From NCBI RefSeq assembly GCF_000340215.1, contig NW_006921533.1, forward strand, positions 497,616 to 561,615: a stretch of DNA of 64,000 nt, given 5' to 3'. Position numbers and translations under genes: made by a program. This document shows, one piece after another, positions 1 to 64,000 of this stretch (position 1 is its first letter; each line of letters begins with the position of its first letter). Source of the stretch: Pseudocercospora fijiensis CIRAD86 (Eukaryota > Ascomycota > Dothideomycetes > Mycosphaerellales > Mycosphaerellaceae). The notes under the pieces were generated by a model, which was given only the letters and a program-made list of their open reading frames with translations, was not told the DNA's origin and made no database searches.

Positions 1-830
1 TTACCTACGTATTAAGGTCTGCCTTATGTCTAAGGATAAGACTAGCTACTCTACTATTATCGAAGGTATGCATTAGCCCGAGGTCTTTGCAAACTAGGTT
101 AAGAAACTTAGGGCTCGTAGCCTAGTCCTACTAAGCAAGATCGGCAAGCTTACTAATAAGTACCTTACCGACGACGACCTCGACTACATATTCGATAGTT
201 AGCCTAATAGTAAGGGGCGTAAAGCGGAGTAGATCCTTAACCCTTTAAAGGAGTGCGAGGTCTCTATTTAGATGCTATACCTACTATATAGTAATCTAAA
301 GACTAAGAGCAACCGTATATTAATTAACCTAGGCTACTCTCGCGTTATTAACGGTACTAAGGTTAAGGGTTACGAGAACTTAATAGTCTCTTAGGTTGCT
401 AAAGCGCACCGCAATCTAACCGCCCTCCTAGCCTCTAACTCCTTCGTACTATTCGCTTTCCTTACGGCTATCTTAGTCGAAGGCCTCGGCTATATCTCCG
501 ACGCCTTAGTTAGTAGGATTCCTTAGTTAAGTTACGTTGTTTAGAACGAAGTTAAACAGATCCTCTAGCTCGATAGCGAGGGACTTAAGGAATATCTATA
601 CAATTAGGAGAATGCTACGAAGGAAAAGGCTACTAACCTCCTTATTAATTAAGCTCTCTATAAGGGATAGTACTTCGGTACTAATAGCTTTAATGTATAC
701 GGAGGAGATTTCGAGAGCCGGCTAGTAGATAAGGTTATTGCTAGTAAGGATTACGGCGCGTTAAAGCAACAGTAAGTCTGTATAGTATTGCTTAGGAAGT
801 TGTTTTTGCATAATTATAGTATCTAGGATG

Positions 831-853
831 AATGCTACCCTAGGGGTATTATT
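831..853. repeat. Imperfect GC-core palindrome (family member 1)
   Basis: aatgctaccctaggggtatt, an imperfect palindrome shared in pattern with 1688-1710, 4991-5015, 5443-5467, 16618-16642 and 19880-19904. It lies between the accessory ORF and the LTR of copy 1. Confidence 0.5.
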
Positions 854-960
854 GCGGAGTTCTAAAAATAGCCTTAGCTAAGAGCGCTAAGGATGTATAC
901 ATATTTGTTTTAAGCGCGCAATATAAAGCGTATCTAGTTAGATACGAAGAAAGGGAGGGA

Positions 961-1239
961 TATTGGCTAGTAACCGGCCCTATACCTATAGGCTAGTTTT
1001 AAGCCTATATAAGAGGCCTCCTTCTATAGAGTAGATAGATTATTAACCTCGTATAGCACATTGTTTATATTACACTTCTACAATGCCTATATTGTAGGGC
1101 TCTAGTTATTAGCCTAAGCGACAGTCTCGTTATCCTATCTTACTAAACATAGCTGCCTATATTGCTATAGGTTATATTACCCTCGGTAGCCTATACTATT
1201 GCTATAAGTAGTAGTAGTAGTGTTAGTTTCCGTCCTTTA
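961..1239 (+). repeat. 279-bp LTR, copy 1 (3' LTR)
   Basis: LTR starting tattggctagtaacc and ending gtttccgtccttta, matching LTRs at 1296-1575 (inverted) and 20562-20840 over their full length, mostly differing by transitions. It contains a TATA-like motif (tatataagagg) and is preceded by a polypurine tract. The expected TG..CA ends look like TA..TA after RIP. Confidence 0.8.
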
Positions 1240-1295
1240 CTATAGAAATCAAACTACTAGTCTCTATTTCGACCTATAGATATAGACAAAGATAC

Positions 1296-1575
1296 TAAAG
1301 GACGGAAACTAAAACCACTACTACTACTAGCTGTAATAGTATAGGCTACCGAGGGTAACATAACCTACAGCAATATAGGCAGCTATATTTAGCATAATAG
1401 GATAACAAGACGGTTGCTTAGGCTAATAACTAGAGCCCTACAATATAGGCATTATAGAAGTGTAACATAAACAATATGCTACACGAGGTTAGTACTCTAT
1501 CTACGATGTAGAAGGAGGCCTTATATATAGGCTTAAAACTCAGCCTAGGTATACAGGGCCGGTTACTAGCTAATA
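1296..1575 (-). repeat. 280-bp LTR, copy 2 (3' LTR of minus-strand Gypsy)
   Basis: Reverse-complement partner of the LTR at 961-1239, beginning taaaggacggaaac and ending ggttactagctaata. The adjoining bases 1576-1590 (tccctccctttcttc) are the polypurine tract on the minus strand, which marks it as a 3' LTR of an element extending to the right. Confidence 0.8.
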
Positions 1576-1687
1576 TCCCTCCCTTTCTTCGTATCTAACT
1601 AGACACGTATTACAATGCGCGCTTAAAACAAACAGTTATATAGTAACCTTAGGCATCTTAGCTAAGGCCATTTTTTAGAGACTCCGC

Positions 1688-1710
1688 AATAATACCCCTA
1701 GGGTAGCATT
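1688..1710. repeat. Imperfect GC-core palindrome (family member 2)
   Basis: aataatacccctagggtagc, the counterpart of 831-853 in the inverted copy. Confidence 0.5.
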
Positions 1711-3779
1711 GTTCCTAGATTCTATTAACATACAAAAACAACTTCCTAAGCAACTAATCTACGACGCTAACTTACTGCTACTTTAACGTACCGTAATCCT
1801 TACTAGTAATAACCTTATTAGCTAGTCGATTCTCCCAAACTCCTCCGTAGGTATTAAAGCTATTAGCGCTAAAGTACTCTGCCTTAAAGTAAGCTTAATT
1901 AACGAGGAGGTTAGCAGCCTTATCCTATATAGCCTTCTCCTACTCGCGTAGATAGTCCTTAAGCTCCTCCTTACTAAACTAGAGGATTTATTTAACTTCG
2001 TTCTAAACAACGTAACTTAACTAAGGAATTCTTCCGACTAGGGCATCGGAAATGCAACTAAGGCCTTCGACTAAGATAGCGGTAGGGAAGGCGAAAGGTA
2101 CGAAGGTGTTAGAACCTAAAAGGGCGGTTAGATTACGGTACGCCTTAGCAACCTTAGCGACGGTTAAGTTGTCGTAGCCCTTAATCTTAGTACCGTCGAT
2201 AATACGAGAGTAGCCTAGGTTAATTAATATGCGGTCGCTCTCGGGCTTTAGATTACTATACGGAAGGTATAGCATCTAAATAGAGACTTCGTATTCCTTT
2301 AGAGGGTTAAGGATCTACTAAGCTACCTCGCCTTTGTTAGGCTAACCGTCGAATATGTAGCCGAGGTCGTCGTTAGTAAGGTGCTTATTAGTAAGCTTGC
2401 TAATCTTGTTTAGTAGAACTAGGCTACGGGCATTAAGCTTCTTAACCTAGTTCTCGAAGACCTCTAGTTCGTATATGCCCTCGATAATAGTTAAATAGGC
2501 GGTCTTATCTTTAGACATAAGAGAAACCTTAATACGCAGATAGCTAGTACCCTTACTAGCTGCGAGCTTAACTATATCTTGTTCGAGACGAGAAGTCTCC
2601 TTAGTAGGGCAGTTCTTATAACCGCTATTACCTACCTTAAAGTACTTAGTAGGCTTAGGGACGGAGATAAGCTCGTATACGTAATTAGGTCGAAGGGCAA
2701 CGGCTAAGAGCTACAAGGCGGGATGCTAACGGACGATTTAGTTGCTTACTCTATAGGTTTAAAGGGCATTGCGGCCTTCCTACTTAGACTTAGGCAGTTT
2801 ACGTATATACTAAAAGAACATACGAAACTCCTCCTATATTAGGTCGACGATAAGAGGAAGGTGCGCTCTATAAGGCGACTATATCTAACCGAAGACTCGA
2901 GGGAAGATAGCATTACTAGTCTAACGAAACCGGTCGAAGGAGGTGCCTTAGCTAAGAATGCTAGTAATTAACTTACACCGACGCTTAGTTAGTATAAGAT
3001 CGCGAGTAATAGTGCTAGTAGGGTTGAATGTATAGAGTCCTAGGGAGGTCGGGGCGGCAGTAGGACGTCTAGGAAACCAGTTAGTATAACTAGTCTTAAG
3101 GGCAGTAAAGGCATCCTAATTAGTAACCTCGCGTCTAATCTTTAATAGGCGGCCGATAAGAATACTCGTCTTAGCGCTAGCGTAGAGACTATAGACCTTA
3201 GCGGCCTTCTTAATATAGTTAGTATATATAGTAAACCGCTCTTTACCTAGCTTACTAAGGTCGTCGAGCTATTAATAGATAGATAGAGCGATAGGAGCTT
3301 TGCCTATATCGGCCTTAGGAACTGTATCGATCTTAGTAATAAGATACGCAATAGAGTCGCCCTTATAAGAAGTTAAGAACTATAGATATTCTTAGTTAAT
3401 AGGATCGGCGAGAGGCCTCTATCCCTACGCTCGCTAAAGGAGCCTTCGGAGGAGATATCTTCTAGTAGCGTATCTAGTATATTAATATCCGAGTTACTAT
3501 AGTTAGTACTAGAAGGAGTGCTACACTTCTTAGTAGCCTTACGGAGGGCCTAGCGAGCGTATAGTGCCTTCTTACGCGCTGCTTTAGCCTTAGCGCGCTC
3601 GTCTTTAACTTCTTAAGGGACCTTACGGTTACGGGTCGAGCGACGGTCTTAAGCCTATATCTCTATAGCGAGCGTAAGACTAGTAGCTATATCGGCCTCT
3701 ATTTCTAGGCGAAGGACCTTACGTTTAAGAATATTAACGATCGGAGCCTCTTAACCTTTAATAATAAAGCCTATACTAT

Positions 3780-3879
3780 NNNNNNNNNNNNNNNNNNNNN
3801 NNNNNNNNNNNNNNNNNNNNNNNNNNNNNNNNNNNNNNNNNNNNNNNNNNNNNNNNNNNNNNNNNNNNNNNNNNNNNNN
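3780..3879. other. Assembly gap (100 N)
   Basis: Exactly 100 N inside the accessory ORF, so probably a scaffolding gap of unknown true length. Confidence 0.99.
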
Positions 3880-4990
3880 ATCCTTAGTAGTCTATATATT
3901 AAGATCGACCTAGATAATTGCTTCGGTATACCGCTTCTAGTAGGCTATCGTAAAGTCGTTATGCGTAAAAGACAAGTTAAGTAACTGCTTGCCTACCTTC
4001 TTACTAGCGGTAGATATACGATAGATTATAGTATAGGAAAGGTGCTTAGCGCCTTAGCGACGGACTTTATACTTATTAACGAACGAAGAGACCTGCTTAG
4101 TACGCTCTTGTCTACCGTAGGCGAAGTTAATAAGGCTCCTAGGAAGACTACTTGGTCCTCCCTAGTATTCGAAGGCCTAATCGAGGGTCTTAAAGCGTAA
4201 GCGGATCTAGGTACTAGCTATCTCGAGGCTATAGACGATAGAAAAGGCTTATTAAATATCTATATCGTTAAGAACGTCGCGCTTAAAGATACGCTTACCG
4301 ACAGACTAACGTAGGTTGTTTATACCGTACGTAACTAAGATAGTAGCCTTCTTAATGTTCCTATTAATAACGCGTAGTAGGGTACGAGCGTTCTCGATCT
4401 TCTCTTAAGGATCTTCGAGGGCGGTAACGATCTAAAAGCAGTGCTCGAGACTAGTTGCAGCAGCTAAGGCGCTATCGGATAGAGCTTCGATCGGGACTAG
4501 AGCGGCTAGGCTTAGGTTAATAGAGGCAGGCAGGTCGCCGCTACTACTAGCGCCTAGCGGATTCGGGGCGCTAGAAGATATAGTCGACCGAAGCGGCTTA
4601 GAAACGAGCTTACAAAGTGTTCGTTATTTAGCAATAATAATTAAAGGGTTTAGATAGAGGGGGGGGGGGGGTAGTTAGGCGGTAGGGAGTTAGTTAGTAA
4701 TCGAGTAGAAGAAGGAGCTTAGGAAGCTCGCTTTAAATATAGTACAAAGGTAACGTAGTCCGTATATTCCGGTAAAGCAAACGGATAACGGCTATATATA
4801 AAAGTGAAGCTATATATAAGACTTCTTTATTATTAGGGTAGGCTAAAGTTTAATAATAGATCTAGCTAATTGCTAGTAGCGACTACGCGCCTTTATTAAC
4901 CTTTAGCTATCGTAGATGCTCGCGCGCTCGAAATATAACTAGTTAGTTCGAGTCCTTAGTAGAAATCTATAGTAGTAAGGCTAGCGGGAC

Positions 4991-5015
4991 TAATAATACC
5001 CCTAGGGTAGTATTA
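4991..5015. repeat. Imperfect GC-core palindrome (family member 3)
   Basis: taataatacccctagggtag followed by tatta, a near-perfect inverted repeat about 4.0 kb into the composite element, between pol and the accessory ORF. Confidence 0.55.
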
Positions 5016-5442
5016 GCTTTTCCTAGAGATGCTCGGTAATAAGGAGCAAGTTGCCTAGGCCTAGCGTAGCTAATTCGTTAGTATATTAGCCTATAGTACT
5101 ACCGTTATAGATATAGTATTACCTTTTATATTAGCAAGCACGTAAAGGTAGTCTGTACGTTTACCTTCTTCCTTCTTCTAAATACTAAGCTCGCTAGCCT
5201 AAGGTCCCTATTCTTAGAGGCTATAGGCCTAGGTTGCTATACCTATCTAAGTAGCGGGAAGGGAGAGGGATAGGGAACCTCCCTTTCTTAGTATCCTACG
5301 TAACTAGTGCTAATTAGGGTAGGAACAGTCTCCTCTAGCAAAGTATCTTATTATAGTTAACACCTAAGGATAGTTGCTAGAGTCTAAGAATCTAGAGGGA
5401 AGTAGTCCTAGAAGGGTAGAGGGTTAGGTTCGGCTATCTTCC

Positions 5443-5467
5443 TAATACTACCCCCGGGGTATTATTA
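5443..5467. repeat. Imperfect GC-core palindrome (family member 4)
   Basis: taatactacccccggggtat followed by tatta, downstream of the pol stop. Its flank (taggaaaacacgcc) resembles the flank of the member at 19880-19904 in reverse orientation. Confidence 0.55.
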
Positions 5468-5716
5468 GGAAAACACGCCTCGTATAGTTCTATCTAAGGA
5501 AAAACAAAAGGAGTAAAGCTATAGCAACATTAATCGAAGGTAAAAGAGTAATATAATAGACAAAGTAAAAGCAAAAGAGGGCAATAACTATAAGCATTAA
5601 CATTAATAGGAATAGGCAGTAAAGACTAAAGCTATAGGGCGGCACTATATTAATAGCGCGGAGAACGGTTAATAAAGGTAAGGAAAGTAACGTAGTAGAG
5701 GTAGGGAAAGATAAGC

Positions 5717-7809
5717 AATTATTTAGTCTCGGGATCGTCTAGCTATAATTCTAGGCGGTCTTCGTCGCTAGACTAGTCGAGTTCCTTCTCGGAGTTAGAG
5801 TTAGATAGCTAGAAGTCTAGTTTACTATCGGAATTAATATCGGAAATGCTCTACGCGCAATTAATACGTATATAACCCTCCCTTTGTTTATAAGTTATTT
5901 CTAATAGCTTACTAAGACGTATCTAGGGATACGTATAGTTGTTAGGTAGAATAGGATCTATAATCGCGGCCGGATCCTCTTCTCGATAGGTATCTAAGGT
6001 CGGTAGAGGGTCCGTAGAGGTATTAACTTCCTCCTCGGTTAGAGGAGGGCGGGTAGGCTCTCTTAATTCGACGATCTTCTTTAGGTTAGCCCGGGGGTGC
6101 GAGTGCTTTAAGGTAGCACTATTAAGTTCCTAAAGTCGGTACGTAGAACTATCGTAAAGGACCTCCTATACTCTATAAGGCCCTTTCTATTTAAAGGCTA
6201 GCTTATAGGAGTAACTATATTCTAACTCGGACCGGTATAAGAGAACTATATCGCTAACCTTTAGAGGTTCCTAATTAATAGCATTATAGTTATTAAAATA
6301 CTACTTAGCCTCTTTACGAAGGCGCCGTTGTCGAGTAAGACCCTCTTAAGAAGTCGTAGTTATATCCTTAAGAGCCTTAGCCCGTAGGGTAAGAAGATCT
6401 GCCCTAGTACGAACAGACCCCTAATCGTAAACGCTATACGTGCGATAGGACAACTTAATAGGAAGAACGGCGTCCCTCCCGATTATAAGCTCCGCTAGCG
6501 TAAGTCTAGTCGTATCGATAATAGTAGTTCGATCCGCCTAGAGAAGGGCTAGGACGTAGGTAGAGATAGGAACCGACCTGTCCCCTCTATTAGTTATCTT
6601 AGATAGGGCATTAATTAAAGACCGATAGCTACGCTTAATAATAGCATTCGACTAGGGATAGTATAGGGAGATACGAACGTTTTTCGCCCTATACGAAACA
6701 AGTAGCGCTTAAACTTCTTTAGCTATATTGTTCGTAGCGTTGTCTAAGATAATCTCGTAAGGTATTCCCTAGCGGCAAAACAGATCTTTAAATAGGAAGG
6801 TAGCTATATTACGAGTATTAATAGCACCGCAGCCCTTATAGAAATAATAGGCCTCTAGCTATCGAGAAAGACCCTCTCGAATAATATATAAGCTATTATT
6901 ACAGCTAAGATAGACCCTATCGCTATACTACCGCTCCCCGACTAATTAGGTAGTAGGAATACGTAGTTCTCCTAGACGTCGGTAGCTATTCCTAAAATTG
7001 CACTTAGGATAGCTCTTATAGTAACGGGAGACATTAGCCTATACGCTATCCTACTAGTACCGCCGACGAAGGACATCGAAGGTGCCCTCCGCTATCTAGT
7101 AGCCGAGCTTATCGTAAACGGAACGAAGGATTTCTTGTCGGGCTACTAGGTCGTTAATAATACGCTAGAGTAGTGCATTAACTATAGCCTATCGCTAGAG
7201 GATACGATCCTTAATAAGGAACCTCCGAGAGTAGCGAATAATATAGCGGTATTAACTCTTTAATAGACTAGGTGCTTTCTTCGTATAGGTTAGGAAGTAG
7301 GCGATATAATAGGAGTTATCGGAGTAGACCCTATTAAGGATATTATCCCTATCTAGTCTATCCGCCTTAGCACCGTCCTAGTTATCGCTATTATAGCTAT
7401 TAGTATTAGGGTCGTCGTCGGGCTAGCTACTAGGTTAGTCGTCGGTAGTAGGCCTAGTAATCGCTAGTATAGCATTAATATAGAAGGTAGCGAAGAAAGT
7501 GCGGTTAATTACTATATCGATATCCTCTTCTTCTATTATCTCGGCGATATCCTCTTCCGTAGTAGGCCTTCTAGAAAGGCTATCTAGTCTAGTATACTTC
7601 TTCCTAGGAACGTAGAAGACGTCGAAGTTAAACAAATAGATCTAGGCAACCTACCGAGCTATCGTAGAGTTAGGTAAGTCGGAGGCTATATAGTTAAGCT
7701 AATAGACTAGCGTCTAAGCATCGATTTCTAGGCGAAAGAATATACTAAAGAGCTATAGTCGGAACTTCTTTAGAGCCTTATAGACTCTAAGGCATTCTCG
7801 TTTACTAGT
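5717..7809 (-). pseudogene. Gypsy pol 3' part: end of RNase H and integrase (RIPed)
   Basis: Continuation of the pol frame interrupted at 7810 by the nested element. From 7809 downward the minus strand reads the RNase H tail (SKRECLRVYKALKKF), then the linker DSLSRRP around 7.57 kb, a degraded zinc-binding segment with YYKSYPKC, then the integrase core around 6.6-6.9 kb (EIILDNATNNIAKE, then VRISPYYPQSNAIIERS) and a C-terminal tail ending DDPETK. Stops are RIP-type. The frame is the usual Ty3/Gypsy order; the element is dead. Confidence 0.85.
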
Positions 7810-7814
7810 ATCGT

Positions 7815-7922
7815 TATTATACGAGGGACGATTAGTAGTTAGGCAATAGTATAGTATTAGTAAGAGTATCTACGGTCCTGCGGAAGTATATATAGGCCCG
7901 GCGTTCCGTACCTGCCGTAATA
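7815..7922 (-). repeat. 108-bp LTR (3' LTR of nested element)
   Basis: Matches 14877-14984 over 108 bp with a few transition differences, begins tattatac and ends cgtaata. Flanked on the left by target duplication atcgt (7810-7814). Confidence 0.9.
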
Positions 7923-8099
7923 GCATCCCCGTCCGATAGAACGAAAGCTAGCGTACTAAGACAGCCGTGCCCGTACTCCTCCTAGAATTCCGTTCTCCTC
8001 GCCTAATATATCTCGTATAGCTTATGCCTTTTTATACATGTTAGGGTATCTCTACCTCCCTTCTTTAGTCTCGTATTATGTCTTTACTAGCTTAGTCTT

Positions 8100-11000
8100 A
8101 CTTATCGGAGTTAACTAATTCTAGTTCCGTCTTAGAGCCGGTAGCCTTAGCCTTAGTAGCCTTACCCTCCGTAAAGCTCTACAACTTGCGTATCTTTTTC
8201 TTTATAGACGAGTCGCCGTCGGCCGCCTTACGCTTAGATATACGCGTGCCCGCAGTCTTAGCTAGGGCAGCCTTAGCTTAGCGCGTGCCCGTTAGCTATA
8301 TAGGGATCTTTAGCGGCGATAGCTAGGGTATAGGCGCCTTTGTCTTAGTTGTTAGTAGCACCTATAGGGTAGGTAGCTTTATAGGCAGGGCGAGCTTGTC
8401 CTTAGGTACTGCCGCGTACTTAGACTTGCGTCTAGATAGGCCTAGCGTCGGTAGCTACGGTGCTAGTGCCTACGCTAGTATAGCGCGAGTCTTCTATAGA
8501 GGCTAGCTAGGCTCGTCTATTGCTGCGGTACTAACGTAGGTTATAGCTTTTACTACTACGGCGAGCTCGTCTAGAATGCACAGGTACGGATCGGCTTACT
8601 ATTAGGGTATAAGCGCTCCGTAGCGTCCGGCGATACCTTTTAGTCCTAGTCCTCGATAGAGGGAGATAGGGTCGTCGTCCTCCTTGTCGTAGTTATATAG
8701 GATATCGTTTAGGCGTAGCGTCGCGTCCTTCTTATAGGCCGTTCTTAGTATCTAGTCTCGATCCTCTCGTAGTATACGGCCTATTTGCAACTATAAGTAC
8801 GCTATCCGGAGGAAGTAGTCTAGGGCCGTGTCTATAATACCGGCGTCTGCCTTACGGTTAAGGGCTGCTTTTATGTTCTCTAAGACGTAGTCTAGTACCG
8901 CGACGATGTCAATTTCTATAGCCTACTTAACCTAGTCGTCCTTAAAGGTTAGCTGTCCGGCCGAGATAGTCTTTAGCTACTTGCCGTAGAGCGGGTATAC
9001 TAGATCCTCGCGATATTTCTTCTAACGCTTCTACTAGTTACGTACGGCTATTAGCGGCTCCGTCTTACTAGGGATGTTTATCGGGACCTAAGAGATTATC
9101 GCCTAATCTAGGGTATTATCGATAGAGGTAACCTAGACTTAGTACGCTACCTTACGCCGGAAAACTATACTACCTATAAGGATATACCGGCTATAGATTA
9201 GAGCGATCTTATATCTGCCGTCCGTATTTGCCGTATAGTATAGATATAGAGGGCCGATTAGCTTGCGTTTAGTGCGCGGGAAGCCGTGCGCCTCTACTAA
9301 GTAGGTATACTAGGTACCGAGCTCCTTTAACGAGATCGTAGCGTCGTCGATTATCTAGAACATATTGCTAAGCTTAAGGTCTAAGAGTCGCGTACCCGTA
9401 GGCGGTATATAATTAATCGTAACGAAGCCTAGTATATTATAGATCGGCACCGTAGTATCCGCCTAGTAGCTAGACTTAAGCTATTGCTCGACGTCGGGGT
9501 ATTATATTCTAGAACGCTATAGGTAAGTGTCCTTATCTATATTAGTAGCGCCCCGACGAACCTTCTTGTCTATCGGCGTGCGTACGCTTGTCGGGGTAGC
9601 GATTTATGCGCTCGTTAGCGTAGCTGTCGTAGCTAATAATAGGATCGGGACTTCGATGTTTGTAACTCGCGTAGGGGCCTCTTCCTCGTCGATGTCTATC
9701 GGTGCGTCTTTCGGAACTTCGTCTTATACGGGCGCTTCTTATCGGTAAGATAGGCTAGCGTCTCCTAGGCCTAGCTCGGGGGTTGCCTCGCGTAATAGCT
9801 ATAGCGTAGCGTTCTATCCGAGAAAAGGTAGGGAAGCGCCTTCCTCTATATTGCCCTTATTTATAGTCTATACTCGATAAAACATTACTACGAGCGAGCT
9901 ACGTAGATTAGAGCCTATTAGAGAATCGGTGTACTCTATAAGGAAGTCCTCGTATCGCTATTACGTAGTATCTTCCTTATAGGTACGTCTCGTAAAGCTA
10001 AGTTCTCGTACTAGGTTTAAGACGGTATAGGTCTAGCGTACTATATCGTTAACCTAAACAAGGCGGTCTACGGCTAAGTCGTTCTTACGTACGGCGTTAA
10101 TAATTGCCGCTATAGCTGCCGTAAAGGCGTAGCTTGCCGCGCGCTAACGCGCGCCTAAAGCCGTAACCGCATCGCGTACCTCCTTACTAATATCTAGGGA
10201 TACTAAAGGGAGGCGCTTACGACGAGGCTTAGGTAGGTTATTATCGTTATCGTCTCCGTCTAAGCTATTCTGCTCGTTAGAGCCGTTCTGCTCGCCCTAT
10301 CCGCGCTACTTTGCCTTACCTAGTATAGTCGGCTACGTCTTATCCTTCTTTTGCTTAGTAGGGTATTGCTATAGAGGTGCTACCTTGTCTCGAGAGGAGC
10401 CCCTAGTAGTAGAGCTCTCTGCTAGGTATATAGTAATGTCGCATCCGTATATAGCACTAAAGGCGGGCTCCGTATTGCGCGAGAGTATAGCCTTACGGCT
10501 AGAGGCGCTAAGCTTATAGACGTATATACCGTTAGCGTCTTGTTCGCGGATTAGAGTCGAATAGCGGATTAAGTCCGGATCTATATCGACGTCGGCACTG
10601 TCGGCGTTAAGGAATTCTTCGGTGTCTTCTACGCTCTTAGTAGCGTAGAGGTTCGGGAAGGCTAACTAAACGGCGTCTACGACCTAGCGTGCGGTTATCG
10701 GGGCGTTAGCGCGGATAAGGATAGCGTCTATAGCCTTACCCTAAAGTTCGTCCTTGCCCTTATTATCTAGAGGAGCGGGGCCCTTGCCGTCTTTAGTTCT
10801 AGCGTTACCTATAGTAATATCCTTTCCTATAGCCTTTTCTTTCTATACTTTATACTACTCTTTCTCCGTTACGTTCTCGCTATCGACGTTTATCTTCTCT
10901 GCGTTCTGCTTTTTACCTACGATTACTTTTCCTAGTCCCTACTCTATTTTCTCTATTACGTTCTCGCTATCGACGTCTATCTTTTCTACGTCCTACTTTT

Positions 11001-13700
11001 TACCTGCGATTACTTTTCCTAGTTCCTACTCTTCTTTCTCTACTACGGTCTCGCTATCGACGTCTATCTTTTCTACGTCCTGCTTTTTGCCTGCGATTAC
11101 TTTTCTTAGTTCCTACTCTTCTGCTATAATAGTATCCTAATGCGTCGCGTTGTTAGGGTCCTTAAGCTTCTTCTTATGTCGCTAGAGTATAGGTAATCTC
11201 TTAGGGCGTAGGGCCGCCTTTCCCTTAGGGCGCTTAGTAGCTAACTCTATAGCGCTAGTGTCGGCGTTAAGCGCGGTAGCGTCGCGTGCTACTACGGCGT
11301 CCGAGGCATATTAGTACTAATTTGCGGCTTCTCCGAGACGGTAAGGGAGGTCCTTGTCGCCCTATACCTATCCTTAATTATTCCTATAATCTATCTACGG
11401 AGTGTTAGGCTTAACTATCTTAATAATCTTAGTAGGGCCGAGTACTACAGTTACGGTACGCTCTTTCTAGTAACGGTATTCCGTCTAAAATCGCGCGGAG
11501 GCGGCGTGCTACTTAGGGTAGGCTTCTAGCAAATCGGTACTATTAAACGTAACTAAGTCGACGGGCTCGAGTATAATAATCTTTTCTTATACTTTTACGT
11601 GTATCGCGGCTATAGGGTAGATGCAGGCTCTTCGACTAGAGGCTCCGGTGCCTGCTTATTAGCGTAATAGTTACGCGGGGCCTTATTGCCTTAGCGGCCG
11701 CGTTCTTACTAACCCTAGGTGTCGCGTGCGTCGTTTCGCGCACCCCTATCTTATCGTCGTCTACGATTAGCATTCTTGCTACCGCGTGCGTCGTAGCCCC
11801 GATTATTATTACGTAGCTCTGCCCGATTATTACGGTTAGAAACGTACTCTTTTTAGCGTCCCTCCCTCGCTAGGGCTTGCCTATCGTTTCCTTAATCCCG
11901 GCGCTAATACTAGTTTTAATTAGCATAGCTACTATTTCTAGGGCGCTTATTGCCGTAGCCGCCGGCGTAACCGCGACCTAAATTGTCGCGATATCTGCGT
12001 GCTACTACGGCGTACCGATCGTCGAACCTACTAGCGTAACCGCGACTAGAAGTATCGCGATACGCGCCCGAAGAATCGGCGTACTAGTCGCTATTGCGAG
12101 CGTTTCGGTATTGTAACTTACTATTATATCTATTACGGCCTCGTGCTATACCGTAGCTATCGGACTGTGTGTATCTGCGGTACTATGCTTTATACTTGTC
12201 TTTAACGGCTCGTATAAAAGTGTAAATCGTATCGCTTAGCAAAGGCTTATCGAGCTTGTCCTATAGGCAGGGCTCGAATCGTAACTATACCTAGTAGAGA
12301 AGGGCGTACGGTCTGTTAGGGTCTATCTCGAGACCTGCCTTACGTACGTAGCGGATACAGTTTATAATAAATTGCTAGGGTACTCTACGGTTGCGTACGT
12401 CCTATACTATATAGGATTCGGCGTATAGCTTGTCCTAGGCCTCGACGATGGATCTGCTAAACTTGTCCCTTAGTGCCTTGCACTAGCGCTTAATGCCCTC
12501 TCCTCCGCGGATAGTATCGCGGTTATTGCTCGTTAGCTTATAGATAAACTATTGCTATGCGGCTCTACGTAGGCACTTCGTAAGCTAAGTACGCACTATG
12601 CGGGCGTAATTAACCGCCGCGTAGTCGCAAGCTGCGTCTAAGAATAGGTATACTAAGGTAAATGTAACCTTGTTACTATACGTATAGATATCCTAGCTAT
12701 CTAAGTCCGCGTATAGGGCGTCGGGGTAGAAGTACCCGATATCTATCGGGTCGAACCTCTCTAAGCGCTAAGAACGCTACGGGCTATAATAGGGTAAGCG
12801 GCTAAACTAAAAGTTGTCGATATAGTACGGGTTAAAGTAGTAACCTCGAGGGCTAAAGTTCCCGCCTTAGGCACTAGAATTACCTAGGCTCGGGCTTAGA
12901 GGCCCTCCGCTAGCCGTACCGCCTTAGCTATAGCGGCGTTGTCTAGCCTCGGCGTTGCGTATTACGTTACGGCGTAACTAATAAAGCTAGGCCTCGACTA
13001 GGTTAGGCAGTAGGGCTAATAGAACTTGTTTGTACGGAACCTGTTTATTTAAACCTATACGCGCGAGGCGCTTAGCTCTTCTAGTATCTAGCCTATCTTA
13101 TACTAAGCTCGAAGGGATGCTCTAGCGTAATTAGTCGATCTTATCCCGGATCTCGTCCCTAAGCTATTAGGTCTATATAACTTGTTAATTTAACAGTTGT
13201 CTAAACAGCTAGCGTATCTCGTTGCGTAGGACGGCTAGATTAGCGGCATTTAGGATTTCGCCGTTAGCGTCTTTAGCGGCCGCGTTAGCGCTAGCGGCGT
13301 TCTAGTTCTCGCGTACTAGAACTTCGCGTAGCGCGCCTTCTCGTAGGCGTTAAGGCTAGGGATTGTCGTAAGCTAGCTACTTGCCGTTTCGCTAGTTTTA
13401 GGAGGATAGTCCCGCGCTAGTATTGCGTATACGCTAGCGGTCCGCGACTAGACGCCTAGCCTCCGTACCTAGGAAAGCGTCGACTAACCTATTACGGCGC
13501 TATGTCTACTATCGAGAAGGTAGGTTACGCTCGACGCTAGGCTCTACGTATGCTAAGTCTATGCGCTAGAACTCTAAGTCTATCTCTTAGGACATGTCGG
13601 CTATGTCTTTAGTAGAAGCGGGTAGGATTAACGGCTCTTATTGTCGTAGTCCTTGCTACTACGTCTTAGGACGTTAATATTCCGGTTCGGGCCTCCGCTA
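8100..13700 (-). pseudogene. Gag-like polyprotein of nested LTR element (RIPed)
   Basis: Minus-strand frames with RIP-type stops through most of this span. Around 12.1-12.8 kb the reading resembles a capsid: PIDIGYFYPDALYADLDS, then KVTFTLVYLFLDAACDYAA, then a segment with LRDKFSRSIVEA. It is followed by an Arg/Gly/Asn/Tyr-rich stretch near 11.7-12.1 kb in the position of a nucleocapsid, an acidic 29-residue tandem repeat near 11 kb and a Lys-rich tail near 8.2 kb. A second globular stretch near 9.0-9.4 kb includes IDDATISLKELGT. No zinc knuckle of CCHC form was seen. Exact start, stop and number of ORFs are not resolvable by eye. Confidence 0.45.
10872..11132 (-). repeat. Three tandem copies of an 87-bp repeat
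   Basis: Copies at 10872-10958, 10959-11045 and 11046-11132, each starting cgttctcgctatcgacg or a one-base variant. 87 bp is 29 codons; the minus frame reads an acidic/basic repeat (ETVVEKEE, GKVIAGKK, DVEKIDVDS) that looks like a coiled-coil or charged spacer of the gag-like ORF. Confidence 0.75.
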
Positions 13701-14876
13701 CTAAAGCTCTTACTACTAAGTACCTCGTTAGTAAAACTTAGTACCTAATAGAAGGGACTCCGGATTGTTCGGGGCTAGAAGCTCTTACTATTCGGGCTTA
13801 GGGCTCTGTTGCTCCGGACCTTGCTGTTTAGGACCCTACTACTTAGAGTCGACAGAAACCGGTAAAGACAAATTAGGACTGCTCGGGACTAACAGCTCTA
13901 AGGCACTAAGTTCTCGCAGGCCTAGGGGAAATACAATCGGTAAGGACCTATAACGTATATACGTAACTCGTCGTATACTAGCTGCTAAAACGGTCCGACG
14001 ACGACGTAGCTATAGGCTAGTGTCCGGACTTGGACTTGTAGGCACTACTATGTCTAGTAACGGCGGTGCTAGTTCTAGAGTAGGAGCAGCTAAGTCGTTA
14101 GGCTCTATCGAGTCTAAAATAGCAAGTTCGTTACGGAGTGCAATCAGCGTCTTCGCTGCTGCCGTAACTAAAGAGCGGTTAACTGCCTAATCCTAAGGGA
14201 AACCGAGAGTAGTACTACCCTAAGCGTCCGAGAGTTTTCGTAGTATATATTCTTCTAGGGGCTAGTAATAAGTAGTAATTGTCGTAACGACTGCTTTTAG
14301 CGGGTCTCTCTACTTCTAGTGCACTAACTTAGCGTAACCGGCGTTAGCTAAGAACTCCTTAAAGCAAAAAGCGATATTTAACGAGTAGGCGTCTAAATCG
14401 GGGCGTGCGGAAGCTAGCGTATTTATAGAATAAGCGTAGGCTCGGTAATCTTATAAAAATGTAGGATAAGTATAGAGTTAAGGAACTAGACTAGAGTCGG
14501 GAAACTATTAGGGTGCTTACAGGCTCTTGCCTCGACTAGTGCCCGCTTCGGCAGGTGCTAGTATAGAGTAAACAAACCTAGATAAGGAAGGCGGGCCGCC
14601 TAGTCTAGCGATTAGAGGGCTATAGGGCACCGTCGGTATGTCGCTATATATATATAGAAGATGATATACGGAATTTAGAGGACTGTCGTAATCGTATCTA
14701 TATCGAGCGTAGGTAGTTGCTATAGTTAGGTAGGTAGGTCGGTGCCGCTAATACGGGACCTCGCGGTCGCGTTAAGCGGCGGTAGTAGGGTTTTTTGGTT
14801 TTTTAAGGTGCCTGTTCGTCTAGTACTCGGGTACTGTTTAAACGGATCTAGATCTAACTAAAGCGAAGCTACCAAT

Positions 14877-14984
14877 TATTATACAAGGGACGATTAGTAG
14901 TTAGGCAATGGTATAGTATTAGTAAGAGTATCTACGGTCCTACGGAAGTATATATAGGCCCGGCGTTCCGTGCCTGCCGTAACA
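14877..14984 (-). repeat. 108-bp LTR (5' LTR of nested element)
   Basis: Begins tattataca and ends cgtaaca on the plus strand. Next to it on the inside is the putative primer-binding site (minus strand TGGTAGC, ending at 14874), on the outside target duplication atcgt (14985-14989). Confidence 0.9.
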
Positions 14985-14989
14985 ATCGT

Positions 14990-16600
14990 ACCGGGCCTCG
15001 ATCGGTTTCTATAGCCCTAAGTCGTACCGGATAGGGTAGCGTAAAGATAGCTCCTTACGGTTATATTATATTAGTATCTCGCTATAGCCTTCTCCGCTTA
15101 AGTCGATAGTAATAACTATTAAACCCGCACCCTCCGAGTAGTTAATAGATACAAGTATAGGTACGCTAACGAGAGCCTTAGTTACCGTATCCTTAGCCGC
15201 TTAGTAAACAGAGGTCTATTCGAATTTAGCATCCTTCTTAAGCAAGGCGTATAAGGGCTTATATACTAATATAAAGTTCTCGACCTAGATACGGAAGTAG
15301 GAGACTACTCTAAGCTAGGTTCGGACATCCTTCTAATAGGTAGGATCCGGCTAGGACACTATCTTTAGGACCTGTATATTATTAGGATAGCGGCCGTTCT
15401 TATTAGTTACGAACTCGACAATGTTTATTCGTTTATATAGGAGCTAAAGCTTCTCCCTATATACCGTTAGGTTAGCTCGCTCTAGGTCGTAGAGGACACT
15501 ATCGAGGTTCTAAATATATTCGAGAAAGAACCTACGGATACTAGGCTCTACTTCTTCGTTATCGTACCTAGTTTTAGGGCCCTTAATGCCGATGTCGTCG
15601 AGGAAAGGTATCGCTATATAGGAGATATAGGCCGCGAGGACTTAGTTTATAATACGAACGAACTAAGCTACTAAGTTAGTCGCCCCTTAGGGAAGGGTAG
15701 TTTGTCTATATAGCCTAAGAGGCGTTTCGAAACTAGTAAGGTCTCGGCTATTAGGGTAGAGAGGAATCTAGTCGTAGCCCGAGAAAACATTAACTAGTAA
15801 GGCTATAATATAGTTAGTAAAGGCTTCCGAGAACCTATTAGTCTCCGGAGGAAGGTTAGTATCTCTAATCGTAACCGTATTAAACTTTTATATAGCGTTA
15901 ATTAGACGGTACTTCTTTAGTTCCCTAGGAGCTGTCTTCTTTTAAACTAGGAAGTATAGATTGCGATACGAGGTATAGGAAGGTTCTAAGGTGCTAGCCT
16001 TTATACGCTATCGTATTATGTCCTTAACTATACCTCGTAGGCTTAGGTTTAGCTTAAAACCTAGGTAGGCCTAAGGCTTATATTCGATCGTTCGGATCTT
16101 CTACGGAGGGGCAACCTCCGGATTTATCCTACCTAGGTAAGTGAAGTTATATACTAATACGGCTTCGCGATTGTATAGAAGCTCGTATAGTAAATCTAGT
16201 TTACGATCCGAAAGCTCGATACTAGGTTTAATTTTCGTAAGCCTCTCCTCTATTAGCCTTAAACCCCTAGGAATAGTAGAGAACTTCTTAGTAATGTATT
16301 TCTAATCGTACGGACTATCCCTAGGTAGTAGTGTTGCCTCCTAATTAAGGCACTTTTATCGCTAGTTAGGATTTCCGCTAGGATTAGACCTATTAGTAAT
16401 GTATGCGCTGCCCTTTACGGGCTTAATCTTATTAGCTACCCTCTTATATAGGGTGTATACTCTAATCGATTATAGAACCCGAGCTCTCTCTCTTTGTCGC
16501 TAGGCCTAGAGATTAGCGCAACAAAACAGCGCGTAAACCTCTTTAGAAGTTTCCTTAAGTCGATAGGTATACAACTAGTAGTCCTAATTTATAACGCCGG
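14990..16600 (-). pseudogene. Gypsy pol 5' part: RT and start of RNase H (RIPed)
   Basis: Minus strand, going down from 16.6 kb: a basic start (KFSTIPRGLRLIEERLTK), the RT palm with GYDxIPLYPNSRDLTSFETP near 15.75 kb, the catalytic box AIPFLDDIGIKGPKT near 15.6 kb (FLDD in place of YxDD, usual for this fungal Gypsy lineage), and the RNase H start LVSINYSEGAGLIVITIDLS near 15.1 kb. It is cut at 14989 by the nested element and continues at 7809. Stops are RIP-type. Confidence 0.85.
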
Positions 16601-16617
16601 CGAAAACGTTAGATTCG

Positions 16618-16642
16618 TAATAATACCCCCGGAGTAGTATTA
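16618..16642. repeat. Imperfect GC-core palindrome (family member 5)
   Basis: taataatacccccggagtag followed by tatta at the junction between the gag-protease and RT frames; on the minus strand it reads NTTPGVLL just before a stop. Confidence 0.55.
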
Positions 16643-19600
16643 GACTCGTACTCTAATTAGTTAGTTCGGGTAGACCCGCCTCCGGTAATAATATCTCTAG
16701 CGATATATAAGATAGTATTATTACCTTAACTCGTATAGTAGGTAGTCGTTATATTATACTCGCTATCGCTTCGAGTATTCGTCTTCTTAGTATAGAACCT
16801 AGAAACTTGCCTTAACGTATAGAGCGGCGCACTTCTAGATATAACCTATTTAAGCTATACTAACTTATAGCGCAGATTGCCGGACTTATAACCGCGCCGT
16901 AGCGTTTCCTAAAGACCGTTTAGAAGTAGCAAGGATATCCTCGTAGGACTTGTAGCTAGTGTTTCCGATATAACTAGTAAACACGACTCGGTTACCCTTC
17001 TAGTTAGCGATAGTTCTCTCCTAGGAGCTATCGTTACAGTTGCGCTAGATACCCCGGGTTATACGAGACTATAGTCGACCTAGAATAATTAGTGTATTTA
17101 GGTCGGCGGTAATCTAGAAGGTAAAGGAAAAGCATATACCGAAAGCGTCTACTATAACATTATAGCAGGCACCTACTAGCGCAACCTCCCTATTTACTCC
17201 CTATATACTAAGGGAAATGTCTTTGTTTATTAGTAGTCTAAGCTGTTTAGCCTAGCGCTTACTTATAATAAGTAACTCCGAGCTATTATTAAGTATTGCT
17301 AGCATCTATTAACTATAGCTTCCGATAGTAACTTAAATATAGATAGCGGGAACGACGGCGAAGGAACGAGTAACTACGGAAAGGTCTATATTATTAGGGA
17401 TAGAGTAAAGTTCCTTAGGTCGAGGAGGCCCTACTCGACCGATTTGTTAGCTAGTAAATCGGATAGCTTTAATAGAAACTAAAACTAAAATAGGGTTAGT
17501 ATTATTACTATCCCCTCGGCCTATCTCTTTAACCCCCTCTTCGTTAGCATTATCGATAGTCTCCTAGCTCTCGTAGGTTACCGATTCGCCTTCTACTAAC
17601 TCTTAGGCACCTAAAAATTTAGGAAGGAACTATAAGGAAGAGACGTCGATATAGTCTTCTCGTCCCTATTTCCTCCGAAGAGTAGCGAGGTCTTTTATAA
17701 AAGTAGCATCGTTAGGGATTCGGCTCTAGAACAGGTTAGTAGGCAAACTGTATACTAATAGCTCTCCTATAGACACGTTAGACTTAAGGTCTAGGAACTA
17801 TAAAGCCTAGAAGAGAGCGTTTGCCTTTATATCTAAGGAGTTAGCTAGGCTAGCACTATACTTTTTTATATACCTATTAAAGCGAAAGCTCTTTAGATCG
17901 GATAACTTTCGCTTATAGGCCGGTAGGTTAGCTAGACCTAGGGTACTACTAATGTCGGTAGTAATATCTTCTATATCGACCTCTAAGGTCTCTAGGACAA
18001 CTAGGCTCTCTAGGACGACTAGGCTCTCTATAGGTATAGTGCTAGCTCGGGCAGCGCGGTCTGCAGCTGTCTAGAGAGTCTTAGTCTTAGCATTTAACTC
18101 TCGCTGTTACTTAGCCTTGTCGGCCGCCTTGTTCTTTAGTACTCTAGTAAGGGCTACCGTACTAGGGCGAGTAGGGTTCTACGGGCTCTTACCCTTGTTT
18201 TAGGACTAGGTTTAGGACCTTATAGTAGCGTAGACATCTATACTATTCTTAGTAACCGCGTAAACATTAGTAACTGCGTCCGGATCTTAAGAAACAAAGT
18301 TAACTTTAATAGGCTTAGTAGTACTATTACTACTCCGCTCCTTAACCTATTTTGCCCTAACCTTCTAAGTTTCTCGTTTAGCAATAGCGGCGAGGGTACT
18401 ATTCCTAGTATCCTTAAACTCGATCTTGCTACTATACTTCTTCTCTAGAAGGCTCCTAAGTTAAGGTAGCTTCGGGGCTCTACGATCCTACTCGAAGTTA
18501 ATCTTATCGCCGGTATTAGTATAGTAGAACCGACTATTTACTTATATAACAAGCTTCCTTTTAAGAAGCTCTTTCAAGATAGGGTAGTCCGATTAGTTAT
18601 GTTTAAAACCGCCGTATATCTAGCACTTACTATCCAAGTTAGAATAGATCTTCCGTATAGCGTAGACGTTAACTAAAGGGGCCTTAGGGTAGTTGGGATC
18701 GGAAACCTAGTAGACTAGTAGTATATCCTTTAGTATACTAGTATTAATAACCTCCCTAACTCGCTATAATGCTTTCGTATTAAGGTTAAGCTAGGCTAGG
18801 GATTTAGCTAAGTCCGCGACGTCCTAAGAGTACTTAGTAATAGTAGGAGTTACGGTACTAGGACCGCTTTACGATTTGGGAAGAAACCTAGGTCCTCTAG
18901 TTCCCGAGGCTTCGTTCCTAACCTAAGCTAGGTTATTCCGGTCTTCGCCGTAGATAAACTTCTTCGCATCGGTAGAGCTATTAATATCTTCCTTAATAGC
19001 CTCTAGGACCTCTTTATACTTCCTAAAGGTCTTAGGATTAGCTTCGCTAAGCTTATAGCGTCGGAAGACTCGCTTAGCCGTAGACTACGGCAACCCTTTT
19101 AGAAGTAGCCTCGTTCTCTAAGAATTCTCGAGGTCCTACTAGTCGATACCGTCCGCTAACTTAACAAATTCGCGGACGTACTCCTTTAGGTCGTTATCCT
19201 CGATACGCCTCTCTATATAGAGGTTCTTAAGCTACGTATAACTGCCTTTAATACGACGACTATCGCGCTCCCGATATTCCCTTAGAAAGGACTGCTTAAA
19301 GGTCTCCTAGTTAGTATTAGACTTGTTATCCTTTTCTAGGTAGCTAACTAGGGTTCTAAGGGTTTAGTAAAGCTTAGTAATAGTAGTCCTCGTAAGGGAC
19401 CGGACCTTATACTAGTCCGACTCCCTCTCGAGCTTATACTTAGCTAAGTAGTCCTTAAAGCGTTCCACGTACGCTATAGCGTTCTACCCTTCGAATAAAG
19501 GGTTCCTACCGCTTCCTAGCTCTAGTAGACGACGCCTATTCTAACGGAGAAGCTTAGTTTGCCCTTAAATTATCTTTATAACGATATTATAGAGAGCCTT

Positions 19601-19822
19601 AGGCGTAGAAGGCCTAATAGCCCCTAGGTCGACGGCGCTTATAATAACTAGTCGTCGCCTAATTTCCTCGTTAATAGGGTCTAGTGCGTTGTTAGATTCC
19701 GAAGATTCCGCTAATTCGTAATAGTCGCTTCTGCTAGAGCTTATTCGATTATTATAAAGTAGTTAAAATAAAGTGTTATAGGAAAGTGTTTTTAGTATAT
19801 TTTCGTAGGTTTGTTTCGATAT
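16640..19822 (-). pseudogene. Gypsy gag and protease (RIPed)
   Basis: The reading frame opens near 19822 with ATA-TCG-AAA, apparently an ATG converted to ATA by RIP (ISKQTYENILKTLS). Gag helices follow (YVERFKDYLAKYKLE, then ETFKQSFLREYRERD), then RTRLLLKGLP. A CCHC zinc knuckle lies near 18.57-18.62 kb in which two cysteines now read as tyrosine. An aspartic-protease-like segment near 17.2-17.35 kb reads LPAIYI..AILNNSSELLIIS, where the first N replaces the expected catalytic D, a G-to-A change of the RIP type. Gag and pol appear to be separate frames meeting near 16.6 kb. Confidence 0.75.
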
Positions 19823-19879
19823 TGTGTTTTTATTGCGATATTGCTACGCGAGAAAATAGTATATTAGGCTGTTTTCTCC

Positions 19880-19904
19880 TAATATTATCCTCGGGATAGT
19901 ATTA
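19880..19904. repeat. Imperfect GC-core palindrome (family member 6)
   Basis: taatattatcctcgggatag followed by tatta, in the leader between the right LTR and gag; more RIP-decayed than the others. Confidence 0.45.
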
Positions 19905-20561
19905 GGATTTAGCCTCCTAGGGGTCGCCTAATATATCTAGGAGCTTAATTTAGTAGACTTTAGACGAAAGCCGCTCGGAGGGAGAGACTACAATCTCTAT
20001 TTATACCTAGATCCTAGAAACTAGCTCTCGTATCTCCTTTAGCTAGGCGGGGGGGCGGTAGCCTTCTTTTCCTAGTAGAAGGCTAAGCACTGTCTAAGCG
20101 AGGCTGCGAACCTAGGAAAGCCCTACCCGATTAATAGGGGACTCCCCGGCTATCCGACCTATAATCTAGAAATTGCTATCTATCGATAGTCTTAGTAAAC
20201 TAAGCAAGGCCGATAGGTAATTAATCTATCTCCTCCTTAGGCGGGCGGTAGCTTATCTCGAGCAAGCGGTACTAAATAGGTCTTCGACCTAGAGCCGAGT
20301 CCTTAGAAGCTAGCTATAGTTATAGACTAGGCCCTAAGCTATAACAGTCCTAAGGGTTTGTAGCTTTTCGGGGTTAAAGCGATGCCCTCGTTAAGAGGTT
20401 TCTCTACTTGTCGTAATAGCCCCTTAAGATACTTCGATATCGTTCGTATCGTAGGCTCTTATCGTACCCTCGCTTCGGTTATAGCTATTCGTGCCTAGAG
20501 ACTACCTTTAATATACCTGCACCTGTTAGATATAAAGAGATAGCCCTACCTTCGGCTCTAA

Positions 20562-20840
20562 TAAAGGACGGAAACTAATACTACTACTACTACTAGTAGC
20601 AATAGTATAGGCAACTAAGGGTAATATAACCTATAGTAATATAGGCAGCTATATTTAGCATAATAGGATAACGAGACTGTCGCTTAGACTAGTAACTAGA
20701 GCCCTGCAATATAGGCATTATAGAAGTGTAATATAAACAATGTGCTATACGAGGTTGATAATCTATCTACTATGCCGAAGGAGGCCTCTTATATAGGCTT
20801 AAACTTAGCCTATAGGTATAGGGCCGGTTACTAGCTAATA
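20562..20840 (-). repeat. 279-bp LTR, copy 3 (5' LTR or solo LTR)
   Basis: Full-length match in the orientation of the LTR at 1296-1575. Inside it (minus strand) comes ttagagccgaagg, a plausible RIPed primer-binding site, which favours a 5' LTR of the element at 1296-20840. Without a matching target duplication a solo LTR cannot be excluded. Confidence 0.75.
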
Positions 20841-21259
20841 ATAGGGAAGGGATGCTCTAGCTATATAGTTACGCCCGCTAGTCGGTAAGAACCATCTACT
20901 AGAGTTATTAGAATAAACTATAGGAGACTAAAACAATACGTAGATATGCTATACTACTAGATATTATAACAATAACAATATTAACCTAGGATTACTTACC
21001 GACTAATCTTTCGATTATATATATTAGTCCCTAGCTATATATATTTCTATTGCCGCGGACTTTCTTAGAGCCCGCAAGGATAGTATAAGAATTACTGTTA
21101 TAAGCGCTAATAATCGTCCTAGTAGATCTATAGTAGCGAAGGTAGGCGCGTGCTCGGAGTAAAATAACGATGCCTATAAGACATTAACCGGATATAAGAC
21201 AGTTTAGAAAGTCCTTAAAGCTGCGGCAAAGTACTAGAAATTATCTACCTAAGAAGAAA
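20841..21259. other. RIPed spacer, no gene seen
   Basis: TA-rich, CA/TG-poor sequence between the LTR and the next broken ORF. No motif recognised. Confidence 0.5.
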
Positions 21260-21990
21260 GTTAATCGAAACGATTATTTATTTACATAGATTAATATCGA
21301 GCTAATAGGAATAGATACCCTAATAGAATTTAATCTAGACGGTAGTAAGAACGAATACGAGGCACGACGTAAGGAGAGAATTAAGAGAAACGAGGCTTTG
21401 CTAGAAGAGCTCGGGCTTTCGCGTAGTATTCCTTACGCTTAGTAATAGTAGTAAAGTAAGAAACCTAGAGGAAAGGAAAAGGCTAAGGCAAAAGCGAAGG
21501 GGCTAGATTTGCAAAATACGAGATCCTTAGCAAGACTAACTAAGAAGCGTCGAGCGGCTAAAGTAGCAGAGCGCGCGACCGAAGAAGCAGAGCGTATAGC
21601 TAAAGAAGTAAGGCGAGCGGCTAGAGAAGCAGAAGAGTCGAGGCTAGCTAAGTAGCTAATAGAGTAGAAGACGACTACTTATATCGATTACGGCGAGTAA
21701 GCTTAGTATTAGTCCGAGAAACAGACGCCGTTATAGTGCTTGCTATACTATTAGGAATATAGGAGGAAGGAGAAAGAGGAATCCGAGCGAGTAGCTAAAA
21801 AAGTAGAAGAGGCGAGGCTAGCTAAGTAGCTAACGGAGTAGAAGACGACTACTTATATCGGTTACGGCGAGCAATTCTAGTATTAGGCTAAAGACTTAAC
21901 GCCGTTACGGTGCCTAGGGTGCTATAAGGAATATAGTAAGAAGGGAAAGGAGGAGGCTAAGAATGCGATAGACGTTAATAGATAAAGACA
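21260..21990 (+). pseudogene. RIPed ORF with internal duplication and charged coiled coil, unknown
   Basis: A plus-strand frame with TAG/TAA stops of RIP type: LIEFNLDGSKNEYEARRKER, then a helix NEALLEELGLSRS, a Lys/Arg/Ala-rich coiled coil (ERATEEAERIAKEVRRAA), then two copies of a roughly 70-residue unit each holding RLAK, KTTTYI, YGE and a CxxCYxEY segment (second copy CLGCYKEY). The second unit may be a small zinc-binding element, as the first shows CLLYY where cysteine could have been lost to RIP. Function unknown. Confidence 0.35.
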
Positions 21991-22129
21991 TTATATAGAT
22001 AAAACAATCTATAAGCCTATCTTATAGAAACTAGTAGCTATATACTATGTCGCATTTATTAGGGTTAGACGTTTATAATAGTATATCGAAGCGCACTATA
22101 ATATATCCTTTCTTGCGGCTTATAAATCT

Positions 22130-23235
22130 TGTTAAGCCTATTTAGCGTAGCCTTTCTTATTTCTAGCCTTAAGCTTTGCGATAGCGCGCGTACTACCTTC
22201 GTTACTAGCGTAGACCTACGCCTCTATAGCCTCTATTATCTTCGTTAGGCGGTTCTAATTCTCCTCTATCTCTAGCTACTAACCGAGCTCGTTTAAAGCA
22301 CCCTTACGAAGCATACTAGGCACGAAACGCTATAAGATTAGTCTAGCGTACTATAAGAACGGTCCGTAGTCGTTGCGACCGAGGGCGCTAATAGCTTACT
22401 AGATCTCCTAGAGCGCGAAGCCGAAGAGAGCGCCGCTACCGAGAATAGTAATAATATTGTATATACTTACTTAAGGCTACTTCCGCGGATCTAGGTTACA
22501 AAGGTCGACTAAGAGCGCCGGGCGGTCTAAAACGGCTTTAGCGGCTAGGACGTCGCTAGCGGGAGAGCGTAGAGAGGAGGCTTCGCTAGCTAGGGAGCTA
22601 GAGAAAGAGAAGGCGTAAGGGCTTAGAGTGCGCCGAGATAGTAGTGCTACGCCTGCTAGCGGACTAGGTATAGAGCTAATAGCCCGCTAACGGCGCTACT
22701 CGATAGCTAGAGGCAGAGTATAAGCTAAATCGAGCGTACTTAATTCGACGTCTATAGCTTATCTATATTTAATTCTACGCTCTATCTAGTTAAACGGCCT
22801 AGTTATCTAACCTTGTCCTACTCCTACTCCTCTATCTTCCGCGTCGATTATAGCGCAACTATTATTAGAGCGAGTACTTCTAGAGCGGGCAAGATTCTCC
22901 GTACAAGCTATGTCTACGGTAACGAGGATAGTATCTAGACGCTCTCCCTTCTAGTATGCTTTATACGCTGTCTAATAGCGCCTTAGCAAGATGCGTAGGT
23001 CTTCCTTAGTCTAGTAGCCTAGCTTAAAGTTACGAAGTTCCGGGACTACCTTACGCTTAGTCTTAGTCTAGGTATAAGGCTTCGCGGCGTAGAAGACCTC
23101 GAGTATCTTATCTAAGCCTAGCTTCTTTACTAATAATGCATTATTATACGGACAGGTCCTAATCTCGACGGCACCTATATAGGCATCCTATTACTAGTTA
23201 AGATATTCGAATACCGGAACTACAGACTTAGACAT
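22130..23235 (-). pseudogene. RIPed ORF of about 370 codons, unknown
   Basis: One frame can be followed from MSKSVVPVFEYLN at 23235 to about 22130, interrupted only by TAG/TAA at RIP-type sites. Readable parts include LLVKKLGLDKILEVFYAAK, RKVVPELRNFKLGY, and a C-terminal helix ENxNRLTKIIEAIEAQVYAS. No family recognised. It lies head to head with the plus-strand frames starting near 23.6 kb, as in a two-gene mobile element, but no terminal repeats were found. Confidence 0.35.
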
Positions 23236-23639
23236 TGCGGTAAATCGGCTTGTAGGTAGTAGAGTAGAGCGTAGATTAGGTAAAAGTAAAGTATAGAATT
23301 CGGATATCGAGGTAGTAGGCTTAATATCGTAGCGGAACGATAAACAGATTCTATAGTACGTTAACTTAAACGTAAAGGAGGAAGAGTATAGAAAGCTAGG
23401 CGACAAAGGTTTAGGGCTAAATTGCTTAGTTAGTATACCTAGACGGGTACGAGTATATAGCACGTTAGAGGTCTGTGCTATATTCTCTTATCTCTACTAA
23501 GTTTTAATAGCAATATAACTACTAAGAATATTGTACTATAGCGGGCCTTTTGCGATCCCTTATCGCTTAGGCGGTAGACCTTATAGCTATTATAGCGAGC
23601 CTAGAGGGGCCTTTACTCGGCGAGCTGCCCGCATTCCTA

Positions 23640-26300
23640 ACACAGCAACTTCTATAAGGTGAGCTTATTATATTACTTAGCTCCGCGATCTAGTACATTT
23701 CAGGCATTTTTAGTGTCTAGTTTCGAGTAGCTCGTTAGCTTCGAGATTTCTAGCGCGAAGTAAATACGAATTAGCGTCTTTATACGATTCTAGCCTTAAT
23801 TATATGTTTGCTCTAGCCGTATATTAAGAGCAGCCCGTAAGAAACACTTTGTTACTACTTTAGTAAAGGTAGCTACGACGGATTTTTCGCTATATAGAAA
23901 GAGGTCTTAGATTACTTGCCTATATAATTAAGCCTCGGAGACGTCTAGCTCTAGGAGGAAGCTAAAAGATTTGCCTAGGAAGCTACAGCACTTGCTTAGC
24001 ATTAACAGCTCCTCTACGAAGAGTTTAAGAAGACGACAATTAGCTCGATATCTCGATATATAGAGGCTATTAAATCGTATAGCACCTAAAGCAGTCTTAC
24101 TACGTAAGAGAAGAAGGGGGTTAATAGGGAGATAGTACAGATACGGAAGAGCAGTTAGGTATACGAAGTATACTAGCGCGCAACGCTAAGCCTTAGTACT
24201 AAAAGCCGCTACTCTCGGCTTTAGAGTAATATAGAACAAGCAAGTCGGCGCCTCGCGAAGGAAATATCTCTTCGCCGCTATAAGCTCTATACTTACTATA
24301 CTACGATTACTTAGCTAGGAAAGCTTACCGATATAGACCTCGTCGGCGCTTAGAAGAGAATCGACTAACAAACAGAGGCGCTTATAGAACTAGAGAAAGC
24401 TAATACCTCGACGGGGTCGTATCTATAGTAAGTACTCGCCGACTTCGAGCAAGACTAAGAGACTATTAAAGCATTCACCCTAGAGCAAGGTCCTTAATAG
24501 AGAGATATACTACGTATTATCCGATTTTAGAGCGAGGTTAAAAACCTATAACGATACTAGCTAATCTTTACGGACGAGAAGCGTACTTAACGCGAAGATA
24601 ATACTACTAAGGACTAAGAGTAGGGAACGGCAGAGCGTAGTATAGGCGATAGTAGACTAAGAGTATATTAGGTCGTAATTGTAGATAAATCGAACATTTA
24701 GGACGGCGTCCCGAGATATAGAGCAATTCACTTCGTAGGTTTAGCTATAAATTCATAGATAAGGCAACTATAAAGAGGCTCGCAGCTCCGTATATTAGTA
24801 TGCTTAGATATATAGCCTTATAGCAAACGCGTTATACGATCGGAAGAGTATATAAGCATCGTACTTTGCTCGAACTTACTAATTGTGCCTATTCTGCCCT
24901 AGCGTAATAGAGAGATCCGAATATAAGCACTCTATTAAATAATAGCTTCTCTTCTTATAATAGCGACAATCTTAACCTTCGCCCGGCGTATAGGAGTAGT
25001 CGAGGTCCTTCTACCGCCGCTACCTAAGAAGAGGACTCTACCTCCCTTACGACTAATACTATACGCGCATTTAATAGATTAATTAACTAGAGCTAAAACG
25101 CCTAGAGCGCCTTCGATTACGATTTATCTACGTCGGCGATTTCTAAGGAAGAGGTAGACAAGGTATCTAGTTAAGCAAGTATAGTAGACGATAACGATAG
25201 TCTTATAGAAGATAGACTAATACCGTCGTCGAACGTTATATCTTTAAAAGAGGGAAAAGAGACCTACGAGCGTTTAAGTCCTTTAGTACTTCTAAATATA
25301 GCATAATAGTCTCCTTATAAAGACTAGCTAGGTTCTTCGAACATTAAGTTCCCTCGGTATAGTAGATTCGTCTCGAGCTCTTCTACTACTAAGATATTAG
25401 AGCCTTCGGTAGAAGATCGCTATATTACTAAAGCTAGAGAGCGAAGGGCTCGACTAAAGGCTAAATAGAAAAACTTCTTTAACGACGACGACGACGAGGA
25501 TACTAATACTACTATAGCTGCGAATATTACCGACGCGATAGCTAACAAAGCTAACGAATATACTCTAGGCTATTTACCTTTATTAGGTCTACTTACCTAA
25601 GAAGAGAAGATCTCTCTACTACTACACTTTCGCGAGCCTAATCTTATACCTTCGCTAGTATAGCATATTCCTTTTCTACCCGTACCCTAGAAGCAGTATA
25701 GACTAGAAAGCAATCTAGTATAGCTAGAGAGGTCGCCCGATAACGAACGGAATAACTTAGGCTTAAGGAAGGGAGGTAGCAAAGCTAGTCTAAGCGGAAA
25801 GCGCAAAGCCTCTACTATTAGCGCGGCCGAATTACTCCCTTCTAAGCGTCTACGACCTGCATCTAATAAGCCGAAGGACTAGACCGGCTCTCTACGAAGC
25901 CTACAATCTCGTATTAATATATACTACGAGGATATTAACCGCGTCTTATATAGAGCGGCTATAAGTATTAATTCTATCGAACCGATTATATAGAGATCGA
26001 GGGATCTAGGACTATAAGGCTAGGCATCGGCTATTGCTTAGTGCTTACAGATCTGTTTAGAGAAGATATAGGGCTTAATAGGAGAAGGTACGACTAAGAC
26101 TGCTTTAGATATCGGCAGCCTCTCGTTTAAGGATCTAATCGAGGCGCTTTAAGATCGTACCGAGCTTATTAGCTAGCGTTTAGTTACGCTACGGGCACGG
26201 TTTACGCCTGTTAAGCTTATACCTACAAAGAAGCGTAGCAGACGCTAGGCGAAGTAGCTTTAGTTAGAGTAGCTTAATCTAATTTAGTCCCCTGTAAGAC
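23640..26300 (+). pseudogene. RIPed plus-strand frames, unknown element proteins
   Basis: Two stretches read as former protein. Around 24.2-24.7 kb there is a helical segment (TDIDLVGAQKRID, EALIELEKANTSTGSYLQQVL). Around 25.1-26.25 kb an acidic and Ser/Lys-rich segment occurs (DSLIEDRLIPSSNVIS; NNLGLRKGGSKASLSGKRKA) with a DDDDED run and a likely basic nuclear-localisation-like patch (LLPSKRLRP). Stops are RIP-type. I recognise no transposase, RT or integrase motif. After about 26.3 kb to 27.1 kb nothing could be read. Confidence 0.3.
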
Positions 26301-27099
26301 ATTTTCGATTTTTAAGAGCGTAAGTAAGGCTTACTATATAGTCCTTTCCTAAACTCTATAAAGCTTTATACACTAATTTTAATTTAACTCTCGGCTAAGT
26401 AGAGGCCTTAAGCGGGTAATTAGTCCGCCTACGACCTTAGCCTTGCCGTTCTAAGCTGCCGAGACCTATCTCCTACTACCTAGAAGACCGCTATAGTGCT
26501 CTAGATTACTATAGTAGATCCCTCCGGTCCTAGAAAATAAGCCTTAGCAGACTGCAGCAATGTCTAGTTATACTTCTATAACTAAGCCTATATATACAAA
26601 CTCTACTAGAAACGCCTTCTATATACTTCTATAATTAAGCCTATACTAACAAACTCTACTACAAACGCCTTCGCTTAGAGGAGCTATAGAGTCTAAATGC
26701 TACTAGGCTTCCTACTATCTATAAATCCCTCCCGATACAAACTTCCTACTATGCTTCTACCTTATACCGTAGCTTTCCTCGTATAAGCCCTCCTAACTTC
26801 GCCCTTAGTATATATACTTCGGTATAGCTTTAGACCTAAACAATAAACTTAGGCGTACCTAGGCTTATAGGCTTAGCTAATACTCCCTTCTACGAAACAC
26901 TAGCTACTAGCTAAGAGCTTCGCGGTTATCTTATTGTTATTTTGTAATAGGGTTTTTAATTGTTATAAAGATTGTATAGCTACATAATATTGCTATATAC
27001 GAGTGCCGTATTCTACTTCGTCGTATATAAGAGAGGTAGCGTTTTCTCTAGTATATATAGCGTTTTCTTCTTCTTTTGTAGCGTTTCCTTCTCCTTTTA

Positions 27100-30000
27100 T
27101 AGCGGCGCTTTTTTTTAGAGTAAAGAAGGCTAGACTACGCTTTTATCTTGCCTTTTACGTATCGATTTAGTTTTGCTTATCTTCTTTTAGCTTTTAGCTT
27201 GTCCGCTACTTTCTCTTTTGCCCGACCTCTTATAGGTCTATTAGGTAGAGTAAAACTCTTACACAGCTTCGGCCGCTAGTAGTAGGCGTTCGTGGTTGGT
27301 AGTACTGATACTACTTCCTCCGTGCCTTTATAAACTACTCTCGAAGACATAGAGACAAGCCGTATAGGGTATATAAGTCGAGTATATCGGTCTAGAGATC
27401 GGGTATAACTATAATAGACCTATATAGACCTCTACTAGCAACTTCGCGGAGATCCGTCGCGAGAGCTATAGTAGGTAGGTAGTAGTAAAATATAATATTA
27501 GAAGCGCCCGGGTACACTTTAACTTCCTTTACTAGATTCTACTCGTACCTATCTACCGAGCAATTATTCGAAGGGGTATAATAATCTTAATAGTAGCTCG
27601 AGGTAATAGAAGAGTAAGGAACAAAGCTACGCTACGTATATAAAAGGGATAAAAGCTTCTAGCTATTTTGCCTATACTCGCCGTAGTATATAGAAGACTA
27701 TATATCTTAGTCGAGGAAGCGGTACGAGTCCTAGTAGATATACTAGATCCGAAAAGTTGTCTTATCTAGAACTCTACGCGCGGTAGTTTTACTACCGATA
27801 TACATCTTTTAATCGATATTCGAAGACTATTTCCGAGAGCAGATATATCGAGGACGATTACAGCAGACGCTAGAGCATTTCTGCTTCGGTAGTCTTACTA
27901 GGTAGCAAGAGCAGTAGCTAGCCTATTACAGTATAGAAGGCAAGCTATCTACGGAATATAGATAGTTTATTACAATAACGCTATATCGAACGGCGATAGC
28001 GAAATATTACAACTTGTCTTGCAATATATTCTAGGAAACGAGTTTAAAGCAGAAGGTACGTAGTTTAACGTAGAAAACTAGTAGTAGTCTAATATAATAC
28101 AGAGTAGTATCTAACTTAAAGGTCGGTAGGTGCTCGAGTTAACGTTTAAGATATTGTCTTATATAGACAGCTTTTTAGATAGTAGTGCTATACTACGAGT
28201 ATAGATTATAGAATACTATATATACAGTATAAGATTAGTAGAATAGCCCGAATCAAAATAGCTGCAAACAAATTACAATAGAAAGACGCTTTCGCTATAG
28301 TTATACTAATAACGTGCTTAGTAGACGAGGCCTTGCGAGCCCGATCGAATAGATTCCTCCTTTAAGATAGACGTCTATACTAAATCGGAAAGCCTAAAGG
28401 ATCTCGCCGTCGCTAGCCGGTCGTAGTACTACTAAAGCGTTTAGCCTTTATATATAAGCGCTATATAGTATTCGGATCGTCGAGGGCCGCCGCAATCTAG
28501 CTTCCTAAGGACTCTATAGTCGATAAGCAACACGTCTTTATTAGTATTAACCGCAATAAAGGTTGTATTAAGCTTACCGATAGCTCTCGGAAAGGTATCT
28601 AGTTACAAGATTACTCCGGAAAGAAAGGCTAGTACCGCAGACTTTATTAAGCTAGTATCGAGATTACGAGGGATATACGTTTCTGTATAGGACCGGAGGG
28701 TAAGCTAGTATTCCTAATTCGACTAATGCTAGACTTGCCTATAATACCTATACCCGCCTATATACGTTAAGCGATCGCAGCCCTTACTAAGTAAAGAGCT
28801 GTTCCGTATTATTATCTTTAAAGAAAAGGTTCTTAACGGTATCTTCCTTAACTATAGCTTCGAGGGTGTTTCGAGGAGTTTTTCTTCGGCCTAGAGATCG
28901 GCGTAGTAGCTGCGAGACTAGCGGCATACTTAATAAAAGTCCGCTATTAGGCGAACTGCCTCTAGGCAAGAGTTTATAGAGTATACCGGCGTTTATAGTC
29001 GTAGGTATAACGCTAAGGACTCTATTATAGGATCGAACGATAGCGTAGTAGATATATTCGATATTATCGTAGCAGAAAGTTTAGAGTTGTTTGAATTTAG
29101 GGCAGGTACTAGTAACTAACTTGTCTTCGTTATATAAATATAGCATCGTATCGAGGCGTAGGTCGGGGTTAGTACTAGTCGGCCTCTGCGCTTTTTCCGA
29201 GCTCTAACGTCCTATAATACGCTCGAGATCTAAGGTAGTTATAAGGAAGAAATACGAAGTATTTATAATTAGGACTAGAGATAGTTTAGTAGTTACATAG
29301 AGTTGCGACAATGCCGAGTCGTTGAATTAGATAGCGTATAGAGGTATTAGATGCGTAGGAGGGTTAATTAAGGTATTGTACTTTAAATAGCGGCCGCGCT
29401 AAGACTCGGCGTTAAAAGCTGCTTAGGTATTAGCATTATATACGAAGTTTATATATAGTATAGTAGGATAATTAGTACTAGTTATATTAGTCCTCCCTAG
29501 CGCCTAACGTCTTACGCGTATATACCTAGGAGCGCCGGGTACCCGTCTAGTAGGAATTATCGGTTCTTGTCTAGGAGCCCGCTATATACCTCGAGATAGG
29601 AGGTATATAAACTAGCCTCGTCCGTAACGACGTACGAGCTTATTAAGGCTTATAATAGCAATTTCATTGCTCGGTAGTTTTCTAAAAGTCGCGTCGATAT
29701 TGCAATCGTAAATATTATACTTAGTACCCTATAGTATTACGGTTTAGTAGAAGAAGTCTAGTCCTTAACTAAGCTCTCGAAGAAGTACCGTATTTCCTCG
29801 AGTTTTAGCGCGCTTCTTTAGAGGTTCGGCTATTGCTAAAGCGTATAAGGGTAGATCGGGTACATTAGTGCATTAGTTATTAACGCTAAGGCTAGCTTTA
29901 AGGTTAGAAGCACGCTAAGCCTAGTCGTTCTAGAAGGTTGCTGCTAGTAAACAATAACTTTACTAATACATTATCGGTATAGACAAAGACAGTATATTAC

Positions 30001-30560
30001 GCTAGATTTAAGAGGTCTAGTAAGAACCGCGATGCGAAGACTAGGCTACGAAAGTTGTCTTTATTTGCGAATACTTTTAGCCTACCCTCGGCGATACTGC
30101 TTTAATTAACACTTATATTAGCCTAGCGACTCTTCCGGCCTTTATTGCGCTCCTTTCTAAGGAAGACTGTTTTACTTTAGCGTAGCAGGTTATTCCTAAA
30201 TTGCATCGAGCTAGCGAGGTAGTAGCGATGCCTAAGTACTATATATCTGTCTTAGCTACTACGTAGGAACTCCGTAACCGACATTTACGACTCGAGTCTA
30301 TTACCTAGGATACCTTTAACTCTAAGGCCTATAAGGAGGAGAAGAGAATCTTTCGAGAAGCTAAAGAGTACCGCGTACGCCTATATCTATACCGAAGTAG
30401 ACGATTTTCCGCTATAGAAGAGTAAGAGATTAATAAGTAGCTCGACAGTTGCCCTATAAGCCTAAGAGAGCGAAGTAAGGAGAATAAGGCGAACAAGAAC
30501 GATAATTAAGTCGGAATTAAGGACATTAGAGCGTACGGCAATATACTCCGTAAAGAGGTG
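27100..30560 (+). other. RIPed repeat, partly readable plus-strand frames, unidentified
   Basis: Fragments with RIP-type stops are readable on the plus strand, for example REQIYRGRLQQTLEHFCFGS near 27.8 kb (which could be a gag capsid) and KLTDSSRKGI followed by RFCIGPEGKLVFLIRLML near 28.6 kb. Minus-strand ORF 28787-28969 is a chance ORF. No catalytic motif seen. Confidence 0.3.
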
Positions 30561-30599
30561 TTTACTAGAATGTTACTTAGAGAACAACGTAGAACTTTA

Positions 30600-31900
30600 T
30601 AAGCTATAGACCCGGTATAAGACTGCTATCCCGGTATGCCGTATAGGTCCTCCTAGCTATAGAATCCTCCTTACAAATTACAATTCTTAAGCTTATCCTT
30701 CGGAATCTAATAGCGCTTTACTACTATCGAAAGACCCGGACCCTCTTTAGTAGTCTACTTTACTAGACCTTCTTCCCTTTCGGTTGAAATAGCTTAGCCT
30801 ATCGAAGTAATGTCTAGACTGTCCTAGACTTCCGCCTTTTCCTCTTCTATAAACGCCGTAGCCGCGCCTAAGCTCGAGCTTATAGCCGTAGACCCGCTCG
30901 TACTCGTAATATTAGTTGTATCCTACTCTTTACTAGCTTATAATATTCCTTCTACCGAACCGCTATCCTTTGCTTCGAAGGAAGAGCTAGTACTCTTTTC
31001 GAGCTTAACTCTATTTATAGTCTTCTTCGAGTTAGTCTTTAAGGGTTAGTCTGCTAGTTAAGGACGATCTTAGTCGTTGCTATTAGGGCTAGTATCCTCG
31101 AGATTAGTATATAGACGTAATAGTATAGCGTATCCCTACTTTAGATCGATATCCTCGTATTACACGATAGCCGCTAGCGTCGTCGGACGCCGAGAAGCTA
31201 TTATAACTAGCTCGACTACTTCCTACGTATAGTAACCTAGCGCTACGCCTCGGCTTTTGTTACTATCGGCTTCTATATATAAAGGAGTAGGAGACGAGGA
31301 AGGTAACTCTATAGATCTCGGCTCGTTACTACTCTCCTTTCGCGCTATCTCCGATTCTTTTACTAGTAAGGTAAGAATACCTTGCTACGAGAGTTGCTAC
31401 TTGTTCTAGGTACGGTCGGAAGGTTTATTATACTCGTACCGATCTTATTACGATCCGTAAACGGTATCCCGAACCCGTCGAAGCTCTACTTAAATTCGTT
31501 CCTAGAGCGTAATATTGCGCTAGAGATAGTCTAAGATATAACTAAAGCTTGCTTTAGTAGCCTCGGTTAAAGTTTATACGGCTGCTTCGATCCTTCGATA
31601 CGATACCTTAATATCCTTGCTTATTGCGTTTATCGTAGTCTCGAGGCTAGCGATACGCTACTCTAAGCTAGTCCGAGCGAGAAGCGCCTAGCGAAGGTCC
31701 TCTAGCTCCTACTCTAGAGACGCGCGCCCTTCCTCGTATACTCGCCTAACCCGTATAGTATTATTGTCTTATATACTAAGACTTCCTTATATACCTAACG
31801 TTACTAGTTAGAGCTAGTCTTCTTCCTCGCCCTCGATCTAGTCTACCTTATTATTTAGCTCCGTAATATGTTTAGTATAGAACCGGAAGTTATAGCCTAT
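30600..31900 (-). pseudogene. RIPed ORF with coiled coil, unknown
   Basis: From about 31.85 kb downward the minus strand reads a coiled coil (QELEDLR-like, then RIASLETTINAISKDIKVSY), then a Ser/Thr/Pro/Glu-rich low-complexity tail (SIELPSSSPTPLYIEADSNK). RIP-type stops throughout. Could be a gag or an accessory protein of another repeat. Confidence 0.3.
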
Positions 31901-34900
31901 CTAGGCGGTAGTATCGTATAATATCGGTAGAGCCGGATACTAGTAATAATTGTAGTAATTAATAATTTGCGGAGGCGCGAAGTGCTATTACGTTATAGGA
32001 AGTAGTTATACTAGTAACGAGGTAGTCGTCGTACTAGACAAAATCTATAGTATTATCGCAAGGCCGGTAGCTATCGGACCTCCGAAGCTCGAAGGGCTAG
32101 TATATATTACTACTCTTCTTCTTCGGATAAGATCTTATTAGACTCTAGTATAGTAGTACGCTATCTTAGCGTAGATAAGGTAAGTACTGCTTTTACTTCT
32201 TATAGAGTTAAAAGCGTATAGCAAGATAGACTAATTAAGACTTAGGATAAAGACTGCTACGGTAGTAGACTTCGGCTCGATATAACCCCTATATTAGATA
32301 GTAGGGCCTAGGCTGCGATAGCGGACTAATTAGTAGTATAGTCTCTAAGGTAGTAAAGATAGTCGACATGTCTCGGACAGACAGACTTTAGATATCTTAG
32401 TGCTACCGCCGTTAAGAGCTTACACTAGCTCTATTAACTCCTAATCTAGAGCTTTTAACGATGTTAATAGGCTATATAGGCTAAGCCGCGAAGTCGTCTA
32501 GGTCTAGACATAAGCTACCTACAAATATCTTACTATATAGATGCGGTACTAGGTTTAATATCGCGTATAGCTGTCGCGTTTCTAATAGAAACATGTCTCG
32601 AAAGTAACCGTTCTCGGTTATTAGCTTGCGTATATATGCTCTTAACTTTGCGCATTTAATATAGGAATCTTATACTGCACTTATCTAACCTTCGACTATA
32701 GAAATTTAATACTCGTCTCGGACGTTTGTTATTATACCGCGCTAAAGAAACCTCCCCGAGCCTTCCGTTACCCTCCTCGTACTCTATAGCGATCTTATAA
32801 GAGAATTTATAACGATCTACTGCTACTATATCGACCTTAGCCTTACCTCTATAATAGACTACCTTAAGTTCGGCTTCGATTATTACTAATACCTAAATAA
32901 GGAAAAAGCTTTAAGCTATCTAAATGCCTTAAGCATCCCGTATAGTGTAAGATTAACTAAGAGCTCTTTAATCGCCCTACTAGAGAAGTATAGGGCTGAA
33001 GTCCGTAAGCAAGATAGAGGCAATAATAAAGACTATATATACGACGACTAGCATCCGTCCTAATAGACGAAACTAATATTACGGCAAATACTTAGTTAAT
33101 ACGACGTTGCTTATAGGGAGAATCTAAGTAAGCAATAGTTAGTAGATATATTCTCGAATTACCTTAAGGAGATTCGGTCCTTAAATTTAAGTATATACTT
33201 CTATAATCTTAATATAGAATAGTTTTACTAACACCCCTTAGCGCTCTAAGTCCGAAGATAACTCTATTATAGAGACTCTAGGAAACACTTTCGTATCGAT
33301 AGGTCTTAGCCCTATAGGAATACTACTACGGACTATAGCTCTATCTCGCCCGTAGCTTTCGTCGATCTAGTAGTATAGATACAACTATCGTACTAATACT
33401 AGGCTAGCTATAGCTCCTACTTCTACCGCTCCCGCTGCCCTAGCTTCGACGATTAATAAAGCTACGATCGCTGCCGTTATATAAAGCTTAGTCGCCTAGG
33501 GCTAGACTAAATCTACCCCGAGTACTCCGCTACCCTCGTCTTAGAAGCCTCTAAAGGAGAAAGCTCCGATGCGACTACTACCTATAGCTAGCTACTTCTA
33601 TATATTCTCGTCTAAGTAGCTACTAGCGCTAGCCTCTATTCTATACTAGTAGTAATACTAGTACGCGACAGGCTATAGCCTATCTTCGGCGTCCTCCGTA
33701 AGCCCTTAAGCGCCGTCTCTAATACCTTCCTATAGAATGCCCCCGCTCGGATAATAATATATAACCTCTACTTATCCGATACTAACTCGTAGCTAAGCTT
33801 AACCCCCGGCTCCGCCCGCTTAAGTCTCGTAGTATTCTTAGTCGGTACGTACGGTGCTTAACCCTTAAGTCCTTAATAAAGCTGTCTAGGAAGTCTTATA
33901 TAATATAGGCTATACTAGCACCGATACTAGTTACTAGTCGCTACGCAGCTCGTATAAGAGCGGCGGCTAGAGCATATAAATTGTATATTTCATTTGTTAG
34001 GGGACTTATACGTTATCTACTTCTTAGAGTTTTAGTACAATTCCTGTTAATTCTTAGCGTAACCGCTTCGGAGGGATATATATATACTTTTAGCGGGTGT
34101 TCTAAAGAATAGAATTACTATATAGTTATAAAAGCACTACGAGAAAACAGCCTTTCTAATATTCCTCTAGTTTTTAGGTTTATAATTGTCCTGTAACGAA
34201 GTCCTCGCTTACTAATAACGCATTTCTTATTACGTCGTAGTATAGAGTGTTACGTCTAGCCTTCCTTCTAATTGTTGCTAGTTAGCGATCTTCCTCTTCT
34301 CGTAATAATATCTATACTATAAGCCTTTGTTTATCTTCGACGAAGTACTTAGTTACAAAACGGTAGATATGCTACTTCTTAGAGTTTCTAAGCTCTAAGG
34401 CCTACTAAAGGTCTTACTTCTGTCCGAAGCTACCCCCGATAATATACTACTTAACTAACGATTTCTATATATAGCTAACTTTCGCCCTCCTAGCTCCTTA
34501 GACCTATTATTTTAATACGTTCGCTTTACGCCTCTAGACTCTCGGATAACGCGCTAGCGTACCTTTATCGTATATAATAGAGCAGATGTCCTCCTACTAG
34601 CAAAATTAGAACTATAAGACATACGGCGGTGTCTTATATCGATAAGGAGTATTATCTAGCTTACGAAGCTATATAGTCTCCTATCTACTAACTAGAACGT
34701 TACGATTTCTTTATCTATAGAGAGCTACTTACTTGCTTCCTTTACGACTATAGTAATACTATAGAGGCTAAGGGCAACACGACTACCGCTATAACTATAG
34801 CTACTTCGCTAAATAAGCGTAAGTAAAGCCCGCTATACGACGACCCTATAGAGGCCTCTAAGAAACTAGCGACTATAGAAAGGTAGCAATTCGCTTAAAA

Positions 34901-35745
34901 GCGGTCCTTAGTAGGCGATATAAGGAGCATTAGTTAGTCTATTAACGACTTAGAAGGGCATCTAAAGCAGATAGACTCTATATATATATAGATCGAGAAT
35001 ACGGTTGCCGGCCTTAAAGAGTTTAGGCGCTATATTAAAGCAGATCCCGCGCTAGCAGATAATCTTAACTACTAGTATAACACCTATTTCGGTCTACTAG
35101 ATACGGTCGGGCAGATAAACTATATCTTCTTATACCTCGACGCTTAGCTAAAGGAGCTAGAGGTTAACCGCGAAGAGCTCGAAGTCGACTATAGGTCTGC
35201 GACGATAGATTAGTAGGTATATACGAGGATAAAGCATCGTAATATACGCTAACAACGAGCTATAGAGTCTAGGTTATCCGTTAATATAACAGACCGATTA
35301 TAGGCAATAGTAACTTTACTATATTCTCGACCTTGTCCGAACTTCTTAATACCGTTTTTAGAGGCAAGAAAGTAAGAGTACCGTACGGAGCGGGAGCCTA
35401 ATAGAAGTAGTAATACCTAGAATATTAATATTGTATAGCTAGGATAAGAGAGCTATAGTATAGTCTAGGTTAAAATAGAAAACGCAATTATACTACGAGG
35501 ATAGTCTAGTAATAGTTAGCGTTAGATAGAGCAAGGAATTTCGCGAAGCGTAGTAATAGCTCTTTAAGGTAATATAGAGGACATATCGCGAGTAAATAGT
35601 AGAAATAGTAAATAGATTAACTTGTAAATAAAGTAGCAGGTAAATACACAAGTGTAGGGCTTAATAGTGAATAGTCTTGCACGTGAATTAAGCATAAGTG
35701 AATAGGCTACAAGTGAATAAAAAATTTACTTTCACTTTCACTTTT
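31901..35745 (+). other. RIPed repeat with broken plus-strand frames, up to the island boundary
   Basis: Plus-strand frames with RIP-type stops include ENTVAGLKEFRRYIKADPAL near 35.0 kb and NFLIPFLEARK near 35.35 kb. They end near 35.56 kb and are followed by scattered GTGAAT repeats (35.64-35.72 kb). No recognised domain. CA/TG depletion stops within about 100 bp of 35.75 kb, giving a sharp left boundary to the gene island. Confidence 0.35.
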
Positions 35746-35748
35746 ATA

Positions 35749-35769
35749 ACGTCATTCTTGGCATGACGT
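35749..35769. repeat. Inverted repeat at RIP boundary
   Basis: acgtcat..atgacgt with a 7-base spacer, next to tttcactttcac and four GTGAAT units. It may be the end of the repeat unit that abuts the tRNA gene. Confidence 0.3.
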
Positions 35770-35801
35770 CACAAAAATAGATATTCTAAGGATATATCTT
35801 C

Positions 35802-35941
35802 CTCCCCATCTGGGAATCGAACCCAGGTCTCCCGCGCTTGGTATCCAGAGGATGACAAGCGGAAATCATAGCTATCAGATAGTTAGAACCGTCAAACTCG
35901 GTGTCAATGTCGGACCAACATACCCACTAGACCAATGAGGA
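35802..35941 (-). tRNA. trnD(GUC): tRNA-Asp(GTC) with 16-nt intron and a 53-nt D-loop insertion
   Basis: Acceptor arms TCCTCAT and ATGGGGA pair fully (one G-T), with discriminator G. The T arm is CTGGG-TTCGATT-CCCAG. The anticodon stem TCCGC/GCGGG encloses TTGTCA..C, giving anticodon GTC. A 16-nt intron at 35837-35852 follows base 37, the normal nuclear position. The D arm starts normally (GTCTAGTGG) but is then interrupted by 53 extra bases (35871-35923) before TATGAT; TATG occurs at both edges of the insertion. Box A (TGGTCTAGTGG) and box B (GGTTCGATTCC) are intact, and a T5 pol III terminator lies about 25 nt downstream. Whether the gene is functional (a second intron) or dead is open. Confidence 0.8.
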
Positions 35942-35959
35942 CTGTTTCACTGTCGAGGT

Positions 35960-37010
35960 TTGCGAGTTGATTGGATGGAAGATGGAGTGGGTATAGATGT
36001 ACTAGTAGGTTCAGAAAATGAGGATGCTGATTATTTTCTGCCGTATATGGATCCCATCAATGGGGTGATTCCCACCCCGCCCAGACTGACCAGCATTATG
36101 ACGATTTACCGACCGCTATCCAGTGGCACGACCATCCGCCTGCTCTGTCTTCTTCCTGGCGACCACGATGAACCTGTTCGAATCCAGCTAGAGCCCCACC
36201 AACTGGGCACGACACCTTACGAAGCAACGTCGTATAGATGGGAGGGCCAGCCGACGGCGATGATGTGTGATAATGCACCTTTGGCGATCGGGAAAAACGC
36301 ATATGATCTGCTACTAGTTCTACGCCTCCGGACACCTGAGCAAGGCCGCATGTTGTGGATGGAGTGTGTCTGTATCAACCAGCAGGACACGAAAGAGAAG
36401 GAAGAACAGGTGAAGATAATGCATCTCATCTATCGTGGTGCCAAGTCAGTGCTCATTTGGCTTGGCCTGGAAAGCGCTGAACGCCATCTCGCAATGGCGC
36501 TCCGTATATTTCCCAGCTTGATGCCAAGAAGTATGTACGAGAACCCGCACTCTGGCAATTCAGTGGTGAAACGGACTACTTGTTCAACGAGAAGACATGT
36601 TTTTTCGACAGCTTGACAGAAAACTCAAGTGCTTGGAGTCTGGTCCAGGCATTATCTGCTTTATTTTCGAGATCTTGGCATCGTCGAATCTGGATGCAGC
36701 AAGAAGCTGCCCTTTGCGAAGACACTTTCGTACTCTGCGGTGATGATACCGTAACATGGATATCGCATCTTCGGCATAGGAATCCTTTTCAGAGGATGTC
36801 TTTCTACCGGAGGGCACTGAGGCATAGTGCTCGTTCGTTGGAAATCTGTCCTTTACCGAAGCAGAATTGAACCAGCGTTGTGACTTCATAACAAGAGAAA
36901 CATGGAAGCTGCTCTCTGACTGTTCATTGTGCGAAGCTACTGATCCTCGCGATATGTCCAAAATTCAATTCAATGGATTCTGTGTAACTAACTTTTTCTA
37001 CGCGTATGGG
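35960..37010 (+). pseudogene. HET domain protein, decayed by frameshifts
   Basis: HET (heterokaryon incompatibility) proteins trigger non-self recognition and cell death in filamentous ascomycetes. The first frame (35960-36616, likely start at 36098, MTIYRPLSS) contains IRLLCLLPGD, TTPYEATSYRWEG and the hallmark MLWMECVCINQQDTKEKEEQV, then a beta strand VLIWLGLE. Near 36.52 kb the homology jumps frame (to AKKYVREPALWQFSGETDY) and continues as WHRRIWMQQEAAL and FVLCGDDTVTW. A further frame carries CEATDPRDM near 36.94 kb, followed by a stop. Two frame changes and loss of the whole C-terminal part indicate a pseudogene. The damage is indel-type, not RIP-type, unlike the flanking repeats. No intron fits the first jump. 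Confidence 0.8.
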
Positions 37011-37094
37011 TATCTCTGAATCCAAAATGCCTCGTACAGTATCTCCAAAGCACTCACTCCCTTCTCTAAGCTCGGCCGTTATGCCAGCGACTCC

Positions 37095-39514
37095 TCATAC
37101 CACAGGCTGATACTGAAGATCAGGGACCCAGCTAGTCCCAAAAGCCACAGCCTCATCGGATTTAAGAGCGATATTAATACCAATGTCAGCGACAGAGATA
37201 TTGACTTTGTCAAGCTCTCCGTTTTCGACCGCTTTCAAGAGACCCTGGTACGGGGCTCCGAGCGCAAGGATTCTATCAGGTCGAATGGAGAGAGGCTCGC
37301 CTTCGACAATGGTGCTGATGCCATCGACGCCGGAAAGACCTGATGGACATCCGATTGAGAGCACAGGCGCTCTGGAACGATTCGCCCAGTCGATCATCTC
37401 GCGAGTCTCCCTTTGAGCATTCGCGCTGAACTCGGCGTTTGGTGCCAGCAGGCTCTCGTATGTCGCTCCTGCTAGAAGTGCATCGATGATAACTGCCGGC
37501 GGCCCAGTGAGGTTCTTGATATGTCGATAGCTTTTGCTCCATCGACCACGTTTAAGCTTCGAAACACTACCATCACGGCGAGTCATTCGCCTGAGGATGG
37601 CCGATTGAGTTTTCATCTGCGGGTCTTGAGAGTCTGCTGTCTCGAATAACGACTCCACGGCGATGATGTTCACGCCGCGGCCAAGCAGCTGACGAGCCGC
37701 GGCAAGAGCACGAGCGCCAATGTCGTGATTGCCTGCTAGAACCACGACAGTCGCGCCTTCCGTGGGACTTGGCAAGGCAGTGTTGCATGTCATGCTTCCT
37801 CGCAACGTGTTTGTTCGGGATGGTCGACGCATGTTCCCGTGCAAGTCGCTCAACTGAAGAGCCGCCTCAGCGATGCATCGAGCGGCATTCTCAGTAACAG
37901 AGTCGTAGGTGATCCCGAACGCGGAAACCGCAGCTGTCTCCAGGGCTTCCAACGCACGAGGCAGGAGTGTTGGACAGGGTGTCATACTCGTGGCTATCGC
38001 GAAGTGAGGCTCACCAATTTGCTCATGTTGCACTGTACGAGAGGTCGAAAGAGATGAAAGAGGCGAATTCCTTCCATCAGGCCGGGGCGATGACGTGGCT
38101 AGGGAAGTCGGCTGCCTAGCGCGGGTGGCCAGTGAGGTCGTGGAGCGGTTGCGCGCTCTATCGGAAGACAACGAAGCTGTGAGCGAGTGTGTAGCCGCGC
38201 CTGTATGCGTCAGAGGCTGGGGTCGAGCATCGATAAGGCCACTGTTCTGTCTGCTGGGTCTCGTCTTGGGGAACACGGTCCGGTTGACGGAATGCTTTGA
38301 AGAAGATCGCCCATTGGCAAAGTTGAGCTCAGTATCAGCATCGCTAGAACTGTCGAGCTCCTGAAGATTGTTAGCACACGCTTTGAATTGACACAGCCTA
38401 TTTATGCAGCACCAGAGCCTTGCAACGCTCGCGGAGTTACAAACACTCACCTGGCTGTTGCATTTGCCGTCTGGCAGGCTCAACGAGAGCACATTTGAGC
38501 TTGCCATTTCGCCCTCTGCGGTCCGNNNNNNNNNNNNNNNNNNNNNNNNNNNNNNNNNNNNNNNNNNNNNNNNNNNNNNNNNNNNNNNNNNNNNNNNNNN
38601 NNNNNNNNNNNNNNNNNNNNNNNNNCTTTCTGGTCACGCCTACTCTTCTTCGTATCGGCCTTGTCCAGTGGATTGACAGTGGCCGGAGAGGGTGTAGGAG
38701 TGGTGTACTACGCCATCCTTTGCCTCTCTTCACAGCACCATTCATATCATTTCCGTTTCTTGACACTTCAGAATTCATCACCGGAGGTGGGTTTGCAAAT
38801 TCTGATGCTGGATTTCCGGCCGTCTGCTTCTTAGCCTTCTGGCCTCTCCGCACCTTCTTCTTGGCCCCATTCTCTTGCGACACAATATCTTCTGCTACAA
38901 TTGGGACAGCTCCGGGTAGCGCCGACCCTGTTGCCGCCGCGGAGAGCTTCTGCGCAACATTGGCCTTGACGAGATCTGCTATAAATGGCGAACCAGGACT
39001 TGGAAGGTTGGCGGCTGCTTTGGCAAGCATGGCTTTCACAGGGGTTTCCAGTTCGCTCGGCTTCGATGGTCGTCTCTTTTGCTGCACTGGCGATGCTGAT
39101 CCATAGCTCACGATGGCGGGATCGACGAATGCTGCTTTGGTGGGTGGAGCTTCTGGCAGCTCAGCGACTGGCGGTGGGGCTTGTCGATAGGCCTGCGAAG
39201 CGGTTAGCTTGGAAGACACTCTTGTAGGGAGTGAGACTGACATTTTGTGGGATGGGAGCTTGCGCAAATTCCGGTTGTATTCGAGGAGGCGGTGGAGGCT
39301 GCTGCGGAGGAGGAATGGCGCTCGTTTGGGTGACTTCCAAGTCCTCAATGGCGGTCGCTTGAAGAGTCCAGGTCTGCCATCGCGTGCCTGAACTTGGAAA
39401 GTACACGTTCTGCAGTGTAAGATGGGAGCCGGCGACGATGGATTGCAAGACTCCACAGACAACTTGGCCGTTCTTCAATTTGATCCAGACGGTGCTTCCG
39501 ACAACGTCACCCAT
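37095..39514 (-). CDS. edc3: EDC3, enhancer of mRNA decapping (LSm, linker, YjeF-N)
   Basis: EDC3 binds Dcp2/Dcp1 and Dhh1 in cytoplasmic P-bodies and promotes mRNA decapping. Proposed exons on the minus strand: 39514-39242, 39192 down to 38451 (crossed by 100 N at 38526-38625) and 38360-37095; introns are 49 and 90 nt. The N-terminal LSm domain starts MGDVVGSTVWIKLKNGQVV. A Pro/Ala/Lys-rich linker follows, with the KGWRSTPLL motif typical of fungal EDC3. The C-terminal YjeF-N domain includes TVVVLAGNHDIGARALAAAR, VIIDALLAGATY and VLSIGCPSGLSG. The FDF segment is not visible and probably falls in the gap. Just before the gap the KGWR frame stops looking like EDC3 while another frame does (TVNPLDKADTKKSRRD), so an indel or unmodelled intron is likely there. 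Confidence 0.88.
38526..38625. other. Assembly gap (100 N) inside EDC3
   Basis: Exactly 100 N, so true length is unknown. It removes the expected FDF region of EDC3. Confidence 0.99.
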
Positions 39515-40078
39515 TCTGGCGCGTCCCGTCGAGGCAGTGTTGGTGATATTGATATCGATGCTGTGTCAAACTTTCAAAAGGACACGACTGTCACTATCAC
39601 GCACCTCTTGGCTTGGCCTCGAGCGTTGTTGGTTTGGTGAAGCTTTCTCAAAATAGACTTGCATGTGATTTAAGCTTTTCCTCGCACAGAACTAAAGTGG
39701 GTCCTGCTGCCGACTTCTGTGCTACAACGCGACGCAAATACCACACAGTATCGATACAATGAACGCGTTGTTTGTGACGGAGCGAATCTCCACTCTCGTG
39801 GCTCCTGCGCCGGTGACATGGAAAATCTGGCGCGAAGAAGACCGACAAATGTCACAAATGACGGCCGCGGTGAAGGCCAGGACAAAATTTCTACCACCAA
39901 CCTCTGATCACTTTTTGGCTTCATCTATCAAGTCGGTATACCGAGCTTAGAGCCAGCTCACACCTGCTCATGACGCCAATCATGCTTAGGCAATGGAGTT
40001 GTAATACAAATACAATGCCACCTTTAGCAGGAGACTCATCACGTCATCCTGAACCCTCGATTAGTCCTTGATAACTAT
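39515..40078. other. Upstream region of EDC3, no gene seen
   Basis: Normal-composition intergenic DNA holding the EDC3 promoter. Short ORFs here lack any recognisable domain or splice context. Confidence 0.5.
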
Positions 40079-40901
40079 CCGTGGCTCTCGTTCCTGCCGC
40101 CCACCCTTCGGGTAGTTATAAGCTATCTTATAATTTCCACTTTCTCGACAAGTTATAGCACAATATCACTATAAAGCTATTAGACTAGTACATTGGCGCT
40201 AGACTAAGCAAACAAGACCTATAGAATATACTAAACACCTCTATATATAATATTAACTACTAGGTAGTATTATAAGTCTACTATATTACTATATTTACTT
40301 ACTATTTCTAGGCAATAGTAAGGAAACCTATTATATAGATCTAGCACGTTATAAAGAAGGATATTATTAGTAATAACGTATAGTAGATATATAGGAATAT
40401 CTAGGCCTATAAGCTTACGCCTATAGTAGTATTTAATAAGGGCTATTTACTAAGTAGGCTTTATCTTTACGTTTAGTACTTGTCGCTATATAAGTGTACT
40501 ACGACTACTACGACGACCTATAGCGCTTAGATATTAGAAACGAAGCTTCTAATAGTTAACGTACTTATTAGTAGACTATTATTTAATATTAGATATATAA
40601 TCGTTATAGTCTTAGTAGAAGGATATTATCTTGTCTAAAACCGCCTAGATCCGGTTCTCTTCGTACGTATAGGGCGTTATTTTTGCGATAGGGCGACGAC
40701 TTAGAGTATATATACTAGCGGTATTACGGACTCGAGGTATTATTAGAAATTCGATAGATATATATAGAAGCGATTAGGAAAGCGAAATAGTACATATAAT
40801 AGTTATACAGTAATATTATAATATAACTTGTCGAGAAAGTGGAAATTATAAGGTGGCTTATAACCACCTCGAAGAGGTAGCGGCAGGGACGGAAGCCACG
40901 G
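40079..40901. mobile_element. 823-bp inverted-repeat element (MITE-like), RIPed interior
   Basis: Long imperfect terminal inverted repeats of about 78 bp (40079-40156 and 40824-40901), starting ccgtggct and containing the near-identical inner block taatttccactttctcgaca. Within each arm ggtggttataagccacc is itself nearly palindromic; the left arm shows C-to-T changes relative to the right. The 0.67-kb interior is very TA-rich and CA/TG-poor, with no readable transposase, so a non-autonomous DNA transposon fits best. I could not identify a convincing target duplication. It sits between divergent EDC3 and SDR promoters and is the only clearly RIPed sequence within the island. Confidence 0.75.
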
Positions 40902-41022
40902 CCAGCAGTACAAATACCCATTAGATTCCAGATCATCAGCGATTGATCAATAAGAAGGCTCTTTGTCAACCCAGACACTTTATCTGAATATTCTACAGCA
41001 TCACATCTTGAAAATAGACACA

Positions 41023-42047
41023 ATGCCAGCTAACAAGATCGAAGAGATCTTCAACGTCAATGGTCTCGTAGCCGTCATCACCGGCGGTGGAAGTGGCCTG
41101 GGTCTGTATGCAGCAAGGGCTCTCGACGCCAACGGAGCAAAAGCAGTCTACGTTCGTGCCTTCTCACACCCACTCCAGACCTCATTCGATCAACTAACGC
41201 CTGTTCCAGATTATCGGCCGGCGAGAACAAAACCTCAAAGACGCAGCCAAGACGGGCGTAAACGGAACAATCAAACCCATAGTCGGAGACGTCACAGACA
41301 AGAACTCTCTCCTCAAAGTCGTCGAACAAGTCCGAAAAGAACAAGGCTTTATAAACCTCCTCTTCGCAAACGCCGGCATCATGGGTCCATTGCATAAACA
41401 CGTAATCGCAAACGGCAACAAGCCTTCAATCAAAGAATTCCAAGAAGCGATGCTGGCGCCAGATATCAACGAATACACTCAAGCCCAACACGTCAACAAC
41501 TCCGGAGTCTTCTACACATCCATGGCCTTCCTCGACCTCCTGGACGCAGGCAACAAGCAGAAAAACGTGCCACAAGATTCGCAAATCTTGGTGACTTCGT
41601 CCATCGCGGGGTTTAGCAGATTTCTGGCTTCGTCGTTTGCATACAGTACTTCGAAAGCGGCCGTGACACATCTTGTCAAGATGCTGAGTACGACTTTTGC
41701 GCGGCTGGGGTTTCGGATTCGTGTTAATCTTATCGCGCCGGGGCTTTATCCTAGTGAAATGACGGAGGGCATGACTTCGAAGTTGGCTCGTCATGCTGGT
41801 GTTGAGGGACACGAGGGCGCGCACGAGGGTGCTCATGTTTTGGATCTGGATAGATCTCCTGCTGGGAGGACGGGGAGTGAAGAGGATTTTGCTGGGACTG
41901 TGCTGTATATGGTATCAAGAGCGGGTGCGTATTTGAATGGCGAGACTCTGGTCACTGTGAGTGGATTTGCTGTTGCGTGGTTCCGCTTGGTTACTGACCG
42001 TTTCGCAGGATGGTGGTCGGCTTGCACAACTACCAGGAGTTTACTAG
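41023..42047 (+). CDS. Short-chain dehydrogenase/reductase
   Basis: Three exons, 41023-41151, 41210-41956 and 42009-42047 (introns 58 and 52 nt, both phase 0), give 304 residues, close to the classical SDR length. The cofactor motif TGGGSGLG is at 20-27, NAG at 97-99, catalytic serine in VTSSIAG at about 173-174, and YSTSK supplies Tyr188 and Lys192. The substrate is unknown; Rossmann SDRs of this type use NAD(P)(H) on alcohols or ketones. The start at 41023 was chosen because the in-frame ATG 20 codons earlier adds only atypical residues. It lies convergent to the MFS transporter (222 bp between stop codons), which is not evidence of joint function by itself. Confidence 0.88.
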
Positions 42048-42268
42048 TGCTTCTGTCGTCTCCTTCTATTGCCATGCAGACATAGAACCGCATCACATAT
42101 ATTCGCATCCACATTTAGCTCGAGCCGTGCGAAATGGAGTGACATCAATCAGTAGTATTACACAAGTCCCTACCACTAGTGAGGCTCATCAATACCTATA
42201 CATCCCAATATACCCATACCATAACATAACCTCATCAACCAAATCGCTTTCTCATCTTTTCCCCATCT

Positions 42269-44136
42269 TCACCTCCCCCGTCCCGCACTTCTACTCCGCC
42301 TGGGACTCTCCTCACTCCTCGTCGGCACAAACGGAGCCGGAGCCGAATCCTCACTACAACTCCCATCAACAACACTCTTCTCCATCTTCCCACTTGAACT
42401 ATTCCTGAGCGTCGTACTATCACCCTCGGAATCCTTAACCTCCTCCCCAAACCTCACATGCCGCTGATGCCATTCCGAAGCCTCATAATCATAAGGTTCC
42501 TCACTATCCTTGCCATACCACAACGGCTCATTGGCCGCGATTTTCTTAACGTCGAACCACGGCCGCGGCGAAGAGTTCGCGGTGTGGAAAATGTAATCGA
42601 TTTCTTCGAGACAGCGCAGAGAAGTTTCTGGGTACAGGAAGTAGATTGTAGGGAGGATGACGGCGTTGGTGGAGACGAAGATGAGGTAAGTTTTCCAAGT
42701 GGAGGTGGTGAAAGCTATGGGGGCGATGAGGACGACCAGCCAGTTGGCGAGCCAGTTAGCGCCTGTGGAGAGGGCGTTGGCAGGTCCGCGGATTCGGAGA
42801 GGGACGATTTCGGCTTGGTAGAGCCAGGACATTCCTTGCCATCCGATGGCCCAGCACATGCAGAAGAGGAAGACGAAAGCTGTGCCGGCGTCGAGGGATG
42901 CGCGGCTGTTGATGCGGAGCATGATGGTGAGGATGATCATACAGAAGAGCATTCCTGCTGTGCCGAAAAGGAGGAGGGCTCGGCGGCCGCAAATTCTGTC
43001 GATGCACCATACTGCTACGAAGGAGGCGAGGAAGAGACATGTCCCTGCTCCAGCTGCGAGGAGGCGGGATTTCCAGCCTATCCAGAGGTATTGGTTCATG
43101 AACATGGCAGCGTAGTATTGTGTCATGAAGTTGATTCCACCCAATTGTTGGCTCAGCTGTAGGACAACTGCGAGCACGACACGGTGGAAGTCGCGGTAAT
43201 CGCCCATGTGGAAGAGGCTGGGGAAGGATGCTTTGGCCATTTCGACGACGGCGTCTTTGATTTGGAGGAATTCTTGATGGACTTCGTACGTGTCTGAGTG
43301 CATGTCGTTCAGTGCGGAGAGGACCTTCAATGCTTCGTTCTCTCTGCCCTGAAGGATGAGCCACCTATGTATCCATGTCAGCGTTTGACGAAACACAAGC
43401 TCTGTTGCGGTCAAATCTCACCTCGGAGACTCTGGCATAAACCACACCAGCGCTGCCGCCACGACAATCATGAAGATTTGCAAAGCAAGCGGTACTCTCC
43501 AGCTGGCTGAATTAGGATCAAGCCAGGAGAAAGCGAAATCCATCCAGTAAGCTGAGGTAAGGCCAGCCGCAATACTTGCTCCAGCGGTAAGCATCAAAAG
43601 TGTCCCTCTGCGGTGAGCTTTTGTGCACTCAGCCTGCCAAGCTGGCATCATGGTACAATTCAACCCAATCCCCAATCCAGCAATCAATCTGCCCACGAGG
43701 AATTGACCCCATACAAAAGACGAACATTGTATAACCTCGCCGATCAAGAGCAAAGCCAGGCCAGCGCAGACCAACTTCTTCCGCCCAAGCCCATCGCCAA
43801 CGAATACGGCGGCCATGGCAGAAATGAAGGCTCCCAGGTTCCATGCTGATATAGTGAGTCCCATGAGATTCGTTGCCAAAATGTTGCCGGGTTTGTCGAT
43901 GATATCTATGTCCGGAAATTCTCGCATGAAGCCAGGCATTGTGATCCAGCCTCCCATAAGGCCCTGATCATAGCCATACAGGCTGCAACAATAGTCAATG
44001 CTGTACTCACAAGGCACCCAAACAGCACGTCTTACAAGAAACATAGAGCCGCTACAACTCCAATGGCGTTCGACAGCGGCTGTCCTCGCAGGCCCAGGTA
44101 CTCCTGCTTGAACATGAGGTTCTTCGTTGCAGACAT
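42269..44136 (-). CDS. MFS sugar transporter
   Basis: Three exons on the minus strand, 44136-44036, 43982-43422 and 43364-42269 (introns 53 and 57 nt), give 585 residues. Family signatures of the sugar porter (HXT/lactose permease-like) group are present: LYGYDQGLMGG in helix 1, GDGLGRKK at about 96-103, PESPRW at 217-222, QQLGGIN at 293-299 and YPETSLRCLEEID near residue 470. Twelve membrane helices are expected, and the long hydrophilic C-terminal tail (Ser/Glu/Arg-rich) is cytosolic. The substrate cannot be read from sequence; a mono- or disaccharide is likely. The ATG at 44136 gives the typical short N-terminal tail. Confidence 0.9.
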
Positions 44137-45289
44137 GCTTGCGACTCCAATCCAGCTCGGGACGAGTTTTCGAAAAAGTCGTCGTCAGGACTGATCAAGA
44201 GCAAGATGTATGTACAGTACGGAAAGAGACAGGCGAGAGAAGGGGAAATGTGCATCCTGCCACCCACCGTTATACTGACAGCATTAGAGTGTGCTCAATG
44301 CCAACGGCTCACAGTGATCTTCGCTGTTGACACTGCAGTTGACTGTTGCTCTGCTCTCGGTAGCTGAAAAAGTGACGTCGAGGGCTGAAGAGAAGGTTTT
44401 GCTCCAGAAAGCCACTCACAAAAGGGGACGTGATTGTCACAACGCATCCGGATGCACTGTTCGGGTTCCTGCCTTTCCCATCCGTCTCTTTCTATTGGAA
44501 GATGCATGTATATAAAGCTGGTAGACAATGTCATGCTGTTCTGTTGCTGGTTGTATGCGCAGGGGCTCCTGTAAGATGTCATCCTGCACGAAAGCTCTCA
44601 GCGGGATCGACCCGACCTCGAAATCGGACATGTGAAGCCGGTGCGGTGATTGGAAGCTTTGGGACAGAATGATCCTCCCGAGTCCTCCCCACGTACTGTA
44701 CAGCTCCGTGTAGTAGTATGGTATGCTCGTTTCTGTACCCTTCCAAACTCCCCAGCCATTGCCAGCTCCATCTACGGAGTGCATTATATGCAATTCCTTC
44801 TTCCGTTAGGTAACAATTTGCTTGCCATCGGATGCTGCGAGTGTCGAGCTCAGCTTGTCAAGCACAAAAGAGTTGGATGAATGATGATGCGCGGAGTCAG
44901 GTACCAGAGCCGATTGGTGTCGATCTTTAGGAGTGCTTTGACCTGCGTCTCGGCGCGCCAGCCGGACAATCCGCCATCGTGTGGAATGTTGGATAGATAG
45001 TGAATAGACGATGCAACAGATTCCCAAAGAAGAGGGTGTTCTGGTGCATGATGATTCAATGCAGGCGGGAAGTCTGAAGCATCGTGCGCAAGCGAGCGAT
45101 ATGACGTGCCAAGACTTACAGGGAAGGGACTGAAGGTATGTAATGCGGTCGGTATTGGCGCCTCTTGTGGGCTGTACGTCTTCTAAACATTCATATATCA
45201 TGCTGCATAAACATATGTCTGTCCGCGCGTGCGGTACTAAGAAGGAATCAGATGTATAGACAATGACGTGCATCACCAGCAACCGTCTA
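44137..45289. other. Intergenic region, no gene seen
   Basis: Contains the MFS promoter and the 3' flank of the RING protein gene. ORFs 44437-44793 and 44806-45309 lack domains, low-complexity bias or splice support and are likely chance ORFs. Confidence 0.5.
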
Positions 45290-47510
45290 TCAAAAGCCTC
45301 GCCTCGCATTTGCCGTGCTCATTAAGGTGATCTTCTGCTTCTTCCTGCCTTTCTTACCACCAGAGGTAGGCTTGACGTTAACATTGAGGCCATCCATGGA
45401 CTCGGCAAGCGCCTGCTGTTCTGGGCCGTCGAGAAGATCCTTCTCCCAGCCTTGCAACCAGCCATCTTCCTGCTGTCTGAATTGGTCGTCAGTAGGGAGA
45501 CCCTGAAGATCTGCATCAGAAGAGGCAACAGCACTTGTGCCCCACACTGTTCGATTCACATTGGGCGATGTTGATGGGGACGCCAGCGATGTGAAGCCAG
45601 GACGACCAGCATTATTCGGGAAGGGTGGTGATCCTGGAATGGCAACTCCTTCCGCTATGCTTGCTGGCAGCGCAGGAGAGAAGAATGCGTCGTTCTCGGT
45701 GATGGAAGGTCTTCTTCGCTGGCGTAGATGTGCCAGCTCCCTCTCCGAAGCTTTCTCGATCCGGATTCGATCTTTCTCCTCCCGTGCTTCCTTTTCGTCG
45801 TTGCGCTTTCGTCTTCGCTCAAGCATTGGCCTGAATTCCTCGAGAACCTGCGCACTGACTACATCTCGCCAGTCGCACTCCAGGAAGCCGACCTCACAAC
45901 CGTATGGGAGGTGTCCGAGGTACTTGACGCGCTTTCTCAAATCATCATCGACGACATGTCCACTGGACACGCGTTCTACACGCGGAAGGATGCTGGACGG
46001 GAAAGCATTGTACGTGCCAAATGCGGTCTTCAGTATCCTTATGTCCAGCGGCGAAAGATAGTAGTGTAAAAGTCCATGGTAGAACAGATATTCGTTGGGC
46101 TGAGGTTTCTCGAATTGTCGTCGTCGCATCTCGTGCAATGTTCGCGGCACATTAGGGCTGCTTGAAGGTTGTACATCGCCGGGCTCTGTCGTTTCCGCAG
46201 ATAGACCAGAAGGACCTGCTGCGCTCTGCCTTTGCAGGTACATTTCCGGAACGCCCTCGTCGTTGGCATTAAACTCTATCGGCGGCCTGTCTGGTATAGG
46301 CTCTGTTGGCGGATCTGGTTTCTGCGGCTGCGCAGGCGGATTGCCAATACCGGCGACTTTGTCCTTGGATTCTTTAAGCATCCGTATAGCTCTGCCAGTC
46401 CACTCCGCGTCTTCCCCGAACATCAGCTCATCTTCCTTTTCCATTTTTTCGATGGCAGCGATAGCCTCGTCGTATTGCTGTATCATGTAATTTTCACTGC
46501 CCTTCATTACTCTCGCGTAATCCATCACTTCGGCTGCGAAGTACCAAGGTATTGCCTCTCCTTTCGCGACCACCTCTCCGCTCTCACGAGGCATGGCGAG
46601 TGTGCTGCCAGGCTTCCTCTTGACCAATCGTAACACAAAGTCGCCACCTTCACGTGGCTGATCATTCTCCTGGCCGTCGTACCACCGGACAGGTCTGGTC
46701 TCTGATACATAGATGCTGTCCCAGCAGATTGGACACTTCTTCCATCGCGCCCTCTTCTCCGGTGGTGGGTTCGTCGCGTCCTCGGAATGCATGTATCTGA
46801 TCAAGCAGGAAGAGCAGAAGATGTGACCACATTTGGCCATGCGAGGCGCGGTCGGCTCGCCTAGGCAGATCGGGCAAGATGCATTCTGCGTCTTTCCTGA
46901 GGCGATAATTTGAAGGACGTTGTTCCAGTCCAGATGCACATCGGCGTCGGCAGCCTGAGCAGAGTAGTCGCCTCTCGGATCGACAATGAAGCGATAGTTG
47001 GCATGTATGTATCTGCGCATGTTAGACTCCGGCCTGATCTTCATGTCAAACCAGGCATGCTTACCTGGCCTTGTCTACAGCATGATAGCCACTCCCCATG
47101 CCCCATGACGCATTATGCCTCTGCTGTCTCCTGGGCCCATTGTAGCTGTGTCTGTGAAAGCGATCCTGAGCATTCGGCCGCGGTGGCAAAGCAAATTGCA
47201 TAAGATGCGTGATGCTCTGCTGGCCGCGCCGTCCGTGTGGGTTCTGCATGCTGTATAGCTCCGCATCGGCATCCTCATCCAACGCCTTGAACTTCTTCCC
47301 CTGTTTATGCTTCGGCTTGCTAATTTGATTGCTACGCGGTGCTGGAGAAGAGCGCTGTCCTGACGCGCCGCCGAGCCGTTTGCCTGCTGGGGAATCGGAG
47401 AAGAACTGCTGCGTCGATGAAAGCGCAGGACTGATCTGGCTCTGCGCAGCGAGCGACTGAGACTTAGACACCGAAGCTGCTGCTTTATTGCTGACGGGAG
47501 TGTTGGACAT
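45290..47510 (-). CDS. RNF10: RNF10/Mag2-like RING finger E3 ligase
   Basis: Two exons on the minus strand, 47510-47065 and 47012-45290 (intron 52 nt), give 722 residues. A disordered N-terminus precedes a conserved segment (YIHANYRFIV) and a C3HC4 RING: Cys195, Cys198, Cys210, His212, Cys215, Cys218, Cys242, Cys245 (ASCPICLGEPTAPRMAKCGH, then KKCPICWDS). After the RING come an EYLFYHGLLHYYLSPLDIRI block and a YLGHLPYGCEVGFLECDW block, both typical of RNF10 orthologues, and a charged coiled coil. The family (human RNF10, yeast Mag2) ubiquitinates small-ribosomal-subunit proteins during ribosome quality control in the cytosol. The gene is divergent from the hydrolase gene over a shared 470-bp promoter. 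Confidence 0.85.
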
Positions 47511-47980
47511 CTCGATTGCTAGGGAAGTAGTTGGCTGTGTTTACGCTCCGATAGCCAGTCAAGGCGTCGGCGGCGTTGCTGCTGGTGCGAGCGCAGCGGA
47601 TTGTCTGAGCCGAGCGAGGGGCTTCTTGGTATAGTGGGAATTGGTATGCGGTCGTGTAGTCGGTCTCGGTGGTGGTAGACAACCCATAGAGGGAGTCGAC
47701 GAGCAAGAGAAAGGGAGCGCAGCGATGATGCGAGTGAGTCGACTGAGAGCGTGGCGGGGTGTTGGCGGCCGGGAACTGCCGAGATTCAGGGCATCAAGAC
47801 ATCGTGCTCCAACGCAGCTTCCTCTTTCGATGCCACAACCTTGATGACATATCAGCTACCATTGAGCTAGCACGTGAAGACTCAAAGCTCACTGGACCAC
47901 GAGCTACACTCAAGGACAGCACGCTTGTGGTCTGACTTTCTCATCACTCGCCACAACCCCGGCAACATCGCAAACTCAAG
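47511..47980. promoter_or_regulatory. Bidirectional promoter region
   Basis: 470 bp between divergent start codons of the RNF10-like gene and the hydrolase gene. No specific operator was identified. Confidence 0.4.
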
Positions 47981-48904
47981 ATGTTGATAACAGAGTCGTA
48001 CAAAGATGTGCCAACCCAGCATGGCGGCGATATGCGTGAGATGACATTCGACATGCATAACAGCCTGCTCAGAGGCTGATAAAAAGGTAGGTGTCTTCAT
48101 CTTCCATCCTACCATACCAAACTACCCCAAGGCAAAATTTCCCGGTGTCGTGGTTTTCTCCGAGATCTACCAAGGTAAGTTCCCAGACCGTCCAGTGAAG
48201 GGCACAGCTCTAGGTACTGATGAGGCTTCTCAGTGACGGGCCCAGTGCAGCGCTTCGCCCGTCAGATTGCTTCTCATGGCTACATTGTAGCTGCGCCATC
48301 CAGCTATCACGAATTCACTGGCCCAGAGCCATTGGCCTATGATGGACCAGGAACTGATAAGGGAAACGACTGGAAAGTGGCCAAGAAGGTGTCCGCTTAC
48401 GATGAAGATGCCACGCTCTCGATCGACATCCTGGTGGGCTTGGAGACCTGCAATGGGCGCATTGGAGCGACCGGCATGTGCCTTGGTGGTCATCTTGCCT
48501 TCCGTGCTGCATTCGACAAGCGTGTTCGAGCCGCAGTCTGCTACTTCGCCACTGACATTCATTCCAAGACTCTCGGAGAGGGCAAGAACGATGACTCTTT
48601 GGACCGCGTGAAGGACATCAAGGGTGAACTGGTCATGATCTTCGGAAAGCGTGACACGCACGTCCCGCCAGCTGGCCGAGATCTCATCCGTAAGACGTTG
48701 CACGACGCTGGTGTGGTATTCTCATTCTATGAGCCGGCCTGGGCGCAGCATGCATTCATTCGAGACGAGCTAAGCAAAGGCCGCTACGATCCGGCGCTTG
48801 CGGGCATATGCTTCGAGATGCTGCTTGAGCTGTTCAATCGAAGCTTGACAGGGGACTTGGGTCCTATGGTGAGCGAGACTGGTGAAGTTGAGGACGTATG
48901 CTAG
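47981..48904 (+). CDS. Dienelactone hydrolase family protein
   Basis: Three exons, 47981-48035, 48091-48174 and 48234-48904 (introns 55 and 59 nt), give 269 residues. The start [20 protein letters not shown] and the block [17 protein letters not shown] match the fungal DLH-like family. The catalytic triad is visible: Cys129 in GMCLGGH, Asp187 in GKRDTHVP and His219 in [10 protein letters not shown]. These alpha/beta hydrolases cleave dienelactones in chlorocatechol breakdown; most fungal members have unknown substrates. The short first exon is needed because the frame upstream of VFIFHP has no in-frame ATG. Cytosolic location is expected as no signal peptide is seen. Confidence 0.88.
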
Positions 48905-49125
48905 ACAAAAAGATGCTCTACTTCTGCGGCGGCAATGTCTTCGAGAACCTCTGGCTACATCTCATGGAAGAGCTTTGATCTGCGAAAACTAGAGCCCAAG
49001 TCTCCTGCAAGCACAATTCGCTATGACCATAGGTATGAGCCCTCACAGCAATGCTGAATCACTCGCTTCGCCACATCAAATTAACGATATCGCCTTCCCT
49101 GACTTTCAATTTTGCGCGCTTCTCG

Positions 49126-49737
49126 CTAACCTTGCCTCCCATCACCCTTTATGAACATCCTATACACGTTCACAGTAATGATAAATCCCAGCATAACTCC
49201 CACCACGAGCGCGAAGAAGTTTGCGGCACGCTGATAAGAACGCGCACTGAAAGTCTCCTGCGGCTTCCACAGAAGTCAGCAACAAGCCAACGAAGAGAAA
49301 GAATCACCATATGCAACTTACAACCACCGTCTCCGCCTCCGACTCCGCACCCACAGATTCCGCGCTCTCATCATCAATTCCCTGCAAGCTGTCAAAACCT
49401 CCTACTACCACGGAGTGAAAATAAAATCGCAACATACATCAGCCGTGCGCAAATCCCACTGAGAATGCGAACTATTATAATCACGAAAGACATCTCCATG
49501 CAACTTTTCAATTCTGATCCCAGCACCACTGTTCACAGTATTATTGAAGACGTGGTTCGGCGTCTGAGCTGCAGTTGTGCGATCGGTGACAAGGTTGATG
49601 TAGTTGACTGTCTGGATGAATGAGATGCAATGGGAGAAGGGGAGATTAGTGTTACGGACGCGTTGCTGTTCGCGGTCGGTCATGATGTCTTTGCGTTCTG
49701 GCTTGGTTTTGTTTTCTGAGTTGGTTGAAGGGGTCAT
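49126..49737 (-). CDS. Small single-pass membrane protein, unknown
   Basis: Proposed exons on the minus strand are 49737-49485, 49401-49322 and 49257-49126 (introns 83 and 64 nt, phases fit), giving 154 residues. A hydrophilic N-terminus is followed by an acidic stretch (SLQGIDDESAESVGAESEAE) and a C-terminal membrane helix at about 122-142 (ANFFALVVGVMLGFIITVNV), ending in a short basic tail (YRMFIKGDGRQG). A further 48-nt segment in exon 1 (gtccgtaac to atccag) also has intron-like ends and would remove 16 residues without changing frame. I recognise no family. The matching phases and a membrane helix make a real gene likely but the model is unsupported by homology. Confidence 0.55.
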
Positions 49738-50116
49738 GTAGATTGAGAACCGGCAGATGATGGGAAGTCTAGAGAGGTGGAGGGTGATTTTTGAAAGGTG
49801 GTTCGGGGAATGTCTCTAATGTATGTAATAAAGACAAGGCTGGCAATGATTGCGCTCAGGTACTGCTAAAGAGGCATTGTTCCAGATTGCGCATCTCGTT
49901 GGTTCTCGAGCAATCCTTTCCATCTGCTCGGATGGAAGGTCCTTCGAGAGTCACGCAGACGTCCACTGTATCTCTAATGTACGCGCAGGACCCAGCATGC
50001 ATCTCGGCCGGCAATACAACGAAATGTGAGGTTGAGGTAAGCATTGCTGCCGCGGCTGCCCTTTCGCCTCCAGCGGTCTGCTCACTGCTCTATGTGCCTC
50101 GTATTTTTCTAGCCAT
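49738..50116. other. Intergenic, no gene seen
   Basis: Short flank between the small membrane protein promoter and the 3' end of the ligase gene. The plus ORF 49791-50180 overlaps the ligase 3' end and shows no domain. Confidence 0.45.
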
Positions 50117-51301
50117 TTATTCTTCTTGTGAAGACTGGCTCAGACGTCTAGGGTCACCATTCTTGATCATATGTGTGTGAAGTCTCGCCACTTCAGGCAC
50201 AATCAAGCTTTCAATCTCAAGGGCTGGCTCGTTTGATTCTCCATCAGCGCCAGGCGTCCTGCTCGTGATGCTCTTACTCCTCCTATTTTGCGGCACTCTG
50301 ATCCATTTTTCCCCACCGCCCGCAGATACAAACAGAACTTCGTACTTGCGAGTGTTGAGAATGTTCCCAATGACCAGATGGTGTGCGTACTTGTCCAGTG
50401 CAGTCTTTGCTTTGATTGAGAGCAGATTTGGGTCTGTCTCAAGTTTGAAGCTGATGATCATTGCTCGCGGTGCCCACTCATCGACCAGCGACTTCAAGAA
50501 CTTTGGAACAGGGTCGAGATCAATGACCAGAGATTTGCCTTCCATATGTGCGGCCGGCTGGCGTCCGCGAAGCTGCTCATCATGCGGCGCATCGCCATTG
50601 AGATCTTTCTTTTGCCAGAAATCTTCCGAAGACTGAATCTTGTGCTCGACCATTCTGTCTGCCGGCACGAAGAAATCCGAGACGGCTGCTGCAAGGTAGA
50701 AAAGCGCATTGGCGCCAAGAGGCTGTAGAAGCATTGCAAATTCTCGCAAGAGCCACAAATAGTCATTGACGGTGACGAATGGCAGAAGCAATAGTGTGTT
50801 CTCTTTCTTGGCTGTCCGGTACCGCTTCAAGACCGAAGCCATTTCTTGCTGATAGTTATTCTGCACAGTGACCGGACCATCTTCGGAGTAGGACATGTAG
50901 TCCAGGAAGCAATTCGTGCTATGGCTGTAATGTCTTGAATATGGAAGCAAGGAGAATTGACGATGCAGGAAGATGACTGCATAACCATTCTCGAGGAAGT
51001 ATTCGGCACTGGTGGCTCCACGAGTTCCAGCAGAGAAATTGTCGATGAATCTGACAGTCTGATTCTCCAGCGGAACGGTCGTGCCTCCAGATGTCACCAA
51101 CGCCACTCTTCTGCCTTTATCGACATGCTGTTGTATGAAGGCACGTGTCTGCTGCGAATGCCGGTCCAAGTCGTGCGGCTTGGGGTTCTTATCGAAGTAC
51201 TCCATTTCTGGCGATCCTCGAGCAAAGTGTCCGTTGGTGAAGAGTGGCATGTGACAGCTTGTCTCTGGGGTGCTATGACTGGTAGCGTGCCTGGCGAGCA
51301 A
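50117..51301 (-). CDS. CAB2: Phosphopantothenate-cysteine ligase
   Basis: Single-exon gene of 394 residues. It joins 4'-phosphopantothenate and cysteine with a nucleoside triphosphate in coenzyme A synthesis (yeast Cab2, human PPCS). Signatures: [11 protein letters not shown] at 70-79, [19 protein letters not shown] at about 85-103, [18 protein letters not shown] at 204-211 followed by [26 protein letters not shown] at 284-290 and [10 protein letters not shown]. The length fits the eukaryotic dimeric enzyme. The first 30 or so residues look non-conserved, so Met33 may be the real start. It is divergent from SLU7 over 378 bp. Confidence 0.93.
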
Positions 51302-51679
51302 GGGGTTTGTTGTTGTAGTGTGAACGTTGGTCGAGCGATGTCAAGTCGAGCTTTACGCGGAGGCCGATGACATTGGACTTCAGTATAGCAGTCAGCCCGG
51401 CTGCATGTGCGCGGGCTGAGCGAGACAGATGATGAACGGGTGTTCCATTACGCCGAAATCGAAGATCGAGACATGTGGGCTGCTTCCGAGACAGATCGCG
51501 GTAGAGTGATCGATACTACAGCGATGGACACAGTCTGGCGTTCCTTCTTTAGACCTATCACTCCCTCGGCCGAAGTTCGACCGATCCTCCGCTGCTGCCT
51601 GAGGCCTTGCCATCGGCTTGCACTTTCTCGACCTTCGATTGCTGGTATGCAACTGTAGTCCACGTCCACCGTAGCAAAG
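51302..51679. promoter_or_regulatory. Bidirectional promoter region
   Basis: 378 bp between divergent starts of the ligase gene and SLU7; no specific site identified. Confidence 0.4.
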
Positions 51680-53122
51680 ATGCCGCCAAATCCTGCCAAG
51701 GGCGCGACGGAGAAGCCGAAGAGTAACGATCGCAACGAGTATATTCCGTCTTTTATCGCCAAGAAACCCTTCTATATCGACGACAACACTGCCTCCGATG
51801 CCGATTACCTCGAGCATCAGCGTCTGCAGTCGCAGAAAGATGGCGATACTCTTGCGAAAGCGGAGTGGTACAACCGTGGATCCAATAAGGGTCCCGCCGC
51901 GACCAAATATCGCAAAGGCGCATGTGAAAACTGTGGATCGATGAGCCACAAGGAGAAGGACTGTCTGCAGCGAAAACGAAAAGCCGGAGCAAAGTGGACG
52001 GGCAAGGGCATCGCCGCAGACGAGGAAGTAAAAGATGTCAAATTGGGTTGGGATGCGAAGAGAGACCGCTGGAATGGATTCGAGGCAGACGAGTACAAAA
52101 CGGTGGTAGAGGAGTACCAGGAATTGGAAGAGATGAAGAAGCTCGCGGAAGGAAAGACTGGCGGGGATGGCGATGAGCAGGATGGCGAGGGCGCAAAGTA
52201 TGAGGAAGAAGCAGATATGGGGCGGAAGGTGGCGACTTCATCAAGAAATCTGCGGTTGCGAGAAGACACAGCCAAGTACCTCGTGAATCTAGATCTCGAA
52301 AGCGCCAAATATGATCCCAAGACCAGAAGTATGATCGATTCTGGGGGTGGTGATCCGAGTTCGTTAGACGCAGAAGACGGTTTTTCCAGAGCAAGCGGCG
52401 ATGCGGCAGAGTTTGAGCGAGCACAGAGGTATGCGTGGGAAACGCAGGAACGCAACGCTCCAGACAAGATTCACATGCAAGCGAACCCAACAGAAGCCCT
52501 GCTCATACGAAAACGCAAGGCCGAGGAGGAAGCGCAGAAGACAGAAGCCAAGAGGAAGGCATTGGCAGACAAATATGGCGATCAATCATCGATCTCGAAA
52601 CCCAAGACTGCTCTTGCGGCTGTGAGCAACGAGCGATACGTAGAATATGACGAGCGGGGCCGGATCAAAGGTGAAGCACAAAAGAAAGAGAAGAGCATGT
52701 ATCCTGAGGATGTCTTTATTCAAAACCATACATCGGTCTGGGGCAGTTGGTGGAAGGACTTCAAGTGGGGCTACGCATGCTGTCATAGCACAGTGAAGAA
52801 CTCTTTCTGTACTGGTGAAGAGGGCAAGAAAGCTGCAGAAGAAGCCGAAAATTTCTCGAGAGGACTCAATCTACCGTCAGCTGAGGAGAGTGGAAACGCG
52901 AAGCTTATCGACAACGGTGAGGCAGCTACTCGACAAGAGGAGCACGTTCCCAACAGCGTTGACCGGCCAGAGAAGCAAAATCTGGACGAGAGCAGAAGAA
53001 GGCTAGAAGAGCTCAAGACTGGCGTGACAGAAGAGCAAATGGAGAAGTGGAGGAGGGAGAAAACAAATCAAAACGACCCTATGGCAAAAATTCTAGGGAA
53101 GGATGAATTACTAGAGGTCTAA
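51680..53122 (+). CDS. slu7: Pre-mRNA splicing factor SLU7
   Basis: Single-exon gene of 480 residues. SLU7 acts in the second catalytic step of splicing, in 3' splice-site choice, in the nucleus. N-terminal NEYIPSFIAKKPFYID is followed by a CCHC zinc knuckle with Cys82, Cys85, His90 and Cys95 (CENCGSMSHKEKDC). The middle contains the conserved KLGWDAKRDRWNGF, LRLREDTAKYLVNL and DKIHMQANPTEA blocks. The C-terminal block MYPEDVFIQNHTSVWGSWW and YACCHS is diagnostic for the family. Charged coiled-coil segments fill the rest. The start ATG follows an A/G-rich context and matches the family N-terminus. Confidence 0.96.
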   Translation: MPPNPAKGATEKPKSNDRNEYIPSFIAKKPFYIDDNTASDADYLEHQRLQSQKDGDTLAKAEWYNRGSNKGPAATKYRKGACENCGSMSHKEKDCLQRKRKAGAKWTGKGIAADEEVKDVKLGWDAKRDRWNGFEADEYKTVVEEYQELEEMKKLAEGKTGGDGDEQDGEGAKYEEEADMGRKVATSSRNLRLREDTAKYLVNLDLESAKYDPKTRSMIDSGGGDPSSLDAEDGFSRASGDAAEFERAQRYAWETQERNAPDKIHMQANPTEALLIRKRKAEEEAQKTEAKRKALADKYGDQSSISKPKTALAAVSNERYVEYDERGRIKGEAQKKEKSMYPEDVFIQNHTSVWGSWWKDFKWGYACCHSTVKNSFCTGEEGKKAAEEAENFSRGLNLPSAEESGNAKLIDNGEAATRQEEHVPNSVDRPEKQNLDESRRRLEELKTGVTEEQMEKWRREKTNQNDPMAKILGKDELLEV

Positions 53123-53270
53123 ATTCCTTGCATATCTCGAGTCTCTAGCCAGGCAGTACCGAAGTGCTCGAGCATGTCTGGCTAACTCAATACAATCAAT
53201 CATAAAGTCTCCCTCCCTTCCTTCCGCACACACACACTCTCTCTCTCTCTAACCCCACGGATTTCAATTT

Positions 53271-53694
53271 TCAAAGCTGACTTCTCCTCATCATCATCTT
53301 CGCAAAACTCTCCCTCTGCGTCGACATCCAAACCGATGCCTGATCTTTCTCCGTCTCGGCGATATCTTGTTGTCGTCTGCTTCGCATCATCTCCTCAAAC
53401 CTCGCTCCTTGATCTGAAATCCAGGTGTCTGCTTGAGATTTTTGAGCTTGGGCGATGAGATTTTGATGTTGAGGGAATTGAGCTGGAAGGCAAAGGGAAA
53501 GGGAAAGTGTTAGTTCGTTAGTTACTGTATCAGGGATAGGAGGGAGGGAGGGATGTATATTTACCGTTGATCGGGGAGGGAGGGTTCATTGTTGGTGGAG
53601 TAGGAGGTTTGCTTCGGATTGGGATTTGGAATGATGTAGACGTGGTTGGCGCGTCGCAGGTTGGGATGTCTGAGGAATTGGATGCAGGTGTCAT
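53271..53694 (-). CDS. Small Gln/Arg-rich protein, unknown
   Basis: Two exons on the minus strand, 53694-53565 and 53482-53271, around an 82-nt intron with a polypyrimidine tract, give 113 residues. The N-terminal half is Pro/Ser/Thr-rich (FQIPIRSKPPTPPTMNPPSP), the C-terminal half is predicted helical (QNLIAQAQKSQADTW, RFEEMMRSRRQQDIAE). No signal peptide or membrane segment is seen. I recognise no family. It lies between SLU7 and the UstYa-like gene. Confidence 0.5.
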
Positions 53695-53879
53695 GGCTAG
53701 CTAGCTACAGCGCGATTTCCTGTGATATTGGAAGAGAAGGGGAGTAGAAGAGAAGGAAGTCGCAAATGGATTATTTATTTATAAGCCTCGCAAGAAAAAA
53801 AAACAAAAGGAAATGTTTGCTAATCTCCTTCACTGACACCAGCACATTCGAAATCTTCTAAGCTGTTCACCGTCATCAT

Positions 53880-54911
53880 TCACGGAATCTCGCTCCACAC
53901 AGTAGTAGTACCACCCATCTTCTTCTTCGGCGGCTGCAAAACATCCTTGGGAACCTTCTCAGGCATCTGTCTTTCTTCAGCCCATCTCCTAACATCCTCA
54001 AAATTCCTGCAGATGTGTTTGGTATTGAAATCTACGAAAGGTTCAGGAGAATGATTTCCGTGCGGTTGCCACCAGATTTGTCCCATGACGCCGATATCGA
54101 CTGTGCACATGAGTTGCTGGCGTAAGATGTCGAGGCAGTGGGCTAGAAGTGAAGATTAGCTAGCTGGGGGGAATAAGGAATTTTTGATGGATTATGGTGA
54201 AGACTGACTGGAGTGTTTTTTGACGATGAAGGGTTCGTTTTTGAAGGCGCCTTGGCCGAGGGATTGGTAGTAAGGATAGTTCCAATGGAGAGTCTGGCGG
54301 AGCAGGTTCTGTTGAAGAAGGAGTCGGCATTCAAGTATGTAAATTGGACAAGGGGATACCCACGAGACAGTGCAGGTGATGCAGTCCCTCGATATTAGCG
54401 GGATAACCTCCTCCGTATTTTTCTTTGAGTTGCACTTGATCTGAGTCCATACCAATTGACTCGGCGATGTAGGAAGGGATGATAATTGCGTGATCTACAA
54501 GATTTGCATGTCAGTAGTTGAACACACTGGGAGACGAAAAAATTCGATCTTACAATCTACCCCTAACTCTTTCCACGCGGCATCGACTTCCGGTCCAGCA
54601 TCTGCCCGATAGACATTCTCTTTAAGCAAAGAGCCATTGAACTGGACCTCCGTCCACTGGATAGCGAAGTCGCGAAGTATGGGCGAAGGCCTCGAGATGG
54701 TCTTGATGATCTCCTGGTTCGTGATCTTGCTGGGTTGAAGATGACTTGCAAGATTGAAACCCAGCAAGAAAGATAAGCAGCAGATGATGAGTACAAAAGC
54801 CACTTTCGTTTTCGATTGGCGCAAACGATCGCAACTGCATTTTCGCTTTTCCGAACGCTCGAGATGCGACGTTTCGAGCTCTGAATTCTTCTCCATATCA
54901 GCATACACCAT
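53880..54911 (-). CDS. UstYa-like protein (DUF3328)
   Basis: Four exons on the minus strand, 54911-54554, 54494-54364, 54308-54209 and 54142-53880 (introns 59, 55, 66 nt; phases agree), give 283 residues. A cytosolic tail precedes one membrane helix at about 37-55 (VAFVLIICCLSFLLGFNLA). The lumenal part contains FNGSLLKENVYRADAGPEVD, GGGYPANIEGLHHLHCL with HHLHC at 158-162, RQTLHWNYPYY, and HCLDILRQQLMC starting at His198; the two HxxHC-type motifs are the family hallmark. UstYa proteins install oxidative cross-links or cyclisations in fungal RiPPs (ustiloxin, cyclochlorotine, asperipin). A secreted tyrosine-rich precursor starts 552 bp away in the opposite direction. Met6 is an alternative start. 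Confidence 0.92.
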
Positions 54912-55463
54912 AGTCGATGGTCGTGCCCAATCCCACTCCTGTCTTGAAACAACCCGACAAGAAGTCGTTGTTATTGTTATGAAGGCCTTGTTATAGAGGT
55001 TCTTGTTGCTAAGAGGTCATTTGGTTGCTAGGTGAAAAGTGGGTCTGTAGATGAAGACTCGAGGAAGCGGCTGATTGGAGGCAGTCCCACTCTGCATGCA
55101 CCCTCCTAAGTGCGTCTCCAACTCCCTTCATCGTCATCCTCCACGTCCATCCTCGAGGCTGAAGCAGTAAGTAGCAAACAAGCTCCGTCTCACCGCATTC
55201 AGTGCAACATCTCGTTTCTCGAACCACCGAGTCGGTCCAGTGATACAAATGTGGCGTACGGTACTGTTGTGCACGTCCGAACCAGGATGAACTTGTCCTA
55301 CTACACGAACGTCTGGTCTGTTTCGAAGGACCGCCAGGATCGCACGATAGCCCTGCTCTGCACTTGAAAGGTTTTGTTTGCTTGGGCAGCATGGCGGAGC
55401 TAAGAGTATAAGTTGGGAGAGTTGACCTCGAGAAGGAATCCACCCATCACCGTCGAAGTCAAG
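54912..55463. promoter_or_regulatory. Shared divergent promoter of UstYa-like gene and precursor
   Basis: 552 bp between the two divergent starts. A TATA-like tataag lies at 55407-55412, about 52 nt before the precursor ATG, and a minus-strand ctataa at 54991-54996, about 80 nt before the UstYa-like ATG. A weak ORF (55009-55443, minus) overlaps it. Confidence 0.4.
55009..55443 (-). CDS. Doubtful ORF of 144 residues
   Basis: Open minus-strand frame between the UstYa-like gene and the precursor. It is Cys-containing (TRCCTECGETELVC) and Ser/Arg-rich. No domain, signal peptide or conserved motif recognised, and it would occupy the promoter of both neighbours, so it may be a chance ORF. Confidence 0.15.
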   Translation of the reverse strand: MDSFSRSTLPTYTLSSAMLPKQTKPFKCRAGLSCDPGGPSKQTRRSCSRTSSSWFGRAQQYRTPHLYHWTDSVVRETRCCTECGETELVCYLLLQPRGWTWRMTMKGVGDALRRVHAEWDCLQSAASSSLHLQTHFSPSNQMTS

Positions 55464-55815
55464 ATGAAGGGATTGGGAATTGCGCTGGTATTGACTGGCT
55501 CGGCTTTCGCTTTGCCCGTTCTTGTCGTGAGGCGAGGCGATCCTATGCCTGCGACGAATGATGCTTACAGTGAGTACGTGGAAACTCGCAGCAATGATGG
55601 ATGCTGATATGCATGCTTTAGTCGAATACTACACTGTGAGTATGAAAGTCTTCCGTCGGTTGTATGGAGTACTTACATTGCGGCCATGTTAGTACCAGGA
55701 TTATGGCAGCTACCAATTGACTGGCTACGGCGATTATCCTTCCTATACTCCACCAGCCAGCACGCCACCAGCAACGAAGGAGGATGCCAAAACGGAGAAG
55801 GGAGCGAAAGAGTAA
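55464..55815 (+). CDS. Small secreted Tyr-rich Kex2-type precursor, candidate RiPP precursor
   Basis: Proposed exons 55464-55569, 55622-55635 and 55693-55815 (introns 52 and 57 nt; a 14-nt micro-exon) give 80 residues. The signal peptide is MKGLGIALVLTGSAFALPV, cleaved after about residue 17. The dibasic Kex2 site RR at 23-24 is followed by GDPMPATNDAY. The next segment holds nine tyrosines at 35, 38, 39, 41, 44, 47, 52, 55 and 58 (EYYTYQDYGSYQLTGY shows most of them). A Pro/Thr-rich linker and a Lys/Glu-rich tail end the protein. Signal peptide, Kex2 site and a Tyr-containing core next to a UstYa-like gene are the features of dikaritin precursors; LTGY recalls the TGY of asperipin. Unlike known precursors the core is not repeated. 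Alternative: an ordinary small secreted Tyr/Gly-rich protein. Confidence 0.6.
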
Positions 55816-55871
55816 AGATGGAGCAGCTTGGAATCAAGTTCTCGAAGGATTCTTTGTATGCCCTGTACAGA

Positions 55872-56120
55872 TTAGTCTACCACTCCAGGGGGTAAGAGCA
55901 CCACATAATCCAGAGGGGCAAATTCGATCCCACTTGGCTGTCCCACGATTTTCAGCACATCGCCTTTCTTGACCGCGACTCCATAAAATGTGATCCTGGT
56001 CGCAGAGTGTCCGTCGATGTAAATTGAAGGAGTATGTCCAAGCTTCCCCGTGTCAACGATATCCGCAGCTGGACTAAAGCTCATCATCCTGGTCTCCGAC
56101 GAAGCCCGCACCGCCCTCAT
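55872..56120 (-). pseudogene. aguA: C-terminal remnant of GH67 alpha-glucuronidase
   Basis: The minus-strand ORF ends with LGHTPSIYIDGHSATRITF, then VKKGDVLKIVGQPSGIEFAP and LDYVVLLPPGVVD, which I recognise as the extreme C-terminus of fungal secreted GH67 alpha-glucuronidases (xylan side-chain removal, normally over 800 residues). Only about 65-80 codons remain. Immediately upstream, from about 56.14 kb, the sequence becomes RIPed repeat. The gene was therefore broken by repeat insertion or rearrangement at this point. The remnant itself shows no RIP-type stops. Family assignment is from memory of conserved end sequence. Confidence 0.65.
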
Positions 56121-56159
56121 CCGAATCGTCGAGCATAACAGAATCTTCCTCTATAGCCT

Positions 56160-58350
56160 TCTTTGCTCGCATCTTATTAACCTTCGTACCGAAGGATCTT
56201 AGAGCCGCATTGCCTAGCTCTTCTTTATCTAGTATCTGATACTCGATCTATACGCTATACGAGTAGTATCGAACTATTCTTACTTTGCGCTTCTAGCCTA
56301 CCCGATTCTCCCTCGTCTTCGCCTATTTACTCGCTGCTAGGTTCTAGTTAAGGTCGGCTATAAGTAACAAGTTCGCTTCGACTATATTATAGCTACGCTT
56401 AGCTATACTTACAGAGCAGACGAGAATGTCTACGCCCGACGTCTAGGACCGATTGAACTCTACGATTAGTTGTAATCGCTAGCTAGCGTCCTTCGGTACC
56501 CTTAAGTTAAACAGCTACGACTTTAGACTAGCCTTCTTATACGCCTAGATAGAAGTGTTAGTATATTGCTTTAGCTCTTATTTACGAAGGCAGAGCTTAC
56601 TAGATTGATAGTGTAAGCTACTGCGTTAGAATAGCTTATTACTACGGCCTTACGGCCCTTATTATCTTTAACGGTGTTAGCCGTCTGCTTCTTAAGCTCC
56701 GCGATAATGTCCTTAATACGTAGGCTTTCTATAAGCTCGTTAAGGAAGTAAGTATATAGGTCTATATCGGGCTTAAAAAGCTAGCCGAAAGACTCAATCT
56801 CCTTTATAGTAAATTCTATTTCCTACTCCTTAGTAGATACCGGCGCGTAGCCTTTGCGCTCTAGATCATTGTTCCTTACCTTAATAAACTTGTTAAGGGC
56901 CTTGCTGCAGTTCTTCCGTACCTAGTCGGTTATTCGAGTCGGCAAGGTAAGGCCGCGCTTATCTTTAGATAGTAGAGGCGATAGGGTAGTTCGAATTCGT
57001 GTCCTATAAGAGCCGAGGAAAAACTGCCTCTACGCAACCGCCTTAGCGTTAATCTTTCCTAAACGGATCTTCTAGTTAATGCTCCGCTTTAGCTTTTCTA
57101 CCTAATCATTCAATTCGTTAATTATATCCTAAGGTAGCTTAATGTTCTTTAGCTTCTTATCTGCATTATCTAATAGTCGCATCTTCTGTTCGGGCTTTGT
57201 TACGTTAAACGGCTAGACCGATTTATATGTCCGCAGTATAAGAAAGTGCCTTAATACTAGCATAAGTAAGTTAGCTATTAGGATTTCAGGCTCCTTAATA
57301 GAACCCTTTTTCTAATGCTCTCCGCCTAAAGCTTTCTCGTAGCGATTAATTATCCTCTTAAAGCCCTCGCCTAGAGGCTTACTTCTAAACTCGTTCTATG
57401 CTTTAAAGTCCTTCTAGTAGTTAGGGTCGGATCGCCCCCTGTTATTACGGCGAGCTAAGGCGTCGAAGACTCTAAACTATTCAATTATCGGCTTCTACGT
57501 TCTAGCGATTAGGGTGCCTATTACGAAATACACCGCACATTTCGTGTTATAGTTTACGCTTAGCTTACGAAGCGTACTTATGCTGTTCGTATATATTCTA
57601 TACTCCTCGTTAGCCTCGTCTACTACGATAGCTCTAACTAGTAGAGTGTTGTAGGCCGCGGTTTTGAAATCAGTCGAGCTATTTGCGTAAGGCCTGCCCT
57701 CTTAGGTCCTCCTAAACTATACGGTCGAGACAGAGAAATTCTAGTTCTCGTAGAATACGTAGAAACGACCCTTTAGCACGAATACGAGCTTCTTATACAG
57801 ACCGAGGGGCGCCTTAGTAATGATTGGATTTTACGTAGAGCCCGGACAGTTAACTCCCTTCCGGTACTTATCTACTTTAGGAGTCGCAACGCGATTAGGC
57901 GTAAAGCGCATTACGTCTCCCCTTTTGAAGAGCTTAACACTATCTATTTCCTCTTTCGCATTATCTATATTAGGCGGGTTAAAGTTGTATAGTTCAATGC
58001 CTAGCTCCTTAAAGTCCGTATAAGCTAGGAATTTCTTTATAGTATCGGGTTTCAAACCGGCAGTTAGGCACAGAATTATAATGCCCTTACGAAGCCTAAA
58101 ACTACGCTATAGGTCGCGCTGCTTACATCTATAGGGGATAGAAAACTTATTCGCAGATAGGCATTTCGAATTTTCCGTACCCCGTAGAAGGTGTTTCTCT
58201 AGATTATCTGTGAAAAACGAAGATTAAAAGTTGCTCTATAGTTTTGCCGAGACCTATAATGTCGCCTAAGATTCCTCCGGCTTCTCGAGTATACTGCGGT
58301 CGGCAGAACATAAGCTAAGCAGCTCCGAACACTTAGTAGGCGTATAGCTT
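56160..58350 (-). pseudogene. SNF2-like helicase relic (RIPed)
   Basis: Minus-strand frame with RIP-type stops. The P-loop region reads GGILGDIIGLGKT at about 58.24-58.28 kb (usual DxGxGKT). A long open piece 57831-58055 lies between. The DEAx box reads IVVDEANEEYR near 57.62 kb, where N can derive from D by G-to-A. It is followed by YFVIGTLIART (GTP box, motif III) and the insert RNNRGRSDPNYQKDF. A C-terminal helicase strand KAVVISYSNAVAYTI is near 56.65 kb. This order is that of SNF2-family ATPases. It is embedded in repeat sequence, so it probably belongs to a mobile or subtelomere-type repeat. Confidence 0.65.
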
Positions 58351-58920
58351 TGTCTTAAAGCCCGGTAGGGCGATAGGTGTTTCGGGATCTACGAAAAGTT
58401 CAGGCGACAGACGCAGACAGAGGCAGATGCGTTTAACGTGCTCGTGCGTTATCTGCTCTAGCTCGGCAGTATAACTCTAGTTAAGATCCCCTGCCTAGGT
58501 TCGCTTAATACGGTCGAGGAGCTCTTTATAGGTCTAACTTAGAACATAAGGGGTCGCCTCTGTCTACTCCTCTAGGTCGTCCGGCTCCGGAGTGTACGTA
58601 TCTGCATTAACTATAGGCTAAGCGCGTCTAGCAGTCCTGCTATTCCTTATAGGCTCCGAGTTAGTATTAGAGTCGAGCGGCCTAGTACGAGCATAAGGAT
58701 CTCGTATACGTTTACTAGCATCTAACCCTCTTCCGTTTCTCGTTAGACTATTATCGAGACCTTTACTCGATCTATATAGTTACATCGACATGTTATCTAT
58801 AGAACGCTAAGAACCTAAAGGATATAGATAACTTTCTCGGGAAGTGACGATCCTAGGCAAAGCTCCCGGCGCGGCAGTGTCTGTAGTCGACTCTTAACTA
58901 TTTTCCTTAAGTCCAGAACC

Positions 58921-59243
58921 TTAAGTATTCTCTTAAGCATTCTCTTAAGCATTCTCTTAACTATTCTCTTGACCATTTTCCTTGAGTCTAGAACCTTGAG
59001 CATTCTCTTAAGCATTCTCTTAAGCATTCTCTTAAGCATTCTCTTAAGCATTCTCTTAACTATTTTCCTTGAGTCTAGAACCTTAAGCATTCTCTTTAGG
59101 ATTCTATTGAGCATTCTCTTAAGGATTCTGTTAAGGATTCTCTTAAGGATTCTCTTAAGGATTCTCTTAAGGATTCTCTTAAGCATTCTCTTAAGCATTC
59201 TCTTAAGGATTCTCTTAAGGATTCTCTTAAGCATTCTCTTAAG
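58921..59243. repeat. 12-bp minisatellite (cattctcttaag)
   Basis: About 27 units of a 12-mer (variants cattctcttaag, gattctcttaag, tattctcttaac) interrupted by two blocks of ttccttgagtctagaacctt. On the minus strand it stays open (58815-59234) and reads repeats of LKRM/LKRI with VLDSRK blocks, a strongly basic amphipathic array upstream of the helicase frame. Confidence 0.85.
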
Positions 59244-61079
59244 GCGTAGAAGGCACGGCTAGAGCATTCGGCGCGGTAGTAGTTGCAGTCGACGTATAAC
59301 TGTTTGTATTAAGTCTAGAACCTTGAGCCTACTATAAAGATACCGGCGTAGGGGCAGGCGGTAACTTAAGATCTCTAAGCTTAACAACCTTCGGTAGAGC
59401 TCTACCGAATAGAACAGGGCGCTTATCGTTAGGCGACGGTGTCGATGCCCTCGATAATAGAGGGATACTAAATGCGGCGCTACGTAAGAGTTCGCTAGCT
59501 TAGAGACCTAACCGCTGTCGGCGCTGCTTATAACGACGCTCCTATATCTCTAGGCTGAATAGTAGCTTCTCTCTTAGCTATAAGTCTTCCGACTCTACTA
59601 AAGCTATAGTAGCTATAGCGATCGGACTGCTCGCATTCGTTTTCCGCTTCTTCTCGATATACCTATTAATATCTCGGCTAAATATCGCGCGAGCCTTATT
59701 GTCGAATTTCTTGTTTGCCTACTCGACAAAATCTAGCTCGTATTCTTATAGCTCTAGTTAGTAGCCGATAAACAGCAGTATTTTAACACCCGCGGCGCCG
59801 TATCTGCCGGCTGTGCTGTATTTAGTAACGGCAGCTTCGAACTTACCGTTATCGGTGATCTTATTCGTATCGTCCTCGCCTAGGTTTACTACTGCGATTA
59901 CGATATCTAACTAGTCGGTGATGTGAAACTTAGACCTCAACTAATCCTCTAGGAGGTTATACGACAAATCTAGGTATAACAATCGATAATCACCTTTATA
60001 AACAAATTTCTTTAGAGTCGTAGAGGGCGCTTGCCTAAGATATCCTACCTATAGTATCGAAAATAGTTAGCCGAATAGCTATACGATAAGCACTATGTCT
60101 AACCGATCGACTACGGCTAGCGTAATAGTATAGGTATTCCTAGCCTAGGGCGTCTAGAGTCTTCTAGTAGATGCAGGGAATGTAGATCCCGGCTGCTGTA
60201 TTTGCAATTTTCGACTAGTAGCAAAGTCTCGACTACCCTAATCCTAGACGCTGTTTACATCCCCGCCGCTAGGGTTTGCTTCTATTGGAAGGACTTCACT
60301 CGCCGCCTTATTGTTTGATATTGTCTTTAATGAGCTCGCTGACAATAGTATAGGTCTTAGGCGGCGGCTAGATAATAGCGTAGGTGTTTAAGTAGGCTCG
60401 CGCTTAGGCGTGTCTTTATTAGTCTATTATTGCTTAATGAAGACAGACTATCCTTTGCGGATCTTAGAGTCCGATACACCTAGACTAATAGCGCTGCTTA
60501 GGTAGCGGAGGCAAAATTCTACGGCGGCGCGATGCTACTCCTTCTTGTTATTATTATCCTTCTAAGGGCCCTAATTTCTTATATAGCGATTAAGAATTTT
60601 CTGTTCGTCCCCTTTTAGGCTCCCGTCCGGGAGACCCTACTAATCGTAGACGTAACGCTTTGCTATACTATTTCCTACTATATAGTCGGAATGATTTGCG
60701 GGTAGCGCGTCGTTATTAGGAACAAATAACTATGCGACGAGTGTATCGATTTCGTCCTCTATAAAGTAACGGCGCTAAGGTGTTAGAGCTAGTAGTAGCG
60801 GCGTCGCAGCGGGCTCCGCTATAGTAGCGGCGGCCGTAGTATGCGGTTGTTAAAGCGAAGGTATAGTTGTCGCGGTTGTAGCGACCCGGTATTGTTTTAA
60901 GTTTCTAAATTAGCGAGGTAAGCTTTCGTCAATTTAGCATCTACGCAAGTAAAGCCGCTGCGAAACCGTTTGCTTAGTGACAGGGGTTCGCATTGCATAT
61001 GCGCGCTAGCAGGACCGTAATCTATAGTAGCTAGCTGCTCCCTGCCTCTTATTTAATACCGTCCCTTACACTACTAAGA
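59244..61079 (-). other. RIPed repeat, possible N-terminal part of the helicase ORF
   Basis: Minus-strand readable pieces with RIP-type stops: KRYVYD, GLPDGSLKGDEQKILNRYI near 60.6 kb and LRYLSSAISLGVSDSKIRKG near 60.5 kb. No domain recognised. They could belong to the same large protein as the SNF2 relic. Confidence 0.3.
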
Positions 61080-61450
61080 ACTATTGCGAATAAATGCTAA
61101 CTGTAGCTGCAAGTATTTCAGACCTTTAATGTTACTCCTTACCTATTCTAAATACCAAGTCTATATCGCAACTAGGCACTCGATGTTTTACGTATCTATC
61201 TTTCGCTATAGTAGTAGTTCTTATAGTACGGTGCTTCCTTAATTGCGCGGTAGACAATCGTACAAGGTCGGCACTACATCCTTTGTCGTAAAACAATACT
61301 TTGCGATTATAGATTGCTCTTTTATCCGACACAATGTGATTAAGAACTATATGTCTAATAAATACTAGCCGATCTCCTTTAAAGTCGCAGCCCTCCTCTC
61401 GGCACTCGAGATAGTCTAGTCTACGCTGTATAACAAGAAGGTTTATCTGC
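61080..61450 (-). pseudogene. RIPed ORF with possible C2H2 finger
   Basis: The minus strand reads LECREEGCDFKGDRLVFIRH followed by IVLNH, a C-x4-C-x12-H-x5-H pattern like an atypical C2H2 finger, then the open segment SDKRAIYNRKVLFYDKGCSA (61132-61332). Partner and role unknown; it lies upstream of the helicase relic on the same strand. Confidence 0.35.
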
Positions 61451-63240
61451 GTACGGGCTTTATTGTATTTAGTATCTCCTATAACTCCTATCTATAATGG
61501 ATCTAGATAGGGAGGGTTATAGCGACAGTCCTTTCCTTTACGAGAGCGACCCTTTCTATTGTAACAGTACTTCCGATCTACATTTTCGCTGTAACTCTCT
61601 CTTATAATGTAGAATGGATTCCTATAACAATTGTTCCTACATAGGTGTAATTGCTTATAATAATCCTAGACTTCATTAGCTATATATAGGGACAGCCCTA
61701 TCTGCATTACCTTAGCTATTAGAGCGGTTAGCGAGTGAAACCCGCTATAAATGCATTTCAGGTCGAGGGGCTATATATAGAAGTTATACAGCGAGAAGAC
61801 TAATCTGTTACCTATAGTCTGCTTAGCGGCTGTCCCGTCCCTCCTAAGTAGTAGCATACAACCAAATTCGTAATAGAAGGTTTGGATCTTTTCGAAGTCG
61901 GCCTCTATAATCGTATACTCTCTACGCTATTGCAGATTAAGGCCCAGATTAGTAAAGTATTGCTAGGTAAAGCTTCTACAGCGCTATTGTACGATGTCTT
62001 GTAAGAACATCTATGTTATACACTTCGGTATATTAGTTATTATTGCGAAGTCTTCTACGGATATCTCGCGTAGCGCTAATGTGTCAATATGCTTACGTCG
62101 CTCGTGCTATAGAGAATGTTCCGTAGGTGCAGTAATTGTAGCGACACTATCCCCCTTAGCCTAATTGGTATACGCCTTTAGATTGGAGCGATAAGCTTAC
62201 GTAGGTGCAATTGATGCCCGAGCGAGTACTTAAGCGACTATATCGGATAATGCTTGAGTAGACTAACGCCCGCCTATAGTAGTGCGATTACGACTAGGAG
62301 CGATAGGCACGCTCGTCGGCACATTTAGTATATTGCTAGCTATAGCAGATATTCTATAAGCAGGTTGAGAGGGGTTTACCGCGGGTTTTCGTATTAGCTT
62401 CTACGGCGGGGTTTCCTAGATCTGATCTAGCGAGCTGTATAGAATCTCTAGCAAGGTACTATAGTTAGACGAGGCAATAATACCTAGGATGTTGGGTAGA
62501 AGTGCTAATAGGCTCTGTATCTCGTATATTACAAATCTCTTCTGCTTCTTTATAGGAGGTGTCTGCAATTCGCCCTAAATCTCTGCATCGCGTTTCGTAC
62601 CTCGTGTATCTATATAAGATTGCTACTGTACCTAGCGTAGCATATAAGGCTAGTTATCATTTCGACCTATTATACTAGCTCGTAGTCTACCGCTAGTTTG
62701 CTCGGCGTTAATGTTAGCGGTATGCGTATCTTAGAGTAGCTTAGGAGTCGTAGATTCTAGGCTATTATTAGCAACTAGAGCAACTCCCGTAAGATAGATA
62801 AGATCCTCTCTCGTTGTTCTTACTCTCCCGTACCTTCGGAGTACTCTTATAGCGGATACAAAATTCGATAGCGAGAATTAGGCGGTATAGTTGCACTTTA
62901 AGAGCCTCGTAAGCTCGCTAAGCTATACGTACTTGTCCTTGCATCGCTCTAAGATATCGATAATCGTATATATAAGAGCTATAGCGGGTTTATGTTTTGT
63001 TATTAGAGAGGCTACATCGGAGCCCCGATATAACTCTGTATTAGGTCGAGGTAGAGAGACGGGCTCCGTATCGTCTAGCGATCGCTTCGGCTGCTAACCG
63101 TAAGCAGATACTAGAGAGTCTCTGCTATGTATACTAATATCGCGGCGTCTGTTATTATAAGGACTTAGTGTATAGGTAATCTAAGAGGGGCTATCTCGCT
63201 CTCTAGATATTGTATAGTAAGCAGCTAACGTACTGCCTTA
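61451..63240. other. RIPed repeat, unidentified
   Basis: TA-rich, CA/TG-poor sequence without a recognisable frame or terminal repeat; the plus ORF at 62891-63097 has no domain. Confidence 0.4.
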
Positions 63241-63540
63241 AGGAGCATTAGGATCTTAACGAGTATCAAAGTCTTAACTAGTATTAAAGTCTAGAGGAGC
63301 ATTAAAGCCTAGAGGAGCTAGCAAATCTTGACCGGCATTAAAGTCTTAACCGGCATTAAAGTCTTAACTAGCATCAAAGTCTAGAGGAGCATTAAAGCCT
63401 AGAGGAGCATTAAAGCCTAGAGGAGCTAGCAAATCTTAACCGGCATTAAAGTCTTGACTAGCATTAAAGTCTAGAGGAGCTAGCAAATCTTAACGAGCAT
63501 CAAAGTCTTAACTAGCTACTAAACGTCGAGGAAGCTGCGA
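63241..63540. repeat. 18-bp minisatellite
   Basis: About 16 degenerate units of 18 bp around agcattaaagcctagagg and gcattaaagtcttaacc, alternating in blocks and interspersed with gctagcaaatctt units. Confidence 0.8.
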
Positions 63541-64000
63541 ATATCGAGGAGCTAACAAGTCTTAAGGAGCAGTAACGTCTTAGGAGTGCTCTGAATTTTA
63601 GTAGCGCTTCGACTGCTAGAGAGGAAGCTGCTCTTTTCTCGCCGGTCTTAGCGCCTACTCTGTTCTAGACGGTCTCGGCGCCTACTGTTTTCTCGACGGC
63701 CTCGGCTCCTGCTCTTCCTCTTCCTCGGTATCGAAGCCGTACCATTCTAGGTATTCTTCTGCTACCGCAGTACTAACATTCCTACGAATAGGTGCGCCAA
63801 AGTTTATACTGCGTAACTAAGTAGGCTAGGAAGGTTCTAACTCTTAAGCTCGTTGCTTTAGTTCGGTAAATAGAGGTAGCGTATTACCCTATACGTCGAT
63901 AGCAAGGCTAGTCTTCCGTATATTAGTAAGCGGGTATGCTAACTCCCTAAGTGCTACTAACCTTCTTTCCGCTAGTACGTATGCTTCCCGTCTGTAACGT
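63541..64000. other. RIPed repeat, unidentified, runs off window
   Basis: No frame or motif recognised. A Ser/Leu/Arg-type low-complexity stretch with ctcggcgcctactgttttctcg-like repeats occurs near 63.64-63.72 kb. Confidence 0.3.

What the first reader, a model, noticed from the sequence alone, without database searches (positions are those of the whole stretch)
53880..55815. Candidate minimal dikaritin-type RiPP locus: UstYa-like gene divergent from a Tyr-rich Kex2 precursor
Seen: a 283-residue DUF3328 protein with one membrane helix and two HxxHC-type motifs, 552 bp from a divergent 80-residue ORF with signal peptide, Arg-Arg at 23-24 and nine tyrosines at residues 35-58. Known: UstYa-family proteins cross-link Tyr-containing cores of secreted, Kex2-processed precursors (ustiloxin, phomopsin, asperipin). 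Inference: the pair makes a cyclic or cross-linked tyrosine-rich peptide. New aspects would be a single non-repeated core and a cluster with only one UstYa gene. Other tailoring genes (second UstYa, P450, peptidase, methyltransferase) are not visible; they may be absent or lost at the repeat boundary at 56.14 kb.
Basis: partly seen in the sequence, partly recalled or inferred. Interest (0 to 1): 0.88.

Follow-up and report, generated by a model that had tools for sequence, protein, structure and literature searches.

The report
UstYa enzyme beside single-core peptide
A fungal gene for a peptide-modifying enzyme of the UstYa family stands back to back with a gene for a small, apparently secreted, tyrosine-rich peptide; several ordinary repeat-type peptide loci in the same genome have this layout, but here the peptide has one unrepeated core, which makes it an unusual and still untested variant of a known kind.

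Summary
53880-54911(-) encodes an intact 283-aa UstYa protein (PF11807, 184 bits; HHLHC, HSTHC). 55464-55815(+) encodes, in three exons with a 14-nt micro-exon, an 80-aa protein with a signal-peptide-like start, one Arg-Arg and nine Tyr at 35-58. The Tyr frame has coding bias; the micro-exon-skipping frame does not.

The pairing gains moderate support from the same genome (probably Pseudocercospora fijiensis, inferred). At 7 of 14 other UstYa neighbourhoods read I found repeat-type precursors, each head-to-head with a UstYa gene (five found without regard to orientation; orientation is informative at three of these). The window pair has that layout (552 bp). Its leader, ALPVLV.RR, recurs beside another UstYa gene.

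Against a standard dikaritin: no repeats, no second dibasic site, no tailoring gene among the ORFs tested, and no relative of the peptide in two protein searches, though the enzyme's clade is widespread. A single UstYa gene is not new (asperipin-2a).

Best reading: a two-gene UstYa RiPP unit with a single long Tyr-rich core. Expression, splicing, enzyme-substrate link and cross-linking are inferred. New variant of a known kind; moderate interest.

The parts
53880..54911 (-). UstYa (DUF3328) oxidase gene, 4 exons: 54911-54554, 54494-54364, 54308-54209, 54142-53880; 283 aa
54912..55463 (.). 552-bp divergent spacer; TATAAG at 55407-55412 on the peptide side, near-palindrome CCGAGTCGG at 55227-55235 (no function shown)
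   Evidence: sequence; one search found CCGAGTCGG in none of five other UstYa/precursor spacers
55464..55815 (+). Candidate precursor gene, 3 exons: 55464-55569, 55622-55635, 55693-55815; 80 aa
55464..55535 (+). Leader: signal-peptide-like start and LPVLVVRR (residues 1-24)
   Evidence: related leader at C5:1048001
55566..55746 (+). Tyr-rich segment (residues 35-58, nine Tyr), split by two introns
56000..64000 (.). RIP-altered repeat DNA that bounds the unit on the right; continues in most of the next 8 kb
   Evidence: RIP indices; composition

Best explanation
A two-gene UstYa RiPP unit. The small gene makes a secreted precursor: the signal peptide takes it into the ER, the membrane-anchored UstYa oxidase faces the same lumen and cross-links or otherwise oxidises tyrosine side chains in segment 35-58, and Kex2 cuts after Arg24 to release one product of up to 56 residues. 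The two genes are driven together from the 552-bp spacer. Shown: both gene models are open, the Tyr frame has coding bias, the genes are head-to-head, and repeat-type precursors of this genome have the same layout. Inferred: expression, splicing, topology, enzyme-substrate link, chemistry and product.
For: Intact UstYa with both HxxHC motifs. Non-random Tyr-rich model with coding bias. Seven repeat-type precursors at 14 other UstYa neighbourhoods, each divergent from a UstYa gene; spacers of about 660, 739, 769 and 803 bp where measured (start codons of those UstYa genes chosen by eye). The leader ALPVLV(V)RR recurs 326 bp head-to-head from another UstYa gene (C5:1048001); the coded motif has only three places in 74 Mb, the third not a signal-peptide exon. 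Published: DUF3328 genes peak at the position next to Kex2-processed repeat proteins, and 65.6% of DUF3328-linked repeats contain Tyr against 38.2% of the others (PMC7329392, passages). The two paralogues most similar to this UstYa among the 10 neighbourhoods compared lie at loci with Tyr-containing precursors (C10, C12).
Against: No repeats and one dibasic site. No relative of the peptide among 5.8 billion proteins (1 candidate, none at E<=1; 10 candidates, none at E<=10) although the enzyme has 536 relatives and its clade is old. 15 of the 23 other UstYa genes scanned have no head-to-head precursor by my crude rule. At C4 and C10 (3.52 Mb) UstYa genes flank the precursor on both sides, so some divergence is certain there. 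The C5 relative of the leader is not followed by a Tyr-rich core. No expression data for this locus.
Confidence: 0.5

Rival explanations
1. The small gene is an unrelated Tyr-rich secreted protein (an orphan effector or cell-wall peptide) that lies beside the UstYa gene by chance, at the edge of repeat-rich DNA; the enzyme acts on another substrate.
For: No repeats; no relative of the peptide while the enzyme's clade is widespread; DUF3328 proteins also act in polyketide and nonribosomal pathways (PMC12048977 section 22); the locus abuts RIP-altered DNA, where orphan effectors are common (recalled). With some 37 UstYa genes in the genome (my grouping), one chance neighbour of this kind is not excluded.
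Against: Head-to-head layout like the repeat-type loci; leader shared with an ORF at another UstYa gene; no other such Tyr-rich model in 304 kb.
Confidence: 0.28
2. A decayed unit: once a repeat-type precursor, now reduced to one core by repeat loss near the RIP-altered boundary, perhaps no longer used.
For: Repeat-type precursors are what I found at 7 of 14 other neighbourhoods; the unit ends at RIP-altered DNA; the C5 relative of the leader has no visible core.
Against: Both frames are open, with coding bias; RIP indices of 53.0-56.0 kb are normal.
Confidence: 0.12
3. The Tyr segment is not translated: the 14-nt exon is skipped or an intron is kept, giving a 102-aa or a shorter protein without the Tyr run.
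For: The Tyr frame depends on a 14-nt exon; a single 123-nt intron would give an open 102-aa frame.
Against: Codon log-odds -10.2 for the skipping model against +10.9; both introns begin GTGAGT.
Confidence: 0.07

Closest known systems
Asperipin-2a locus (Aspergillus flavus)
   Same: One UstYa-type oxidase, secreted precursor, Tyr-rich core, Tyr cross-links (PMC7329392 and PMC9233826, passages; core FYYTGY recalled)
   Different: Its precursor is repetitive with short cores; here one core, up to 56 residues after the only dibasic site
Ustiloxin and phomopsin clusters
   Same: UstYa-family oxidases acting on Tyr-containing cores of secreted, Kex2-processed precursors
   Different: Two and five DUF3328 genes, and a tyrosinase (PMC7329392, passages); repeated YxIx cores; none of that here
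Repeat-type UstYa/precursor pairs of the same genome (C4, C5, two on C10, C12, C2, C9)
   Same: Head-to-head with a UstYa gene, signal-peptide-like first exon; the C12 core QYGTGGYGGYYPG has a similar Tyr/Gly make-up (by eye)
   Different: They have repeated cores between dibasic sites; the window's does not
Kex2-processed repeat proteins (KEPs)
   Same: Secreted Kex2 precursors; 22% of 7878 have DUF3328 neighbours (PMC7329392, passages)
   Different: Defined by repeats, which are absent here; repeat-based mining would miss this gene

Membership tests
UstYa (DUF3328, PF11807) protein family | Match to the family profile above the curated cut-off | tested here: met
   184.3 bits, cut-off 25
UstYa (DUF3328, PF11807) protein family | Two HxxHC motifs and an N-terminal membrane helix | tested here: met
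   (helix in the orthologue P0001); that the motifs define activity is recalled and from PMC12048977's abstract
Dikaritins | DUF3328 gene in the cluster (called the defining feature in a review cited by PMC12048977 section 22) | tested here: met
Dikaritins | Precursor with a signal peptide | tested here: met
   Only by a crude hydrophobicity rule of mine and by eye; no dedicated predictor was available
Dikaritins | Highly repeated core sequences between Kex2 sites | tested here: not met
   One dibasic site; repeat scan silent at this gene. Not filed as a dikaritin for this reason
Dikaritins | Tyr (or other aromatic) in the core, cross-linked through its side chain | tested here: inconclusive
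   Tyr present; cross-linking not testable here
Kex2-processed repeat proteins (KEPs) | Repeats separated by Kex2 sites | tested here: not met

The most novel reading that the evidence does not exclude
UstYa-type enzymes also serve a second precursor architecture: a single, long (up to 56 residues), tyrosine-rich segment cross-linked at several sites and made by a minimal two-gene head-to-head unit with no other tailoring enzyme. Repeat-based mining misses such loci, and some of the UstYa genes that now lack a precursor could be of this kind.
Probability: 0.28. Interest if true: 0.66.

Novelty: new variant of a known kind. Interest (0 to 1): 0.45.

Why it matters
The surveys of UstYa RiPPs that I saw look for repeated cores, and PMC12048977 (section 22) names a single core peptide as one possible reason why its clusters show no precursor. 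If this pair is real it is a concrete single-core case, and it gives a simple search rule for this genome: look across the divergent spacer of each UstYa gene. If the genome is that of the banana pathogen Pseudocercospora fijiensis, 11 DUF3328 genes are raised in infected leaf and none in culture (PMC5006380, passages), so a role in the plant interaction is possible, but nothing ties this locus to it.

Tried and rejected
Without result: relatives of the precursor among 5.8 billion proteins; paralogues in the genome (only its own exons); Pfam for precursor and for the 82-aa ORF; Rfam for 53.0-56.2 kb; solved relatives of the enzyme by sequence (one match, E 0.32, not credible) and by fold of its orthologue (320 matches at E<=10, none at E<=0.001); shared 8-mers of the window's spacer with at least three of five other spacers (none; the C2 spacer was taken as 700 bp by rule).

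Rejected: 'one UstYa gene is new' (asperipin-2a has one). Other Tyr-dense frames were dropped by eye as simple repeats or stop-dense AT-rich frames; two of them (L034 9814-9951, L027 3974-4072) were read and show no signal-peptide start that I could see. The third genome match of the leader motif (C5:5623327) is not a signal-peptide exon. One search printed 15 repeat rows: 4 kept as precursors, 11 dropped as other frames of these, satellites, masked runs or low complexity. One search printed 6 repeat rows: 1 kept. Searches returned nothing because of a fault in my signal-peptide rule, found; one search has the corrected rule, which is still crude (it missed the C10 precursor at 150419).

Limits: no fungal genomes other than this one could be searched, so synteny is untested. 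I read 14 of 26 other UstYa neighbourhoods (my grouping of 46 exon-level matches, a lower bound), four of them as 10 kb only.

Full report
WHAT IS THERE. The minus-strand gene 53880-54911 has four exons and encodes 283 residues. It matches Pfam UstYa over nearly the whole profile (184.3 bits, 11-220 of 220). HHLHC lies at 158-162 and HSTHC at 195-199; their His and Cys columns are invariant in 16 rows. In a protein search 536 of 741 candidates match at E<=0.001 (best 120 listed); the closest are Pseudocercospora fuligena (75% identity) and P. musae (66%), then 45-60% in many ascomycetes. No solved structure is credibly related by sequence; a fold of the P. fuligena orthologue (mean pLDDT 78, pTM 0.62) has no PDB match at E<=0.001.

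The plus-strand gene begins at ATG 55464, 552 bp away, with exons of 106, 14 and 123 nt. Its 80 residues comprise a hydrophobic start ending AFA, then LPVLVVRR, nine Tyr in 24 residues and a Pro/Lys/Glu tail; there is one dibasic site. Exon 3 in the Tyr frame has coding bias (+8.4 bits; 1.7% of 893 overlapping noncoding open segments reach this; 2101 coding segments average 6.7), while the other frames and the model that skips the micro-exon are negative (the noncoding set is 2.3 kb of nearby DNA and may hold unrecognised coding sequence). In 304 kb of real DNA no other signal-peptide model has 7 or more Tyr in 24 residues, and 173 Mb of simulated DNA gave none with 9.

WHERE. The genome has 73.9 Mb in 30 contigs. 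I take it for Pseudocercospora fijiensis: 74 Mb in PMC9002641 (passages); closest enzymes from that genus; four leaf-induced DUF3328 clusters on scaffolds 12, 2, 9 and 3 in PMC5006380 (section 12 part 1), contig numbers that carry UstYa matches here, as do six others (C1, C4, C5, C7, C10 and the window's own stretch of C2). Against: no near-identical P. fijiensis protein is among the 120 listed matches. The name is an inference.

SAME-GENOME CONTROLS. UstYa gives 46 exon-level matches, about 37 genes in 27 neighbourhoods by my grouping. Besides the window's I read 14, with 23 UstYa genes. Repeat scans blind to orientation found Kex2-type repeat precursors in five: C4, C5 (5.67 Mb), C10 (0.15 Mb) and C12, and C10 (3.52 Mb), whose repeats YGVDENDKVEKRQFYPV lie partly in exons of their own. 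A scan limited to head-to-head places added C2 (0.39 Mb) and C9 (0.26 Mb). Each of the seven points away from a UstYa gene. ATG-to-ATG spacers are about 660 (C10, 3.52 Mb), 739 (C4), 769 (C5) and 803 bp (C10, 0.15 Mb); the C12 precursor is 4.3 kb from the first matched UstYa exon; C2 and C9 were measured only to the first matched exon (1284 and 1427 bp). At C4 and C10 (3.52 Mb) UstYa genes stand on both sides and diverge, so the orientation says nothing beyond nearness; at the other three blind cases random orientation and side would give divergence with a chance of about 1/4 each, 0.016 together. The window's pair (552 bp) fits this pattern, which I count as moderate support (about 4 to 1).

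LEADER. At C5:1048001 an ORF starting MKLTICLLAIGAIAAVALPVLVRRAIDKVPAE stands 326 bp head-to-head from a UstYa gene. BLASTP aligns it with the window's leader at 15 of 29 identities (E 5e-5 for a single comparison). The coded motif ALPVLV-RR or ALPVLV-x-RR occurs at three places in 74 Mb: these two, and one that is not a signal-peptide exon. I designed the motif from the two, so the count shows only that it is rare. No Tyr-rich core follows at C5. This is weak support for a shared precursor type.

SURROUNDINGS. Left: Slu7 (51680-53122) and a DFP-type gene (50117-51301); farther left dienelactone hydrolase, RING protein, sugar transporter, short-chain dehydrogenase, YjeF_N and HET domains. Right: an 82-aa orphan ORF (55872-56120, minus; no paralogue, no Pfam, no PDB relative), then RIP-altered DNA: the four two-kb blocks 56-64 kb and three of the four in the next 8 kb. 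None of the ORFs tested is a second UstYa, P450, peptidase or methyltransferase.

READING. The simplest account is a minimal UstYa RiPP unit whose precursor carries one long Tyr-rich segment. It would work like the dikaritin route: secreted precursor, UstYa oxidation, Kex2 release (PMC9233826, passages). Membership is another matter: a DUF3328 gene, by one cited definition the mark of dikaritins, is present, but the repeated cores described for their precursors are not, so I do not file it there. A single UstYa gene is ordinary (asperipin-2a). A single core is raised as a possibility in PMC12048977 (section 22). My searches (listings only) showed no characterised single-core UstYa RiPP, but that library holds only open-licence papers; none of the 10 listed of 114 papers mentions DUF3328, so a published head-to-head rule was neither found nor excluded.

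WHAT COUNTS AGAINST. The peptide is an orphan while the enzyme's clade is old and widespread, so this enzyme did not arise for this peptide alone; 15 of 23 other UstYa genes scanned have no head-to-head precursor by my rule; nothing shows expression. Chance adjacency of a Tyr-rich secreted gene is the main rival (0.28).

Noticed in passing
L013 8822-9480(+), L019 8361-8668(-), L022 1420-1834(+), L027 2852-3237(-), L034 4399 onward(+), C2:387873(-) in L017, C9:257474(-) in L032: Repeat-type, Kex2-like precursor genes, each head-to-head with a UstYa gene; at C10 (3.52 Mb) and C9 the repeats are spread over small exons with introns between them.
   Followed up: partly
L024 1002 onward(+), C5:1048001: Signal-peptide ORF with leader ALPVLVRR like the window's, 326 bp head-to-head from a UstYa gene, with no core that I could recognise downstream.
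   Followed up: partly
window 55872-56120(-): 82-aa open frame ending at the RIP boundary, alone in the genome; by eye its end (APLDYVVLLPPGVVD) recalls the C-terminus of a glycosidase, perhaps a gene cut by the repeat. No search supports this.
   Followed up: partly
window 53530-53694(-): Small frame between Slu7 and the UstYa gene with no Pfam match; may be a short gene of its own.
   Followed up: no
window 58815-59262: Long frames on both strands made of 4-residue-type repeats (LKRM/LSIL): a minisatellite inside the repeat region.
   Followed up: no
L039 about 2.5-5 kb (C2, beyond the window's right end): Tandem repeats of some 20-25 codons with GC 0.52 and normal RIP index amid RIP-altered DNA.
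   Followed up: no
window as a whole, 537 ATG on the plus strand in 64 kb against 196 in 10 kb of L011: ATG is scarce in the RIP-altered parts, as expected if CpA to TpA change removes CAT/ATG.
   Followed up: no
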